Shown here piece by piece: positions 1-64,000 of a stretch of 64,000 bases of DNA. This DNA comes from Pannonibacter sp. SL95 (GTDB taxonomy: Bacteria > Pseudomonadota > Alphaproteobacteria > Rhizobiales > Stappiaceae), in contig NZ_JAPPRC010000004.1 in NCBI RefSeq assembly GCF_026672425.1, positions 614,501-678,500 on the forward strand, written 5' to 3'. The translations under genes were made by a program, and so were the position numbers. The notes beneath the pieces are model-generated. The model was not told the origin of the DNA. It was given only the letters and a program-made list of their open reading frames with translations, and made no database searches. Numbering within the stretch: position 1 is the stretch's first letter; every line of letters begins with the position of its first letter.

Positions 1-137
1 GGCGTGACACGATGGACAAGGCCGGGTGCGACCGCTTCGCTCACCGCCTCGAGCGGCAAGGACGGCCAGAGATGTTCCAGCCTATGGATCAAAGCCTTGC
101 GGGCTGCATGGAACCGGTCACGAAAGGGATAGGTCAC
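1..137 (-). CDS. Partial unrecognised protein, N-terminus only
   Basis: An open frame on the minus strand starts at a GTG at 135-137 and runs off the left edge with no stop for 45 codons. A purine-rich AGGGG lies about ten bases before the GTG. The predicted start, MTYPFRDRFHAARKAL, has normal codon use for this genome. It follows the end of the LysR gene by about 60 bases in the same direction, so the two could be co-transcribed. I do not recognise the family. An overlapping plus-strand frame at 26-229 looks less protein-like. Confidence is limited by the short visible length. Confidence 0.4.
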   Translation of the reverse strand, partial: MTYPFRDRFHAARKALIHRLEHLWPSLPLEAVSEAVAPGLVHRVT

Positions 138-200
138 TGCAAATGCCCCTGAATTGCGTCCGCCTTCAATACGCGCTGCAGTGGCCTGTGAAAAGACGCA

Positions 201-1127
201 TCAACCGGGCAACAGGCTTTCCCGGCTGATGCGCGCGGTCTTTGCCTCGGCCGTCAACCAGCGGCGGAAGGCGGAGACCACCGGACGCAGCGCGCGGTTC
301 TCCGGATAGACGAAATGATAGGCGGAGCGCTCGGCGACCGTGCCGTCGAACAGCTTCACAAGCCGCCCGGAGGCCAGCTCATCCTCGACGAAGAACACCG
401 GCATGATGGCAACGCCCAGATGATGCGCTGCTGCCTCGGCGATCATGCCGAATTGCTCGAAGCGCGGGCCCTGGAAGGCGGTGTCGGTCACTAGGCCATT
501 GGCCTCGAACCAGTCGCGCCAGGCCATTGGCCGGGTGGCGAGCTGCAGGCGCGGCACGCGCAGCAGGTCGGCGGGCTTTGCCAGAAGATGCCGGTCGCGG
601 AAGGGGCGGGAGCAGACGACGATGGTCTCTTCGGGAAACAGAGGCTCGACGATGCCACCGGCCCAGAGCGGGTCGCCGTGGTGGATTGCCCCGTCGAAGG
701 GTTCCTGCTCGAAGTCGAAGGGCCTGAGGCGGATCGAGATGTTGAGCGCGGCCTGCGGGGTCTGGCGCAGGAAATCGGCAAGGCGCGGCGCCAGCCAGCG
801 GGTGCCGAATGTGGGCAGGACCGCCAGATTGAGCACGTCCTGACTGCCGGCAAAGGACATCACCTGCCGGGTGGCGTCGTGCAGATGGTCAAGCGCGCCG
901 CGCACCTCGTGCAGGTAGAGCCGGCCGGCGTCGGTCAGGAGCACGCGCTGCCGCACTCTGGAGAACAGGGCAACGCCAAGGCGTTGCTCCAGATGGCGGA
1001 TCTGCTTGGAGACCGCGCCCTGCGTCAGGTGCAGCTCCTCTGCCGCCCGCGTGAAGCTCTCGTGCCGGGCGGCCGCCTCGAAGGCGACGAGGGCATCGGC
1101 GGGAGGAAGAAAGGCGCGCTTGAGCAT
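201..1127 (-). CDS. LysR-family transcriptional regulator, GcvA-like
   Basis: A 308-residue LysR-type regulator. The winged helix-turn-helix lies at about residues 14-60, with the typical FTRAAEELHLTQGAVSKQI recognition segment. A LysR substrate-binding domain fills the rest; its effector is unknown. The chosen start at 1127 gives MLKRAFLPPADAL, which fits GcvA-type N-termini; an upstream ATG at 1172 would add 15 residues unlike the family. It points away from the ECF sigma module and the glutaryl-CoA dehydrogenase gene. LysR regulators often sit beside such dehydrogenases, but two genes intervene here, so control of gcdH is only a guess. Confidence 0.9.
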   Translation of the reverse strand: MLKRAFLPPADALVAFEAAARHESFTRAAEELHLTQGAVSKQIRHLEQRLGVALFSRVRQRVLLTDAGRLYLHEVRGALDHLHDATRQVMSFAGSQDVLNLAVLPTFGTRWLAPRLADFLRQTPQAALNISIRLRPFDFEQEPFDGAIHHGDPLWAGGIVEPLFPEETIVVCSRPFRDRHLLAKPADLLRVPRLQLATRPMAWRDWFEANGLVTDTAFQGPRFEQFGMIAEAAAHHLGVAIMPVFFVEDELASGRLVKLFDGTVAERSAYHFVYPENRALRPVVSAFRRWLTAEAKTARISRESLLPG

Positions 1128-1292
1128 GAGATCATTCCGGATCAGCGGAGCTTGCGCAGGAAAGACCTGCACGTTCGGATCAGATTAGCGCAGGGTGATG
1201 AGGAATTGGAATGAAAGTTTAACCCTGTCGGAGAGACCTCAAGAGGAGGACCGTGTGGCGGCGGCAGCATCAACCTACCGGCAGACGGGGGA

Positions 1293-1318
1293 TGTCACGT
1301 TTTGCGGGGTCGAGCGTC
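1293..1318 (+). promoter_or_regulatory. Candidate ECF41-type promoter
   Basis: The sequence TGTCAC at 1293-1298 is followed after 16 bases by CGTC at 1315-1318. As I recall, ECF41 sigma factors recognise TGTCACA and CGTC at about this spacing. The site lies about 60 bases upstream of the start of a CxxC protein gene whose next neighbour encodes an ECF41-type sigma factor. This is the expected place for an autoregulated promoter of the pair. Confidence 0.7.
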
Positions 1319-1379
1319 ATGGACGTGCAGGCGATCTCTGCCTGCGCATTGCTCCCCCAACGCTCTCGCCGGAGACCCC

Positions 1380-1910
1380 ATGCTGAAATCCATTCTGATG
1401 GCGCAGACGCGCCAGTTTGGCCGCCGCTACGCCTATGACACGACCTTTCTGGAAGACCTCGTCGCGCAGGATCTGACCGGTGGCCTGAAACTTGGGCTGG
1501 CGATGCCGTTTCTTGATCACCGCTTCGGGCTGCCGGCTGCCGCCTATTTCGCTGCGCGCTTCATCACGGCCGATGCCGGTGGCTGCGGCGACTGCGCCGA
1601 GCTGGTGCTGAAACTGGCCGAAGAGGCCGGCGTCGCGCGTCACCGGCTGTTGCCGCTGCTGGCCGGGCAAGTCGAGGATGTGGTCGAGCCGGATCTCTGG
1701 CTGGCGGCGGCCTTTGCCCGAGCGGTGTTGCAGGACAGCCCGGATCAACTGGACCTGGGGGAGCGGGTGCTGGACCGGTTCGGCCGGTGCGGCCGCATCG
1801 GGCTTGCGGCGGCGATTGCCTCGGAGCAGGTTTACACGGTGATCAAGCGCGGGAGCGGCCATGCGTTGCAGTGTGGCGCCGGGCCTCTTGAGCTCAGACG
1901 CAAGGCCTAA
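1380..1910 (+). CDS. CxxC protein paired with ECF41 sigma factor, possibly carboxymuconolactone decarboxylase-like
   Basis: A 176-residue, mostly helical soluble protein starting MLKSILMAQTRQFGRRYAYD. It holds one CGDC motif at residues 69-72, inside an alanine-rich helical stretch, like the redox CxxC of AhpD and carboxymuconolactone-decarboxylase proteins. The usual histidine a few residues after the second cysteine is not seen, so peroxidase activity is unproven. The start at 1380 is preferred because frames further upstream read as non-coding. It precedes the sigma factor by 27 bases and shares the candidate promoter at 1293-1318. ECF41 sigma genes typically sit beside carboxymuconolactone decarboxylase, oxidoreductase or epimerase genes, which fits. 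Confidence 0.65.
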   Translation: MLKSILMAQTRQFGRRYAYDTTFLEDLVAQDLTGGLKLGLAMPFLDHRFGLPAAAYFAARFITADAGGCGDCAELVLKLAEEAGVARHRLLPLLAGQVEDVVEPDLWLAAAFARAVLQDSPDQLDLGERVLDRFGRCGRIGLAAAIASEQVYTVIKRGSGHALQCGAGPLELRRKA

Positions 1911-1937
1911 GCCCTATCGGCGCAGGAGCAGGAACGC

Positions 1938-2813
1938 ATGACGGTCTGGCTGGAGCAGCAGGAGGTGACGCAGGCGCGGCCGCGGCTCATGCGTCTTGCC
2001 TATCGCATGCTGGGCAGCCGGGCGGATGCCGAGGATGTGGTGCAGGACGCCTGGGTGGCCGGACTGGCGCTGCCCGAGCCGCCCGACCGGCCGGAAGCCT
2101 GGCTGGCACGGGTGGTCACGACCCGGGCCATCGACCTCTTGCGCCGGCAGAAGCGCCAGCGGGCGGCCTATACCGGCTGCTGGCTGCCGGAACCCTGGGT
2201 GGAGGACGGCTCAGATGTACCGGCGATGGTCGAGGCGGACGTTGACCTGTCGATGGCGGTGATGCGGGTGCTGGACCGGCTCAGTCCACTGGAACGGGCC
2301 GCCTTCCTGCTGCATGACCTGTTCGGACTGTCGTTCGAGGAGATCGGCCAGACGCTGGGCCGCAGCGGCGTTACCTGCCGCAAGCTGGCCTCACGGGCCC
2401 GCGGACAGCTGCAGGCCGAGCGGCCGCGCTTTCCCGCCCGGCCTGAGGACATCGCGCGGCTGACCGCGCTGATCGAGACCTGCGTGCGCAGCGGCGACAC
2501 GGCCGCACTTGCCGCAGTTCTGGCGGATGACGTGGAGCTGGTGTCGGATGGCGGCCCCAAGGTTGCCGCGGCACGGCGCGTGCTCACCGGGCGGGCCGAG
2601 GTGTCCGGCTTTCTGGCCGGCGTGCTCGGGCAAATGGCGCAGGGAACGGCCATCGTGTCGCGCCGGGCGAACGGCGGCACAGCCCTGCAGTTTGCAGAGC
2701 CGGGCGCGCCGGACAGCCTGGTGTTCTTCGATCTGACACCGGACGGCCAGCTCTGCGGCATCTACATCCAGCGAAATCCCGACAAGCTGACGGCCTTGCC
2801 GCCTCAAGGGTAA
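1938..2813 (+). CDS. ECF41-family RNA polymerase sigma factor with SnoaL-like C-terminal extension
   Basis: A 291-residue sigma factor. Region 2 spans about residues 13-75, including AEDVVQDAWV. Region 4 spans about 105-160, with LSPLERAAFLLHDLFGLSFEEI. A SnoaL-like domain follows at about 175-285. Three ECF41 hallmarks are visible: WLPEP in the linker (82-86), a DGGPK variant of the DGGGK motif (204-208), and a C-terminal NPDKL (280-284). In this family the fused extension replaces a separate anti-sigma factor and tunes activity. The gene follows the CxxC protein gene in one apparent operon, with a GGAGCAGGAA-type ribosome site. The inducing signal is unknown. Confidence 0.93.
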   Translation: MTVWLEQQEVTQARPRLMRLAYRMLGSRADAEDVVQDAWVAGLALPEPPDRPEAWLARVVTTRAIDLLRRQKRQRAAYTGCWLPEPWVEDGSDVPAMVEADVDLSMAVMRVLDRLSPLERAAFLLHDLFGLSFEEIGQTLGRSGVTCRKLASRARGQLQAERPRFPARPEDIARLTALIETCVRSGDTAALAAVLADDVELVSDGGPKVAAARRVLTGRAEVSGFLAGVLGQMAQGTAIVSRRANGGTALQFAEPGAPDSLVFFDLTPDGQLCGIYIQRNPDKLTALPPQG

Positions 2814-2981
2814 TCAAGTTCATTCCCTTCTGGAATGATAACGGGAGAAACTGTCCCTTTAGCGCGCCCCCCCTCTCTGTCATGGTCTTTGCCAACCCCG
2901 GAAGCCTTGCGGCGTGACGCAGGTCCGGTCGAGACGCAGCGCGGCGGGCTTTGACCCGTTCGCCGACGAGGAGGAAAGAAC

Positions 2982-4191
2982 ATGGCGGCCCTGAAGTCTG
3001 ATCCCACCGGTGGCGGTACCTTTTCCTGGGACGATCCGTTCCTGCTGCGCGAGCAGCTGAACGAGGACGAGATCCTGATCATGGAAACCGCCCGCGCCTA
3101 TGCGCAGGACAAGCTGATGCCGCGTGTGCTTGAAGCCTATGCGCATGAGAAGACCGACCGCGAGATCTTCAACGAGATGGGCGAACTGGGCCTGCTCGGT
3201 GTGACCCTGCCGGAAGACTATGGCTGTGCCAATGCCTCCTACGTCGCCTACGGTCTGGTGGCGCGCGAGATCGAGCGTGTCGACAGCGGCTACCGCTCGA
3301 TGAACTCGGTGCAGTCCTCGCTGGTGATGTATCCGATCTATGCCTATGGCACGGAAGAGCAGCGCAAGAAGTACCTGCCGAAGCTCGCCTCCGGCGAATA
3401 TGTCGGCTGCTTCGGCCTGACCGAGCCGGACGCGGGCTCCGACCCGGCCGGCATGCGCACCCGCGCCGAGAAGATCGACGGCGGCTACCGCCTCAAGGGA
3501 TCCAAGATGTGGATCTCCAACTCCCCGATCGCCGATGTCTTCGTCGTCTGGGCCAAGTCCGAAGCGCATGACAATGCCATTCGCGGCTTCGTGCTGGAGA
3601 AGGGCATGAAGGGCCTCAGCGCGCCGAAGATCGGCGGCAAGCTGTCCCTGCGCGCCTCGATCACCGGCGAGATCGTCATGGACGGCGTGGGAAGTGTCCG
3701 AAGACGCGCTGCTGCCAAATGTCTCGGGCCTGAAGGGTCCGTTCGGCTGCCTCAACCGCGCCCGCTATGGCATTTCCTGGGGCGCGCTGGGCGCGGCCGA
3801 GGATTGCTGGCACCGTGCCCGCCAGTATGGCCTCGACCGGCATCAGTTCGGCCGCCCGCTGGCGCAGACACAGCTGTTCCAGAAGAAGCTCGCCGACATG
3901 CAGACGGAAATTGCGCTCGGCCTGCAGGGCTCGCTGCGCGTCGGCCGCCTGTTCGATGAAGGCAAGGTGGCGCCGGAGATGATCTCCCTGGTCAAGCGCA
4001 ACAATTGCGGCAAGGCCCTCGACGTCGCCCGCCAGGCCCGCGACATGCACGGAGGCAACGGCATCCAGGAAGAATACCACGTGATGCGTCACGCCCAGAA
4101 CCTGGAGACCGTGAACACCTACGAAGGCACGCATGACGTCCACGCCCTGATCCTGGGCCGTGCCCAGACGGGCTTGCAGGCGTTCTTCTGA
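2982..4191 (+). pseudogene. gcdH: Glutaryl-CoA dehydrogenase, frameshifted as read
   Basis: Acyl-CoA dehydrogenase-family flavoenzyme that converts glutaryl-CoA to crotonyl-CoA in lysine and tryptophan breakdown. The N-terminal part (2982 to about 3690) shows [16 protein letters not shown] and [13 protein letters not shown]. The C-terminal part (about 3690-4191) shows the RDMHGGNGI segment and the catalytic-glutamate region [20 protein letters not shown] typical of this enzyme. The frame breaks at 3689-3691, where GGG stands for an expected GG; removing one G restores ...[12 protein letters not shown]... and a normal product of about 400 residues. Flanking codons are undamaged, so a recent mutation or a consensus error is likely. 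No partner catabolic genes are adjacent. Confidence 0.9.
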
Positions 4192-4258
4192 GGAACGGAC
4201 AGGGTGACGCCTGAGCCTGCGTTTCGCCGCTGGCTCAGGGTCTGTTCCGTACTCTGAG

Positions 4259-4357
4259 GTCATCCCCGCTGTGGGGAGCCTTGCGGCTTTCGGCCTTCTC
4301 TCCCGTTCCGGCTCGCGTTGATGCGGGGGCTGGATCCCCGCACGAGGCGGGGATGAC
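4259..4357. repeat. REP-like palindromic element, copy A
   Basis: An imperfect inverted repeat of about 99 bases lies in the gap after gcdH. Its outer arms are GTCATCCCCGC at 4259-4269 and the complement at 4347-4357. The right arm, 4331-4357, is the exact reverse complement of 27 bases at 22784-22810, so it belongs to a dispersed family. The rest of the 4192-4485 gap shows no gene. Confidence 0.75.
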
Positions 4358-4485
4358 CGCGGAGAGGGGCAGGGAGCACGGCGGAGAGGGCAGGGATGCC
4401 GGCGGAGCGACTTGAGCGCGTTTGACCACTTCGACCGGACGGCATGGCCGCCCGGTCTTTCGCGTTTTGTGGCGGGGAGGACGCC

Positions 4486-5670
4486 TTGGCAGACACAGCA
4501 GATCTCGTGATCATCGGTGGGGCCGCAATTGGCTCGTCGGTGGCCGCCCAGCTTGCTGCGCGGAGCGATTTTTCCGGCCGGATCGTCGTGGTCGAGGCGG
4601 ACCCGGCCTACACCTTCTGCGCCTCGGCCCGCTCGGCGGCTTCGATCCGGCAGCAGTTTTCCAGTGCGATCAACATCGAGATCTCGCTCTTCGGCATCGC
4701 GTTCCTGCGCGACATCGGCCTGCGGCTTGCTACCCCTGGGGGCGGGCAGGCGCCCGACATCGGGCTGAAGGAGGGCGGCTATCTGTTCCTGGCAACGCCG
4801 GAAACGCGCCCGATCCTGGAGGAGAACCACGCGCTGCAACGCCAGCTCGGGGCCGACATTGCTTTCTATGAACCATGTGATCTGCAGCGGCGCTTTCCCT
4901 TCCTCAACATCGAAGGCATTGCCGCCGGCTGTCACGGCACGACCGGGGAAGGCTGGTTCGACGGCTACGGCCTGATGCAGGCGTTCCGCGCCCGCGCCCG
5001 GGCGCTCGGCGTCGAATATGTCGCCGCACGGGTGATCGGCCTTGAGCGGGGCGAGGCGGCCTGGCGGGTGCGGCTCGACACGGGCGACGTGATCGAGGCG
5101 GGCGCGGTGCTCAACGCCGCCGGGGCGTCAGGCGGGGCGGAGATCTGCCGGCTTGCCGGGCTGGAGCTGCCGATCCACCGCCGCAAACGCTTTGTCTTCC
5201 CCTTCACCTGCCGGGAGAAAGTCACCGGTGTGCCTCTGCTGATCGACCCGGATGGCACCTATGTGCGGCCCGAGGGCGAGGGCTTCATCTGCGGCGCCGG
5301 CCCGGATGACGATCCGGACGTGGCGGCGGACGACTTCGAGGTTGATCACGCCTTCTTCGACGAGCGCCTGTGGCCGAGCCTGGCGAACCGGGTGCCGGCC
5401 TTCGAGGCGATCCGCCCCGGCGCGGCCTGGGCTGGGCACTACGACATGAACCTGTTCGACCACAATGCCTTCGTCGGCAGCGTGCCCGGTCATCCGGGGC
5501 TCTATATCGCGCTGGGCTTTTCCGGGCACGGGTTGCAGCAGTCTCCTGCCATCGGCCGGGGGCTGGCAGAGCTGATTGCGACGGGAGGTTACGAGACGCT
5601 GGATCTTGCGCCTTTGGGGCTCCAGCGGCTGGCACAGGACAAGCCGCTGATCGAGCGCAACGTGGTCTGA
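4486..5670 (+). CDS. FAD-dependent oxidoreductase, DadA-type (glycine/D-amino acid oxidase family)
   Basis: A 394-residue flavoprotein that probably oxidises an amine or amino acid. The N-terminal FAD-binding strand-turn-helix reads LVIIGGAAIGSSVAAQL at about residues 7-23. The C-terminal FAD-contact region is GLYIALGFSGHGLQQSPAIGR. I prefer the TTG at 4486 as the start because GGGGAGG sits five bases before it and the flavin fold begins at once; an in-frame ATG at 4444 would add 14 unlikely residues. It ends directly against the convergent N-formylglutamate amidohydrolase gene. The substrate cannot be told from sequence. Confidence 0.85.
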   Translation: MADTADLVIIGGAAIGSSVAAQLAARSDFSGRIVVVEADPAYTFCASARSAASIRQQFSSAINIEISLFGIAFLRDIGLRLATPGGGQAPDIGLKEGGYLFLATPETRPILEENHALQRQLGADIAFYEPCDLQRRFPFLNIEGIAAGCHGTTGEGWFDGYGLMQAFRARARALGVEYVAARVIGLERGEAAWRVRLDTGDVIEAGAVLNAAGASGGAEICRLAGLELPIHRRKRFVFPFTCREKVTGVPLLIDPDGTYVRPEGEGFICGAGPDDDPDVAADDFEVDHAFFDERLWPSLANRVPAFEAIRPGAAWAGHYDMNLFDHNAFVGSVPGHPGLYIALGFSGHGLQQSPAIGRGLAELIATGGYETLDLAPLGLQRLAQDKPLIERNVV

Positions 5671-6519
5671 TCAGACGGACAGGAAATCCGGCAATGGTTC
5701 CAGCAGCGTGCGCGGCGGAGCCTTCTGCGCGCCATTGGCCCAGTTGATCAGATCGGCCGAAACGCGGCGCAGGGCCGCGCGGGTCTGCTTCAGCCTCTCC
5801 TTGTCCATCTCGAACGGCGGCGTTTCATGCCGGATGTAGGCACGCTGCGCCAGAACGAGCGTGATGACATGCACGCCGTCGCGCGGTTGACCGAACATCT
5901 GGGCGATGAAGCCGCCGGTCGTGATGTCATTTTCCGACAGACCGCCGTTCGGGTAGTCCTTTTCAAGGCTGGCGACGATGCTGGTTACGTCCTCGTGGCA
6001 GCTGCGGCCTTGGCAATTGCCGATGTTGACCAGCGGCAGCTCGCCCGGGAACCGGCCCTTGATGCGTGAGCGCATGGACTGGATGTTGAGCAGGACCACG
6101 CGCCGGTTCTGGCCCTTGAGCCGTTCGATCTGGGCTCCCAGTGCTGTGTGGAACGGCTCGTGGAACAGCCTGCGCCGCTCTTCGATTTCTACCGGCCCCG
6201 GATCTTCCTCGGCCTGATAGACGCGCTTGCCGTCCATCGTGGTCAGCGGGCATAGCGCCACGGCCGGATCTGACGGCTGACCATCCGCTTCGCGCACCGG
6301 ATCGCGGTCGACGTCAATGACCAGGCGTGAGAAGGGGGTGCGCAGGACACTGATGCCAAGCTCGCCGGTAAAGTCGGCCACTTGGTCAAGATGCCAGGAC
6401 AGATCGGTCTGCAGGCGCCCTGTTGCCGTCATCCGGCGCTCGAGTTCCCTCGGAATCCGTTGGCCAGAATGGGGCAACACAAGAACAAGAGGCGAGGACC
6501 GCTCTTCGACCACAATCAT
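5671..6519 (-). CDS. N-formylglutamate amidohydrolase family protein
   Basis: A 282-residue zinc-amidohydrolase-like protein that, by family, cleaves N-formylglutamate to glutamate and formate or acts on a related N-acyl amino acid. Family features seen are LVLVLPHSGQRIPREL near the N-terminus, the LVIDVDRDP stretch and the late NIGNCQGRSCHED segment. The start at 6519 (MIVVEERSSPLVL) is chosen because the 28 residues before it are low-quality. The gene converges with the FAD oxidoreductase, their stops abutting. No histidine-utilisation genes are adjacent, so a role in the hut pathway is not supported here and I give no symbol. Confidence 0.82.
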   Translation of the reverse strand: MIVVEERSSPLVLVLPHSGQRIPRELERRMTATGRLQTDLSWHLDQVADFTGELGISVLRTPFSRLVIDVDRDPVREADGQPSDPAVALCPLTTMDGKRVYQAEEDPGPVEIEERRRLFHEPFHTALGAQIERLKGQNRRVVLLNIQSMRSRIKGRFPGELPLVNIGNCQGRSCHEDVTSIVASLEKDYPNGGLSENDITTGGFIAQMFGQPRDGVHVITLVLAQRAYIRHETPPFEMDKERLKQTRAALRRVSADLINWANGAQKAPPRTLLEPLPDFLSV

Positions 6520-6786
6520 TTTCGCTAAAAACCCGCTGAACCCTGGGTGGCAGTGTCCGACAGGTCCTGTCGGCACACAAGCAGGCGCTTGCGGCACACC
6601 CAACGAATCATCGCAACTGTGACGACATTGCTGCGAATGCGGTCAGCCAGCCACCGCATGGGGGTGTCAATCCCCAGGAATTGGCAGCAATTTCATTGCT
6701 TTCTGGCCGTTGCTGTTTGCCGTTCAACCCGGTTATATCTTTGCTCTCGCCAGATTTTACGATCCCGTAGTCCAGGACGCTTCGAA

Positions 6787-7968
6787 ATGACACTCCGGAA
6801 CGGCAAGGAATTCCTGATGATCCCCGGCCCGACGAATGTCCCGGACGAGGTGCTCAGGGCGATGCACCGGCCTGCGGTCGACATTTATGAAGGGCCGCTG
6901 CTGCGCACCACGGACGCCTGCCTCTCCGGGCTGAAGCGGTTGTTCCGCACAGAGGGAAAGCCCTACATCTACATTTCCAACGGCCATGGAGCCTGGGACG
7001 CGGCGCTGTCCAACACGCTGTCGCGCGGCGACAAGGTGCTGGTGCTGGAATCGGGCCGGTTTGCGCTGGGCTGGGGCGAGGCAGCAGCCATGAGCGGGAT
7101 CGAGATGGAGGTTCTGCCAGGCAGCTGGCATCTGCCGGTCGATCCGGCCGCCATCGAGGCACGGCTCAAGGCCGATACGGCCCACGCCATCAAGGCGGTG
7201 CTGGTGGTGCAGATCGATACCGCGTCTGGCGTGCTCAACGACATTGCAGCGATCCGCAAGGCGATGGATGCGGCCGGGCATCCGGCGCTGTTCATGGTCG
7301 ACTGCATCGCCTCGCTCGGCTGCGTGCCCTTCGAGATGGACGCCTGGGGCGTCGATCTGGCGCTGACCGGTTCGCAGAAGGGGCTAATGGCCCCTCCCGG
7401 TCTTGCCTTCGTGGCCGCAGGGCCGCGCGCGCTGGCCGCGCACAAGACCGCCGGCCTGCGCAACAGCTACATGGACTGGACGTTCCGCGACGGGCCTGAG
7501 CACTACATGAAATACTGCGGCACACCGCCTGAGCATCTGCTGTTCGCCTTCAACCGTGCGGTTGAACTGATCGAGGAGGAAGGGCTGGAGGCCGTGTGGC
7601 GGCGGCACGCACTGCTGGCGCAGGCAACCCGCGCTGCGGTCGAGGTCTGGGGGCAGGCCGGTGCCCTTGAACTGAACATCAAGGTGCCGGAGGCCCGATC
7701 CGACAGCGTCACGGTGATCCTGTTCAACGGCGTCGATCCGGCCCCGCTCAGGTCCTTCGTCAAGGATGTCTGCGGTGTCACCGTGGGCGGAACCATCGGC
7801 GAGATCGCCGGGCGTGGCATCCGCATTGGCCACATGGGGCACGTCAATGCCGTGATGCTGCTCGGCACTCTCGCGGCGCTGGAGCTCGGGCTGCGCCGCC
7901 TTGGCATTCCGCATGGCGCTGGCGGCGTCGATGCGGCGATTGCGGTTCTCGATCATGCGCTGGCCTAA
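6787..7968 (+). CDS. Class V aminotransferase, alanine/serine-glyoxylate aminotransferase-like
   Basis: A 393-residue PLP enzyme of the serine-pyruvate/alanine-glyoxylate aminotransferase group. It opens with the family signature MIPGPTNVP (residues 11-19). The aspartate of MVDCIASLG (about 171) should contact the PLP ring, and Lys198 in TGSQKGL should form the Schiff base. The expected reaction moves an amino group from serine or alanine to glyoxylate or a similar 2-oxo acid. The start at 6787 is set by this signature; upstream in-frame sequence is not protein-like. It is transcribed away from the N-formylglutamate amidohydrolase gene, with a 267-base gap between them that holds no further gene. 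Confidence 0.88.
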   Translation: MTLRNGKEFLMIPGPTNVPDEVLRAMHRPAVDIYEGPLLRTTDACLSGLKRLFRTEGKPYIYISNGHGAWDAALSNTLSRGDKVLVLESGRFALGWGEAAAMSGIEMEVLPGSWHLPVDPAAIEARLKADTAHAIKAVLVVQIDTASGVLNDIAAIRKAMDAAGHPALFMVDCIASLGCVPFEMDAWGVDLALTGSQKGLMAPPGLAFVAAGPRALAAHKTAGLRNSYMDWTFRDGPEHYMKYCGTPPEHLLFAFNRAVELIEEEGLEAVWRRHALLAQATRAAVEVWGQAGALELNIKVPEARSDSVTVILFNGVDPAPLRSFVKDVCGVTVGGTIGEIAGRGIRIGHMGHVNAVMLLGTLAALELGLRRLGIPHGAGGVDAAIAVLDHALA

Positions 7969-8006
7969 ACACGCGCACAGGACGATGTTGGCCTCAGCCT
8001 GCTGCG

Positions 8007-8588
8007 TCAGGTGCCGGACGCCGGTCCGTGTTCCCGTTCGCTGAGGCCCAGCAGGACGCGCAGACGGTCGAATGCCAGCCGTGGCCAGCGGGACGTCGTC
8101 GCTGCGGCCTCCACTTCGGCAGGTTGCGGGGCAAGATGGGCGACGACATCGCCGGACTCGAACGTCAGGTCTGCCGAGAACTTGCGCGCCAGCGCCTGCA
8201 TCGACCGGTTGGTCGCAAGGCAGTTCATGTAGATGTGCTGGTAGCCCTGGGCTCGCGCCGCGATCAGGACGAGTTCCATCAATGCCGTTCCAAGCCCCTG
8301 GCTGCGCCAGTCGCTTTCGACGCAGAACGCTGCCTCGCCCGAGGTCGCATCGGCAACGCGGCGCAGTTCGGATGTTGCCCGCAAGGTGTCATCTTCGATA
8401 TAGCCATAGATGACGGTATCGAGCGAAAACGAGGTCTCGACATAGGCTTCGAGAAACGTATCGCTGACCAGCATGGCAAAACGGCTCCGCTTCGTCTCGG
8501 GATCGAGGCGCAGCAGATGATCGCGGAACAGGTGTTTATCGGCGCTGCCCAGAAGGCGGATGCGCCCGTTTGTAGTCAGGTGCGGCAT
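8007..8588 (-). CDS. GNAT-family N-acetyltransferase
   Basis: A 193-residue acetyltransferase fold. The acetyl-CoA pyrophosphate loop is seen in WRSQGLGTALMELVLIAA at about residues 96-113, followed by the YMNCLATNRSMQALARKF helix. The substrate is unknown. The gene converges with the aminotransferase gene across a 38-base gap. The C-terminal 40 residues are variable and rich in charged residues. Confidence 0.87.
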   Translation of the reverse strand: MPHLTTNGRIRLLGSADKHLFRDHLLRLDPETKRSRFAMLVSDTFLEAYVETSFSLDTVIYGYIEDDTLRATSELRRVADATSGEAAFCVESDWRSQGLGTALMELVLIAARAQGYQHIYMNCLATNRSMQALARKFSADLTFESGDVVAHLAPQPAEVEAAATTSRWPRLAFDRLRVLLGLSEREHGPASGT

Positions 8589-8783
8589 GGGTCCGTGCCT
8601 TCAGTTGCGAAGTGACGGCCGCCCTTGGGTCTCCCTAAGACTTGCCCCAAATATGACGTTAACGGCAGCCAGGATCAAGGCGTTTCGTCAAACATCGTGA
8701 ATTGGCGTTTTGGCGGGGGAGAATTTTCCCGCAGGTACCGGTAGACTGCAGCAGACCTGTGGAGCAGGAAGGACTGATTCGAC

Positions 8784-9344
8784 ATGAAACGCGTAGCAAC
8801 GATCGCAGTTGTGCTTTGCCTGACCGGCGTCGCTGGCTGCCAGCGCTTCGGTGGCGGGAACTATTCCGCTCCCCCGCTGCCGGCGACACCGACAACACCG
8901 GTTTCCGGTGGCCAGCTGCAGCCGTTGACCCCGGCACCTGGTCCGGTAACGACCGACCCGATGGCACCGCTGCCCGGCACGCCCGCGGCACCGTCTGCAA
9001 CCGGGACTGCGCCCGGTGCGGTCGCCTCGCTCCCGGCAGCGCCTGCTCCAGCCGACAGCCGTGAAGTTGGCCGGAACGATATGCTCGGTGGCTGGAAAAT
9101 CTCGTCGGGCAGCAGCAATTGCATGCTGTTCATGACCCTGACCACCTGGTCTGGCGGCTATCGCGCCAATACCCGTGGTTGCAGCGACGCAACGCTCTCT
9201 GGGGTCTCGGCCTGGGATCTCAGCGGCAAACAGGTCGTGCTCAAGGATGGCAGCGGCGGCGAAATCGCCCGGCTTTATGCCACGTCCGGCGAGCGCTTCA
9301 GCGGCCAGACCAGCTCGGGTGCCGCCGTCAGCCTCGCCCGCTGA
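8784..9344 (+). CDS. Omp19-like outer membrane lipoprotein with AprI/Inh inhibitor domain
   Basis: A 186-residue predicted lipoprotein. The signal peptide ends in the lipobox LTGVAGC, placing lipidated Cys19. A long Pro/Ala/Thr linker covers about residues 26-92. A compact beta-rich domain follows (about 95-186) with WKISSGSSNCMLFMTL and a cysteine pair at 113 and 133, as in the protease-inhibitor Inh/AprI family. Brucella Omp19 has the same layout and inhibits proteases; the same role is inferred here. It is monocistronic in appearance, followed by a strong hairpin at 9380. Confidence 0.85.
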   Translation: MKRVATIAVVLCLTGVAGCQRFGGGNYSAPPLPATPTTPVSGGQLQPLTPAPGPVTTDPMAPLPGTPAAPSATGTAPGAVASLPAAPAPADSREVGRNDMLGGWKISSGSSNCMLFMTLTTWSGGYRANTRGCSDATLSGVSAWDLSGKQVVLKDGSGGEIARLYATSGERFSGQTSSGAAVSLAR

Positions 9345-9379
9345 TCCTGCATTTCACACCTCCCCTCTGAAACGTTCAC

Positions 9380-9419
9380 GCCCGTTTCGCGGAAATTTCA
9401 CGCGAAACGGGCAATCGTT
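9380..9419 (+). terminator. Rho-independent terminator after the Omp19-like gene
   Basis: A perfect 12-base-pair stem (GCCCGTTTCGCG at 9380-9391 with its complement at 9401-9412) has a nine-base AT-rich loop and is followed by AATCGTTT. The T-run is weak but the stem is strong. Confidence 0.65.
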
Positions 9420-9454
9420 TCACGAATAGCAACTTTGGGGAGTGCGAAGGCATT

Positions 9455-10258
9455 ATGGCGAAGTATGATCCGTTGCGCGAACATCTGGCTCGTCTCGATG
9501 AGGTCGTATGGGCGGCCAAACTCGAGGATCTTGAGCAGATTCTCGGATCAAATCTGCCGATGAGCGCCCGTGAACATAGAACCTGGTGGGCGAATTCTGG
9601 CGGAAGCCTCGTGCATCAGAATTCCTGGCTCGATGCAGGCTGGCGGGTTGATCACACCGATCTGAAGCGCGATCTGGTTGTCTTTCGTCGGTTGCGAATT
9701 GGCGGAACGGCACTCGCAAAAGCTGCAAGGCGGATAGAGGCCGAGGCACCGAAGGCGACCGAAACGCCGGCAGTTGATGCGGCGCGCCTGTCGCAGCTCA
9801 TGCCTGCCTTGCGTGAATCGGTCTCGATCACGGTTCGCGCGGAATGGACCGCCATTGGCGCGCTGGCCGATATTCCCTGCAGCTCGCAGATGTTGCCGGC
9901 AGATCCCGGCGTCTACCGTCTGACACGCCTGCGCGAAGGGCGCCCCTTCACATCGATTGTCGATGCCCGTGATCTTGCCGGGTTCCACACGGCCTTGCGC
10001 CGCTCGTTCAAGGGCCTCGACCAGGACGAAACACCGCCTGATGCAGTCGGGGGCGTTCGTCTGATTGACCGGTTGGGGATTGATCCCGGATCGGCTTGCG
10101 AGATCGACGTCGTCAAGCCCGGCAATGGCTGGATCCTGACCGACGGACGCGGACGCGGTGCTGATCTTGCCAAGTCGCAGGAACGGGAACTGGTCGCACG
10201 GCTTCTCGCCATTCAGGAACGGCAGGCGGGGCGCGGCGGCCGGCTGCTGCGCTGGTAA
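9455..10258 (+). CDS. DUF7662-like domain protein of unknown function
   Basis: A 267-residue soluble protein. The first 77 residues (MAKYDPLREHLARLDE..., with REHRTWWANS and WLDAGWRVDH) match the small DUF7662-type domain often found in Rhizobiales. The second half contains PADPGVYRLTRL. That resembles the first strand of GIY-YIG nucleases, which I recall fused to this domain elsewhere, but I cannot find the catalytic arginine and glutamate pattern with confidence. A good start is present at 9455 with GGGGAG about 14 bases upstream. Function unknown. Confidence 0.7.
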   Translation: MAKYDPLREHLARLDEVVWAAKLEDLEQILGSNLPMSAREHRTWWANSGGSLVHQNSWLDAGWRVDHTDLKRDLVVFRRLRIGGTALAKAARRIEAEAPKATETPAVDAARLSQLMPALRESVSITVRAEWTAIGALADIPCSSQMLPADPGVYRLTRLREGRPFTSIVDARDLAGFHTALRRSFKGLDQDETPPDAVGGVRLIDRLGIDPGSACEIDVVKPGNGWILTDGRGRGADLAKSQERELVARLLAIQERQAGRGGRLLRW

Positions 10259-10486
10259 GCCGCCTCAGGAGCGCATGCACGGCGCGGCCGGGCAAGGGCC
10301 GCGTTTACGGTCCGGTCGCAACCTCGTGCTAAAAACCAGGTCCTCGACGGATGAAGGGACTTGCGTGGGAATGCCAATCTCCGTATCGCAGCACCGGAAA
10401 TCACGGGCGTCCGTGCGTGATCGCGCGCGGGCGTGGCCCGGGTCGCAGGACCTCGGGATGCGTCCGGTGCAGGCGGAGAGCCCACG

Positions 10487-11680
10487 TTGAAGCCGACGAC
10501 GAAGATGGAACTGCCGGCCAGCCGCGCGCTGGCCAAGCGATACGAAGCGCTGGTTGCAAGTGGAGCGATCAGCGAGGACGCGGCCCAGCTGGCCGCCGTC
10601 CGCAAGCTCGATGCCCTCAACGAGCACCTGGCCGAAGTCCGGCTTGCCTCCAAGAAAAGCTCCCTCGGCTGGCTGTTTGCCCGCAAGAAGAACGAGATGT
10701 GGTCTGCTGTCCGCGGGCTCTATCTTTGGGGTGGGGTCGGCCGCGGCAAGACGATGCTGATGGACCTCTTCATGGAAGTGACCATCATCCGCCGCAAGCG
10801 CCGGGTGCATTTCCATGAGTTCATGGCTGAGACCCACGAGCGGATCCATGCCTGGCGGCAGGCGCTGAAGCGCGGCGAGGTCAAGGGCGACGATCCGATC
10901 CCGCCCGTTGCCGACCAGATCGCGCTCGAGACCCGGCTCCTGTGTTTCGACGAGTTTTCCGTCACAGATATCGCCGACGCGATGATCCTTGGTCGGCTTT
11001 TCACGCAGCTGTTTGCGCGCGGGGTCATCGTGGTTGCAACTTCCAATGTTGCACCTGACAATCTCTACAAGGACGGGCTTAACCGGCAGCTGTTTCTGCC
11101 TTTTCTAGGGCTGCTGGCAAAGCATGTCGAAGTCCTGATGCTGGATTCTCCGACCGATTACCGCATGGAGAAGCTTGGCGGAGCGAAGGTCTACATGAGC
11201 CCGCTTTCGCCCGAAACATCGCGCGCGTTCGAGGATCTCTGGCGCTCGCTGACCCATGGCATGCCGGAGCATGCCGAGCATCTGGACATGAAGGGCCGCC
11301 GCATCGAGGTGCCGCGCGTTGCCAGCGGGATCGCCCGTTTCAGCTTCGCCGATCTTTGCGCAAACCCGCTGGGCGCGGCCGACTACCTGCGCATCGCCCA
11401 TGCCTATGGCACGGTTTTCATCGAAAACGTGCCGGAAATGGACCTGTCACGGCGCAATGAGGCCAAAAGGTTCATCAACCTGATCGATACCCTGTACGAC
11501 AATGGGGTGAAGACGGTCATCTCTGCGGAGGTCGAGGCAGACCACCTGTACCGGGCGGCGTCAGGGGCCGAGATCTTCGAGTTCGACCGAACGATTTCGC
11601 GTCTGATCGAGATGCGTTCGGAAGCATATCTGTCGGGAGACAACAGAAGTTCTGCACGCGGTGATATGCATTCCCATTAG
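10487..11680 (+). CDS. zapE: ZapE/AFG1-type cell-division ATPase
   Basis: A P-loop ATPase of about 397 residues. Walker A is GGVGRGKT at about residues 82-89; the Walker B region is RLLCFDEFSVTDI. The AFG1 sensor region is VVATSNVAPDNLYKDGLNR and the tail includes INLIDTLYDNGVKTVISAE. In E. coli ZapE associates with FtsZ at the constricting ring under stress; the mitochondrial homologue AFG1 acts in protein quality control. The start is uncertain: TTG at 10487 has GGCGGAGAG upstream, while an ATG at 10505 has a poorer ribosome site. It lies upstream of mdh, as is common in Rhizobiales. Confidence 0.9.
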   Translation: MKPTTKMELPASRALAKRYEALVASGAISEDAAQLAAVRKLDALNEHLAEVRLASKKSSLGWLFARKKNEMWSAVRGLYLWGGVGRGKTMLMDLFMEVTIIRRKRRVHFHEFMAETHERIHAWRQALKRGEVKGDDPIPPVADQIALETRLLCFDEFSVTDIADAMILGRLFTQLFARGVIVVATSNVAPDNLYKDGLNRQLFLPFLGLLAKHVEVLMLDSPTDYRMEKLGGAKVYMSPLSPETSRAFEDLWRSLTHGMPEHAEHLDMKGRRIEVPRVASGIARFSFADLCANPLGAADYLRIAHAYGTVFIENVPEMDLSRRNEAKRFINLIDTLYDNGVKTVISAEVEADHLYRAASGAEIFEFDRTISRLIEMRSEAYLSGDNRSSARGDMHSH

Positions 11681-11806
11681 GTCATGCACGTGAGCGCGTA
11701 AGGAATGGCATAAACTGGGTTCTCGCAGGGGTATATTCTTTTGATTGGCTTGCGTGAGCGGATCAAAGGGAGTAGTGCCATCGCCAGTCATCGGCGGATG
11801 GCGTGA

Positions 11807-12802
<996 letters not shown>

Positions 12803-12835
12803 GTCTCGTGCTGAACTGATAGCCAGAGATACAAC

Positions 12836-12859
12836 CCGCCGCCGGCTCACCGGCGGCGG
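12836..12859 (+). other. Intercistronic hairpin between mdh and sucC
   Basis: A perfect 10-base-pair GC stem (CCGCCGCCGG, loop CTCA, complement) is followed by TTCTCC, not a proper T-run. It probably stabilises or processes the polycistronic message rather than ending it. It is nearly the same as the hairpin between atpD and atpC. Confidence 0.65.
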
Positions 12860-12882
12860 TTCTCCGAACGACGGGGGAGACC

Positions 12883-14081
<1,199 letters not shown>

Positions 14082-14082
<1 letters not shown>

Positions 14083-14462
14083 TGGCGGCCGCACGCAAGG
14101 TCGTGAACCGTCAGGCCTTCGGACCGAACGAGACCGACATCAACCTTTGCTACTTCGTGTGCTGGGACAACACCCCCACACCGGAAGATGGCGTGGCCAG
14201 CAGCTGGGCGCATTTCACCGACCGTGAAGATGCGTCCGAGTACCTGACCATCAAGGCAAAGGATGCCAAGACCTACGTCTGGCAGGGTGAACTCGGTATC
14301 TCGAAGTCCGACGGCAACTTCGACTGGTTCAGCACCAACTGGTCCCGCAACCTTGATGCGCACATGCCGCACAAGCAGGCGACCGGCAAGGGCTATCGTT
14401 TCACGAATGACGTCTTCGAGGAGTTTGACGCCCTCGAGTTTGAGGAAGAGGAAGCAGAATAA
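14082..14462 (+). CDS. Unknown small acidic protein encoded between sucC and sucD
   Basis: A 126-residue soluble protein that I do not recognise. It lacks a signal peptide or membrane segment, is rich in aromatic residues (three WF/FxW-type clusters such as FDWFSTNW at about 87-94) and ends in an acidic tail, [14 protein letters not shown]. Its start overlaps the sucC stop (TGATG) and its stop overlaps the sucD start (TAATG), so it is translationally coupled on both sides. That implies co-synthesis with the two ligase subunits, and base and codon use match theirs. A role as an accessory or regulatory factor of succinyl-CoA ligase is only inferred from position. Confidence 0.85.
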
Positions 14463-15364
14463 TGTCGATCCTCGTCAACAAAGATACCAAGGTCATCGTC
14501 CAGGGCCTGACCGGCAAGACCGGCACGTTCCACACGGAACAGGCACTGGCCTACTACGGCACCCAGATGGTGGCCGGCGTGCACCCGGCCAAGGGTGGCG
14601 AGAAGTGGACCGGCTCGAAGGGCGAAAGCCTGCCGATCTACGCTTCCGTCGCCGCTGCCAAGGACGCGACCGGTGCGGATGCTTCTGTGATCTACGTGCC
14701 GCCGGCCGGTGCCGCGGCTGCGATCATCGAAGCCATCGACGCCGAGATCCCCTTCATTGTCTGCATCACGGAAGGCATTCCGGTGGCTGACATGGTGAAG
14801 GTCAAGGCCCGCCTGGAGAAGTCCAAGTCGCGCCTGCTCGGCCCGAACTGCCCCGGCATCCTGACCCCGGAACAGTGCAAGATCGGCATCATGCCGGGCT
14901 CCATCTTCAAGAAGGGTTCGGTCGGTATTGTGTCGCGCTCCGGCACGCTTACCTATGAAGCCGTGTTCCAGACCTCCAACGCCGGCCTCGGCCAGACGAC
15001 GGCTGTCGGCATCGGTGGTGACCCGGTCAAGGGTACGGAATTCATCGACGTGCTGGAGATGTTCCTCGCCGACGAAGCCACCCAGTCGATCATCATGATC
15101 GGCGAGATCGGTGGTTCGGCCGAAGAGGACGCTGCCCAGTTCCTCAAGGACGAGGCCAAGAAGGGCCGCAAGAAGCCGATGGCCGGCTTCATCGCGGGCC
15201 GGACCGCCCCGAAGGGCCGCACGATGGGTCACGCAGGTGCTGTGATCTCCGGCGGCAAGGGCGGTGCGGAAGACAAGATTGCCGCCATGGAATCGGCTGG
15301 CATCCGCGTCTCTCCGTCGCCGGCCAAGCTGGGCGAGACCCTCGTCCAGGTCCTGAAGGGCTGA
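14462..15364 (+). CDS. sucD: Succinate-CoA ligase, ADP-forming, alpha subunit
   Basis: A 300-residue subunit that binds CoA and carries the phosphohistidine. The CoA-binding Rossmann region holds [17 protein letters not shown]. The [12 protein letters not shown] segment and the active-site histidine in [17 protein letters not shown] are both intact. Length equals the family norm. It starts on the last base of the unknown upstream gene's stop. A hairpin at 15419 closes the unit before sucA. Confidence 0.97.
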
Positions 15365-15418
15365 TGCCACTGCGAGCCGGGCAATTTGTTTACGGTTCGT
15401 AAGGCATAACCAAGGAAA

Positions 15419-15451
15419 GCGGACATCGGCACTCCCGGTGTCCGCGATTTT
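15419..15451 (+). terminator. Terminator after sucD
   Basis: An 11-base-pair stem with one G-T pair (15419-15429 with 15435-15445, loop of five) is followed by GATTTTCG. It lies between sucD and sucA, suggesting that at least part of sucA transcription starts separately. Confidence 0.65.
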
Positions 15452-15555
15452 CGAGCGGGGTCCGTGTCCTGTGGCGCGGGCCCGAACGTGCAACACAGGC
15501 CGGCCTCTGGCTGCGCCTGAGAAAAAAGGGCGGAGCGACCCTCCGCTGAACGAGC

Positions 15556-18549
15556 ATGGCCCGGCAGGACGCGAACAATGTCTTCGCGCTGACGTCGTTC
15601 CTTTACGGCGCCAACGCAGCCTACATTGAAGAACTCTACGCCCAGTACCAGGAGAATCCCGCTTCGGTTGACGCCGAGTGGCAGGACTTCTTCGCCGGTC
15701 TGCAGGATGAAAAAGCCGATGTGCTGAAGGAAGCACGCGGTGCCCCGTGGGCGCGGGCCGATTGGCCAGTCGCAGCCGGGGGCGACCTCATCAACGCTCT
15801 CGACGGCAACTGGGGCCAGATCGAGAAGGTGGTCGGGGACAAGCTGAAGCAGAAGGCCGATGCCAAGGGCGCGGCAGCTCCGGTGTCCGCTGGCGACGTG
15901 CATCAGGCAACCCGCGACAGCGTGCGTGCCCTGATGATGATCCGTGCGTACCGCATGCGCGGCCATCTGCACGCTGACCTTGATCCGCTGCGCCTCTCGC
16001 CCCCGGGCGACCACGAGGAGCTGCATCCCTCGTCCTACGGCTTCACCGACGCCGACTGGGACCGTCCGATCTTCATCGACAACGTGCTGGGGCTGGAATA
16101 CGCCACCCTGCGCGAGATGCTGGAGATCCTCAAGCGCACCTATTGCTCGACCCTTGGCGTCGAGTTCATGCACATCTCCGATCCGGCCGCCAAGGCCTGG
16201 TTGCAGGAGCGCATCGAAGGGCCGGACAAGCATGTCGAGTTCACCCCGCAGGGCAAGCGCGCGATCCTGAACAAGCTCGTCGAGGCCGAAGGCTTCGAGA
16301 AGTTCATTGACGTCAAGTACACCGGAACCAAGCGGTTCGGTCTCGACGGCGGTGAAGCGCTGATCCCGGCGCTCGAGCAGATCATCAAGCGCGGCGGCAA
16401 CATGGGCCTCAAGGACATCGTCCTTGGCATGGCGCACCGTGGCCGCCTCAACGTGCTGACCCAGGTGATGGGCAAGCCGCACCGCGCCGTGTTCCATGAG
16501 TTCAAGGGCGGTTCCTACGCCCCGGACGACGTGGAAGGCTCGGGTGACGTGAAGTACCATCTGGGCGCTTCGTCCGACCGGTCCTTCGACGGCAACGAGG
16601 TGCACCTGTCGCTGACGGCGAACCCGTCGCATCTGGAAATCGTCAACCCGGTGGTGCTCGGCAAGGTCCGCGCCAAGCAGGACCAGCTGTCGTCGGTTGA
16701 CGGCCGCTGGCTGATGGACGCGCGCCAGACCGACCGTTCCAAGGTGCTGCCGCTGCTCATCCACGGCGATGCGGCCTTCGCCGGCCAGGGCGTCGTGGCT
16801 GAGTGCTTTGGCCTTTCGGCCCTGCGCGGTCACCGCACCGGCGGTTCGCTGCATGTCATCATCAACAACCAGATCGGCTTCACGACGAACCCGCGCTTCT
16901 CGCGCTCCTCGCCGTATCCGTCCGACATGGCCAAGGTGATCGAGGCCCCGATCTTCCACGTCAACGCGGATGATCCGGAAGCAGTGGTGTTTGCCGCCAA
17001 GATCGCAACCGAGTTCCGTCAGCTGTTCGGACGCCCGGTCGTCATCGACATGATCTGCTATCGCCGCTTCGGTCACAACGAAGGCGACGAGCCGAGCTTC
17101 ACGCAGCCGGTCATGTACCGCAAGATCCGCAACCATCCGACCACGCTGCAGATTTATGCAGAGCGTCTGATGGCTGAGGGCGTCGTCACAGCCGAGGAAG
17201 TCGAGGCGATGAAGACGGCCTGGCGGGCCAAGCTGGAAGCCGAGTTTGAAGCCGGCCAGACCTACAAGCCGAACAAGGCCGACTGGCTGGACGGCAAGTG
17301 GTCCGGCATGAAGGCTGCAGACGACCAGGAAGACCCGCGCCGCGGTGCGACCGGTGTCCCGACCGAGCGCCTGAAGGACCTCGGCAAGAAGCTCACGGAA
17401 GTTCCGGAAGGCTTCAACGTTCACAAGACCATCGGCCGGTTCCTGTCGAACCGCGCCACGATGATCGACACGGGCGAGGGCATCGACTGGGCAACGGCGG
17501 AAGCGCTGGCGTTCGGCACGCTGGTGACCGAAGGCCATCCCGTGCGCCTGTCCGGTCAGGACTGCGAACGCGGCACCTTCTCGCAGCGTCACACTGTCCT
17601 GTACGATCAGGAAGACGAGAACCGCTACATCCCGCTCAACAACCTGGCCCCGGACCAGGCCCGCTACGAAGTCATCAACTCGATGCTTTCGGAAGAAGCC
17701 GTGCTCGGGTTCGAGTATGGCTACTCGATGGCCGAACCGAACGCGCTGACCATGTGGGAAGCCCAGTTCGGTGACTTCGCCAACGGTGCGCAGGTCCTGT
17801 TCGACCAGTTCATCTCGAGCGGCGAGCGCAAGTGGCTGCGCATGTCCGGTCTCGTCTGCCTTCTGCCGCATGGCTATGAAGGTCAGGGTCCGGAACACTC
17901 ATCGGCTCGTCTGGAGCGCTATCTCCAGCTCTGCGCCGAAGACAACATGCAGGTCGCGAACTGCACGACGCCGGCGAACTACTTCCACATCCTGCGCCGT
18001 CAGCTGAAGCGTGACATCCGCAAGCCGCTGATCCTGATGACGCCGAAGTCGCTTCTGCGTCACAAGCGCGCCACGTCGAAGCTGGTGGAACTGGGTGCGG
18101 ATTCGACCTTCCACCGCCTGCTGTGGGACGATGCGGAGTATCTGGCCGACAGCACCATCAAGCTGGTGCCGGACGACAAGATCCGCCGTGTGGTGATGTG
18201 CTCGGGCAAGGTCTATTATGACCTTTACGAAGAGCGCGAGAAGCGCGGCATCACGGATGTCTATCTCCTGCGTGTCGAGCAGCTCTACCCGTTCCCGAAG
18301 AAGGCGCTGGTGCAGGAACTGTCCCGCTTCCGCAATGCCGACATGGTCTGGTGTCAGGAAGAGCCGCAGAACATGGGGGCATGGACCTTCGTCCAGCCTT
18401 ACATCGAATGGGTTCTCGACCAGATCGGTGCGAAGAGCCGCCGTCCGCGCTACGCGGGACGCGCCGCCTCGGCGTCGACCGCAACGGGCCTGATGTCCAA
18501 GCACCTTGCCCAGCTCCAGGCGTTCCTGGACGAGGCATTCGCAAACTGA
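15556..18549 (+). CDS. sucA: 2-oxoglutarate dehydrogenase E1 component
   Basis: A 997-residue thiamine-diphosphate enzyme that decarboxylates 2-oxoglutarate and passes the succinyl group to lipoyl-E2 (SucB). It shows the N-terminal SFLYGANAAYIEELYAQYQ E2-docking helix, VLGMAHRGRLNVLTQ, the LHVIINNQIGFTTNP thiamine-binding segment, CYRRFGHNEGDEPSFTQP, and LPHGYEGQGPEHSSAR in the transketolase half. Full length, with no internal break. The 15365-15555 gap upstream carries the sucD terminator and probably a promoter. sucB follows after a hairpin. Confidence 0.97.
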   Translation: MARQDANNVFALTSFLYGANAAYIEELYAQYQENPASVDAEWQDFFAGLQDEKADVLKEARGAPWARADWPVAAGGDLINALDGNWGQIEKVVGDKLKQKADAKGAAAPVSAGDVHQATRDSVRALMMIRAYRMRGHLHADLDPLRLSPPGDHEELHPSSYGFTDADWDRPIFIDNVLGLEYATLREMLEILKRTYCSTLGVEFMHISDPAAKAWLQERIEGPDKHVEFTPQGKRAILNKLVEAEGFEKFIDVKYTGTKRFGLDGGEALIPALEQIIKRGGNMGLKDIVLGMAHRGRLNVLTQVMGKPHRAVFHEFKGGSYAPDDVEGSGDVKYHLGASSDRSFDGNEVHLSLTANPSHLEIVNPVVLGKVRAKQDQLSSVDGRWLMDARQTDRSKVLPLLIHGDAAFAGQGVVAECFGLSALRGHRTGGSLHVIINNQIGFTTNPRFSRSSPYPSDMAKVIEAPIFHVNADDPEAVVFAAKIATEFRQLFGRPVVIDMICYRRFGHNEGDEPSFTQPVMYRKIRNHPTTLQIYAERLMAEGVVTAEEVEAMKTAWRAKLEAEFEAGQTYKPNKADWLDGKWSGMKAADDQEDPRRGATGVPTERLKDLGKKLTEVPEGFNVHKTIGRFLSNRATMIDTGEGIDWATAEALAFGTLVTEGHPVRLSGQDCERGTFSQRHTVLYDQEDENRYIPLNNLAPDQARYEVINSMLSEEAVLGFEYGYSMAEPNALTMWEAQFGDFANGAQVLFDQFISSGERKWLRMSGLVCLLPHGYEGQGPEHSSARLERYLQLCAEDNMQVANCTTPANYFHILRRQLKRDIRKPLILMTPKSLLRHKRATSKLVELGADSTFHRLLWDDAEYLADSTIKLVPDDKIRRVVMCSGKVYYDLYEEREKRGITDVYLLRVEQLYPFPKKALVQELSRFRNADMVWCQEEPQNMGAWTFVQPYIEWVLDQIGAKSRRPRYAGRAASASTATGLMSKHLAQLQAFLDEAFAN

Positions 18550-18556
18550 TCCCGGA

Positions 18557-18579
18557 CGGCCCGCCAGTCAGGCGGGCCG
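18557..18579 (+). other. Intercistronic hairpin between sucA and sucB
   Basis: A perfect nine-base-pair stem (CGGCCCGCC, loop AGTCA, complement) lies just after the sucA stop, with no T-run directly behind it. It is likely an mRNA-processing or stability element between the E1 and E2 genes. Confidence 0.55.
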
Positions 18580-18627
18580 GACCCCCGATCCGGAACTGGC
18601 CAAGGCAATTTTTTAGAGAAGGCGACC

Positions 18628-19857
<1,230 letters not shown>

Positions 19858-19869
19858 GGAGCAATCGCC

Positions 19870-20244
19870 GTGTTTGGTCGCCCGATACCGATTTGGCTAA
19901 TTCTGGCTTATTTGGGTTACGGCGTGCTGGGCACGGTCCGGAACCTGGGTGCCATGTTGAGTGGCACCCAGAACTATTCAATTTACTCTACTGTTTTCTC
20001 CGTAGTCGCTGCTGCACTGTCCCTGTGGCTGATTGCGGAGATCTGGGTACGCGGATCCAGAGTTTTGTGGTTGGCCGGGGTGAATGCTGTCGTCGTCATC
20101 GTTGGCTACGGGATCATAATGTTCCCGGTGTTCTTGGCTGGTGATCAGCAGCAGGTCATCGGTCTTTCAGTGATGATTGCTATCATGGCAGCAATCTGGG
20201 GGAGCATTTGCCTGTATCTGCGGCGATACCCGGCGCACAAGTAA
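19870..20244 (+). CDS. Small four-helix membrane protein, unknown
   Basis: A 124-residue hydrophobic protein with four likely membrane segments at about residues 8-28, 40-60, 66-88 and 97-117, and short basic ends. The GTG start at 19870 has AGGAGC 13 bases upstream and begins 12 bases after the sucB stop, so it is probably co-transcribed. Its sequence is noticeably less GC-rich than sucB, with codons such as TTA, ATT and TTG, which suggests later acquisition. I recognise no family and propose no function. Confidence 0.72.
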   Translation: MFGRPIPIWLILAYLGYGVLGTVRNLGAMLSGTQNYSIYSTVFSVVAAALSLWLIAEIWVRGSRVLWLAGVNAVVVIVGYGIIMFPVFLAGDQQQVIGLSVMIAIMAAIWGSICLYLRRYPAHK

Positions 20245-20347
20245 GCCACGCACTTTCCAGCCTTGCCGCGGTGCCGATCTTGGCCCCTTGCAATTGCAGG
20301 AACGGCGGTCAAGCTAGCCCGCGCGGCAACAGGTCGCAGTCGGACAC

Positions 20348-20944
20348 ATGGAGCGGATGGGCATGATGACGGGTGTGCTTGAGCGCCTCAGCGCAAACTG
20401 GGTCTACGGTGGCTTCATGGCAGGGTTTGTCCTGCTGCTCCTGACCCCCGTGTTCACCGCCGGATGGCCCCAGGCTGAACTCTACGTCTATCTCGTCCTG
20501 CCGGTCTACATGCTGCATCAGTTCGAGGAGCATGACCGCGACCGGTTCCGCCAGTTCGTCAATGCCCATATCGGCCATGGCCGTGAGGTGCTGACCCCGG
20601 GTTTCGTATTTGCCGTCAACATCTTCGGCGTCTGGTGGGTGGCCGCGCTGGCCATGCTCGCGATGCGCTTCATCGATGCCGGATGGGGCATGGTCGCCGT
20701 CTATCTGGTGCTGGTGAATGCGGTGCTGCACATCGTCCAGATGATCGCCATGCGACAGCCAAATCCGGGCGTCTGGACGGCAATCGTCCTGTTCCTGCCG
20801 CTGGGGGCCGCCGGTTTTGCCGGCCTCTGGCCGGTCGCAAGCCTGACCCAGCATGTCGTTTCGCTGGTCCTGATCATCGCGCTGCATGGAGTGATCATGG
20901 CGCGGGTGAAGGCCGGTCTCGCCGGGAGCGCGCCTGCCGCATGA
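20348..20944 (+). CDS. HXXEE-domain membrane protein
   Basis: A 198-residue integral membrane protein with about five or six hydrophobic segments. The defining HXXEE motif is present as HQFEEHDRDRF at about residues 58-68, followed by the family-like NAVLHIVQMI segment. The family is named for this motif; its biochemical role is unknown, though conserved His/Glu in a membrane protein suggests metal binding or hydrolysis. It lies between the small membrane-protein gene and lpd, interrupting the usual sucB-lpd neighbourhood. Confidence 0.85.
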   Translation: MERMGMMTGVLERLSANWVYGGFMAGFVLLLLTPVFTAGWPQAELYVYLVLPVYMLHQFEEHDRDRFRQFVNAHIGHGREVLTPGFVFAVNIFGVWWVAALAMLAMRFIDAGWGMVAVYLVLVNAVLHIVQMIAMRQPNPGVWTAIVLFLPLGAAGFAGLWPVASLTQHVVSLVLIIALHGVIMARVKAGLAGSAPAA

Positions 20945-21021
20945 TCTCCCGAAAGCTATGGTGGCTGGCCGCACGCGCGCCGGCTGCCTCAAACTGACCT
21001 ATAAGAACGTGAGGCATTCCC

Positions 21022-22426
21022 ATGTCCCAGTATGATCTCGTTGTCATCGGTACCGGTCCCGGTGGCTATGTCTGCGCCATCAAGGCCGCCCAGCTCGGCC
21101 TGAAGGTCGCGGTGGTCGAGAAGCGCGCCACCCATGGCGGCACCTGCCTGAACGTGGGCTGCATTCCGTCCAAGGCGCTGCTGCATGCTTCCGAGATGTT
21201 CCATGAGGCCGGCCATGGCTTCGAGGCGCTCGGCATCAAGGTGGCCAAGCCGAAGCTCGACCTGCCGGCGATGATGACGCACAAGCAGGCGACCATCGAC
21301 GCCAATGTCGGCGGCGTTGCGTTCCTCCTGAAGAAGAACAAGATCGAGGCCTTCCACGGCACCGGCAAGATCCTGGGCCAGGGCAAGGTGTCCGTCACTG
21401 CTGAAGACGGCAAGGTGACCGAACTTGCCACCAAGTCGATCGTCATTGCCACCGGCTCCGACGTGATGCAGCTGCCGGGCGTCGAGATCGACGAGAAGCA
21501 GGTCGTCTCCTCTACCGGCGCGCTGACGCTTGAGAAGGTGCCGGATCACCTCGTCGTGGTCGGCGGCGGCGTCATCGGTCTGGAACTGGGCTCGGTCTGG
21601 GGCCGTCTCGGCGCCAAGGTGACCGTTGTCGAATTCATGGACAAGATCCTCGGCCCGATGGACGGCGATGTCTCCAAGCAGTTCCCAGCGTCTGCTGGCC
21701 AAGCAGGGCATGACCTTCAAGCTGTCGTCCAAGGTCACCGGTGTTGCCAAGAAGGGCAAGGGTCTGGAAGTCTCGGTCGAGCCGGCCGCTGGCGGTGCCG
21801 CTGAAGTGATCGAGGCCGACGTGGTTCTCGTCGCCATCGGCCGCAAGCCCTACACGGCTGGACTTGGCCTGGAAGAGGCTGGCGTCAAGCTGGATAACCG
21901 CGGCCGCGTCGAGACGAATGGCCATTATCAGACCAACGTGCCGGGCATCTACGCCATCGGCGACGTCATCGTCGGCCCGATGCTGGCGCACAAGGCCGAG
22001 GACGAGGGCGTGGCGTTGGCCGAGATGCTCGCCGGCCAGGCCGGTCACGTGAACTATGACGTCATCCCGGGCGTCGTTTACACCTCACCGGAAGTGGCAT
22101 CGGTGGGCAAGACCGAGGAAGAGCTGAAGGCCGCAGGCATCGCCTACAAGGCCGGCAAGTTCAACTTCGTCGCCAACGGTCGTGCCCGCGCCATGAACCA
22201 CACCGACGGTTTCGTGAAGGTGCTGGCCGATGCGGCCACCGACCGCGTTCTCGGCGTGCATATCGTCGGCCATGGCGCTGGCGAGATGATCCACGAGGCA
22301 GCCGTGCTGATGGAATTCGGCGGCTCCTCGGAAGACCTCGGCCGCACCTGCCACGCGCATCCGACCATGTCGGAAGCCGTGAAGGAAGCCGCCATGGCGA
22401 CATTCGCCAAGCCGATCCACGCCTGA
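21022..22426 (+). pseudogene. lpdA: Dihydrolipoyl dehydrogenase, frameshifted as read
   Basis: FAD enzyme that reoxidises dihydrolipoyl-E2 with NAD+ (E3 of 2-oxoglutarate and related dehydrogenases). The first part shows the FAD loop VIGTGPGGYV and the redox pair Cys42/Cys47 in GGTCLNVGCIPSKAL, then the NAD domain VVGGGVIGLELGSVWGRLG. The second part (to 22426) holds the dimer interface and the His-Glu pair in [14 protein letters not shown]. The frame breaks at 21684-21686, where CCC stands for CC; removing one C restores [17 protein letters not shown]. The protein would then be about 467 residues, normal length. Its likely essentiality makes a sequence error the simplest cause unless another copy exists. 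Confidence 0.92.
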
Positions 22427-22457
22427 TCGGCTGGGTTCAGTCCCGAATGTCAAGAAG

Positions 22458-22479
22458 GCCGGAGCGGTGACGCTCCGGC
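22458..22479 (+). other. Hairpin after lpd, first copy
   Basis: A nine-base-pair perfect stem (GCCGGAGCG, loop GTGA, complement) follows the lpd stop by about 30 bases without a T-run. A near-identical hairpin with a T-run occurs at 22664, on the other side of a palindromic repeat. Confidence 0.6.
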
Positions 22480-22504
22480 AGAGGTTGATGACGAACACTC
22501 TACC

Positions 22505-22632
22505 GTCATCCCGGACGCAGCGAAGCGGAGATCCGGGACCGGAGAGCCAAGGTCTCTCCGAGTTTAACGGATTGAATTATAGAGACCTCGCCTCTCCGGT
22601 CCCGGCTCGACGCTGCGCTTGGCCGGGATGAC
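22505..22632. repeat. REP-like palindromic element, copy B
   Basis: An imperfect inverted repeat of 128 bases. The ends are GTCATCCCGG at 22505 and the complement ending at 22632, with internal matching arms CCGGGACCGGAGAG and CTCTCCGGTCCCGG. It lies in the 22427-22931 gap after lpd, which contains only repeats and hairpins. Confidence 0.75.
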
Positions 22633-22663
22633 GACGTTGAGGTCGAGGTTTGTCAGCAGTCTG

Positions 22664-22691
22664 GGCCGGAGCGGCGACGCTCCGGCCTTTT
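22664..22691 (+). terminator. Probable lpd terminator, second hairpin copy
   Basis: A 10-base-pair stem (GGCCGGAGCG, loop GCGA, complement) is followed directly by TTTT. It repeats the hairpin at 22458 with one loop change and probably ends the sucB-lpd unit. Confidence 0.65.
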
Positions 22692-22783
22692 GCACATTTC
22701 GCTATCGCCCGTGCTTCGGTTGGAACCGTCTATGCAGGAAAGCGGGGTGCGGTCATTCCCGACCACTGCCTTTCACCACCACG

Positions 22784-22883
22784 GTCATCCCCGCCTCGTG
22801 CGGGGATCCATTCTGCCTCAACGGTTTCAAGGCGTTGATGCTTGTGCGGCGCAGCTGGATCCCCGCACGGAGGCTGGGATGAC
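22784..22883. repeat. REP-like palindromic element, copy C
   Basis: A 100-base element with inverted arms at 22784-22810 and 22856-22883. Each arm is itself a small palindrome around CCCCGC and GCGGGG. The left arm is identical, in reverse complement, to the right arm of copy A at 4331-4357. Confidence 0.75.
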
Positions 22884-22931
22884 GTCCGAATGTGCTTTGG
22901 CGTCAGCAGGCGAATGTGCGCCCAGCGGCGT

Positions 22932-23354
22932 TCAATGGTCGCCGTCACAGAGGGAATGGTCGGCGAGGGCGCGCAGGACGTGGCATTCCGCGACCGTGTG
23001 TGCACCGTGGTCATGGGCCATGATCCGCTCCAGTTCTGCTTCCAGCCGCTGCAGGCGAGCGATCTTATCGCGGACAGTGGCGAGTTGTTCGGCGGCGATC
23101 CGCTCCGCATCGCCGCAGGGGCGCTCGGGATGGGCGCTGAGATCAATGAGGTCACGGATTGCCTCCATCGGCAGCCCGAGATCCCGGGCATGCTTGATGA
23201 AGGTGAGGCGTTCCAGTTCAGCCCGTCCATAGCGCCGCTGGTTGCCCTCGGTGCGCGGAGGTTCCGGCACCAGACCCATCTGCTCGTAGTAGCGGATCGT
23301 CGGCACCTTGACGCCGGTGCGGCGGGCGAGATCACCGATGGACAGGTCGGACAT
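22932..23354 (-). CDS. MerR-family transcriptional regulator, metal-type cysteines
   Basis: A 140-residue MerR protein. The winged helix begins SIGDLARRTGVKVPTIRYYE. The long dimer helix spans about residues 82-118. Cysteines occur at 80, 124 and 136, with a His/Asp-rich tail (CDGDH), resembling heavy-metal sensors such as ZntR, CadR or MerR rather than drug sensors; the metal cannot be named. The start at 23354 removes a long non-coding-looking extension. A MerR-type operator at 23366-23386 overlaps its own promoter, so it is probably autoregulated. No efflux ATPase or other obvious target is adjacent. Confidence 0.88.
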   Translation of the reverse strand: MSDLSIGDLARRTGVKVPTIRYYEQMGLVPEPPRTEGNQRRYGRAELERLTFIKHARDLGLPMEAIRDLIDLSAHPERPCGDAERIAAEQLATVRDKIARLQRLEAELERIMAHDHGAHTVAECHVLRALADHSLCDGDH

Positions 23355-23365
23355 GACTGTAAATC

Positions 23366-23386
23366 CTATAGCTCCAGTGACTATAG
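23366..23386 (-). promoter_or_regulatory. MerR-type operator and promoter
   Basis: Two CTATAG boxes at 23366-23371 and 23381-23386 are separated by nine bases. Read on the minus strand this gives CTATAG-TCACTGGAG-CTATAG, like the dyad in the long spacer of MerR-controlled promoters. The start codon lies only about 11 bases beyond, so the transcript would have a very short leader. Confidence 0.65.
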
Positions 23387-23486
23387 AGTGAGATCTTCGC
23401 ACGATCACTGCAAGAGGCGAGAGGGGCGGGGCGGCCGGAAACGGCCTGCGCAGGCGTGGCTGCGCGGCTGCCGGTTGACACAAGAA

Positions 23487-23667
23487 GGTCACCCCGGGCG
23501 AGAGCGAAGCGGAGACCCGGGGCCTACTCGCTTCCAGAGCAGAAGATGTTGGCAGCGCCGCCAGTGGCTTGACGCTGCCTGTGCTTGTGAAGGGCACCGC
23601 GGTGCCCGCATCAACACTCTGGGAACGAGTAGGCCCCGGCTCGGCGCTTCGCTTGACCGGGGTGACC
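23487..23667. repeat. Long REP-like palindromic element, copy D
   Basis: A 181-base inverted repeat. The outer arms are GGTCACCCCGG at 23487-23497 and the complement at 23657-23667, with inner arms GGGGCCTACTCG and CGAGTAGGCCCC. The design resembles copies A-C but the sequence differs, suggesting a second subfamily. It occupies most of the space between the MerR gene and tal. Confidence 0.7.
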
Positions 23668-23702
23668 CGGAACGCAAATCGACGATCACAAGGCGTTCAA
23701 AC

Positions 23703-23730
23703 AAAAACGGCACCCGAGAGGGTGCCGTTT
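23703..23730 (-). terminator. Terminator of tal
   Basis: An 11-base-pair stem (23705-23715 with 23720-23730, loop GAGA) is followed on the minus strand by TTTTTG. It lies about 20 bases past the tal stop. Confidence 0.85.
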
Positions 23731-23750
23731 CAATGACGGTGGCCGGGCGA

Positions 23751-24404
23751 TCAGGCGATCGACTGGCCGGTCTTGGCCCAGTCGGCCAGGAAGGTCTCGA
23801 GGCCCTTGTCGGTCAGCGGATGCTTGACCAGCGCCTTGAGCGTCGACGGCGGGATGGTGGCGACATCGGCGCCGATGATGGCGCAGTCGCGCACGTGGTT
23901 GATCGTGCGGATCGAGGCAGCCAGGATCTCGGTGGAGAAGCCGTAGTTGTCATAGATCGTGCGGATCTCGCGGATCAGTTCGAGGCCATCGAGATTGATG
24001 TCGTCGAGGCGGCCGATGAAGGGCGAGATGTAGGTGGCGCCGGCCTTGGCGGCCAGAAGGGCCTGGGTAGCCGAGAAGCACAGGGTGACGTTGGTCTTGT
24101 GACCAGCCGAGGTCAGCGCCTTGCAGGCCTTGAGACCGTCCATGGTCAGCGGCAGCTTGATGACGACATTGGGCGCAATGGCGGCGAGCACCTTGGCCTC
24201 GCGCATGATGCCTTCATAGTCGGTCGCGGCAACTTCTGCGGAGACCGGGCCGTCCGTGATCTTGCAGATTTCTGCGATCACATCCTTCATCGGGCGGCCA
24301 GCCTTCATGATCAGGGAGGGGTTTGTGGTCACGCCGTCCAGAAGGCCGGTGGCAGCCAGTTCGGCGATTTCTGCGGTATCGGCCGTATCGACAAAGAACT
24401 TCAT
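23751..24404 (-). CDS. tal: Transaldolase, small fructose-6-phosphate-aldolase-like type
   Basis: A 217-residue class I aldolase of the short transaldolase/FSA group, acting in the non-oxidative pentose phosphate pathway. It starts [13 protein letters not shown] and has GVTTNPSLI early in the barrel. Lys83 in [11 protein letters not shown] is the expected Schiff-base residue. [12 protein letters not shown] and the late [11 protein letters not shown] stretch are as expected. The start at 24404 is set by the conserved N-terminus. It is divergent from priA; the 294-base gap between them shows no further gene and presumably holds both promoters. Confidence 0.95.
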
Positions 24405-24698
24405 CTGGGTATCAACTCCCCTTGCGCGTTCCCGAAAACAGCGGAACGCTCCCATACGACTGTGAGAGGCGCGGCGGGGAAATATCCCATGCGCCGCTCC
24501 GGTCCCCGTCTGTTTAGCGTAGGATCGCGCACCGCAACACCCCCGATTCGCGGAAGGGAGTGTTTTTGCGGAACGTACCTCAGGCGCCCATGCGCGGACC
24601 GGAGGCATGAAGGACCGCGCAAGTCACGGTCCTGACCACCTTAACCGCCAAAGCCGGCAGAGGACCGGTCCGGGCTTGGCACAGGAGACACTTGCGGC

Positions 24699-26894
24699 GT
24701 GCTGTTCGACGACCTGCCAGAAACGCGTGAGACGATTGCCAGCGTGCTGGTGCCTGTCGCCGTGCCCGAGCCCTACACCTACCGGGTGCCGGAGGGATCG
24801 CGCGTGGTGCCCGGCAGCATCGTGCGTGTGCCGCTGGGCACACGGGAAGTCATCGGTGCGGTCTGGGACACGCAGCCGGATGCGGCGATCAATCCGCGCA
24901 AGCTGAAAGAGATCCTGCATGTCTACGACGCACCACCGCTCAACGGGGAACTGAGGCGCTTCATCGACTGGGTCGCCGGCTGGACGCTGGCCTCGCCCGG
25001 CATGGTGCTGCGCATGGTCCTGCGCTCCGAAGACGCGCTTGAGCCAGAACCGCCGGTGCCGGGGCTGCGGCTGGTGCCGGATCGCCATCCCGACCGCATG
25101 ACGCCGGCGCGGGCGCGCGCCATTGAAACAGCAAGCGAAGGCTTTGCCTGGACGCGGGCCGGCCTTGCGGCAACTGCAGGCGTCAGCTCGTCCGTGATCG
25201 ACGGGCTGACCGGGCAGGGCGTGTTCGAGCCGGTCTTCATGACTGCGACGCCGTTGCCGCCACCGCCGGAACCCGACTTCAATCCGCCGCAGCTGACCCA
25301 GATGCAGGCGGACGTTGCCAAGGCGCTGGTTGCCAGTTTTGAGGGGCGCGGCACAGTGTCGCTGATCGACGGTGTCACCGGATCCGGCAAGACGGAAGTC
25401 TACTTCGAAGCTGTGGCCGAAGCCGTGCGGCGGGGCGAGCAGGCGGTGGTGCTGGTGCCGGAAATCGGCCTGACGGAACAGTTCCTGCGCCGCTTCGAAA
25501 CGCGGTTCGGGGTTGCGCCGGCCGAATGGCATTCGGAGATCACGCCGAAGAAGCGCGCCCGCGTCTGGCGCGGGGTGGCCAGCGGCGAAGTGCCTGTGGT
25601 GGTCGGGGCGCGGTCAGCGCTGTTCCTGCCTTTCGCCCGGCTTGGGCTGATCGTTGTCGACGAAGAGCATGACACCGCCTTCAAGCAGGACGACCGGGTG
25701 TCCTACAACGCGCGCGACATGGCGGTGGTGCGGGGGCATCTCGGCAAGTTCCCGGTGATCCTCGCCTCGGCGACGCCCTCGGTGGAAAGCCGGGTCAATG
25801 CGGATGTCGGGCGCTATCAGCGGCATGTGCTGCCGGAACGCGCCAGCGGCGCAAGCCTGCCGGATCTGTCGGTCATCGACATGCGCATCGAAGGGCCGGA
25901 GCGCGGCCGCTGGATCGCGCCCGGCCTCATCATGGCCATGCGCGAGACTTTGGCCCAGAAGGGCCAGTCGCTGCTGTTTCTCAACCGGCGCGGCTATGCC
26001 CCCCTGACACTCTGCCGCTCCTGTGGCCACCGCTTCCAGTGCAGCCAGTGCAGCGCCTGGCTGGTCGAGCACCGGATGAAGGGCAAGCTGGTGTGCCATC
26101 ACTGCGGCCACAGCGAAGCGATCCCCCGCGCCTGCCCGGCCTGCGGCACCCAGGATGCGCTCGTTGCCTGCGGACCGGGGGTCGAACGTGTGGCCGAGGA
26201 AGTGGAGGGGCTGTTTCCGGATGCCCGCGTGCTTGTCCTCTCCTCGGACCTGATGGGCGGACCGGAGCGTCTGCGGCGGGAAATGAAGATTGTCGAGGAT
26301 GGCGGGGCCGACATTGTCATCGGCACGCAGCTGGTCGCCAAGGGACATAACTTTCCGCTGATGAAGCTTGTCGGTGTCGTGGATGCCGATCTTGGGCTCG
26401 CCCACGGAGACCCTCGCGCGGCCGAGCGGACCTTCCAGCTGCTGGCCCAGGTGACGGGACGTGCCGGCCGCGTCACTGGCGGTGGGCGCGGGATCCTGCA
26501 AAGCTACTCGCCGGAGCACCCCGTGCTGCGCGCGCTCCTGTCCGGTGACCGGGAAGCATTCTACCACGCCGAGATTGAAGCGCGCCGGGTGGCCGGGCTT
26601 CCCCCGTTCGGCAGGCTGGCGGCGCTGGTGATCTCTGGCCCGGACAAGCCAGCGACCGAAGCCTACGCCCGTGCAGTTTCCCGCGTTGCGCCGCCGGACC
26701 GCGCAGTCACAATTCTTGGGCCGGCCGAGGCTGCCCTTGCGATGGTTCGCGGGCGCTACAGATATCGTTTGCTGGCTATGGCTCCACGACAGACAGACCT
26801 GCAGGCCTATCTGAAGCACTGGATGCACCTCTGTCCGCCTGCGCGCGGCGGTCTGAAACTGCAGATCGACATCGATCCGCAACAGTTTTTGTGA
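24699..26894 (+). CDS. priA: Primosomal protein N', replication-restart helicase PriA
   Basis: A 731-residue superfamily 2 helicase that reloads the replisome at stalled forks. The N-terminal DNA-binding part is at about residues 1-110 (VLVPVAVPEPYTYRVPEG). Walker A is GVTGSGKTEVYFEAV; the DEEHD Walker B box sits in LIVVDEEHDTAFKQDDRV. Zinc-binding cysteines follow in CRSCGHRFQCSQC and CHHCGHS...CPACG. Helicase motifs V-VI include TQLVAKGHNFP and QVTGRAGR. The GTG at 24699 is taken as the start. Confidence 0.95.
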   Translation: MLFDDLPETRETIASVLVPVAVPEPYTYRVPEGSRVVPGSIVRVPLGTREVIGAVWDTQPDAAINPRKLKEILHVYDAPPLNGELRRFIDWVAGWTLASPGMVLRMVLRSEDALEPEPPVPGLRLVPDRHPDRMTPARARAIETASEGFAWTRAGLAATAGVSSSVIDGLTGQGVFEPVFMTATPLPPPPEPDFNPPQLTQMQADVAKALVASFEGRGTVSLIDGVTGSGKTEVYFEAVAEAVRRGEQAVVLVPEIGLTEQFLRRFETRFGVAPAEWHSEITPKKRARVWRGVASGEVPVVVGARSALFLPFARLGLIVVDEEHDTAFKQDDRVSYNARDMAVVRGHLGKFPVILASATPSVESRVNADVGRYQRHVLPERASGASLPDLSVIDMRIEGPERGRWIAPGLIMAMRETLAQKGQSLLFLNRRGYAPLTLCRSCGHRFQCSQCSAWLVEHRMKGKLVCHHCGHSEAIPRACPACGTQDALVACGPGVERVAEEVEGLFPDARVLVLSSDLMGGPERLRREMKIVEDGGADIVIGTQLVAKGHNFPLMKLVGVVDADLGLAHGDPRAAERTFQLLAQVTGRAGRVTGGGRGILQSYSPEHPVLRALLSGDREAFYHAEIEARRVAGLPPFGRLAALVISGPDKPATEAYARAVSRVAPPDRAVTILGPAEAALAMVRGRYRYRLLAMAPRQTDLQAYLKHWMHLCPPARGGLKLQIDIDPQQFL

Positions 26895-27104
26895 CAGCAA
26901 TTGTGACAGGGGAGGGGCCGGACTCTCAGAATCCTTCGCAATTGCGCCTATTGTCCGGTCTTGTGAAGTTGCACACCACAACAGCCTGTGTTATTCGAGG
27001 CGCGGCTTCTGGGGGCGCGGTTCTGCCGTCAATCCAATTGACCCTGAAAACCCAATAAATTTCAAGGCATTGCGGCGGATAGTCCGGTGCGGCACCTTGG
27101 AATT

Positions 27105-27686
27105 ATGTCAGAGAGCTCGGATCAGGTGACTGACAACACAACTCTCGTTTCCGGCGTGGCGAAGCGGTATGCTGCTGCCCTGCTCGAACTTGCCGAAGAC
27201 GGTGGCGCGACCCTGGCGGTCGAGCGTGACCTTACCGCTTTCGAGGCCATGCTGGCGGAAAGCGCGGACCTCGTCCGCCTTGTGCGCAGCCCGGTTTTTA
27301 CTGCCGATGAGCAGCTGGCGGCGCTTGACGCCCTGCTTCCGAAGGCCGGAATTTCCGGTCTGGCAGCCAACTTCGTGAAGCTGGCCGCCAAGAATCGGCG
27401 TCTCTACGTTCTTCCCGACATGATCAAGGCCTTCCGTGCCCTGCTCGCTGAAAAGCGTGGCGAGGCGACGGCTGAGGTTGTCTCCGCAGCGGCGCTGTCG
27501 GATGCCCATGTCGCGGCGCTCAAGGAAGCTCTCTCTGCTTCCACGGGCAAGAAGATCAACATCGCTGCACGCGTCGACCCTGCTCTCATTGGCGGCCTTG
27601 TCGTCAAGGTTGGCAGCCGCATGGTCGATACGTCGCTGCGCACCAAGCTCAATTCTCTTAAGTTCGCAATGAAAGAGGTCGGCTGA
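27105..27686 (+). CDS. atpH: F1Fo ATP synthase subunit delta
   Basis: A 193-residue delta subunit that joins the F1 head to the peripheral stalk. It shows [19 protein letters not shown] near the N-terminus and the C-terminal [20 protein letters not shown] signature. The ATG at 27105 is preferred over an in-frame GTG at 27087. First gene of atpHAGDC, as is usual in Rhizobiales, where the Fo genes lie elsewhere. Its stop overlaps the atpA start. The 210 bases upstream must carry the operon promoter, which I could not assign. Confidence 0.96.
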
Positions 27687-29215
27687 TGGATATTCGGGCC
27701 GCGGAAATTTCCGCTATCCTCAAGGACCAAATCAAGAGCTTCGGCCAGGAGGCCGCGGTGACTGAGGTTGGTCAGGTGCTGTCCGTCGGTGACGGCATCG
27801 CCCGCGTCTACGGTCTGGACAATGTCCAGGCCGGTGAAATGGTCGAGTTCCCCGGCGGCGTGCGTGGCATGGCGCTGAACCTTGAAACCGACAACGTCGG
27901 CGTCGTGATTTTCGGTTCCGACCGTGAAATCAAGGAAGGCGACACTGTCAAGCGTACCGGCGCGATCGTGGAAGTCCCGGTCGGCAAGGGCCTGCTGGGC
28001 CGCGTTGTCGACCCGCTGGGCAACCCGCTGGACGGCAAGGGCCCGATCGAGTTCACCGAAAAGCGTCGCGTGGACGTCAAGGCTCCCGGCATTCTGCCGC
28101 GCAAGTCCGTGCACGAGCCGATGTCCACCGGCCTCAAGGCAATCGACGCCCTGATCCCGGTTGGCCGTGGTCAGCGCGAGCTGGTGATCGGTGACCGCCA
28201 GACCGGCAAGACCGCGATCATCCTCGACACCTTCCTGAACCAGAAGCCGCTGCACGCCGGTAACGACGAGAGCAACAAGCTGTACTGCATCTACGTTGCA
28301 GTCGGCCAGAAGCGCTCCACCGTCGCCCAGTTCGTAAAGACCCTGGAAGACAGCGGCGCGCTGCCGTACTCCATCGTCGTCGCCGCAACCGCTTCGGACG
28401 CAGCTCCGCTGCAGTTCCTGGCTCCGTTCGCTGGCTGCGCCATGGGCGAGTTCTTCCGCGACAACGGCATGCACGCCGTGATCGGTTATGACGATCTGTC
28501 CAAGCAGGCCGTGGCTTACCGCCAGATGTCCCTGCTTCTGCGTCGTCCGCCCGGACGTGAAGCCTTCCCGGGCGACGTGTTCTACCTGCACTCCCGTCTG
28601 CTGGAGCGTGCGGCCAAGCTGAACGATGCCAACGGCAACGGTTCGCTCACCGCTCTCCCGGTCATCGAGACCCAGGCGAACGACGTGTCGGCCTACATTC
28701 CGACCAACGTGATCTCGATCACCGACGGTCAGATCTTCCTTGAAACCGACCTGTTCTACCAGGGCGTCCGCCCGGCAGTGAACGTCGGCCTGTCCGTGTC
28801 CCGCGTGGGTTCCTCGGCTCAGATCAAGGCGATGAAGCAGGTCGCAGGCCCGATCAAGGGCGAGCTGGCGCAGTACCGCGAAATGGCGGCATTCGCCCAG
28901 TTCGGCTCCGATCTCGACGCCACCACCCAGCGCCTGCTGAACCGTGGTGCCCGTCTGGTCGAGCTGCTGAAGCAGCCGCAGTTCTCGCCCCTCAAGACCG
29001 AGGAGCAGGTTGCGGTGATCTATGCTGGCGTGAACGGCTACCTGGACAAGATCCCGGTCGACCGCGTGCGTGCTTTCGAGGCTGGTCTGCTGCTCTCCCT
29101 GCGTGGTGAGCACAAGGATCTCCTCGACGCGATCTGGCAGAAGAAGGCCCTGGACGACGAGCTGACCTCCCGCCTGCGTGCGGCGATCGACGCTTTCGCC
29201 AAGAGCTTCTCTTAA
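27686..29215 (+). CDS. atpA: F1Fo ATP synthase subunit alpha
   Basis: A 509-residue non-catalytic nucleotide-binding F1 subunit. The P-loop is [10 protein letters not shown] at about residues 169-178. [16 protein letters not shown] and [27 protein letters not shown] are as in other alpha subunits. The arginine finger lies in [13 protein letters not shown]. Full length, no anomalies. Confidence 0.98.
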
Positions 29216-29252
29216 TCCCCGGAACGCTGTCTGAGAAGGAGCAGGGGCGGCC

Positions 29253-31575
<2,323 letters not shown>

Positions 31576-31582
31576 TGCATCA

Positions 31583-31604
31583 GGCCGCCGGGTTACCGGC
31601 GGCC
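31583..31604 (+). other. Intercistronic hairpin between atpD and atpC
   Basis: A perfect nine-base-pair stem (GGCCGCCGG, loop GTTA, complement) follows the atpD stop. It lacks a T-run. It is almost the same as the mdh-sucC hairpin and may lower epsilon-subunit expression relative to beta. Confidence 0.6.
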
Positions 31605-31681
31605 GCTCAACCGAGGCGTGCCCGTCGCGCCTCGTCTGACGACCCGATTGCCAGCCAGTCGACCAGTAAAGGACTTGCCAG

Positions 31682-32089
31682 ATGGCACAGCCATTCCAGT
31701 TCGAGCTTGTCTCGCCCGAGCGCCTTCTCCTGTCGGAAAAGGTTCTTGAGGTCACCGTGCCGGGCAGCGAAGGCGAGTTCGGCGTCCTCAAGGATCACAG
31801 CCCGTTCATGTCCACCGTCCGTCCGGGCCTGCTGAAGGTTCGCAAGGACGGCGGCCAGATCGTCGAGTTCTTCGTTCGCGGCGGCTTTGCTGACGTCAAC
31901 GGCTCCGGCCTGACCGTCCTCGCCGAGCAGGCGATCCCGGTTTCAGAACTGAAGGGTGACATGCTCGCCCAGCAGGTGAAGGACGCCGAAGAAGACGTCG
32001 CCGATGCCCGTGATGACGCAACCCGTCACAAGGCCGAGACGCTGCTGAGCCAGCTTCGCGAGATCCAGGCTGCCCTCAAGGCCGCCTGA
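31682..32089 (+). CDS. atpC: F1Fo ATP synthase subunit epsilon
   Basis: A 135-residue subunit of the central stalk that also restrains ATP hydrolysis. It shows [15 protein letters not shown] and the beta-sandwich signature [19 protein letters not shown], then a C-terminal helical part (about residues 88-135). Last gene of the operon, followed by a strong terminator. Confidence 0.96.
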
Positions 32090-32120
32090 TCGAGACGACA
32101 GGCCATTTGCAGACACATTA

Positions 32121-32157
32121 AAAGGGCAGGGCCATCAGGCGCCTGCCCTTTTTCGTT
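32121..32157 (+). terminator. Terminator of the atpHAGDC operon
   Basis: A 10-base-pair stem (AAAGGGCAGG at 32121 and its complement at 32142-32151) is followed by TTTCGTTT, about 30 bases beyond the atpC stop. Confidence 0.85.
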
Positions 32158-32178
32158 TCTACGGTCCATGACATGCCA

Positions 32179-32209
32179 ACAAAAAAGCCCGGGCTTTCGC
32201 TCCGGGCTC
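32179..32209 (-). terminator. Terminator of the GcrA-domain small gene
   Basis: On the minus strand, AGCCCGGAGC and its near-complement form a hairpin followed by TTTTTTG. It lies just downstream of the stop at 32247, facing the atp terminator. Confidence 0.8.
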
Positions 32210-32246
32210 TTTCGCACGCGATGGGGCACGTGACCGCGCCTGTGAT

Positions 32247-32450
32247 TCAGGCTGCGATTCGCTTGAAGCTCGCGGCATTGTTTGCCGGCTTGGAGCGACG
32301 ACGTTCTTCCGGCGGCATGTAGACCAGCGCGCGGTGATCGGTGCAATACGACACACCAGCATCTACGCGCTGGTTGCACGGAAAGGTGTAGTTGCCGGTG
32401 TCGCCTTCGGCCCACTTGCAACGGCCCGGACGGGGCAGGCTGAGATCCAT
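32247..32450 (-). CDS. Small protein resembling only the C-terminal domain of GcrA
   Basis: A 67-residue protein whose core matches the C-terminal domain of the alphaproteobacterial cell-cycle regulator GcrA: CKWAEGD (Cys11), a central Phe-x-Cys (Cys25) and YCTDHRALVYMPPEERRR (Cys36, His39). In GcrA this part, as I recall, binds domain 2 of sigma-70, while the missing N-terminal part binds DNA. The ATG at 32450 has AGAGGA about nine bases upstream, and a dedicated terminator follows, so it looks like a real, independent gene. A role as a sigma-70 or RNA-polymerase modulator is inference. It could instead be only a structural zinc-knuckle protein. Confidence 0.78.
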   Translation of the reverse strand: MDLSLPRPGRCKWAEGDTGNYTFPCNQRVDAGVSYCTDHRALVYMPPEERRRSKPANNAASFKRIAA

Positions 32451-32692
32451 GGTCAATCCTCTTGTCGTCTCTGACAGGACAGCGCAAAAAACCGGCCGTC
32501 GGCCCGGGATGACCCGGACGGCCTGGCAAGCGCACCTGTCGATGAAAATCTGGTCGCCGGAATGCGAGACACGGGATGACCCGACCTGCGGCGCGGCGAC
32601 GCGAGTGGCGCATACATAATCTCACGAATGCTGCAGCGCAACTCTTTTGGCGGCATAAGAGCCGCGCAAAATTCACATGGCTTTACCGAAGG

Positions 32693-34303
32693 TTAATCGG
32701 CATTCATTTCTCCGCCAGCGGAAAGCAGAGCGGCCCGCGTGTCTAGATCCAGCCGAGCGGAAACGCCCAGTTCGACCTCGACAACGGTTTCTGCTTCCCG
32801 TGCAATAAGATGCCTGGCGCCGATGTCGCCTTCCAACTGCCGCAGCTCGGTGAGGAAGGCGCTGTCGAAGAGCACCGGATTACCCCTTTTGCCATCGGCG
32901 GTCGCGACCGCAATGAGATGCCGGCGCGACCGGTCATGTGCAGAAATCAGCTGGTTGATCATTCCGGACGTGATTCCCGGCATGTCGGCCAGATGGATGA
33001 TGACACCGTCGAGGTCCTCGGGCAGCAAGGCAAGCCCGGCGCGGATCGAGCTGGCCATGCCAGAGGCGAAATCCGGATTATGGCAGATCACAACGTCGCG
33101 TTCGCCGACTTCTGCTGCAACCTTGTCTGCCATGTGACCGGTGACCAGGACAACAGGCGAGGCCTTGCTGTCGCATGTGGCATCCAGCGCATGGGCGACG
33201 AGGCTGCGTCCGTTCAATCTCGCGAGCAGCTTGTTGCCGCCCTCCATCCGGCTGGAGCGCCCAGCGGCAAGCACCAGGGCACCGAATCGCGGTTCCGGCC
33301 GCTCGGACGCCTGTTCCCGCAGGTGCGGGCGCGAGGTGATTTCCATGAGCAGGCCTCCAACACCCATGGCCGTGATATCGTCGGGCATCACGGGAATATC
33401 CGCCAGGAGGCGATGCAAGACCCAGTCGAAGCCGTTCTCCTTGGGACTGCGGGCGCAGCCGGGAGCGCCGATGACAGGCACGCCGCCAACATCGCCAAGC
33501 AGCATGAGATTGCCCGGATCGACCGGCATGCCAAAATGCAGCACAGTCCCTCCAGCCAGACGAATTGCCTCGGGCAGTACGTCATCGCAGTCCACCACCG
33601 CGGAGGCGCCGAACAGGATGATCAGACCCGCGCCCTGCTGCTGCATCGACTTGATCCCTGCAGCGACGGCAGCCGCGTCGTGGGCGGTGCGGAGCTCCGG
33701 CAGAAGCGGCGACCCCGTTGGCCGCAACCGGTCTTCCAGGACGCGGCGGGTCTTGTCCATGGTTGCCGGCTTGAGATGCGGCAGGCGCGTTGCCACAAGG
33801 CCGACCGGACGCGGACGATAGGCGGCGACACGGACCGCGCCCTCGCCCTGCAACGCGGCTGCATCGACCTGCGAACCGGCCACGGCAAAGGGGATGATCT
33901 TGGTTGTTGCAACCATCCGCCCGGCCAGAACCGGTGTCAGGTTGGGCAGCGTGGCAAGGGTGATTGCCGGATCGACCCGATTGAAGCGATGGACCGCGTC
34001 GACATCAAGCATCAGCAAGCCGTTGGCGCGGGCGTAAAGATTGACCCGGCCGGTGAACGGCGTGTCCCTGTCGATGTCGGAACCGGCCACGGCCGCCGAG
34101 AGCCGGTCGGCAGCGGCGTCCTCTGAGACATCCCCGGACTCGAATCGGGCGACAACGACAGTCTCGACGCCATCTTCGGCAAGGGCCGCCAGATCGTCTG
34201 CCGTGAGCACATGCCCTTTCTTGAGCACCCTTGACCCGATGCGCCGCCCATGCGCGAGCAGCGCGCCCTCGGCCTCGGCAAGAGACACCGGGCCAAAGCG
34301 CAT
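32693..34303 (-). CDS. Molybdopterin-binding/MobA-like nucleotidyltransferase fusion protein
   Basis: A 536-residue two-part protein. The N-terminal half (about 1-320) resembles MoeA/MogA molybdopterin-binding domains, with GLIILFGASAVVDCDD and GVPVIGAPGCARSPKENGFDWVL. The C-terminal part (about 335-520) is a MobA/MocA-like NTP transferase starting LVLAAGRSSRMEGGNKLLA, with HLADMPGI and GNPVLFD. Such fusions are thought to attach CMP or GMP to the molybdenum cofactor for hydroxylase-type enzymes. The start at 34303 overlaps the stop of the XdhC-like gene. No molybdenum hydroxylase lies in the window. Confidence 0.87.
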   Translation of the reverse strand: MRFGPVSLAEAEGALLAHGRRIGSRVLKKGHVLTADDLAALAEDGVETVVVARFESGDVSEDAAADRLSAAVAGSDIDRDTPFTGRVNLYARANGLLMLDVDAVHRFNRVDPAITLATLPNLTPVLAGRMVATTKIIPFAVAGSQVDAAALQGEGAVRVAAYRPRPVGLVATRLPHLKPATMDKTRRVLEDRLRPTGSPLLPELRTAHDAAAVAAGIKSMQQQGAGLIILFGASAVVDCDDVLPEAIRLAGGTVLHFGMPVDPGNLMLLGDVGGVPVIGAPGCARSPKENGFDWVLHRLLADIPVMPDDITAMGVGGLLMEITSRPHLREQASERPEPRFGALVLAAGRSSRMEGGNKLLARLNGRSLVAHALDATCDSKASPVVLVTGHMADKVAAEVGERDVVICHNPDFASGMASSIRAGLALLPEDLDGVIIHLADMPGITSGMINQLISAHDRSRRHLIAVATADGKRGNPVLFDSAFLTELRQLEGDIGARHLIAREAETVVEVELGVSARLDLDTRAALLSAGGEMNAD

Positions 34304-35013
34304 CAGCGTGCCCCGCCGGGTGTAGGTAGATTGCTCTGGCGCAGCGCTCCAATAACCTCGGCAAGCACCGCCACGGCGATCTCTGCCGGCGATGAGGCGC
34401 CAATCGAGAGGCCAATCGGCGCGCGGATTCGCGCGACGTCCGCCTCTGTCAGTCCGGCGGCCATCAATCGCTCCGCCCGTTTGCCATGGGTCTTGCGGCT
34501 GCCGAGTGCGCCGACATAGAAGCATCCCGCTTGCAGCGCGGCGATCAAGGGCATGTCATCGATTTTGGGGTCATGCGTCACGGCCGCGAGCGCGGTGTAG
34601 GCATCCAGCGGCGTTCGGGCGAGCACCTCGTCCGGCCACTCGGCTCGCAGCACGCGCGGAGGAAAGCGCTCCTCACTGGCAAACGCCGTTCTCGGATCAA
34701 TGACCGTTACGTCAAAGCCCGCGATCTCGGCCATCGGCAGCAGCGCCTGAGAGATATGGACAGCGCCGATGATCACGAGTCGCGGCGATGGAACCGAAAC
34801 GGTCAGAAACGCGGCGCGGCCGTCCGGCGCCTCGACCTGACCGGACGCACCGCTGCGAAAACGCTTTTCCAGCTCAGGATAGAGCGGGTCGTCGGCAGAC
34901 AGGGTGGCAGCCTGGACAAGGCGCTGGCTGCCATCTTGCAGATCAGTCACAAGGATCGCCGCCTGCCGCCGTGCCCTGGCCTCATTCAGGGCCGAAAGGA
35001 GATCAAGCCGCAT
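34303..35013 (-). CDS. XdhC-family protein, Rossmann half
   Basis: A 236-residue protein matching the C-terminal half of XdhC/CoxI maturation factors. A nucleotide-binding strand reads LVIIGAVHISQALLPMAEIAGFDVTVIDPR, cited here in part as GAVHISQALLPMAEIAGF; the family's GAGHV is altered to GAVHI. YVGALGSRKTHGKRAERL and RIRAPIGLSIGA are the usual later signatures. XdhC proteins insert or sulfurate molybdenum cofactor in xanthine or CO dehydrogenases. It overlaps both neighbours, so the three genes are one coupled unit. Confidence 0.88.
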   Translation of the reverse strand: MRLDLLSALNEARARRQAAILVTDLQDGSQRLVQAATLSADDPLYPELEKRFRSGASGQVEAPDGRAAFLTVSVPSPRLVIIGAVHISQALLPMAEIAGFDVTVIDPRTAFASEERFPPRVLRAEWPDEVLARTPLDAYTALAAVTHDPKIDDMPLIAALQAGCFYVGALGSRKTHGKRAERLMAAGLTEADVARIRAPIGLSIGASSPAEIAVAVLAEVIGALRQSNLPTPGGAR

Positions 35014-35359
35014 CGGTCACGGGCTCCACATAAACGCGGATCCGGCCGCCACAGGACAGGCCGACGCGCCAGGCGGTTTCGTCCGCCACGCCGAACTCGA
35101 GCATCGTTGCACGGCCGCTGGTGATCGCATCAAGTGCCTCGCTGACGACGGACCCTTCGACACAGCCGCCGGACACCGATCCTTCGAAATTGCCTTCCGA
35201 ATCGATGACGAGGTGAGAGCCGACCGGACGCGGAGCAGATCCCCAGGTTTCGACCACGGTTGCGATGGCTGCCTTGCGCCCCGACTGCACCCAGCGTTCA
35301 GCCACGGCCAGAACGTCGAGGTGATGCGGAGCGGACCCCGATTGCGTCCCCGGTTGCAT
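35003..35359 (-). CDS. XdhC/CoxI-family protein, N-terminal half
   Basis: A 118-residue protein matching the N-terminal XdhC/CoxI domain: WGSAPRPVGSHLVI, then SVSGGCVEGSVVSEA and LSCGGRIRVYVEP at the end. Its C-terminus overlaps the Rossmann-half gene by 11 bases, so the usual single XdhC chain is encoded here as two proteins. The start at 35359 (MQPGTQSG) is chosen because sequence before it does not resemble the family. First gene of the minus-strand trio. Confidence 0.85.
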   Translation of the reverse strand: MQPGTQSGSAPHHLDVLAVAERWVQSGRKAAIATVVETWGSAPRPVGSHLVIDSEGNFEGSVSGGCVEGSVVSEALDAITSGRATMLEFGVADETAWRVGLSCGGRIRVYVEPVTDAA

Positions 35360-35475
35360 GCACTGCCTCCCTGACGGCGATAGTATTCTCCGTTCCTTTG
35401 AGCATATAGGGCGGTTCAGATGGCGGAAAGGGTCACGGCTGTCACCAGCTGCGGAACTGTCGCAGCGGCGCTCAA

Positions 35476-35511
35476 ACGAAAACAGCGCCCCAGGTTGCCC
35501 TGGGACGCTGC
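35476..35511 (-). terminator. Terminator of pckA
   Basis: On the minus strand a stem of about 13 base pairs with one mismatch (CAGCGTCCCAGG and partner) is followed by TTTTCGTTT. It lies about 50 bases past the pckA stop. A second hairpin (CCGTCTG...CAGACGG) sits between it and the stop. Confidence 0.8.
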
Positions 35512-35560
35512 GAGGAGCCGTCTGCCGGCGGACAGACGGTCCTGAAGTCATGCTGGCCGG

Positions 35561-37171
<1,611 letters not shown>

Positions 37172-37627
37172 GGTCGCGCAATCCCTGTCGAAGAACCTGA
37201 AGTGGAGCGGCGGGGGGAGGGGCATTTACCTTTACGCTGCCTCCCAAGTCCCGCGGCAGTCGGACCCTAGTTGATTGAGAGTTCCGCAACAAGTGATCCA
37301 TTCAGATGACCGTCACACTAAATCGATTAAAAGACGAAGACTTTGCGTCGGGATTTATTTCAGGGGTTAAATTTAAGCAAAACTGTGGCAGAAGCGGTTT
37401 TGTCTTTGCTTAATCGTTTGACTGGATGTGCACGGTTAACGTCTCGCTGCCGCACGTGATGCAGGTCACAGCTTTGCCGATTAATCAGATCATCCGCTCA
37501 GATCCGTCGTATTCGGCGCAATAACGTTTGGTCGCGGCGAAGCATTGCCTTATTTTATGCGCAATTGCGGGACCAAAAGCTGAAGAGAGATGAGACCTTG
37601 ACGGATCAAAGGACAAAGACCCGCATC
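37172..37627. other. Divergent control region between pckA and chvI
   Basis: A 456-base gap, lower in GC than its flanks, with several AT-rich tracts around 37310-37400 (TTAATCG and TTTAAG stretches). No gene is seen. It must hold both divergent promoters. An in-frame TTG at 37598 could extend ChvI by ten residues. I cannot assign individual -35/-10 boxes or a ChvI site reliably. Confidence 0.55.
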
Positions 37628-38326
37628 ATGCCTACGATTGCCTTGGTCGATGACGACCGCAACATTCTCACTTCAGTGTCGATTGCGCTGGAATCCGAAG
37701 GTTACCGGGTCCAGACCTACACCGACGGCGCGTCGGCGCTCGATGGGCTGCAGGCTGATCCCCCGACCCTCGCGATCTTCGACATCAAGATGCCGCGCAT
37801 GGACGGAATGGAGCTGCTGCGGCGCCTGCGCCAGACCTCCGATATGCCGGTGATCTTCCTGACGTCGAAAGACGACGAGATCGACGAACTGTTCGGCCTG
37901 AAGATGGGCGCTGACGACTTCATCCGGAAGCCGTTCTCCCAGCGGCTGCTGGTCGAGCGCGTGCGTGCCGTCCTGCGCCGCGTTTCGCCGCGTGATGCCT
38001 CCGCCCCGCGCGAGGATGCCGACAAGCTGCTCGAGCGCGGCTTGCTGCTGATGGACCAGGAGCGGCACACCTGCACCTGGAACGGCAAGCCGGTGACGCT
38101 GACGGTCACGGAATTCCTGATCCTGTCGGCCCTGGCGCAGCGTCCGGGCGTGGTCAAGAGCCGCAATGCCCTCATGGACGCGGCCTATGACGATCAGGTC
38201 TATGTTGACGACCGCACCATCGATAGCCACATCAAGCGCCTGCGCAAGAAGTTCAAGATGGTCGACGACGACTTCGACATGATCGAAACGCTGTACGGTG
38301 TTGGCTATCGCTTCCGCGAAACCTGA
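37628..38326 (+). CDS. chvI: Two-component response regulator ChvI
   Basis: A 232-residue OmpR-type regulator. The receiver starts [20 protein letters not shown]; the phosphoacceptor is Asp52 in [12 protein letters not shown]-terminal winged helix ends [14 protein letters not shown] and [13 protein letters not shown]. The sequence is the conserved ChvI/BvrR/ExoR-pathway regulator controlling envelope, acid response and host-association genes in Rhizobiales. The ATG at 37628 fits homologues; a TTG at 37598 is possible. chvG follows after 79 bases. Confidence 0.95.
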
Positions 38327-38405
38327 TGCCCTGGTGTAGTCGGATCGCAGCAGAACGCTGGCCCGAGGCCGAAGGCGCGAGCCTCGCCCCCAGCAACGGG
38401 ATGCA

Positions 38406-40253
38406 ATGGTAACCGAGACGGACAAGGATGACGCGAGCCTGCGCACGGCCGACCCGGCCGGCGAACGGGTGCCCGCGCCTTTGCGCCGGCTTGGCAATCC
38501 CCGCCTGCGCCGACGTGCCCGCGCGCGCATTGGCGCGTTTCTCGGCACCTATGTATTTTCCTCGCTGACCAAGCGCATCGTGGTGCTGAACCTCGCCGGG
38601 CTGATCGCGCTGGTGTCGGGCATTCTGTATCTCAACCAGTTTCGTGCCGGCCTGATCGACGCCCGGGTGCAGAGCCTGCTGACACAGGGCGAGATCATCG
38701 CCAGCGCCATCGCCGCCTCGGCAACGGTTGACACCGGGGCGATCAGCGTCGATCCGGAAAAGCTGCTCCAGCTTCAGGCCGGCGAGACGCTCGGACCGGA
38801 CTCCGACAGCCTGACCTCGCTCGATTTTCCGGTGAACCCGGAACGGGTTGGCCCGGTTCTGCGCCGGCTGATCTCTCCGACCAAAACCCGAGCCCGGATC
38901 TATGATCCCGATGGCATGCTGATCCTCGATTCGCGCCATCTCTATTCCGGACCGCAGATCCTGCGGTTTGATCTGCCGCCGCCTGAAGGCGAGGAAATCG
39001 GCATGGTCGACCGGATCTGGCAATCGGTGAAGCTCTGGATGCGCCAGGGGGATCTGCCGCTGTACCAGGAGGCGGGTGGCGGTGACGGCCGGATCTATCC
39101 GGAAGTGGAAGCGGCGCTTGCGGGGTCTCCGGCGAGCGTTGTGCGTGTTTCCCAGCGCGGTGAACTGATCGTGTCGGTGGCTGTCCCGATCCAGCGCTTC
39201 CGCGCCGTGCTTGGCACGCTGCTGTTGTCGACGCAGGGCGGTGACATTGACGCCATCGTCAGCGCCGAACGCATCGCCATCATGCGCGTCTTCCTGGTTG
39301 CAGCGGTGGTGATGTTCATCATGTCGGTGCTGCTCGCCGGCACGATCGCCGGCCCGGTCCGGCGGCTCGCCGCTGCGGCGGACCGGGTGCGCAAGGGATC
39401 CAACTCACGCCAGGAAATCCCTGACTTCTCCGACCGCCAGGACGAAATCGGCCATCTGGCACGTGCATTCCGCGACATGACCAATGCGCTCTATAACCGC
39501 ATGGATGCGATCGAGCGCTTCGCCGCCGATGTGGCGCATGAGTTGAAGAACCCGCTGACCTCGCTGCGCAGTGCCGTGGAAACCCTGCCGCTGGCCAAGT
39601 CGGATACGTCCAAGGCGCGGTTGCTGGAAGTCATCCAGCATGACGTGCGCCGTCTCGACCGGCTGATCACCGATATCTCCGATGCATCCCGGCTCGATGC
39701 CGAGCTTTCACGCGGCAATGCCGAGGTGCTCGATGTCGCGAACCTGCTGCGCGGTGTGGCCGACATGAGCAACCAGCGCGCCGCTGCCGACGCGCCGCGC
39801 GTGATTCTCACCATTGCCGACGCAAAACCGGAGAAAGCCGGCGAGAAGGCACCGGACAAGCCCTATGAGATGATGGGCTATGACAGCCGACTGGCCCAGG
39901 TCATCAACAATCTCATCGACAATGCCCGCTCCTTCTCTCCGGAAGGGGGCACGGTGCGCATCGGTGCCAGCCGCAAGGCAGGGCGCATCATCGTCACCGT
40001 CGATGATGACGGACCGGGCATTCGGGCGGAGAAAATCGAGCGCATCTTTGAGCGGTTTTACACGGACCGGCCGGACGGCGAGGACTTCGGCAACAACTCC
40101 GGTCTTGGTCTGTCGATCTCGCGCCAGATCATCGAGGCGCACAAGGGCACCATCTGCGCGGAGAACCGGATGGAAGCCGATCCTGCCGCAGGCGGCAGCC
40201 GCATCGCCGGTGCGCGCTTCACCATCTCCCTGCCGGCCGGACGGCCGGCATGA
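38406..40253 (+). CDS. chvG: Sensor histidine kinase ChvG
   Basis: A 615-residue membrane kinase. Membrane segments lie at about residues 57-76 and 293-315, bracketing a periplasmic sensor of about 215 residues. HAMP follows (about 316-368). The H-box is FAADVAHELKNPLTSLRSA with His378. The ATPase shows the N-box VINNLIDNARSFSPEGG, DDDGPGI and GLGLSISRQI. In Sinorhizobium and Brucella (ExoS/BvrS) it phosphorylates ChvI and is held back by periplasmic ExoR. It overlaps hprK by ATGA. Confidence 0.95.
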   Translation: MVTETDKDDASLRTADPAGERVPAPLRRLGNPRLRRRARARIGAFLGTYVFSSLTKRIVVLNLAGLIALVSGILYLNQFRAGLIDARVQSLLTQGEIIASAIAASATVDTGAISVDPEKLLQLQAGETLGPDSDSLTSLDFPVNPERVGPVLRRLISPTKTRARIYDPDGMLILDSRHLYSGPQILRFDLPPPEGEEIGMVDRIWQSVKLWMRQGDLPLYQEAGGGDGRIYPEVEAALAGSPASVVRVSQRGELIVSVAVPIQRFRAVLGTLLLSTQGGDIDAIVSAERIAIMRVFLVAAVVMFIMSVLLAGTIAGPVRRLAAAADRVRKGSNSRQEIPDFSDRQDEIGHLARAFRDMTNALYNRMDAIERFAADVAHELKNPLTSLRSAVETLPLAKSDTSKARLLEVIQHDVRRLDRLITDISDASRLDAELSRGNAEVLDVANLLRGVADMSNQRAAADAPRVILTIADAKPEKAGEKAPDKPYEMMGYDSRLAQVINNLIDNARSFSPEGGTVRIGASRKAGRIIVTVDDDGPGIRAEKIERIFERFYTDRPDGEDFGNNSGLGLSISRQIIEAHKGTICAENRMEADPAAGGSRIAGARFTISLPAGRPA

Positions 40254-40741
40254 CTGACGGCAGTGCAGGACCGGATGATGGGCCATTCCAGCACGCCACT
40301 GCCGTGCTGCTGGGCTGCAACGGTGTGTTGCTGCGCGGTCCGTCGGGATCCGGAAAATCGCTCCTGGCGCAAATGCTCCTGGCAGAGGCGCGCGCGCGCC
40401 GGCACTTTGCCGCGCTGATAGGCGACGACCGTGTCCAGCTGATCGCTGGGTCGTTTGGCCTGATCGCAGCGGGGGCGCCCGCAATTGCCGGTCTCGTTGA
40501 ACTGCGCGGACGCGGAATTCAGCGCCACTTGCATGAGCCACAGGCACTTATCCGGCTTGTTGTGGATCTGGTGCTTCCGGCAGATCTGGAACGGATGCCG
40601 GCGGATGGACAATTGCAATGCGTGCTGGCCGGGGTCAGCCTGCCGCTGCAACCGGTGCCGGCAGGGTCGTCAATGCACCAGCTGGCTCTGGTGCGCGCGG
40701 CGCTGCGGGAGGTCTGCGGTGATGCTGGCTGCCCGCTTTAA
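40250..40741 (+). CDS. hprK: HPr kinase/phosphorylase, short alphaproteobacterial form
   Basis: A 163-residue protein corresponding to the C-terminal catalytic domain only of HprK. The P-loop is GPSGSGKS at residues 30-37, then LIGDDRVQL, and the family VELRGRGIQ segment. The Gram-positive N-terminal domain is absent, as is normal in Rhizobiales. It phosphorylates and dephosphorylates a serine of HPr (encoded just downstream), linking metabolic state to PTS and ChvGI signalling. Its start overlaps the chvG stop. Confidence 0.93.
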   Translation: MTDGSAGPDDGPFQHATAVLLGCNGVLLRGPSGSGKSLLAQMLLAEARARRHFAALIGDDRVQLIAGSFGLIAAGAPAIAGLVELRGRGIQRHLHEPQALIRLVVDLVLPADLERMPADGQLQCVLAGVSLPLQPVPAGSSMHQLALVRAALREVCGDAGCPL

Positions 40742-40873
40742 TTTGAATTTGGCCAAAAACGACTTGCTTTGCGCCTTCGCCTTGCCGACATTGCGGGCAA
40801 GCCGCCGGATGCGGACAGCGCTGCCGCAAGAACGCAAAGAACGTCAGGACGGTCTAGGACAGGTCGGGCAAGG

Positions 40874-41278
40874 ATGATCGGACTCGTACTCGTAACTCAC
40901 GGCCGTCTGGCCGAGGAATTCAAGGCGGCGCTGGAGCACGTGGTAGGGCCACAGTCTCAAATCGCGACCATCTGCATCGGTCCGGAAGACAACATGGAAC
41001 AGCGGCGTCAGGACATTCTGGATGCCGTCGCAGCCGTCAACAGCGGCGCAGGTGTTGTTCTGCTGACCGACATGTTCGGAGGCACGCCCTCCAATCTTGC
41101 GATCTCGGTCATGGACGGCAAGACCATCGAGGTGGTTGCCGGCGTCAATCTTCCGCTCCTGATCAAGCTTGCCAGCCTACGCGCCGATCGTGGTCTGCCC
41201 GAAGCAGTGGACGAAGCGCGCAAAGCCGGGCAAAAGTACATTTCCGTCGCCAGCCAGGTGCTCTCCGGCCAGGTGTGA
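40874..41278 (+). CDS. PTS EIIA component, mannose/fructose-like regulatory type
   Basis: A 134-residue EIIA of the mannose family. His9 in VLVTHGRLAEEF is the expected phosphorylation site and VLLTDMFGGTPSNLA is the family signature. No EIIB/C permease genes are present, so it belongs to the regulatory PTS, receiving phosphate from HPr without sugar transport. The start at 40874 is set by the IGLVLVTHG strand; the 132 bases after hprK hold no other gene. It overlaps the long form of the ptsH frame. Confidence 0.93.
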   Translation: MIGLVLVTHGRLAEEFKAALEHVVGPQSQIATICIGPEDNMEQRRQDILDAVAAVNSGAGVVLLTDMFGGTPSNLAISVMDGKTIEVVAGVNLPLLIKLASLRADRGLPEAVDEARKAGQKYISVASQVLSGQV

Positions 41279-41310
41279 CGCGCAAAGTTCCAGGACCCTG
41301 CCTGCATAAA

Positions 41311-41586
41311 ATGACGCGACTTGAACAGGACCTTTCCATCGTCAACAAGCGTGGCCTTCATGCCCGCGCTTCCGCCAAGCTGGTAAAGCTGGTCGAGACC
41401 TTTTCCTCGCAGGTGCACGTGTCCAAGGACGGCCAGACCGTCGGTGGCAACTCCATCATGGGGCTGATGATGCTCGCGGCCGCGCCGGGTTGCTGCATCC
41501 ATGTCGTGGTCGAAGGCTCGGATGCCGATGCCGCGATGGCCGCGATTGCTGCGCTTGTTGCTGATCGTTTCGGCGAAGAAGACTGA
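41311..41586 (+). CDS. ptsH: Phosphocarrier protein HPr
   Basis: A 91-residue HPr. His17 in NKRGLHARASAKLV takes phosphate from EI. Ser48 in GGNSIMGLMMLAAA is the HprK target. The start at 41311 (MTRLEQDLSI) is preferred; an in-frame GTG at 41275 would overlap the EIIA stop. Last gene of the chvI-chvG-hprK-EIIA-ptsH run. EI (ptsP) is not in this window. Confidence 0.95.
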   Translation: MTRLEQDLSIVNKRGLHARASAKLVKLVETFSSQVHVSKDGQTVGGNSIMGLMMLAAAPGCCIHVVVEGSDADAAMAAIAALVADRFGEED

Positions 41587-41716
41587 ATTCCAGCCGTTAT
41601 GCCTGCGAGCCGCGCCGGCTTTACCGTTTTGGTCATCGATTTCTGCCATTCCCTTGCCGCAGTGCACCTGAATGTGCTGTAAGGGCGCTGGACCAACGAA
41701 TGACGAGATCGAGACG

Positions 41717-42337
41717 ATGACCATCCGCTATCACAGGAACGACCTGCCGGACCTTTCGCACTATCAGGGCGTGACGGCTGTTGCGGTGGACACGGAAACC
41801 CTTGGCCTCAATCCGCACCGCGACCGCCTGTGCGTCGTGCAGCTGTCGCCCGGCGACGGCTCTGCTGACGTGGTGCAGATCGACCGTGGCCAGAAGAGCG
41901 CGCCGCATCTGGCGCGCCTGTTCACCGATCCGTCCGTGACCAAGATTTTCCACTTCGCGCGGTTTGATGTGGCCGTGCTGTACCACTACCTCGGCATCGA
42001 GGTCGCGCCGGTGTTCTGCACCAAGATCGCCTCGAAGCTGGTGCGCACCTACACCGATCGCCACGGTCTGAAGGACATCACGCGCGAGCTGATCGGCGTG
42101 GAACTGTCGAAGCAGCAGCAGAGCTCGGACTGGGCCGCTGAAACGCTGACAGACGCGCAGCTCGCCTATGCCGCTTCGGATGTGCTGTACCTGCACGCCC
42201 TGAAGCGCCAGCTCGAGGTGATGCTGGCCCGCGAAGAGCGCAGCGGCTTCGCCAACGCATGTTTCGACTTCCTGCCGACCCGTGCGCGTCTTGATCTGAT
42301 CGGCTGGGACGAAGAAGACATTTTCGCCCACAGCTGA
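41717..42337 (+). CDS. rnd: Ribonuclease D-like 3'-5' exonuclease, short form
   Basis: A 206-residue DEDDy exonuclease. Exo I is VAVDTETLGLN, Exo II is IFHFARFDVAVLYHYLG, and Exo III is YAASDVLYLHAL. The HRDC domains of classic RNase D are absent, as in other short alphaproteobacterial forms, so the substrate (tRNA or other RNA 3' ends) is inferred. The ATG at 41717 lies ten bases after a GAGA-type ribosome site. It precedes lptC, a conserved Rhizobiales arrangement. Confidence 0.88.
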   Translation: MTIRYHRNDLPDLSHYQGVTAVAVDTETLGLNPHRDRLCVVQLSPGDGSADVVQIDRGQKSAPHLARLFTDPSVTKIFHFARFDVAVLYHYLGIEVAPVFCTKIASKLVRTYTDRHGLKDITRELIGVELSKQQQSSDWAAETLTDAQLAYAASDVLYLHALKRQLEVMLAREERSGFANACFDFLPTRARLDLIGWDEEDIFAHS

Positions 42338-42451
42338 GACAGCTGTTGGCCCCGCCCCCTGCCTTGCAGGCGGCTTCATGGTGATGAGCCGGCAGATCCT
42401 GGGGTTTGCCGGTCAGGATTGGCAGACTGATGTCTGCCACTTTATTGTTTA

Positions 42452-43216
42452 ATGTACGTGCCCCATATGGAGGCGCAGTCAGGTCTTGGGGAAGCCTGGC
42501 ATCCGATTGATCCAACGGCTCCGGTGGGACGGGCCATAGCGGCGAGGCAGCTCTTGAGCTCTGACGCGTGGGAGGGTGAAGCGGGCGCGCGGCTGACGCG
42601 TGCACGCGGCGACGCGCGCCGGCATTCGGGCCGCGTGCGGGTGCTGCGCATCCTCTTCCCCTTGCTCGGTATCGGCATTCTTGCCGTGATGGCCGGGCTG
42701 ATTGTCCTGTTCAACTTTCTCACCAGCCTTGGTATCGGCAACGTCATGCTGACGGCCGAAGGTCTCGTGATGGATCGCCCCGAGCTGTCCGGTCATGACG
42801 GCGACCGCTCCTATAAGGTTTCGGCCGTGCGCGCGATCCAGCGCATCACCGATCCCCGCATCATCGACCTTGAGACCATCACGGCGGAGATCGTCATGGG
42901 CGAAGGCGAACGGGCGGCGATTACGGCGAACAAGGGCACGTACAACAACGGAGCGGAGACCCTGCTGCTGAAGGACGGCATCAAGCTGGACTGGAGCGGC
43001 GACTATGACGCCGAGTTTTCGTCGGTCGAGGTCGATCTGAAGACCGGAGAGGTCCGCACGTCGGATCCTCTCGTGGTCCGTTCGACGCAAGGTGACATAA
43101 GTGCAGGAAAATTCACTTATGATCAGGACAATGGCGTGGTCCGCTTCACCAATGGTATCAAGATGACGTTACGGCCGGGTGCAGCCAAGATGGCCACCAA
43201 GGATACGGAGAATTGA
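42452..43216 (+). CDS. lptC: LPS export ABC transporter periplasmic protein LptC
   Basis: A 254-residue bitopic protein. A cytosolic N-terminus of about 65 residues precedes one membrane segment (about 69-91, LGIGILAVMAGLIVLFNFL). A periplasmic beta-jellyroll follows, with the ITADKG-like ITANKGTYNNGAETLLLKD. It takes LPS from LptBFG and hands it to LptA. There is no good ribosome site before 42452; ATG 42467 after a purine-poor stretch is an alternative. Tightly linked to lptA. Confidence 0.88.
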   Translation: MYVPHMEAQSGLGEAWHPIDPTAPVGRAIAARQLLSSDAWEGEAGARLTRARGDARRHSGRVRVLRILFPLLGIGILAVMAGLIVLFNFLTSLGIGNVMLTAEGLVMDRPELSGHDGDRSYKVSAVRAIQRITDPRIIDLETITAEIVMGEGERAAITANKGTYNNGAETLLLKDGIKLDWSGDYDAEFSSVEVDLKTGEVRTSDPLVVRSTQGDISAGKFTYDQDNGVVRFTNGIKMTLRPGAAKMATKDTEN

Positions 43217-43218
43217 AG

Positions 43219-43761
43219 ATGAAGGGCATTTCCCTGCTTGCCGCTGCGGCCCTGATTGCCCTTGTCCCTGGGCTGGCTGGCGCGCAGACCTTTTCAAACG
43301 CCTTTGCCGGTTTTGGCGACAACGACAAGGAACCGATCCAGATCGAGGCGCAGGAGCTGCAGGTCGAGGATAAGACCAACAGCGCCACCTTCACCGGTGA
43401 CGTTCTCGTGTCTCAGGGCGAGACCCGCATGAAGACGCAGAAGCTGCGGGTGTTCTATGACGGCAAGGCCGACGGCGGTGTGCAGCAGCGCATCATGCGC
43501 CTGGAGGCCAATGGCCGCGTCTACATCTCGTCCAAGGACCAGACCGCAACCGGCGATGAAGCCAGCTTCGACATGGCTCGCAAGATCATGGTGATGACCG
43601 GCCAGCAGGTCGTGCTCAGCCAGGGGCCGAACGTCGTTGTCGGCAACAAGCTGACCATCAACCTTGAAACCGGCAAGGCCGATCTCGAAGCGCCGAAGTC
43701 GGGCCGCGTCAAGGTGCTGATCCAGCCGAACAGCCTGAACGGAAAGGGCACCGGCAACTGA
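43219..43761 (+). CDS. lptA: LPS transport periplasmic protein LptA
   Basis: A 180-residue OstA-type protein. A signal peptide ends near AGAQ (about residue 23). The mature part shows [19 protein letters not shown] and [19 protein letters not shown], which fit LptA's repeating beta strands; it bridges LptC to LptD across the periplasm. The start at 43219 is two bases after the lptC stop; the reading frame also opens at a TTG six bases earlier. lptB follows after 83 bases. Confidence 0.92.
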
Positions 43762-43844
43762 TCAGTTGCCGGGTTGCGGCGCTGACGTCGATCTGCGCCG
43801 CTGCCCCCTGTTTCGGACTTCCCTCATTATCAGGACGCCCACGC

Positions 43845-44636
43845 GTGAGATGGTTGCCTTTTTCCTTCGGCACTGGGTCTGCTCAGGACGCTGACGATGC
43901 GCCGGGCGCTGGTTTTGGTGCGCTCGCGGTCGAGGGCATCGGCAAGAGCTATCGCAAGCGCCGCGTGGTCAAGTATGTCTCGCTGACGGTCAATCCGGGA
44001 GAGGCAGTCGGTCTGCTCGGCCCCAATGGCGCCGGCAAGACGACCGTGTTCTACATGATCACCGGCCTCATCCGTCCGGATCAGGGATCCATCACGCTGG
44101 ACGGTTTTGATATCACCAGCCTGCCGATGTACCGCCGCGCCCGTTTGGGCATTGGGTACCTGCCGCAGGAAGCGTCCATCTTCCGCGGCCTCACTGTTGA
44201 GGAAAACATCCGCGCGGTGCTCGAGGTGGTCGAGCCCAATCGCAAGCGGCGGGAAGAAGATCTGGACGAACTGCTTGCCGAGTTCGGGCTGACGCACCTG
44301 CGCAAGTCGCCGTCGATTGCGCTGTCGGGCGGCGAGCGCCGCCGCGTGGAAATCGCGCGCGCCCTGGCCAGCCGTCCGTCTTTCATGCTGCTTGACGAGC
44401 CTTTCGCGGGCATTGACCCCATCGCCGTTGGGGATATCCAGCAGCTGGTCCGCCATCTGACCCAGCGCGGCATCGGGGTGCTGATCACGGACCATAACGT
44501 GCGGGAAACGCTGGGGCTGATTGACCGGGCCTACATCATTGCCGCCGGAGAAGTGCTGACCGAGGGCACTCCATATGAGATCGTTGCGGACCCGGATGTT
44601 CGCCGTCTTTACCTTGGCGAACAATTTACACTTTGA
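43845..44636 (+). CDS. lptB: LPS export ABC transporter ATP-binding protein LptB
   Basis: A 263-residue ABC ATPase driving LPS extraction with LptFG (not in this window). Walker A is [16 protein letters not shown], the signature [15 protein letters not shown], and Walker [13 protein letters not shown]; the Q-loop is in [10 protein letters not shown]. The GTG start at 43845 adds about 25 variable residues before the ABC domain. lptC-lptA-lptB-rpoN order is typical of proteobacteria. Confidence 0.95.
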
Positions 44637-44820
44637 TGCGACGCGCGTGACTGCGGTATAAGCAAGAAACGGACCAGATCAGTCTGATCCGTTCGCAGTC
44701 TGGACTGTGTCTGCTCGCCACGAAAGGCGCGGCGGCGTCCAGGAGGAGAGACTTCACGCAGGACCGGCGGCCAGCAGCAGTGCCTTGACCGTCCTGCCCA
44801 GCAGGATGCGCGACCCGCCC

Positions 44821-46404
44821 ATGGCACTCTCGACCAAGCTTGAGATGCGGCAGAGCCAGTCGCTTGTCATGACGCCGCAATTGATGCAGGCGATCAAGCT
44901 GCTGCAGTTTTCCAATCTCGATCTGGCCGCCTATGTCGAGGCCGAACTGGAACGAAATCCGCTGCTTGAGCGCGGCGATCCGGAGGCGGGCACCTCGGGC
45001 GAGGGGACAAGCGACAGTTCCCTCGAAAGCCTGCCGGAAGCAAGCTCGTCCAGCGGCGAGGCCTATGATGGCGGGCCAGACGGTGGCTTTGACGGCGGGG
45101 CGGGGGGCGATTCCGAGGCTGGTGACTGGATGAAGAACCAGCTGGAAACCAGCGCCGAGACCATTGCTTCAAGCATGGACACCGATCTCGGCAACGTGTT
45201 TCCCGATGAGAGCGGCGTTGCCCCGGCCCCCGAACAGGCCATTGCCTATGCGGCCGACCAGGGGCGGACCGGTGGCGGGGTCAGCGAGGACTACAATCTC
45301 GAGGCATTCGTCGCCGAAGAGCAGTCGCTGACACTGATGCTGACCGACCAGATGAACCTGGCTCTGGCCGATCCGGTCGACAAGCTGATCGGCCTGCATC
45401 TCATCAACAGTCTGGACGAAAACGGATATCTGGCTCAGGACCTTGCCGAGGCTGCGGAGCAGCTCGGCGTTTCGCTTGGCCGTGTCGAAGCTGTGCTGGC
45501 CGTGCTGCAGGGCTTCGAGCCCTCGGGTGTCTTTGCGCGGTCGCTGGCCGAATGCCTGACATTGCAGCTCAAGGAACGCGACCGTTTCGATCCGGCTATG
45601 GCGACGCTGATCGAGAACATCGACCTGCTCGCGCGCCGGGAGCTGGCGGCATTGCGGCGGCTTTGCGGGGTCGACGAGGAAGACCTGACGGACATGATCG
45701 CAGAGATCCGCGCGCTCGATCCGCGGCCGGGACGGGCGTTCGGTTCCGCGCTGGTGCAGTCCGTGGTGCCTGACGTCATTGTCCGCCGTGCCTCCGATGG
45801 CGGCTGGAACGTGGAGCTGAACGCGGAAACGCTGCCCCGCGTGCTGGTCAACCAGACCTACTACGCGAGCGTCACCCGCACGGCCCGCAAGGACGCCGAG
45901 CGCAGCTATCTGACCGATTGCCTGCAGACTGCCAACTGGCTGGTCAAGAGCCTGGACCAGCGCGCGCGGACGATCCTGAAGGTCTCGACCGAGATCGTCC
46001 GCCAGCAGGACGGTTTTCTCGCCCACGGGATCGAGCACCTGCGCCCGCTGAACCTCAAGACGATCGCCGATGCCGTCGGCATGCATGAATCCACCATCAG
46101 CCGTGTCACCTCCAACAAGTACATGGCCACGTCACGCGGGATCTTCGAGCTGAAGTATTTCTTCTCCTCGGCCATCTCTGCGACTGAGGGCGGTGACGCC
46201 CATTCCGCCGAAGCCGTTCGGCACCGGATCAAGCAGCTCATCGACGCAGAATCGCCGACCGACATCCTGTCAGATGATACGCTGGTGAAGATGCTGAAGG
46301 ACGAAGGGATCGACATCGCGCGGCGCACGGTTGCCAAGTATCGCGAGGCGCTTCGCATTTCTTCATCCGTCCAGCGGCGGCGGGAAAAAAGTGGCGCGCG
46401 ATAA
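44821..46404 (+). CDS. rpoN: RNA polymerase sigma-54 factor
   Basis: A 527-residue sigma-54. Region I is the Gln/Leu-rich LEMRQSQSLVMTPQLMQAIKLLQFS at the N-terminus, quoted in part as QSLVMTPQLMQAIKLLQ. An acidic Gly-rich region II covers about residues 52-110. The core-binding region runs to about 320. The helix-turn-helix is HESTISRVTSNKYMAT and the RpoN box is ARRTVAKYREAL. It is activated at -24/-12 promoters by enhancer-binding proteins. The start at 44821 is chosen from the conserved N-terminus. Confidence 0.97.
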   Translation: MALSTKLEMRQSQSLVMTPQLMQAIKLLQFSNLDLAAYVEAELERNPLLERGDPEAGTSGEGTSDSSLESLPEASSSSGEAYDGGPDGGFDGGAGGDSEAGDWMKNQLETSAETIASSMDTDLGNVFPDESGVAPAPEQAIAYAADQGRTGGGVSEDYNLEAFVAEEQSLTLMLTDQMNLALADPVDKLIGLHLINSLDENGYLAQDLAEAAEQLGVSLGRVEAVLAVLQGFEPSGVFARSLAECLTLQLKERDRFDPAMATLIENIDLLARRELAALRRLCGVDEEDLTDMIAEIRALDPRPGRAFGSALVQSVVPDVIVRRASDGGWNVELNAETLPRVLVNQTYYASVTRTARKDAERSYLTDCLQTANWLVKSLDQRARTILKVSTEIVRQQDGFLAHGIEHLRPLNLKTIADAVGMHESTISRVTSNKYMATSRGIFELKYFFSSAISATEGGDAHSAEAVRHRIKQLIDAESPTDILSDDTLVKMLKDEGIDIARRTVAKYREALRISSSVQRRREKSGAR

Positions 46405-46444
46405 GCCGGCTTTATCCATAACAAGCGGCTGCGACATTCTTTTC

Positions 46445-46473
46445 TGAATTCTGCCAAACCATTCCTATATAAT
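46445..46473 (+). promoter_or_regulatory. Candidate sigma-70 promoter for hpf-ptsN
   Basis: A perfect TATAAT at 46468-46473 lies in the AT-rich gap after rpoN. The -35 is poor (TGAATT at 46445-46450 with 17 bases between). The gap of 286 bases before hpf holds no convincing gene; a 66-codon frame at 46477-46674 lacks a ribosome site. A promoter here would separate hpf-ptsN from rpoN. Confidence 0.45.
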
Positions 46474-46690
46474 GATTTGCGTAGGCAGCCGCTCCACATG
46501 GCGGGAGGTGTCATGCCACGGCGATTGACTTTCGGTTGGGCGAAGCCTATAGCACCGCCCGCGAAACCGATGGCCAAAGGGGTATGGCGCCGGAGCGCCG
46601 AGTGGTTCATGCTGCAACGTCCGGGGCACACTGTGCTTCGAGAGTCGGGCCACCGACTGCAATTCGGTCCATGAACTAGTAGAGGTCCCC

Positions 46691-47278
46691 ATGACATTGC
46701 GGATTTCGGGAAAGAACGTCGACGTTGGTACTGCCATGCGCGATCACGTCAACGACCGGATAGCCGACGCCCTGTCGAAGTATTTCGATGGCGGCTTCAA
46801 CGGACACGTTACTGTTAGCCGGGAGGGATCCGGATTTAAGACCGAATGCTCGATCCACCTGGACACGGGCATCGTGTTGCAGGTTTCTGGGGAGGATCCA
46901 GAGCCGCGCGCGAGTTTCGATCGCGCTGCGGATCGCATCGAGAAGCGTCTGCGCCGCTACAAGCGCAAGCTGAAGGCACATCATGGTGCCAACAGCGTGG
47001 CTCGGGAAGCCTACGAGGCAGCGTCCTATGTGCTGGCCTTGCCCGAGGAGGAGGAAGAAGTGCCAGCGGATTTCAGTCCGTTGGTGATTGCCGAAACCTC
47101 GGCCAAGATCAGAACGCTCACCGTCGGCATGGCCGTGATGGAGCTTGATCTGTCCGAAGCGCCGGTGGTCGTGTTCAAGAATGCCGCGAGCGGCGGCGTG
47201 AACGTGGTCTACCGTCGTCCTGATGGCAACATCGGCTGGATCGATCCGGCTCTGGTGGGGCAGAAGACAGTCAGCTAG
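46691..47278 (+). CDS. hpf: Ribosome hibernation-promoting factor, long form
   Basis: A 195-residue long HPF. The N-terminal S30AE domain (about residues 1-105) starts LRISGKNVDVGTAMRDHVNDR and ends in a basic RLRRYKRKLKAHH. The C-terminal dimerisation domain (about 135-190) shows TLTVGMAVMELDLSEAPVVVF and VVYRRPDGNIGWID. Long HPF pairs 70S ribosomes into 100S dimers in slow growth. The ribosome site AGAGG is seven bases upstream. Between rpoN and ptsN, as in other proteobacteria. Confidence 0.95.
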   Translation: MTLRISGKNVDVGTAMRDHVNDRIADALSKYFDGGFNGHVTVSREGSGFKTECSIHLDTGIVLQVSGEDPEPRASFDRAADRIEKRLRRYKRKLKAHHGANSVAREAYEAASYVLALPEEEEEVPADFSPLVIAETSAKIRTLTVGMAVMELDLSEAPVVVFKNAASGGVNVVYRRPDGNIGWIDPALVGQKTVS

Positions 47279-47356
47279 GCTGGCTCTTCCCGGAGATGCA
47301 GGGCCCCGACGGCGCAAGTCGCCGGAGCCCTCGCCGGGATGAAATGGAAAAAGAAG

Positions 47357-47824
47357 ATGGATCTGAGCGATCTGATTACGCAAGACGCGGTGGTTGTCGG
47401 GCTGAAGGCGAACAGCAAGAAGCAGGCAATCCAGGAACTGGCCGCCAAGGCCGCCGAACTGACCGGACTGACCGAACGCGAGATCTTCGACACGCTGCTG
47501 CAGCGTGAAAGGCTCGGTTCGACCGGCGTCGGACATGGCGTTGCCATTCCCCACGGCAAGCTGATCAAGCTGACCCGTCTCGTTGGCGTCTTCGCCCGGA
47601 TGGACAAGCCGATCGACTTCGATTCCCTCGACGATCAGCCCGTCGATCTGATTTTCCTGCTGCTTGCACCCGAAGGTGCTGGCGCGGACCATCTGAAGGC
47701 CCTGGCACGGATCGCCCGCCAGTTGCGCGACCCCAAGATCGCCGCCGGCCTGCGCTCCGCAGACGACACGGAAGCTGCCTTCTCCCTGCTGACCCAGCCC
47801 TTGGCTTCGTCCAACGCGGCCTGA
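47357..47824 (+). CDS. ptsN: PTS nitrogen-regulatory EIIA (EIIA-Ntr)
   Basis: A 155-residue EIIA-Ntr. His66 in GHGVAIPHGKL is the phosphorylation site. LKANSKKQAIQELA and the late HLKALARIARQLRD are family segments. It receives phosphate through the PtsP-HPr chain and regulates potassium, nitrogen and carbon functions. The start at 47357 (MDLSDLI) matches homologues; an ATG at 47339 would add six basic residues. Last gene of the lptC-to-ptsN run. Confidence 0.94.
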   Translation: MDLSDLITQDAVVVGLKANSKKQAIQELAAKAAELTGLTEREIFDTLLQRERLGSTGVGHGVAIPHGKLIKLTRLVGVFARMDKPIDFDSLDDQPVDLIFLLLAPEGAGADHLKALARIARQLRDPKIAAGLRSADDTEAAFSLLTQPLASSNAA

Positions 47825-48001
47825 ACCTGTCGCTCCTGCGATCCTGACTATACCCGCTCTGCTGCATCAGAACCTGATCCAGAGCGGAGTTACCTGGCGT
47901 GTGACGGTCAGTAGCGCGATCCCAGGGTTTACCTGGAAGCCAAACTCGTCGAAACTACGGATACCTGGGCCTGAGGCCCTGTGTCGTTCGAGGAGTTCTG
48001 C

Positions 48002-49063
48002 GTGTCTTCTACCAGTCCTGCCAGCGCGTTAGAGCTGTGCTTTGCCTATGCTGGCGACATCAACACGCCAACGGGGGGCTATGGCTATGATCGGCGCATC
48101 ATCGCTGGCCTCGAGGCGCTCGGATGGCGCGTTGACCTGTTGCCACTCGGCGACACCTATCCCTTCCCGCCTCAGGATGTTCTCGATACCGCCTACGACC
48201 GTCTGGCAGCGCTGGCCCCGGCCACCCGTGTGGTGGTGGATGGCCTGGCTTATGCAAGGCTCGGCGCGCGTGCAGCGGAGCTTGGCAGGCATCTGCAGCT
48301 GACGGCCCTTGTCCACCATCCCTTGTGTCTGGAGCACGGCCTCTCGGCGGACGAGGCCGCGCTTCTGAAGTCCGAGGAAGGTGCAGCTCTTGCGCATGCG
48401 CAGAAGGTGATCGTGACCAGTCCGGCGACGGCCGTGCTGGTGCAGGATTTGTTCGCCATGCCTGTAGGCCGGATCGGCGTTGTCGAGCCCGGCACGGACC
48501 CGGCTCCGGCGGCCAGGGGAAGCGGCGGTCCAGGCGTTGCCCTGATTTCAGTTGGCTCGGTCTTGCCGCGCAAGGGGCATGATCTTGTGGTCGCAGCATT
48601 GGCGCGGCTGACCGATCTTGACTGGAGCCTCAGGATCATTGGCGGCCTGCGCGATGCCGATTGTGTGACGAGCATACGTCGCCAGATTGAAGACTTAGGA
48701 CTGTCGAACCGGATCGAGCTGGTTGGCGCACTGGATTCGGCGGCGCTTGAGCATGCCTATGCCGCCGCTGACGCTATTGTTCTCGCCAGCCGTTACGAAG
48801 GCTTCGGCATGGCCTTTGCCGAGGCGCTGGCACATGGCCTGCCCGTTGTCGGCAGCGGTGGCGCCGCAGTGCAGAAGACATTTGCGCTGGGCGGCGCGCT
48901 GTATGTTGAACCGGACGATCTCGATGGATTGACGGATGCGCTGGACAAGGTGATCAGTGACGCAAGCTTGCGTCAGTCGCTGAAGCAGGGGGCTTTGCAG
49001 GCTGCTGCCCAACTGGCCGATTGGCACGCTGCGGCAAAACTGTTTTCGACCTACGTAGAATAA
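48002..49063 (+). CDS. Glycosyltransferase family 4 (GT-B)
   Basis: A 353-residue GT-B enzyme. The N-terminal domain starts with LCFAYAGDINTPTGGYGYDRR. The C-terminal sugar-nucleotide domain has SVGSVLPRKGHD and the EX7E region RYEGFGMAFAEALAHGLPV. Donor and acceptor are unknown. The GTG at 48002 is six bases after GAGGAG and is preferred to a GTG at 47981. It lies just upstream of the carrier-protein cluster, in the same direction, but a 259-base AT-rich gap with its own candidate promoter separates them. A functional link is therefore inferred only from position. Confidence 0.87.
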   Translation: MSSTSPASALELCFAYAGDINTPTGGYGYDRRIIAGLEALGWRVDLLPLGDTYPFPPQDVLDTAYDRLAALAPATRVVVDGLAYARLGARAAELGRHLQLTALVHHPLCLEHGLSADEAALLKSEEGAALAHAQKVIVTSPATAVLVQDLFAMPVGRIGVVEPGTDPAPAARGSGGPGVALISVGSVLPRKGHDLVVAALARLTDLDWSLRIIGGLRDADCVTSIRRQIEDLGLSNRIELVGALDSAALEHAYAAADAIVLASRYEGFGMAFAEALAHGLPVVGSGGAAVQKTFALGGALYVEPDDLDGLTDALDKVISDASLRQSLKQGALQAAAQLADWHAAAKLFSTYVE

Positions 49064-49223
49064 CTGATTTCGTCATCACCCGGGATCTAACGCGAGGGTA
49101 GAAATATGTCCTCTTTGGCGAGTGGATCGATTGAGATTGTGTTCGTGGAATTAATTCCTTAACAATTCGTAAATCGACCGCATGTAACTTTAACATTATT
49201 GTCGAATTTACCATGTGCCTTAA

Positions 49224-49251
49224 GTGACAATTATTTAACATGCGCTATAGG
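49224..49251 (+). promoter_or_regulatory. Candidate promoter of the carrier-protein cluster
   Basis: GTGACA at 49224-49229 and TATAGG at 49246-49251 are 16 bases apart, inside an AT-rich stretch (about 49120-49250) that stands out from the GC-rich surroundings. It lies about 70 bases before the carrier-protein gene. The match is moderate. Confidence 0.4.
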
Positions 49252-49322
49252 TGCCCTAGGGGCAGAAGTAGCTGCGGCAGCCAGAATGGTGTGGCACGCA
49301 TTTTGTTGAGGGATTACGCAAT

Positions 49323-49571
49323 ATGACCACCAAGATCCGCGAATTGCTGGCAAAGCATGGCGCCTTGCCGGTTTCCGTCGAGACGCTGGCAGACACCGCC
49401 GACCTGTACGAAGCTGGCCTGTCGTCATTTGCCTCCGTGCAGCTGATGCTGGCGCTCGAAGACGCGTTCGATGTCGAATTCCCCGAGACCCTGCTCAATC
49501 GCAAGTCCTTCGCGTCGATCGCCGCGATCCGGGACGCTGTGGCATCCCTGACTGAAGAACCGGTGGCGTGA
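49323..49571 (+). CDS. Acyl carrier protein-like carrier for the amino acid ligase
   Basis: An 82-residue four-helix carrier protein. The modification site is in YEAGLSSFASVQLML, with Ser34 the likely phosphopantetheine attachment point (GLSS replaces the usual DSL). The acidic helix ALEDAFDVEFPE follows. Ribosome site GAGGG is ten bases upstream. Its stop overlaps the start of the dehydrogenase gene. By analogy with Bradyrhizobium carrier proteins, it should be charged with an amino acid by the ligase encoded two genes downstream, not with a fatty acid. Confidence 0.88.
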   Translation: MTTKIRELLAKHGALPVSVETLADTADLYEAGLSSFASVQLMLALEDAFDVEFPETLLNRKSFASIAAIRDAVASLTEEPVA

Positions 49572-50752
49572 TGAACGAGCTGGCCAAGGCGAAGGCGCTC
49601 AGCCTGACCGAGCGCGCCCGCAGGGCAGCGGCGGTGGCCGCGGCCAACGCGGATGATGTCGATGCCGCCGGGCGTTTCCCTCGCGAGGCCGTCGACGCAA
49701 TGAAGGCTGAGCGGCTGCTCGGCATCCAGATTCCGGCCTATCTTGGCGGAGAAAGCGCGACCACGGCCGAAATCGCCGAAGTTTGCTGCATTCTCGGTCA
49801 GGCCTGTGCTGCCTCCGGCATGGTCTTCGCCATGCATCAGATCAAGGCGTCGAGCCTGGTGTCGCACGGCGAGGGCGCGCCCTGGCACGAAGCCTACATG
49901 CGCCGCATCGCGGCCGACCAGCTGCTGCTTGCCTCGGCGACCACCGAGGGTGGCATCGGCGGCAACCTGCGCAATTCCATCTGCGCGATCGAGGTCGACG
50001 GCGACACCTGCCGCCTGACGAAGGACGCAACGGTCATTTCCTACGCCACCGAGGCTGATGCGATCCTGATCACCTCCCGGGCCCGCGCCGACAGCGCCCC
50101 CTCGGACCAGGTGATGACCGTGTTCGAGAAAGGCCAGTACACGCTCGAGAAGACCCATCACTGGGACACGCTCGGCATGCGCGGAACCCGCTCGGACGGC
50201 TTCATCTTCAAGGGCGAGGCACCGGCGGAGCAGATCCTGCCCAAGCCTTTCGCCGAGATCGCGGCCCAGTCGATGCTGGCCAATTCGCACATCCTGTGGA
50301 GCGGCGTCTGGTTCGGCATCGCCTCGGATGCCTTTGCCCGTGCCCAGGTCTTCGTCCGCGCCGCTGCCCGCAAGACCCCGGGCACCGTGCCGCCGGGCGC
50401 GCTGCGTCTGGCGGAAGCCTCCAACCTGCTGCAGCTGGTCAAGTCCAACATCCTGGCCGCCCTGCAGCAGTATGACGCTGCCCAGAAGGACGAGACGAAG
50501 CTGTCGTCCATGGGCTTCGCGGTGGCCATGAACAACGTGAAGATCGCCTCGTCGCAGACGATCCTCGAGATCATCAACCATTGCCTGCTGATCGCAGGGA
50601 TCATGGGCTACAAGAACGGCACGCCCTACAGCCTCGGCCGGCACCTGCGCGATGCGCATTCCGCCCAGCTGATGATCTCCAATGACCGCATTCTCGGCAA
50701 CACTTCCACGATGCTGCTTGTGAACAAGCAGGACACCAGCCTGTTGGGGTGA
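49571..50752 (+). CDS. Acyl-CoA dehydrogenase-like flavoprotein of the carrier-protein cluster
   Basis: A 393-residue protein with the acyl-CoA dehydrogenase fold: an N-terminal helical domain (to about 120), a beta domain with LLLASATTEGGIGGNLRNS and TKDATVISYATEAD, and a C-terminal helical domain ending in GRHLRDAHSAQLMISNDRIL. The FAD-contact segment is present. The usual catalytic-glutamate context YEG(T/S) is not recognisable. Translationally coupled to the carrier gene, so the likely substrate is an aminoacyl-thioester on that carrier rather than a free acyl-CoA. This is inference. Confidence 0.85.
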   Translation: MNELAKAKALSLTERARRAAAVAAANADDVDAAGRFPREAVDAMKAERLLGIQIPAYLGGESATTAEIAEVCCILGQACAASGMVFAMHQIKASSLVSHGEGAPWHEAYMRRIAADQLLLASATTEGGIGGNLRNSICAIEVDGDTCRLTKDATVISYATEADAILITSRARADSAPSDQVMTVFEKGQYTLEKTHHWDTLGMRGTRSDGFIFKGEAPAEQILPKPFAEIAAQSMLANSHILWSGVWFGIASDAFARAQVFVRAAARKTPGTVPPGALRLAEASNLLQLVKSNILAALQQYDAAQKDETKLSSMGFAVAMNNVKIASSQTILEIINHCLLIAGIMGYKNGTPYSLGRHLRDAHSAQLMISNDRILGNTSTMLLVNKQDTSLLG

Positions 50753-50755
50753 GAC

Positions 50756-51664
50756 ATGGACATGCAGACCTCCCTTCTCGACCGGCTGTTTGATGCAGGT
50801 CTCCTGATCGACACCGGCGTTGATGGCCTCTACGGCCGTTCGGGCGCCTTCGAGGACGTGATCCAGCGCTTCGAGGGGCTGATCTCGGCCTTCGGCAGCA
50901 GCTCGCCGTCCGAGGTCATCCGCTTTCCCCCGGGCATGAACCGCAGCCACTTCGAGGGCTCGGGTTACATGAAGAGCTTCCCGCAGCTTGCCGGAACCGT
51001 GCATTCCTTCTGCGGCTGCGAGCTGGACCACGTGAACCTGCTTCAGTGCATGGCCGAGGGCAATGACTGGACCAAGGACCAGAAGGCGACGGACATCGTG
51101 CTGACGCCGGCGGCCTGCTATCCGCTCTATCAGACCATTGCCAAGCGTGGCCCGCTGCCGGCGGGCGGGGGCCTGTTCGACCTGCAGTCCTATTGCTTCC
51201 GGCATGAGCCGTCGAAGGACCCGGCCCGCATGCAGCTGTTCCGCATGCGCGAATATGTCCGCATGGGCACGCCGGACGAGGTGATGGCTTTCCGCCAGCA
51301 GTGGATGGAGCGCGGCCAGGAGCTGATCGCCGCGGTCGAACTGCCGGTCGAGATCGATGTTGCCAATGATCCCTTCTTCGGGCGCGCCGGCAAGATGCTG
51401 GCCAACAACCAGCGCGACCAGGCCCTGAAGTTCGAGCTGCTCATTCCGGTGACCTCGACCGCGAAGAAGACGGCCTGCCTGTCCTTCAACTATCACCAGG
51501 ACCATTTCGGCAAGACCTGGGGCCTGACCACAGCCGATGGCGCGGTTGCGCACACGGCCTGTGTCGGCTTTGGCCTCGAGCGCATTGCGCTGGCGCTCTT
51601 TGCCCATCACGGACTTGATACGGCCGACTGGCCGTCAACGGTGCGCAAGGCGCTCTGGGGCTGA
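50756..51664 (+). CDS. Amino acid:[carrier protein] ligase, class II aminoacyl-tRNA synthetase homologue
   Basis: A 302-residue homologue of the catalytic core of atypical seryl-tRNA synthetases, lacking any tRNA-binding domain. Motif 2 is [20 protein letters not shown] and motif 3 is [11 protein letters not shown]. Cys121, Glu166 and Cys269 line up, with a constant offset of ten, with the zinc ligands I recall for Bradyrhizobium Bll0957 (Cys131, Glu176, Cys279). Those enzymes activate glycine or alanine with ATP and load it on a carrier's phosphopantetheine. The neighbouring carrier protein supports this function. Four bases after the dehydrogenase gene. Confidence 0.92.
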
Positions 51665-51665
51665 C

Positions 51666-52682
51666 ATGACGCGGGACAAGGTGTTTCCGGCGCTTGATCC
51701 GCTGGCGTATCAGCGCCATGGCCTGCACGACCTCGGCCGCGACTGGCCGGAGACCAACTGCTATCTCGACATCTGGATCGAGGTGCTGGCCGCGCTGGGG
51801 CAGCCGCCCGAGGCGGCGCTCGGCTATGCCATCACCCAGGACTTCGAGGGCGACCAGTTCACCTTCTTCAAGGTGCCGCTGGAAGACCTCGAGACCCTGT
51901 TCGGCATCCGGGTGACCGAACTCGCCATCTTCGACCGGGTCGAGGCGCATGTCGCTGCACAGATCGCGCGCGGCAACCTCTGCCTTGTCGAGATGGACAG
52001 CTTCTATCTCCCCGACACCCAGGGCACCGCCTACCGCAAGGAACACGGCAAGACGACCGTCGCCATCAACCGGCTCGATGTCGACGGCCGAACGATGGAT
52101 TATTTCCACAATCTCGGCCTGCACCGGCTGGAAGGCGAGGATTTCGACGGCATCTTCCACCGCACCGCGCCGGAGGGTGCGCTGCCGTTCCTGCCCTACA
52201 CCGAATTCGTGAAGTTCCCGGCCGCCCTGCCTGAGGCAGCCACGCTGGCGGGACGCGCCGTCGCCCTGCTCCGCCGGCATCTGGCGCGCGCGCCTGAGGC
52301 CAATCCGATTGCCACCTTCGCCGCCGTGTTTCCGGCGCAGGTGGCCGAGATTGCCGAGCGGCCCTTCGGCTTCTTCCATCTCTACGCCTTCAACACCCTG
52401 CGCCAGTTCGGCGCGAATTTCGAGCTGTTCTCCGCCCATCTCGACTGGCTGGCGCGGCAGGACACCGCTCTGGATGCGTCCGCGCTTGAACGGCTCGCCG
52501 CCGATGCACGGACCATCTCGGCAACCGCCAAGGTGGTGCAGTTCCAGCTCGCCCGGGCGGTGATGCGCAAGGCCTTCGACAAGCTCGCGCCCGCGCTGGT
52601 GCCGGCGATCGAGGCCTGGGACCGGCTGCACGGCGGCCTGACCGGGCTCCTGTCGGACCAGCCTGCTGCCGTGGCGGAGTGA
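51666..52682 (+). CDS. DUF1839 family protein, possible BtrH-like acyltransferase
   Basis: A 338-residue soluble protein of the DUF1839 family, whose function is not established. The first 160 residues look to me like the BtrH N-terminal (papain-like) domain: ETNCYLDIW with Cys32, EGDQFTFFKVP, the LVEMDSFYLPDT stretch, Tyr-x3-His (His127) and DYFHN (Asp145). A Cys32-His127-Asp145 triad is plausible. BtrH moves an acyl group from a carrier protein to an aminoglycoside amine. A helical C-terminal half follows. It starts two bases after the ligase stop. I infer, without proof, that it transfers the aminoacyl group from the carrier. Confidence 0.8.
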   Translation: MTRDKVFPALDPLAYQRHGLHDLGRDWPETNCYLDIWIEVLAALGQPPEAALGYAITQDFEGDQFTFFKVPLEDLETLFGIRVTELAIFDRVEAHVAAQIARGNLCLVEMDSFYLPDTQGTAYRKEHGKTTVAINRLDVDGRTMDYFHNLGLHRLEGEDFDGIFHRTAPEGALPFLPYTEFVKFPAALPEAATLAGRAVALLRRHLARAPEANPIATFAAVFPAQVAEIAERPFGFFHLYAFNTLRQFGANFELFSAHLDWLARQDTALDASALERLAADARTISATAKVVQFQLARAVMRKAFDKLAPALVPAIEAWDRLHGGLTGLLSDQPAAVAE

Positions 52683-52688
52683 GACGGC

Positions 52689-55210
52689 ATGGCAAGTGCT
52701 GTATCCGACTTATCGCCCCTGTCTGCGCCGCGCCGCCTTGCCGAGCAGCTGCATCCGCTTGACGCCGGCTGGGAGCTGGCCGGCACCTATGCCGGGGAGG
52801 CCGCAACCCCTGCCGACCTGCCTGCCGATCTCGACTGGCTGCCGGCCACTGTCCCAGGCACCGTCGCCGGAGTCTTTGCCGATCACGGCGCCTTCTCCGC
52901 GTCCGAGCCGTTTTCCCTGCAGGACAAGGACTTCTGGTACCGGACCGAGATTACTGCCAAGGCCGGCGCCCGCTTCCGCCTGCGCTTTGAAGGCCTCGCC
53001 ACGCTCACCGACATCTTCTGGAACGGCCGTCTCGTGGCCCGCTCGGACAGCATGTTCGCGGCGCTGGAGGTCGAGGTCGAGGCTAAAGTCCGGAACACCC
53101 TGCATCTGGCCTTCCGGGCGCTGACGGACCGGCTCGCCGCAAAGCTGCCCCGCGCCCGCTGGCGGACCCAGCTTGTCGATCAGGCCGGCTTGCGCGGCCT
53201 GCGCACCACGCTGCTCGGCCACATGCCCGGCTGGTGCCCCGAGGTGGAGGCCGTCGGCCCCTACCGGCCCGTGTTCGTCTCGTTTCCGGACGAGGACGGG
53301 CGAGCCCCCGACATCGCCATCACGCAGCTTGCCAGCTCGCTGGGCGAGGACGGCACCGGCGTCCTGGCGCTGACGCTCACCAGTGCCGCGCCGCTCGTGG
53401 ACGCGGAGCTTGCCTGCGCTCGGCCATCACGTGCCGCTCGTGGCTAAGCCCGGACGGGCAGTACGCCGCGACGCTTTACCTCCCGGATGTCGCGCCCTGG
53501 TGGCCAGCGACGCACGGCGCGCCGCATCTGCATGAGGTGACGCTGCATCTTGCCGGTCATCGCCACCGGCTTGGCCGCACCGGCTTCCGCCGGGTCGAGG
53601 TCGATGCCGGCTTTGAGGGTCAGGGCTTTGGGCTCGTCGTCAACGGCGTTCCCGTGTTTGCACGCGGGGCCGTGTGGACCAGCGCCGACATCCTGCGCCT
53701 CGCCTCGACACCCGAGGCGCTGCGGCCGCTGCTGGCGGCGGCGGCCGGCGCGGGCATGAACCTCCTGCGCATTCCCGGCATCACGAGTTACGAGGGCGAG
53801 GCCTTCTTCGCGCTCTGCGACGAGCTGGGCCTGATGGTCTGGCAGGACTTCCAGTTCGCCAATTTCGACTATCCGCTCGCCGACCCCGTCTTCGAAGCTG
53901 CGGTCCGCCGCGAGGCCACGGAGGTTATCAGCCGGCTTTGCATCCATCCGAGCCTTGCCGTCTTCTGCGGCGGCAGCGAGATGGAGCAGCAGGCCGCCAT
54001 GATGGGCCTTGCGCCCGAACGCCGGGCGCAGCCGCTGATCGAAAGCCTTCTGCCTGATCTCGTCGCGGCGCTGGCCCCCTCCGTGCCCTATGTGCGCAAC
54101 TCGCCGACCGGGGGCGACCTGCCGTTCCTGCCCAATGCGGGCATCGGCCACTACTACGGCGTCGGCGCCTACCTGCGGCCGCTGGAGGATGCGCGCCGGG
54201 CCGGGGTTCGCTTTGCCGGCGAATGTCTTGCCTTTGCCAACGTGCCGGAACCCGTGACGCTGGAGCGCGAGCTGCCCGGCATTGCCTGCCACGATCCGCG
54301 CTGGAAGGCGCGCGTGCCGCGCGACCGGGGGGCAGGCTGGGACTTCGAGGACGTGCGCGACCACTATCTCGGCTCTCTCTACGGCGTCGAACCCGCAAGG
54401 CTGCGCAGCCATGACCCGGAGCGCTATCTGGAGCTGTCCCGGGCCGTGACGGGCGAGGTGATGGCGGCCACCTTCGCCGAGTGGCGGCGCGTCGGCTCGA
54501 CCTGCCGGGGCGCGATGGTGCTGGCGCTGTCCGATCTTTTGCCTGGTGCAGGCTGGGGGCTGATCGATGCCCATGGCGAGCCGAAGCTTGCGCTCGGCAT
54601 CCTGTCGCAGGTGCTGTCGCCGGTGCAGGTGCTGATCACGGATGAGGGCACCAATGGCCTCGACATCCATCTCCTCAACGAAACGTCGGCACCCGTCGAG
54701 GCACGGCTGGAGCTGACCGCCTGGCGGGACGGTCTGACGCCGGTGCTCTCCGTCGCCCGGGATGTCCTGCTGCCGCCGCGCTCGGCGCAGCGTCACGGCA
54801 GCTTCGCGCTGATCGGCAGCTTCTTCGATCTCGGTTACGCCTACCGCTTTGGACCGCCGTCGCATGATGTCGTGCGGGCAAGGCTCGTCGATGCATCAGG
54901 GACATCGCTCAGCGAGGCGTTCCACTTGCCGCTTGGCCTGGCTTTGCCGCGCCAGCAGCTGGATCTCACCGCGGAGGCGAAGGATCTGGGCGAGGGGACG
55001 TTCGAACTGGCGCTGACGGCACGGCGTTTTGCCCAGCGGGTGGTGATCCGCGATCCGCAATTCCGGGCCGAGATGAACGGCCTGAACATCGCGCCGGGCG
55101 AGACCCGGCATGTGCGGATGCATCCTCGTGCAGGAACGCCGGCCCATGCCCGGCTGGACGCTGTCATCAGCGCCCTCAACGGCCTGCAGGATGTGCGGAT
55201 AACGGCCTAG
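52689..55210 (+). pseudogene. Glycoside hydrolase family 2 (beta-mannosidase-like) protein, frameshifted as read
   Basis: About 838 residues if repaired. The N-terminal sugar-binding domain includes WLPATVPGTVAGVFADHG; the TIM barrel includes NLLRIPGI, CDELGLMVWQDFQFANFDYP and VFCGGSEMEQQ. The usual acid/base CGNNE is changed to CGGSE, and the nucleophile SEFG region to AGECLAF, keeping both glutamates in doubtful contexts. The frame is lost at about 53412-53443: removing one base at 53415 and one G at 53442-53443 gives ELAALGHHVPLVLSPDG. No signal peptide is seen, so it is probably cytosolic. Last gene of the carrier-protein cluster; perhaps a glycan-handling partner. Confidence 0.8.
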
Positions 55211-55221
55211 AGATCAGGCTC

Positions 55222-55257
55222 GGCAACAAACAAGTGTCCCGGCGCAAGGCCGGGACA
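55222..55257 (-). terminator. Hairpin between the GH2 gene and grpE
   Basis: A perfect nine-base-pair stem (TGTCCCGGC at 55235-55243, loop GCAAG, complement at 55249-55257) is followed on the minus strand by CTTGTTTGTTG. It probably ends grpE transcription and may also serve the convergent GH2 gene. Confidence 0.65.
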
Positions 55258-55286
55258 GCATATCGCGCAAGACAGGCAAGCGCCGG

Positions 55287-55886
55287 TCAGGCGGTGGTGT
55301 CGACGCTGGCGTCCTGGGCCGGGGCGTCCTTCGGGCCGCCCTTGGCAACGCCGACAAGGGCCGGGCGCAGCACGCGGTCGGCGATGGCGTAGCCAGCCTG
55401 CACCACCTGGACGACGGTGTTGTTCGGCACGTTCGGGTTCGGCACCTCGAACATGGCCTGATGGAAGTTCGGGTCGAACTTCTGGCCCATCGGATCGAGC
55501 TTCTTGACGCCGTGCTTGTCGAGCTGGTTGAGAAGCTCGCGCTCGGTCATTTCCACGCCTTCGATCAGCGCGGTCAGGCCGGCATCGGCGCTGTCACGCG
55601 CATCACCCGGGAGTGCTTCGAGCGCGCGGCGCAGGTTGTCGGAGACAGTCAGCACGTCGCGGGCAAAGCCGGCTACGGCGTACTGGCGGATGTCCTTGAT
55701 TTCCTTTTCGGTGCGGCGGCGCAGGTTTTCCATTTCCGCCATCACGCGCAAGGCCCGATCCTTGAGTTCGGCGTTCTCGGCCCGGAGCGCCTCGACGGGA
55801 TCAAGGCCAGCCTCGTTGCCCGCGCCGGTGTCGGCAGCAGTGGCAGCATCGTCCGCCGGGGGAGTGTTGGTCTCGTCGGTCATCAT
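55287..55886 (-). CDS. grpE: Nucleotide exchange factor GrpE
   Basis: A 199-residue DnaK exchange factor. An acidic disordered N-terminus (about 1-35) leads into the long dimer helix with [21 protein letters not shown]. The C-terminal beta domain shows [19 protein letters not shown] and [21 protein letters not shown]. Full length. The start ATG at 55886 is followed by a second ATG. dnaK and hrcA are not in view. Confidence 0.96.
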
Positions 55887-56072
55887 TCAAAATCCCTGAG
55901 TTTCGGGAACACATGCAAAGGCCGGTTCGCCGCAGGCCAGCCGGGCATCGGGGCAGTGCGATCACGCAGCTTGACCCTTGCGGCTTGCCCGGGGCTGGAA
56001 CCGGCCCTTGGTGGTCTTTACCCCGCCCGGTGGCATCTGCCAACCGGCAGATGCACAAGACGGTGCTTCAGA

Positions 56073-56393
56073 TCAAAGTGCGTTCTTGATCCAGTCGGCC
56101 AGCTTGCCCTTCGGGGCTGCGCCCACCTGGGTCGCCATCGGCTCGCCGTTCTTGAACAGGATCAGCATCGGGATGGAGCGGACGCCATACTTCATGGCCA
56201 TCGCCTGGTTCTCGTCAATGTTGATCTTGGCGATTTTCACCTGGCCGGCCATCTCCTCGGAGATCTCTTCGAGCGCCGGAGCGATCATCTTGCACGGACC
56301 GCACCATTCCGCCCAGAAATCGACAACGACCGGTTCGGAAGAGTTCAGGACGTCCGCGTCAAAGCTGGCGTCGGTCACTTTGCTGGTAGCCAT
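56073..56393 (-). CDS. trxA: Thioredoxin 1
   Basis: A 106-residue thioredoxin with the active site WCGPCKM (Cys31, Cys34) and the cis-proline region [15 protein letters not shown]. Cytosolic disulfide reductase. It follows addA after 82 bases in the same direction, the usual addB-addA-trxA order of alphaproteobacteria. Confidence 0.97.
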
Positions 56394-56475
56394 GACAATT
56401 ACTTTCGTCTGTGGGCGTGGGGAGAGACTCGCCCTAGTTTCGTTGAATGGAACGTAGGGAGCAGGGCGGCATCCG

Positions 56476-59400
56476 TCAAGTCAGCGTGGCCGTGCTCTTG
56501 AGCTGCATCAGGATTGCGTCCAGCGCTGCACTCTCGACCCGCATCAGCAGCGGCGCCGACGTCCACAGCAGTGCAGCCTCGATCAGCCGGTCCGGATAGA
56601 TCTCCCGGAGCAGGGCGCGGTAGACGGCAAGCTGGGCAAGATAGTCGGGCGGAATGCCTGTGGCATCCTCCGGCACGTGCCGGTTGGTCTTGTAGTCGAG
56701 GATCAGCACCCGCTGCGCAGTCACCACCAGCCGGTCGATCTGGCCGGTGACCTGCACGGTGATGCCGTCCGCCGCCACGAGCTGTCCGGTGATCGGAACT
56801 TCGGCCAGTCCTCCTGCCGCAAAAAGCTCGGCGAACTCAGGATCCCCGACGATGCGCAGCACCTCTGCGGTCAGCTCGTCGGCCCGGTTGGCAAAGCGGG
56901 GGGCAAGGCCGGAGGCGATGAGACGCCGGGCCGCCGCGCCGCGCTCGTCGGCCGGCAGGTCCGGCAGGGTTTCCAGCAGGCGGTGCAGCAGACGGCCGCG
57001 CTCCAGCGGCCAGGCCTCCGGCTGACGCCGCGCCTCCAGCACCGAAAGGCCGGGCGTCGCCTCGATGCCTTCCTTCATCTCCATGGCCTCGAAGACGCGG
57101 GAGGGCTGCAGGCGCGGCATCCGCTTCGGCGTCTCGACCGGCCGCAGGAGCCAGTCGGGCAGCGGCACGGGAGCGGGGGCGGCGGCAGTGGCCGTCGCAT
57201 GCGACCGGGCGATGGGTGCCGCGTCGGCTGCCGTGCCGGGCTGGCGCCAGTCCCAGGCAATGACTTGCCCGTCCGGGCTCTTGCGCTCGACAGCCTCCGG
57301 CTTCAGCGCGCTGGCGATCAGCTGATACCAGCAGCCATCCTTGGGTCCTTTCTTCGGGGCCCAGCCGCAGACGATCAGCCGGTCCTCGGCCCGTGTCATG
57401 GCGACGTAAAGCAGCCGCCGGTATTCCTCTTCCGTTGCCCGACGGGCGTTGGCAATCGCGTCGTCCTGCCAGGCCATCCGCTCGTCCTTCGGCGGCAGCC
57501 AGACAAGGGCGGGCGGTGTCAGCGCGTCGCTGCCGCGCGCAAAGGGCAGGAAACTCGGGTCATGGGTGGCGCTGGCCGGCGCGCTGCCCGGATCGACCAG
57601 AATGACGATCGGCGCTTCCAGCCCCTTCGATCCGTGCACGGTCATGATGCGGACAAGACCGCTGGCGTTGGTCAGCTCGCGCTTGATCTCGGTCGGCGCG
57701 GCGGCGAGCCAGGCGAGGAAGCCTTCCAGCCCCGGAATGCCGGTCTGCTCGTAGCCCATGGCAAGCGCCAGGAACTCGTCCAGCACGTCATCCACCTCCG
57801 CCCCCATGCGGGTGCGGAAGGTCCGGCGGCCGCCATCGACGGACAGGAGGCGGGCGTAGAACTCGAAGGGCGGCATGAAGTCCGCCCGCGCGCGCCAGGT
57901 CTCGAGCTGCCGGCGCACCGTTTCCCAGGCCGCATCCTGATCGGCGCGCTTCAGGAGCGCCTGCCACAGGGTTCCTGCACGCAGGCGCTCCGGGGTTTCG
58001 CGGGCGAGCGTCAGCAGGGCGTCATCGGCAAGGCCGAACAGGGGGCTCTTCAGCACGGCGGCCAGCGACAGGTCGTCCTCGGGCAACAGGATGAAGCGGC
58101 CGAGCGCGACCAGGTCCATGACGGCGATGTGTTCGGTCAGCACCAGCCGGTCGCTGCCGGCGGCCGGCACGCCGAGCCGCTTCATTTCCCGGTTGAGCGC
58201 CTCGACGAAGGGACCACGCTTGCGCACCAGCACCATGACGTCGCCCGGTCCGGCGGTGCCGTCGTCCATCCACTGGCGCAGCGTCTCCGCGATGCGGCGG
58301 GCAACGCGCAGCATCGGCGAGCCGGCGCCGAGATGGTCGACCGGAAGCGTCCAGTCGTCCGGCTCCTCGGTTTCCAGCTCCTCTTCCAGCGGCCAGATCT
58401 CGATGAGCCCCGGATCGCGGCGGATCGCCTCGTGCACGGGGGCCTTCAGGTCCTGCGACAGGCCGGCATGGGCCTCCGGCGCCTCGAACACCTTGTCGAC
58501 GGCGCGAAGGACATCCGGCGTGGAGCGGAAGGAGAGCTGCAGCTCGACGGGGTGGAACGGTTGCTGCGCCTGGGCGGCCCGCTGGTCGAAATAGCGCCGC
58601 ATCTCGTCGAAATAGGCCGGTACCGCGCCCTGGAACGAGTAGATCGACTGTTTCTCGTCGCCCACAGCAAAGATCGTGCGCGGCCCGCGCCGCGCGCCGA
58701 CGCCGGCAAAGAACTCCTCGGCCAGCGCCGTCACCACCTGCCATTGGCGCGGGCTGGTGTCCTGCGCCTCGTCGACGAGGATGTGATCGAGCCCCTGGTC
58801 CAGCTTGTACTGCACCCACTGGGCCGCATCGGAGTTGGAGAGGAGATTGGCGGTGCGCACCACCAGATCCTCGAAGTCGAGCATCCCGCGCCGCGCCTTG
58901 CCCGCCTCATAGTCGGCAATAACGCCATCGGCGAGCCGCAGGATGGCAGCCGTCACCTCGAAGGCCCTGAGCGCGCGGCGCCGGTCGAGGAGGGCCATCA
59001 GCCGTTCCTGTTCGGCCTGCATCTGCTCCAGCACGTCCGGGAACCGGTCGGCCACCTTCTTGGTGGCGAGGCTCTTCGTCGGGGTCAGTTTCTGGGTGAA
59101 GAACACGGAAAGCCAGGCCGCCTCGAAGCTGGCCTGTCCCGGGCTGCCCGGCTTCAGCGTCGCAGCGGCGGCCACCAGCTTGTCGGCGGTCTTGAGGTCG
59201 TTGGCCGAGCCGTAGCGCAGGGCCTCGGCCACGGCGAGCGGATCGCGGATCAGCCGGGCGTTGCGCATCTCGTCGGCAATCGCCGCTTCGCTCTCTCCAG
59301 CCGGGATGGCGAAGCTCTGGCGCAGCTCGGCCAGCGCCAGTTCCAGGTCGCCCGCGTCGACCAGCCAGCGCGCCAGCGCGTCGCGCCGGGCAATCGCATC

Positions 59401-59998
59401 GGCCATCAGCTCCTCGACGGTGCTGTCGCCCATCTGGGTGATCAGCAGGCTCAGCGACTGGCCGAGGTCGCTGTCCGGCGCGGTTTCGGCTGCATGCAGG
59501 ACGCGCGCGCGCGCTTCCGCCATCAGTTCGGCGGCGAGCCGGTCGTCCAGCACCGAGAAATGCCCGGCGACATTGGCCTCCAGCGGAAACTGGTGCAGCA
59601 AGGCCTCGCAGAAGGCGTGGATGGTCTGGATCTTCAGGCCGCCCGGGGTCTCCAGCGCCTTGGCGAAGAGCCAAGCGGGCCGTGGCGAGCCGCGCGGCCG
59701 ACGGGGCCGTGCCGTCGATGTCGGTGAGCGCTGCCGAAAGGGCGGCATCGTCAAGTCCGACCCACTCGCCGAGCAGGCGGAACACGCGGGTCGCCATTTC
59801 GGCGGCTGCCGCCTTGGTGAAGGTGAGGCAGAGGATGCGCGAGGGATCGGTGCCGTCGAGCAGCAGCCGCACGACGCGGCGGGACAGGACGAAGGTCTTG
59901 CCGGAGCCGGCGTTGGCGCTCACCCAGGCCGAGGCGCCGGGGCGCGAGGCAAGGTCCTGGCGCTGGCGGGTGGCGAGCGGGATCTGCGGCTTGCTCAT
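56476..59998 (-). pseudogene. addA: Double-strand break repair helicase AddA, frameshifted as read
   Basis: About 1173 residues if repaired. The UvrD-type helicase has Walker A SANAGSGKTFVLSRRV, DEAQDTSPRQW (motif II) and MTVHGSKGLEAPIV. The C-terminal RecB-like nuclease shows ILDYKTNRHVPED. With AddB it resects double-strand breaks for RecA. The frame breaks at 59671-59672, where one extra C (G on the coding strand) separates ...RLATAR from LFAKALETPGGLKIQTIHAFCE. Both sides read cleanly. The start MSKPQIPLATRQR at 59998 overlaps the addB stop by ATGA. Confidence 0.93.
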
Positions 59999-62900
59999 TC
60001 GCCCTCTCCTCCGCCGATCGCCCATTCCTTGACGCGGGCCAGATGGTCGTAGGGCCCGTTCATGTCGCGCTCCTTTTCCACGCGCGCGCGGGACAGATAG
60101 CCCTTCGCCTCATCCTGATAGGCGGCGATGAGCGCTTCCAGCCGCTGCCATGAGGCTTCCGCCAGTTCGCCGACGCTCATGTCCTTTGGCGTGCGGCCCT
60201 GTTCGCTCAGGGCCTCGCGCGCGCCTTTCAGCTGCAGGTAGAGCAGCTCGGACACGGGCCGGTCGGAGGGAATGCCGGCAAAGCCGCCGCGGGTGATCAT
60301 CGCCACTTCCAGCGGCAGCTGCGGCGACAGGAGCGCATCCACCTGCTTCTGGCTCGGCGCCTGGCCGGTCTTGTAGTCGATGACCGACAGGGTGCCGTCG
60401 GTCAGGAGATCGATGCGGTCGGCGCGGCCCGTCAGCCGGAATTCGGCCCCCGGCAGCACCAGCTCCGCCCCGCCACCGATCTCGACGAAGCGGTTGGAGA
60501 CACGGGGGTCGCGCGACCGCTCCCAGGCGACGAAGCCTTCGGCGATGCGCAGGAAGCGCGGCCACCACAGCGCCCGCACGGCCGGGAAAGCATCCAGCGG
60601 CGCAAACACCTCCTCGCCAATCTCCGTCAGGCGGGCGACGGCCGTGTGATCGAACGGGCCATCCCAGTCGGCAAGAAAACGCGCCAGCGCATCGTGGATG
60701 ATCGTGCCCTTGTCTGCCGCCCCCGGCGCGCCGCCAACCGGATCGACCGGCTCGAGACCGAGCACGCGGCGGGCGAAGATGGCGTAAGGGTCGCGCACCA
60801 GCCGCTCGATCTCGGTCACCGACAGCTGGCGCGGCCGGGCAGCCAGCGGCGGCTTCGGCTCCGGCCGGGCGGCGGGGGTCACCGGACCATCCGGGCGGTC
60901 GAGACGGGTGGTGAGGTCCAGCCAACGGCGGCCACGGGCGGCCATCTCCGCTTCGGCCTGCGGTCCGGCGAGGGTCAAGAGCCTTTGCAGCCAGCGCGAG
61001 GTCACCGTCGGCGCGCCATCGGCACGGGCCGCGCGGGACAGGATCACGCGCCGCGCGCCCATCCCTTGCACGAAATCATGCGCGCCGGCGCCGATGCGGC
61101 GTTCCGGCGGTTCCAGCCCGAGGTCGCGCTTCATCGGCCGGTTGAGCCAGGGATCGTTGCGGGTGCGCTGCGGCCAGACGCCTTCGTTGAGGCCGCCAAG
61201 GATGACCAGATCCGGCCGCTGCAGACGCGCTTCCATCGGTCCCAGGATCTGGATGCGCGGATCGCCGGGCAGCCGGCGGCGCACGGCGGTGCCCGCGATC
61301 AGCGCCGAGAACACCGAGGGCCACTCGCGCGCGCCGGCACGGCAAGCCCGGCGCGGCCCGCTTCCATCAGGCCGGCGAGGGCGAGGGCCAGCGCATCACC
61401 GGTCTCGCCGCGATAGAGTTCCGCCTCGCTGCCCGTCTCGTCGCCGGCGATGGCCTTCAGCACCTCGGCATGGGCGCTGGTCAGCTCGACAACGGGCACG
61501 GGCCCGTCTTGCTCGGCCAGGCGTTCCAGCGGCGCCAGGGCCGCGCGCAGGCGGGCGACGAGATCCTCGACGGCGGTCCAGTCCGCCTCCACCAGCTTTT
61601 TCCAGCGCGGCACATGCGCGCCCTCGGACGCGAGACGCGCAGCAGAGATGGCCTCGGCCAGCCCGCCGGAGCCCAGGCGCGGCAAGGGGCCGCGCAGGAC
61701 GCCGCGTTCCAGCGACCGGGCCGCGGCGCGGATTTCCTTCGCCGGCAAACCCAGCCGGGCAAGCGGATGTTTCAGGAGCGCGAGCAGGTCCAGCGGCACG
61801 CAGCCCTCCAGCGCCAGCCGGGCGGCGAGCATGGCGAGCACGGCGGGTGGGGTCTGGTCGAGCGGCCGCCCGGCGCTGTCGTCGACGGTGATCGACCAGC
61901 GGCCCAGCTCCTCGGCGACACGGCGGGCCAGCAGGCGGTCGGGCGAGACGAGGGCAGCCGTCTCGCCGCGCTCCAGCGCCTCGCGCAGCGCAATGGCGAC
62001 CGCCAGCGCTTCCTCGGCCTCGTTGCGGGCGGTCAGCAGCTCCACCTCGGTGAGCGCTTCCGCCCGCGCGTCGGGCGAGACGCGGGCGAGGTAGCCGGTC
62101 CAGCGGTCGGTGGTGGCCGCCGGGCGCAGGGCCTCGCTGACGAGGCGCGCGCGGGCGACAAGCCGGGGGCTTTCCGGCGGGCAGAGCGCCAGCACGTCGC
62201 GGCGCAGCACCTTCAGCCGGTCGAGCAGCAGCTTCAGGCCATATTGCGGATGACCGCTGACACTGCCCTCGGTGAAGGCGGGGGCGGGATGTTTCGCGCT
62301 GAGGCGCGGCCGCGGCGCCTCGCCAAGCGCCTCCCACGAGGCGTCATCCATGTCGAGATCAAGCCCCGGCAGGACGATTGCCCCGCGCGGCAGGTCGGCG
62401 ACGGCGGCGAGAAGCTCGGCCGTGGCCGGAACCGATCCGGTGGAGCCGGCGACGATGACCGGGCCCTGCGGCGGCGACTGGCGCAACCGCGCGGCCTCGC
62501 GGCGGATCAGGGCGGAGCGGCGCGCCTTCGGGTCCATCGCGCCGCATTCCTCGAGATAGGCCTAAGCCAGGCCTTGCGCACGATGTCGAGGAATTCCAGC
62601 GTCACCTGCCAGTAGCGGGCATGGTCATCCGGCACCAGGCGGGACAGGTCTGACCAGTCCGCTTCCTCCGTCTCCAGCTCGTCCATCAGCGTGATGAGAT
62701 CGCCCGCCAGCCAGGCGGCGTCGGCGGCGGAGGCCGGCAGGCCAAGCGGTTCGTCGGCGGAAAGCCGCAGCACCTCGCGCCGCAGGGCCGCCTTCCAGCT
62801 CATCACCAGCCGGGTCATGGCAAGACGGCGTTCCAGCAGTGGCAGCTCGGGCGGCAGCGCCTCGCCGTCGGCCACCGCCTCCAGCACCTGGGCTTCCTCG

Positions 62901-63148
62901 TCGACATCACCAAGCGGGCGAATGCGCGGCAGGAGCACCGGACGACCGCCGAAGATCTGCTGCACGAGCATGGGAAGATTGCGCGCCGCGCGCCGGGTCG
63001 GCAGGTAGAGCGTGACGGTGGACAGGAGCAGCGGATCGTCCAGCGGCCGGAAGCCCTCGATCAGCCGGCCTTCGGCCAGCGCCGCGATCAGCTCGCGGGA
63101 GAAATCCGCAGAGGCCGGGATGGTGAAGATCCGCCGCGCCGCCGGCAT
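59995..63148 (-). pseudogene. addB: Double-strand break repair protein AddB, frameshifted twice as read
   Basis: About 1050 residues if repaired. The N-terminal part reads PAARRIFTIPASADFSREL; the middle has RIQILGPMEARLQRPDLVILGGLNEG; the C-terminal PD-(D/E)XK nuclease shows SVIDYKTGQAPSQKQ. Two frame breaks are seen. One is at about 62559-62566, between LDIVRKAWL and AYLEECGAMDPKARR. The other is in a CG-dinucleotide tract at 61326-61335, between GLAVPAR and EWPSVFSALI. Each is explained by one missing base or two extra bases. The start at 63148 overlaps the stop of the upstream nucleotidyltransferase gene (TGATG), so all three genes are coupled. Confidence 0.92.
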
Positions 63149-63882
63149 CAGTCGGCGCTTTCCCGCACGGCAGCCTCGGCAGCGGCAATGTCCTTCGGCG
63201 TGCCGACGTGCAGCCAGATGCCTTCCATCAGGACACCGTGCAGTCGCCCTTCGGCTATGGCCCGGTCGAACAGCACGTTGAGCGAGAACTTGCCCTCCGG
63301 CGCGCCATCGAACAGCCGCGGCGAGAAGATGGCGGCCCCGGCATAGGCAAAGGGCGTGACGTAACGCTCCGGGCGACGGGTCAGGCGGCCTTCAGTGTCC
63401 ATCAGAAAGTCGCCGCGCCCCTCGTAGCCAACCGAGTTGATCAGATCGGAAATGAGCAGCAGGCCATCCATGAGCTCAGGGTCGAAGGCGTCGATCATGT
63501 GCTCGAGATTGGGCTTCACGCCCTCGATCCAGTAGGCCGTGTCGGCGTTGAGCAGGAAGAAGGGATCGGTGCCCAGGACCGGCAGGGCCTTGACCACGCC
63601 GCCGCCGGTTTCCAGCACGGTGTCGCGCTCGTCGGAGATGATGATTTCCATGTCCTGCCGCCGCCGGGCGTGCACCTCGACGAGGTCGGCAAGGTAATGC
63701 ACGTTGACGACGCAGCGCTTCACGCCCGCAGCCGCCAGCTTGTCCATGCCGTGGTCGATCAGCGCCTTGCCGTTGACCTCGATCAGCGGCTTAGGCGTCG
63801 TCGCCGTGATCGGTCGCATGCGCTTGCCGAGACCGGCGGCGAGGATCATGGCGGTGTGGGGACGGAACGGGCGGGCAGACAT
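63148..63882 (-). CDS. Sugar-1-phosphate nucleotidyltransferase, MurU-like
   Basis: A 244-residue NTP-transferase that starts with the nucleotide loop MILAAGLGKRMRPITATTPKPL. FFLLNADTAYW is the metal-binding region and WLHVGTPKDIAAAE is close to the C-terminus. It resembles MurU, which makes UDP-MurNAc in peptidoglycan recycling, and is annotated elsewhere as mannose-1-phosphate guanylyltransferase. The start at 63882 (MSARPFRP) is favoured because a terminator lies just upstream at 63925-63963, although the frame stays open beyond it. In other alphaproteobacteria an AmgK-type sugar kinase and tsaE lie upstream; here that is beyond the window. Confidence 0.88.
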   Translation of the reverse strand: MSARPFRPHTAMILAAGLGKRMRPITATTPKPLIEVNGKALIDHGMDKLAAAGVKRCVVNVHYLADLVEVHARRRQDMEIIISDERDTVLETGGGVVKALPVLGTDPFFLLNADTAYWIEGVKPNLEHMIDAFDPELMDGLLLISDLINSVGYEGRGDFLMDTEGRLTRRPERYVTPFAYAGAAIFSPRLFDGAPEGKFSLNVLFDRAIAEGRLHGVLMEGIWLHVGTPKDIAAAEAAVRESAD

Positions 63883-63924
63883 GACAGGGACCTGGCTGGA
63901 GTGCGAACGACGGTTCGCCAGAAA

Positions 63925-63963
63925 GTAAGAAAAGGGCAGCATGGTCTCAAGCCATGCTGCCCT
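63925..63963 (-). terminator. Terminator upstream of the MurU-like gene
   Basis: A perfect 12-base-pair stem (63933-63944 with 63952-63963, loop of seven) is followed on the minus strand by TTTTCTTAC. It should end transcription arriving from a gene beyond the right edge, leaving only about 40 bases before the MurU-like start codon. Confidence 0.7.
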
Positions 63964-64000
63964 AGCTGTGACTGCTTCGCGGAGGGAGTGCAAGTGCGCC

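Follow-up and report, generated by a model that had tools for sequence, protein, structure and literature searches.

Pannonibacter sp. SL95 carries a tightly packed cassette of five genes, all on the + strand, whose conservation goes far beyond chance. It stands a shade short of an even chance that this cassette makes an aminoacyl donor and joins it to a sugar amine destined for a surface glycan. The window, i.e., the whole 64,000-nucleotide stretch of DNA that was analysed, contains the following features.

49323..49571, + strand: CP, the dedicated aminoacyl carrier protein, 82 aa (PF00550; NF005480 at 114.8 bits, cut-off 72)
49568..50752 (GTG 49568 or ATG 49571 start), + strand: flavoprotein of the acyl-CoA dehydrogenase superfamily (PF02771, PF00441)
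50756..51664, + strand: amino acid:[carrier protein] ligase, class II seryl-tRNA-synthetase-like, 302 aa (NF005479 at 518.1 bits, cut-off 357)
51666..52682, + strand: DUF1839 protein, a predicted papain-like-fold cysteine acyltransferase, 338 aa (PF08893 at 427 bits, cut-off 22.5)
52689..53447, + strand: N-terminal (sugar-binding) part of GH2, frame broken before the catalytic domain (PF22666; intact in relatives)
53450..55210, + strand: catalytic and C-terminal part of GH2, in a different frame from the start (24 relatives match beta-mannosidases)

The five-gene cassette and its conservation

The CP and flavoprotein genes overlap by 4 bp and the gaps that follow are 3, 1, and 6 bp, in agreement with the sequence-only reading, which described five genes in one direction with overlaps or gaps of at most about six bases. 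Its family assignments hold for the CP, flavoprotein, ligase, and DUF1839 protein, each recovered by profile matches. The GH2-type protein, drawn there as a single product ending at 55210, is instead divided between two frames.

That reading left it to a genome survey whether the genes are kept together. In the survey, all five occur in one order and on one strand at 77 of 80 named DUF1839 loci, which are the best 80 of 554 confirmed matches and are weighted towards close relatives. The set is also the same at 17/19 whole-genome loci (some genomes belong to both sets), and gene order is kept at four loci from another class (L177-L180). The CP, flavoprotein, ligase, and DUF1839 genes are under strong constraint, with dN/dS of 0.01-0.09 against P. 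carbonis. The ligase is missing in 2 of 41 DUF1839 relatives, both of which retain the other four genes (CP, flavoprotein, DUF1839, and GH2), and at four ligase loci without DUF1839 (L171, L172, L174, L175) the ligase is paired with a flavoprotein.

Some neighbouring genes were considered and rejected as members. A GT4 glycosyltransferase gene (47981-49063) is separated from the CP gene by 259 bp, and its relatives are near the cassette at 10 of the 80 named loci (best 80 of 554 matches), where they accompany a methyltransferase and a zinc dehydrogenase. We found no match to a sigma-70 promoter or terminator in this 259-bp gap, which says little. Genes for EF-P, EpmA-like, and EpmB-like proteins lie beside Rhizobiaceae cassettes, but are near in only about one third of loci.

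The gene set and much of the proposed pathway go back to a publication of 2010. A note added in proof describes an Agrobacterium ligase neighbourhood of an ACP, a redox enzyme, a seryl-tRNA-synthetase-like ligase, the conserved protein Atu2574, and a glycosidase, beside surface-sugar genes, and makes the same functional prediction, monooxygenation included (PMC2922099). We take Atu2574 to be the DUF1839 protein, and we infer from the numbering and from the A. vitis locus (L115) that Atu2571-Atu2575 are the five-gene set in order. The window differs from this neighbourhood in its broken GH2 frame, and the tandem hydrolase discussed below is unnamed in the note added in proof. The present analysis adds the DUF1839 fold matches, the reassessment of the flavoprotein, the beta-mannosidase likeness of GH2, and the probable hydrolase partner. 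Full-text searches of an open-licence library turned up no publication on what the cassette pathway makes.

Proposed amino acid activation and transfer

A CP profile matches Atu2571 (2jq4) and 4h2w_C at E ~1e-38. S35 is invariant in 18/18 aligned rows and, judged from the usual motif, is likely the phosphopantetheine serine. The ligase profile, built from 18 relatives, aligns with the Bradyrhizobium amino acid:CP ligase 1 (3mey, E 4e-115; 4h2w, E 5e-119) across positions 10-300. The homology extends over the catalytic domain; the gene context of the Bradyrhizobium enzyme presumably differs from the cassette. C121, E166, and C269 are invariant in 18 rows and lie opposite the Cys, Glu, and Cys of 3mey, which we take to be the ligands of the zinc site. 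By sequence, both the ligase and the CP are strongly related to proteins of known structure, the CP Atu2571 among them. Bradyrhizobium homologues of the ligase charge CPs with glycine or alanine. For the activity of relatives, the note added in proof of 2010 is a further source (PMC2922099). A dedicated CP gene adjoins the ligase gene, and the proposed activation of an amino acid onto a dedicated CP appears well founded in family membership and residue conservation.

The DUF1839 match covers positions 4-311 of the 313 in the PF08893 profile. The AF2 model of the protein has a mean pLDDT of 88.9, and a Foldseek search with it places AziU2/U3, CtaG, and CcbD on top (E 4e-7 to 6e-4). These fold matches are moderate, with TM of 0.53-0.61 and identity of 11-16%. 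C32, H127, T130, T131, H148, and D159 are invariant in the 42 rows of alignment A5, which comprises the window and 41 of the 80 named loci (best 80 of 554), L081 being left out for an in-frame stop and the rest by choice. The moderate fold matches of the predicted model and the invariant C32 are consistent with the papain-like fold and N-terminal cysteine of the BtrH/CcbD type. Searched as a profile against PDB sequences, DUF1839 gave 0 matches, and hmmscan gave no BtrH_N (PF14399), just DUF1839 and a below-cut-off IL11. CcbD transfers a CP-bound amino acid to an amino sugar (PMC12945683). The DUF1839 protein is like the lincosamide condensing enzymes CcbD/LmbD (PMC12945683) in predicted fold and catalytic cysteine, but we found no sequence match between them, and the triad of CcbD is Cys-His-Glu whereas a swapped C(T/S)H triad is ascribed to DUF1839 (PMC10318531). 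The earlier suggestion that DUF1839 transfers the amino acid, with a sugar as the likely acceptor, gains support from the family, its conservation, and the predicted fold.

The aminoacyl group could alternatively be placed on a hydroxyl, as an O-ester, and not on an amine. DltA-DltC is the best-known CP-borne amino acid system of envelopes, and the cassette CP resembles DltC. Such a decoration is very unlikely here, as there is no DltB-type membrane acyltransferase or DltA-type ligase among the five proteins and the predicted fold of DUF1839 is like that of the amide-forming CcbD.

The flavoprotein and the broken GH2 gene

Oxidation of the bound amino acid to an imino or dehydro form, as the flavoprotein was first proposed to carry out, is weakened as a step because the protein is no poorer a fit to flavin monooxygenases than to dehydrogenases and apparently has no glutamate at the usual dehydrogenase catalytic position. 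It is possibly of the monooxygenase type. Its sequence matches include DnmZ, KijD3-type entries, and 3mxl besides dehydrogenases. In Foldseek the top rows are TdsC, DszC, and DnmZ, and ranks 1-7 are all monooxygenases or a nitrososynthase. The fold ranks are close, with a butyryl-CoA dehydrogenase at rank 8, and by sequence the picture is mixed. I369 is invariant in the 39 rows of alignment A6 (the window and 38 of 64 listed) where the position of the catalytic glutamate is read. I369 and S239 appear to occupy the positions of MCAD Glu376 and IVD Glu254, which we take to be the usual positions of the acyl-CoA dehydrogenase catalytic base, and would leave no carboxylate at either; this register is taken from the RDA motif, and only one of five printed alignments (7p98) reaches the I369 position.

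It is unlikely that this protein truly dehydrogenates the aminoacyl thioester, whether across the alpha,beta bond or to an imine, in the manner of prolyl-CP dehydrogenases from pyrrole-forming pathways. A butyryl-CoA dehydrogenase is the top single PDB sequence match, and NCBIfam gives the acyl-CoA dehydrogenase family FadE16 as its best match (83 bits against a cut-off of 600), with a prolyl-CP dehydrogenase at 31 bits. The missing carboxylates, the seven leading fold ranks, and the absence of a beta carbon from glycine argue against it, the first of these with the qualification that 7p98, named a short-chain acyl-CoA dehydrogenase, is likewise without Glu at the I369 position.

The GH2 frame of the window is broken near 53,42x-53,45x, leaving one ORF at 52689-53447 (252 aa, Glyco_hydro_2_N2) and another at 53234-55210, in which the GH2-like portion starts at ~53,450 and the initial portion is not GH2. 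The gene is intact in both Pannonibacter relatives compared at the DNA level (L044, L053). A single GH2 frame of >790 aa is present at 73 of the 80 named loci and a shorter one at 2 (best 80 of 554); at four others both halves lie in one frame with no start found, and one is cut at a contig end. Across 24 relatives (24/73 rows in alignment A7), the closest solved proteins are beta-mannosidases. E430 and E511 (L053 numbering) are invariant in the 24 rows and lie opposite Glu residues of 2vjx that are presumably catalytic. In the window, alignment puts the acid/base Glu at 53978-53980 and the nucleophile Glu at 54221-54223. As judged from these alignments, GH2 resembles beta-mannosidases and keeps both catalytic glutamates. 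A further alignment, A8, comprises 31 of 69 rows.

The break may be a true mutation or may be an artefact of sequencing. With the frame broken, the pathway could be dead or dying in Pannonibacter sp. SL95 and the window a decaying copy of the cassette, which is possible but on the doubtful side. In favour of this, G306 (genus of Breoghania) is without DUF1839 and the ligase genome-wide, retains a fragmented GH2, and showed neither CP nor flavoprotein within the 20-kb stretch. The constraint on the remaining four genes speaks against decay, as do the GH2 values of dN/dS, 0.295 and 0.137 against L053 and 0.377 and 0.364 against L044, as the intact pair L044-L053 itself gives 0.203 and 0.330, and there is no clear extra relaxation. 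Thus, the break would be recent or a sequencing error.

A probable sixth partner, the glycan context, and the proposed pathway

From its co-occurrence, a tandem alpha/beta-hydrolase that has a conserved cysteine is probably a sixth partner of the cassette. It was found in 41/41 DUF1839 genomes and 0/60 others, and then in 35/35 and 1/37. Pooled, it is present in 76 of 76 tested DUF1839 genomes and in 1 of 97 without, the counts not being independent between these related genomes and the control figure taking account of the hydrolase carrier G416, whose DUF1839 status is provisional genome-wide. The hydrolase is unlinked to the DUF1839 cassette in 13 cases. In Pannonibacter sp. SL95 it is 82 kb away, inside an exopolysaccharide cluster. 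The tandem protein (L045) resembles a fusion of exosortase-A-associated hydrolases 1 and 2 (TIGR03100, TIGR03101), but falls under both cut-offs (104 vs 168.45 bits and 61.1 vs 202.75 bits). The sequence-only reading regarded the five genes as a complete small pathway, a description not borne out by the co-occurring sixth gene (76/76 genomes tested), the frequent polysaccharide neighbourhood, the 2/41 relatives without a ligase, and the broken GH2.

Polysaccharide-type genes are near 47 of the 80 named loci without counting the hydrolase and 61 when it is counted (best 80 of 554). Some of the underlying neighbour-gene clusters (2, 18, 20, 23) look antisense and cluster 3 mixes hydrolase and flippase, and the families were recounted. 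In Agrobacterium, Atu2577 and further genes to Atu2592 are described as members of an uncharacterised glycan cluster, which by the numbering would adjoin Atu2571-2575. A small soluble product, an aminoacyl sugar or similar with no surface polysaccharide involved, is rather unlikely. The analogy with lincosamides favours it, no signal peptide is noticeable by eye in the window proteins, and none of the searched polysaccharide families, the hydrolase aside, is in the fetched stretch at 33 of the 80 loci (best 80 of 554). Against this stand the 47 loci that do have such families nearby, the resemblance of the co-occurring hydrolase to exosortase-A-associated hydrolases, albeit below cut-offs, and its position amid polysaccharide genes in Pannonibacter sp. 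SL95.

For a surface-glycan product, the ligase would adenylate a small amino acid, which would be glycine or alanine, and load it as a thioester onto the CP, a step with good family support. The flavoprotein may then oxygenate, and not dehydrogenate, the aminoacyl group on the CP, the amino sugar being a less likely substrate; this is the weakest step. As suggested by the fold and the conserved cysteine, the aminoacyl group would pass to the cysteine of DUF1839 and from there to the amine of a cytosolic sugar precursor, as in CcbD. GH2, for which inspection by eye of four printed proteins showed no signal peptide, may trim or edit a glycosidic part of the acceptor or product. The tandem hydrolase, placed here by its co-occurrence, may help with the transfer or with proofreading. 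Export of the decorated unit would be via a Wzx/Wzc-type polysaccharide system. Since GH2 is broken as sequenced, the pathway may be impaired in Pannonibacter sp. SL95.

A more specific version is tentative and carries well under an even chance: a six-gene Gram-negative system, analogous to Dlt and based on an aaRS relative, in which a surface-polysaccharide amino sugar receives an oxygenated, e.g., N-hydroxylated, glycyl or alanyl amide, and two cysteine enzymes, DUF1839 and the often distant hydrolase, share the transfer. With a condensing enzyme whose predicted fold is like that of CcbD, a flavoenzyme of narrower assignment, and a strictly co-occurring hydrolase, the "unknown aminoacylated metabolite" of the earlier reading would sharpen into an aminoacyl amide linked to an amino sugar at the cell surface, the making of which is expected to need the tandem hydrolase too.

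The five-gene cassette and its distribution

The cassette is real and widely conserved, its gene set and the prediction drawn from it were published previously, and the window adds another member, one whose GH2 gene is broken. A 2010 note added in proof (PMC2922099) describes the ligase neighborhood as an ACP, a monooxygenase/dehydrogenase, a conserved uncharacterized protein (e.g., Atu2574, which gene order suggests is the DUF1839 protein), a glycosidase and liposaccharide genes. The sequence-only reading, a complete small pathway in which a carrier-bound amino acid is oxidized and passed by DUF1839 to a possible sugar, is essentially the inference of that note added in proof. Full-text searches, with subscription papers mostly outside their coverage, found no publication on the pathway product. 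New, as far as the literature was searched, are the predicted-fold evidence on DUF1839, some evidence opposing a dehydrogenase reading of the flavoprotein, and a hydrolase that strictly co-occurs with DUF1839.

The source genome is 5.04 Mb, and the window is at 614501-678500 of its contig C4. The claim of five tightly packed genes on the same strand is borne out by coordinates and family matches.

Cassette features in the window
49323-55210, + strand: five-gene cassette; one 4-bp overlap, then spacings of 3, 1 and 6 bp
First gene, + strand: carrier protein (CP; PF00550, NF005480)
Second gene, + strand: flavoprotein (PF02771, PF00441)
Third gene, + strand: ligase (NF005479, 518 bits against a cut-off of 357)
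Start ATG 51666, + strand: DUF1839 protein (427 bits against a cut-off of 22.5)
Fifth gene, + strand: GH2 (N-terminal domain PF22666; N-terminal part to 53447)

The ATG at 51666, 1 base past the ligase, was taken as the DUF1839 start over a longer frame that overlaps the ligase. A GT4 glycosyltransferase lies upstream of the cassette (47981-49063). The upstream GT4 of P. indicus (locus L054) is accompanied by methyltransferase-like and zinc-dehydrogenase-like genes, and none were seen beside the window GT4.

Scanning genome contigs for DUF1839 gave at least 554 confirmed stretches, and the best 80 of these are referred to as the named loci. The complete set, in a single order and strand, is present in 77 of these 80; the exceptions are a Roseibium denhamense locus without the ligase (L061) and two loci at contig ends (L116, L129). 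Whole-genome loci have the complete set in 17/19, with GH2 not seen in the L005 stretch and the ligase not seen in L047 (R. denhamense). The five families are thus kept together, as the sequence-only reading had proposed to check by a gene survey. Among the best 80 matches, the locus nearest to the window is P. carbonis L053 (97% DUF1839 identity), which puts the source genome in or very close to Pannonibacter.

In a sample of 101 genomes of relatives, DUF1839 was found in 41, the ligase above cut-off in 41 (39 also with DUF1839), and GH2 at 1e-60 in 43 (41 also with DUF1839). Two DUF1839-positive genomes, G330 and G344, had no ligase match. Both are from the genus of R. denhamense (L047/L061, L181) and retain CP, flavoprotein, DUF1839 and GH2, which may reflect an alternative aminoacyl source or decay. 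DUF1839 is rare overall: 36/249 genomes in the order sample, 4/289 in the class sample and 16/398 in the phylum sample. Four loci from another class (L177-L180) have the identical five genes in identical order. Two genomes of another class carry an extra DUF1839 copy close to a tandem hydrolase (L178 12241-13185; L186 130-1038), and in Shinella yambaruensis the DUF1839 match (L081 9992-11017) contains one in-frame stop. A genome from the genus of Breoghania (G306) had no DUF1839 or ligase match; GH2 and tandem-hydrolase fragments persist there within a polysaccharide locus (L185).

The GH2 gene

The sequence-only reading described a single GH2 protein and overlooked a frame break. In the window the N-terminal part stops at 53447 and the catalytic part resumes in a different frame. 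Unbroken copies are found in the relatives L044 and L053, and GH2 is intact in 73 of the 80 named loci; of the other seven, two are shorter, four were unresolved by the frame-finding script and one is cut. The dN/dS values for the two parts of the window gene are 0.295 and 0.137 against L053, and 0.377 and 0.364 against L044, with 0.203 and 0.330 for the unbroken L044-L053 pair. This comparison gives no clear extra relaxation of the window GH2, so the break is either a recent event or a sequencing error.

The closest PDB sequence matches of the GH2 protein are beta-mannosidases (5n6u, E 2e-77), and 24 relatives all retain the two catalytic glutamates. No signal peptide was apparent by eye in the four GH2 proteins inspected, so the enzyme should act in the cytosol. 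In one of the 80 named loci, from a Hyphomicrobiales MAG (L114 9995-13471), DUF1839 and GH2 share a single open frame, either a fusion or an assembly error.

Predicted roles of the ligase, flavoprotein and DUF1839

The ligase profile aligned to 3mey and 4h2w across positions 10-300, with C121, E166 and C269 invariant, and the CP profile matched Agrobacterium Atu2571 (E about 1e-38). A class-wide ligase survey matched 19 of 385 genomes, 10 above cut-off. Six ligase loci (L171-L176) were examined from genomes that are DUF1839-negative or of unknown status. L176 is a complete cassette, L173 has the ligase, CP and tandem hydrolase, and the other four have the ligase and flavoprotein with DUF1839 and GH2 absent. 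This pair is accompanied by an SDR in L172, by an AMP-binding enzyme, an SDR and a Cys/Met-metabolism PLP enzyme in L174, and by a Cys/Met-metabolism-family PLP enzyme, a homoserine O-succinyltransferase-family protein and a PAPS-reductase-domain protein in L175. A second, partly sulfur-linked role of the ligase-flavoprotein core is possible.

For the flavoprotein we favor, with modest confidence, oxygenation over the proposed dehydrogenation to an imino or dehydro form. Its PDB sequence matches are a mix of dehydrogenases, DnmZ, KijD3-type entries and 3mxl, and in NCBIfam it scores best against a dehydrogenase family, at a value well short of that family's cut-off. By fold, ranks 1-7 are TdsC, DszC and DnmZ, with butyryl-CoA dehydrogenase at rank 8. 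Counted from the RDA motif, the usual catalytic glutamate (as in MCAD) would fall at I369, a residue invariant in 39 sequences, and the alternative one (as in IVD) at S239. The missing-glutamate argument is weakened because only one of five printed alignments extends to I369, and its dehydrogenase (7p98) also has no Glu there.

The AlphaFold model of DUF1839 (42 sequences in, mean pLDDT 88.9, pTM 0.90) points to aminoacyl transfer. All 18 of its PDB fold matches at E <=0.001 are AziU2/U3, CtaG or CcbD (E 4e-7 to 6e-4, TM 0.53-0.61); a sequence search of the PDB gave no match. C32, H127, T130, T131, H148 and D159 are invariant across the 42 sequences. CcbD is described as moving a CP-tethered proline onto its own cysteine and then to a sugar amino group (review PMC12945683). 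DUF1839 has been assigned a papain-like fold and a C(T/S)H triad, with cell-wall glycan processing suggested (PMC10318531). The predicted fold is like that of CcbD and supports a step in which the DUF1839 cysteine would take the aminoacyl group and condense it with the amine of a sugar precursor. This falls short of proof because identity is 11-16% and the reported triads differ.

A tandem alpha/beta-hydrolase and the surrounding genes

Of the 80 named loci, 48 have a tandem alpha/beta-hydrolase of ~590 aa within the fetched stretch, and in 36 of the 48 it is convergent with GH2 and ends <=100 bp from the GH2 stop. In the relatives sample it occurs in exactly the 41 DUF1839 genomes and in 0/60 others (the genomes agree as far as listed). 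A second sample of 73 genomes comprised 35 with DUF1839, 37 searched and without it (17 from the phylum sample, 18 from the class sample, plus two ligase genomes, G131 and G140), and G416. The hydrolase was found in 35/35 and 1/37, respectively, the one being G131. G416 is also positive; its DUF1839 reading comes from a 20-kb stretch with CP, ligase and hydrolase and no DUF1839, and it is outside both counts. Pooled, the hydrolase is in 76/76 DUF1839 genomes versus 1/97 without, counts from related genomes that are not independent. Since it lies on another contig or >=69 kb from DUF1839 in 13 of the 76, the link is more than operon membership, and the hydrolase is a probable sixth partner of the cassette.

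In the second domain, all 70 rows, which include one duplicate and a few genomes represented twice, show a cysteine within the nucleophile motif; His562 is present in 69 and Asp529 in 68. The cysteine is also invariant in the 31-row alignment A8. Of the 53 rows printed for the first domain, 46 have Gly and 7 have Ser at the nucleophile position. The protein resembles exosortase-A-associated hydrolases 1 and 2, but scores under both cut-offs. The copy in the window's genome is located as follows.

C4:749592-751352: tandem hydrolase, 82 kb from DUF1839

Next to it are genes for proteins of the GH5 cellulase and Polysacc_synt flippase families, for two GT4 glycosyltransferases, for a polysaccharide deacetylase that is incomplete at the edge of the fetched stretch, and for one Wzz-domain protein and one WecG-family transferase. 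Homologs of the hydrolase, GH5, flippase and GT4 come directly after the cassette in P. indicus L054.

At least one polysaccharide-type family (flippase, GT4, GumK-like, GT2, Wzc/Wzz, deacetylase, GH5 or the upstream GT4) is in the fetched stretch of 47 of the 80 named loci, the best of at least 554, and none of these is in the other 33. Leaving out GH5 and the upstream GT4 lowers the count to 42, and adding the hydrolase to the full set raises it to 61. A deacetylase-family protein is near the cassette in 7/80 loci, a hint that it could free an amine on the acceptor. In Agrobacterium, Atu2577, Atu2582, Atu2583, Atu2590 and Atu2592 are described as part of an uncharacterized-glycan cluster, with a requirement in phenazine tolerance cited from other work and apparent use of UDP-GlcNAc (PMC9790009). 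A GumK-like glucuronosyltransferase-family protein is near the cassette in 18/80 named loci (e.g., L067 13479-14618). Just upstream of the cassette in L070 (4671-7481) and other Rhizobiaceae loci are genes for EF-P, a lysyl-tRNA-synthetase-like (EpmA-like) protein and a radical SAM (EpmB-like) protein.
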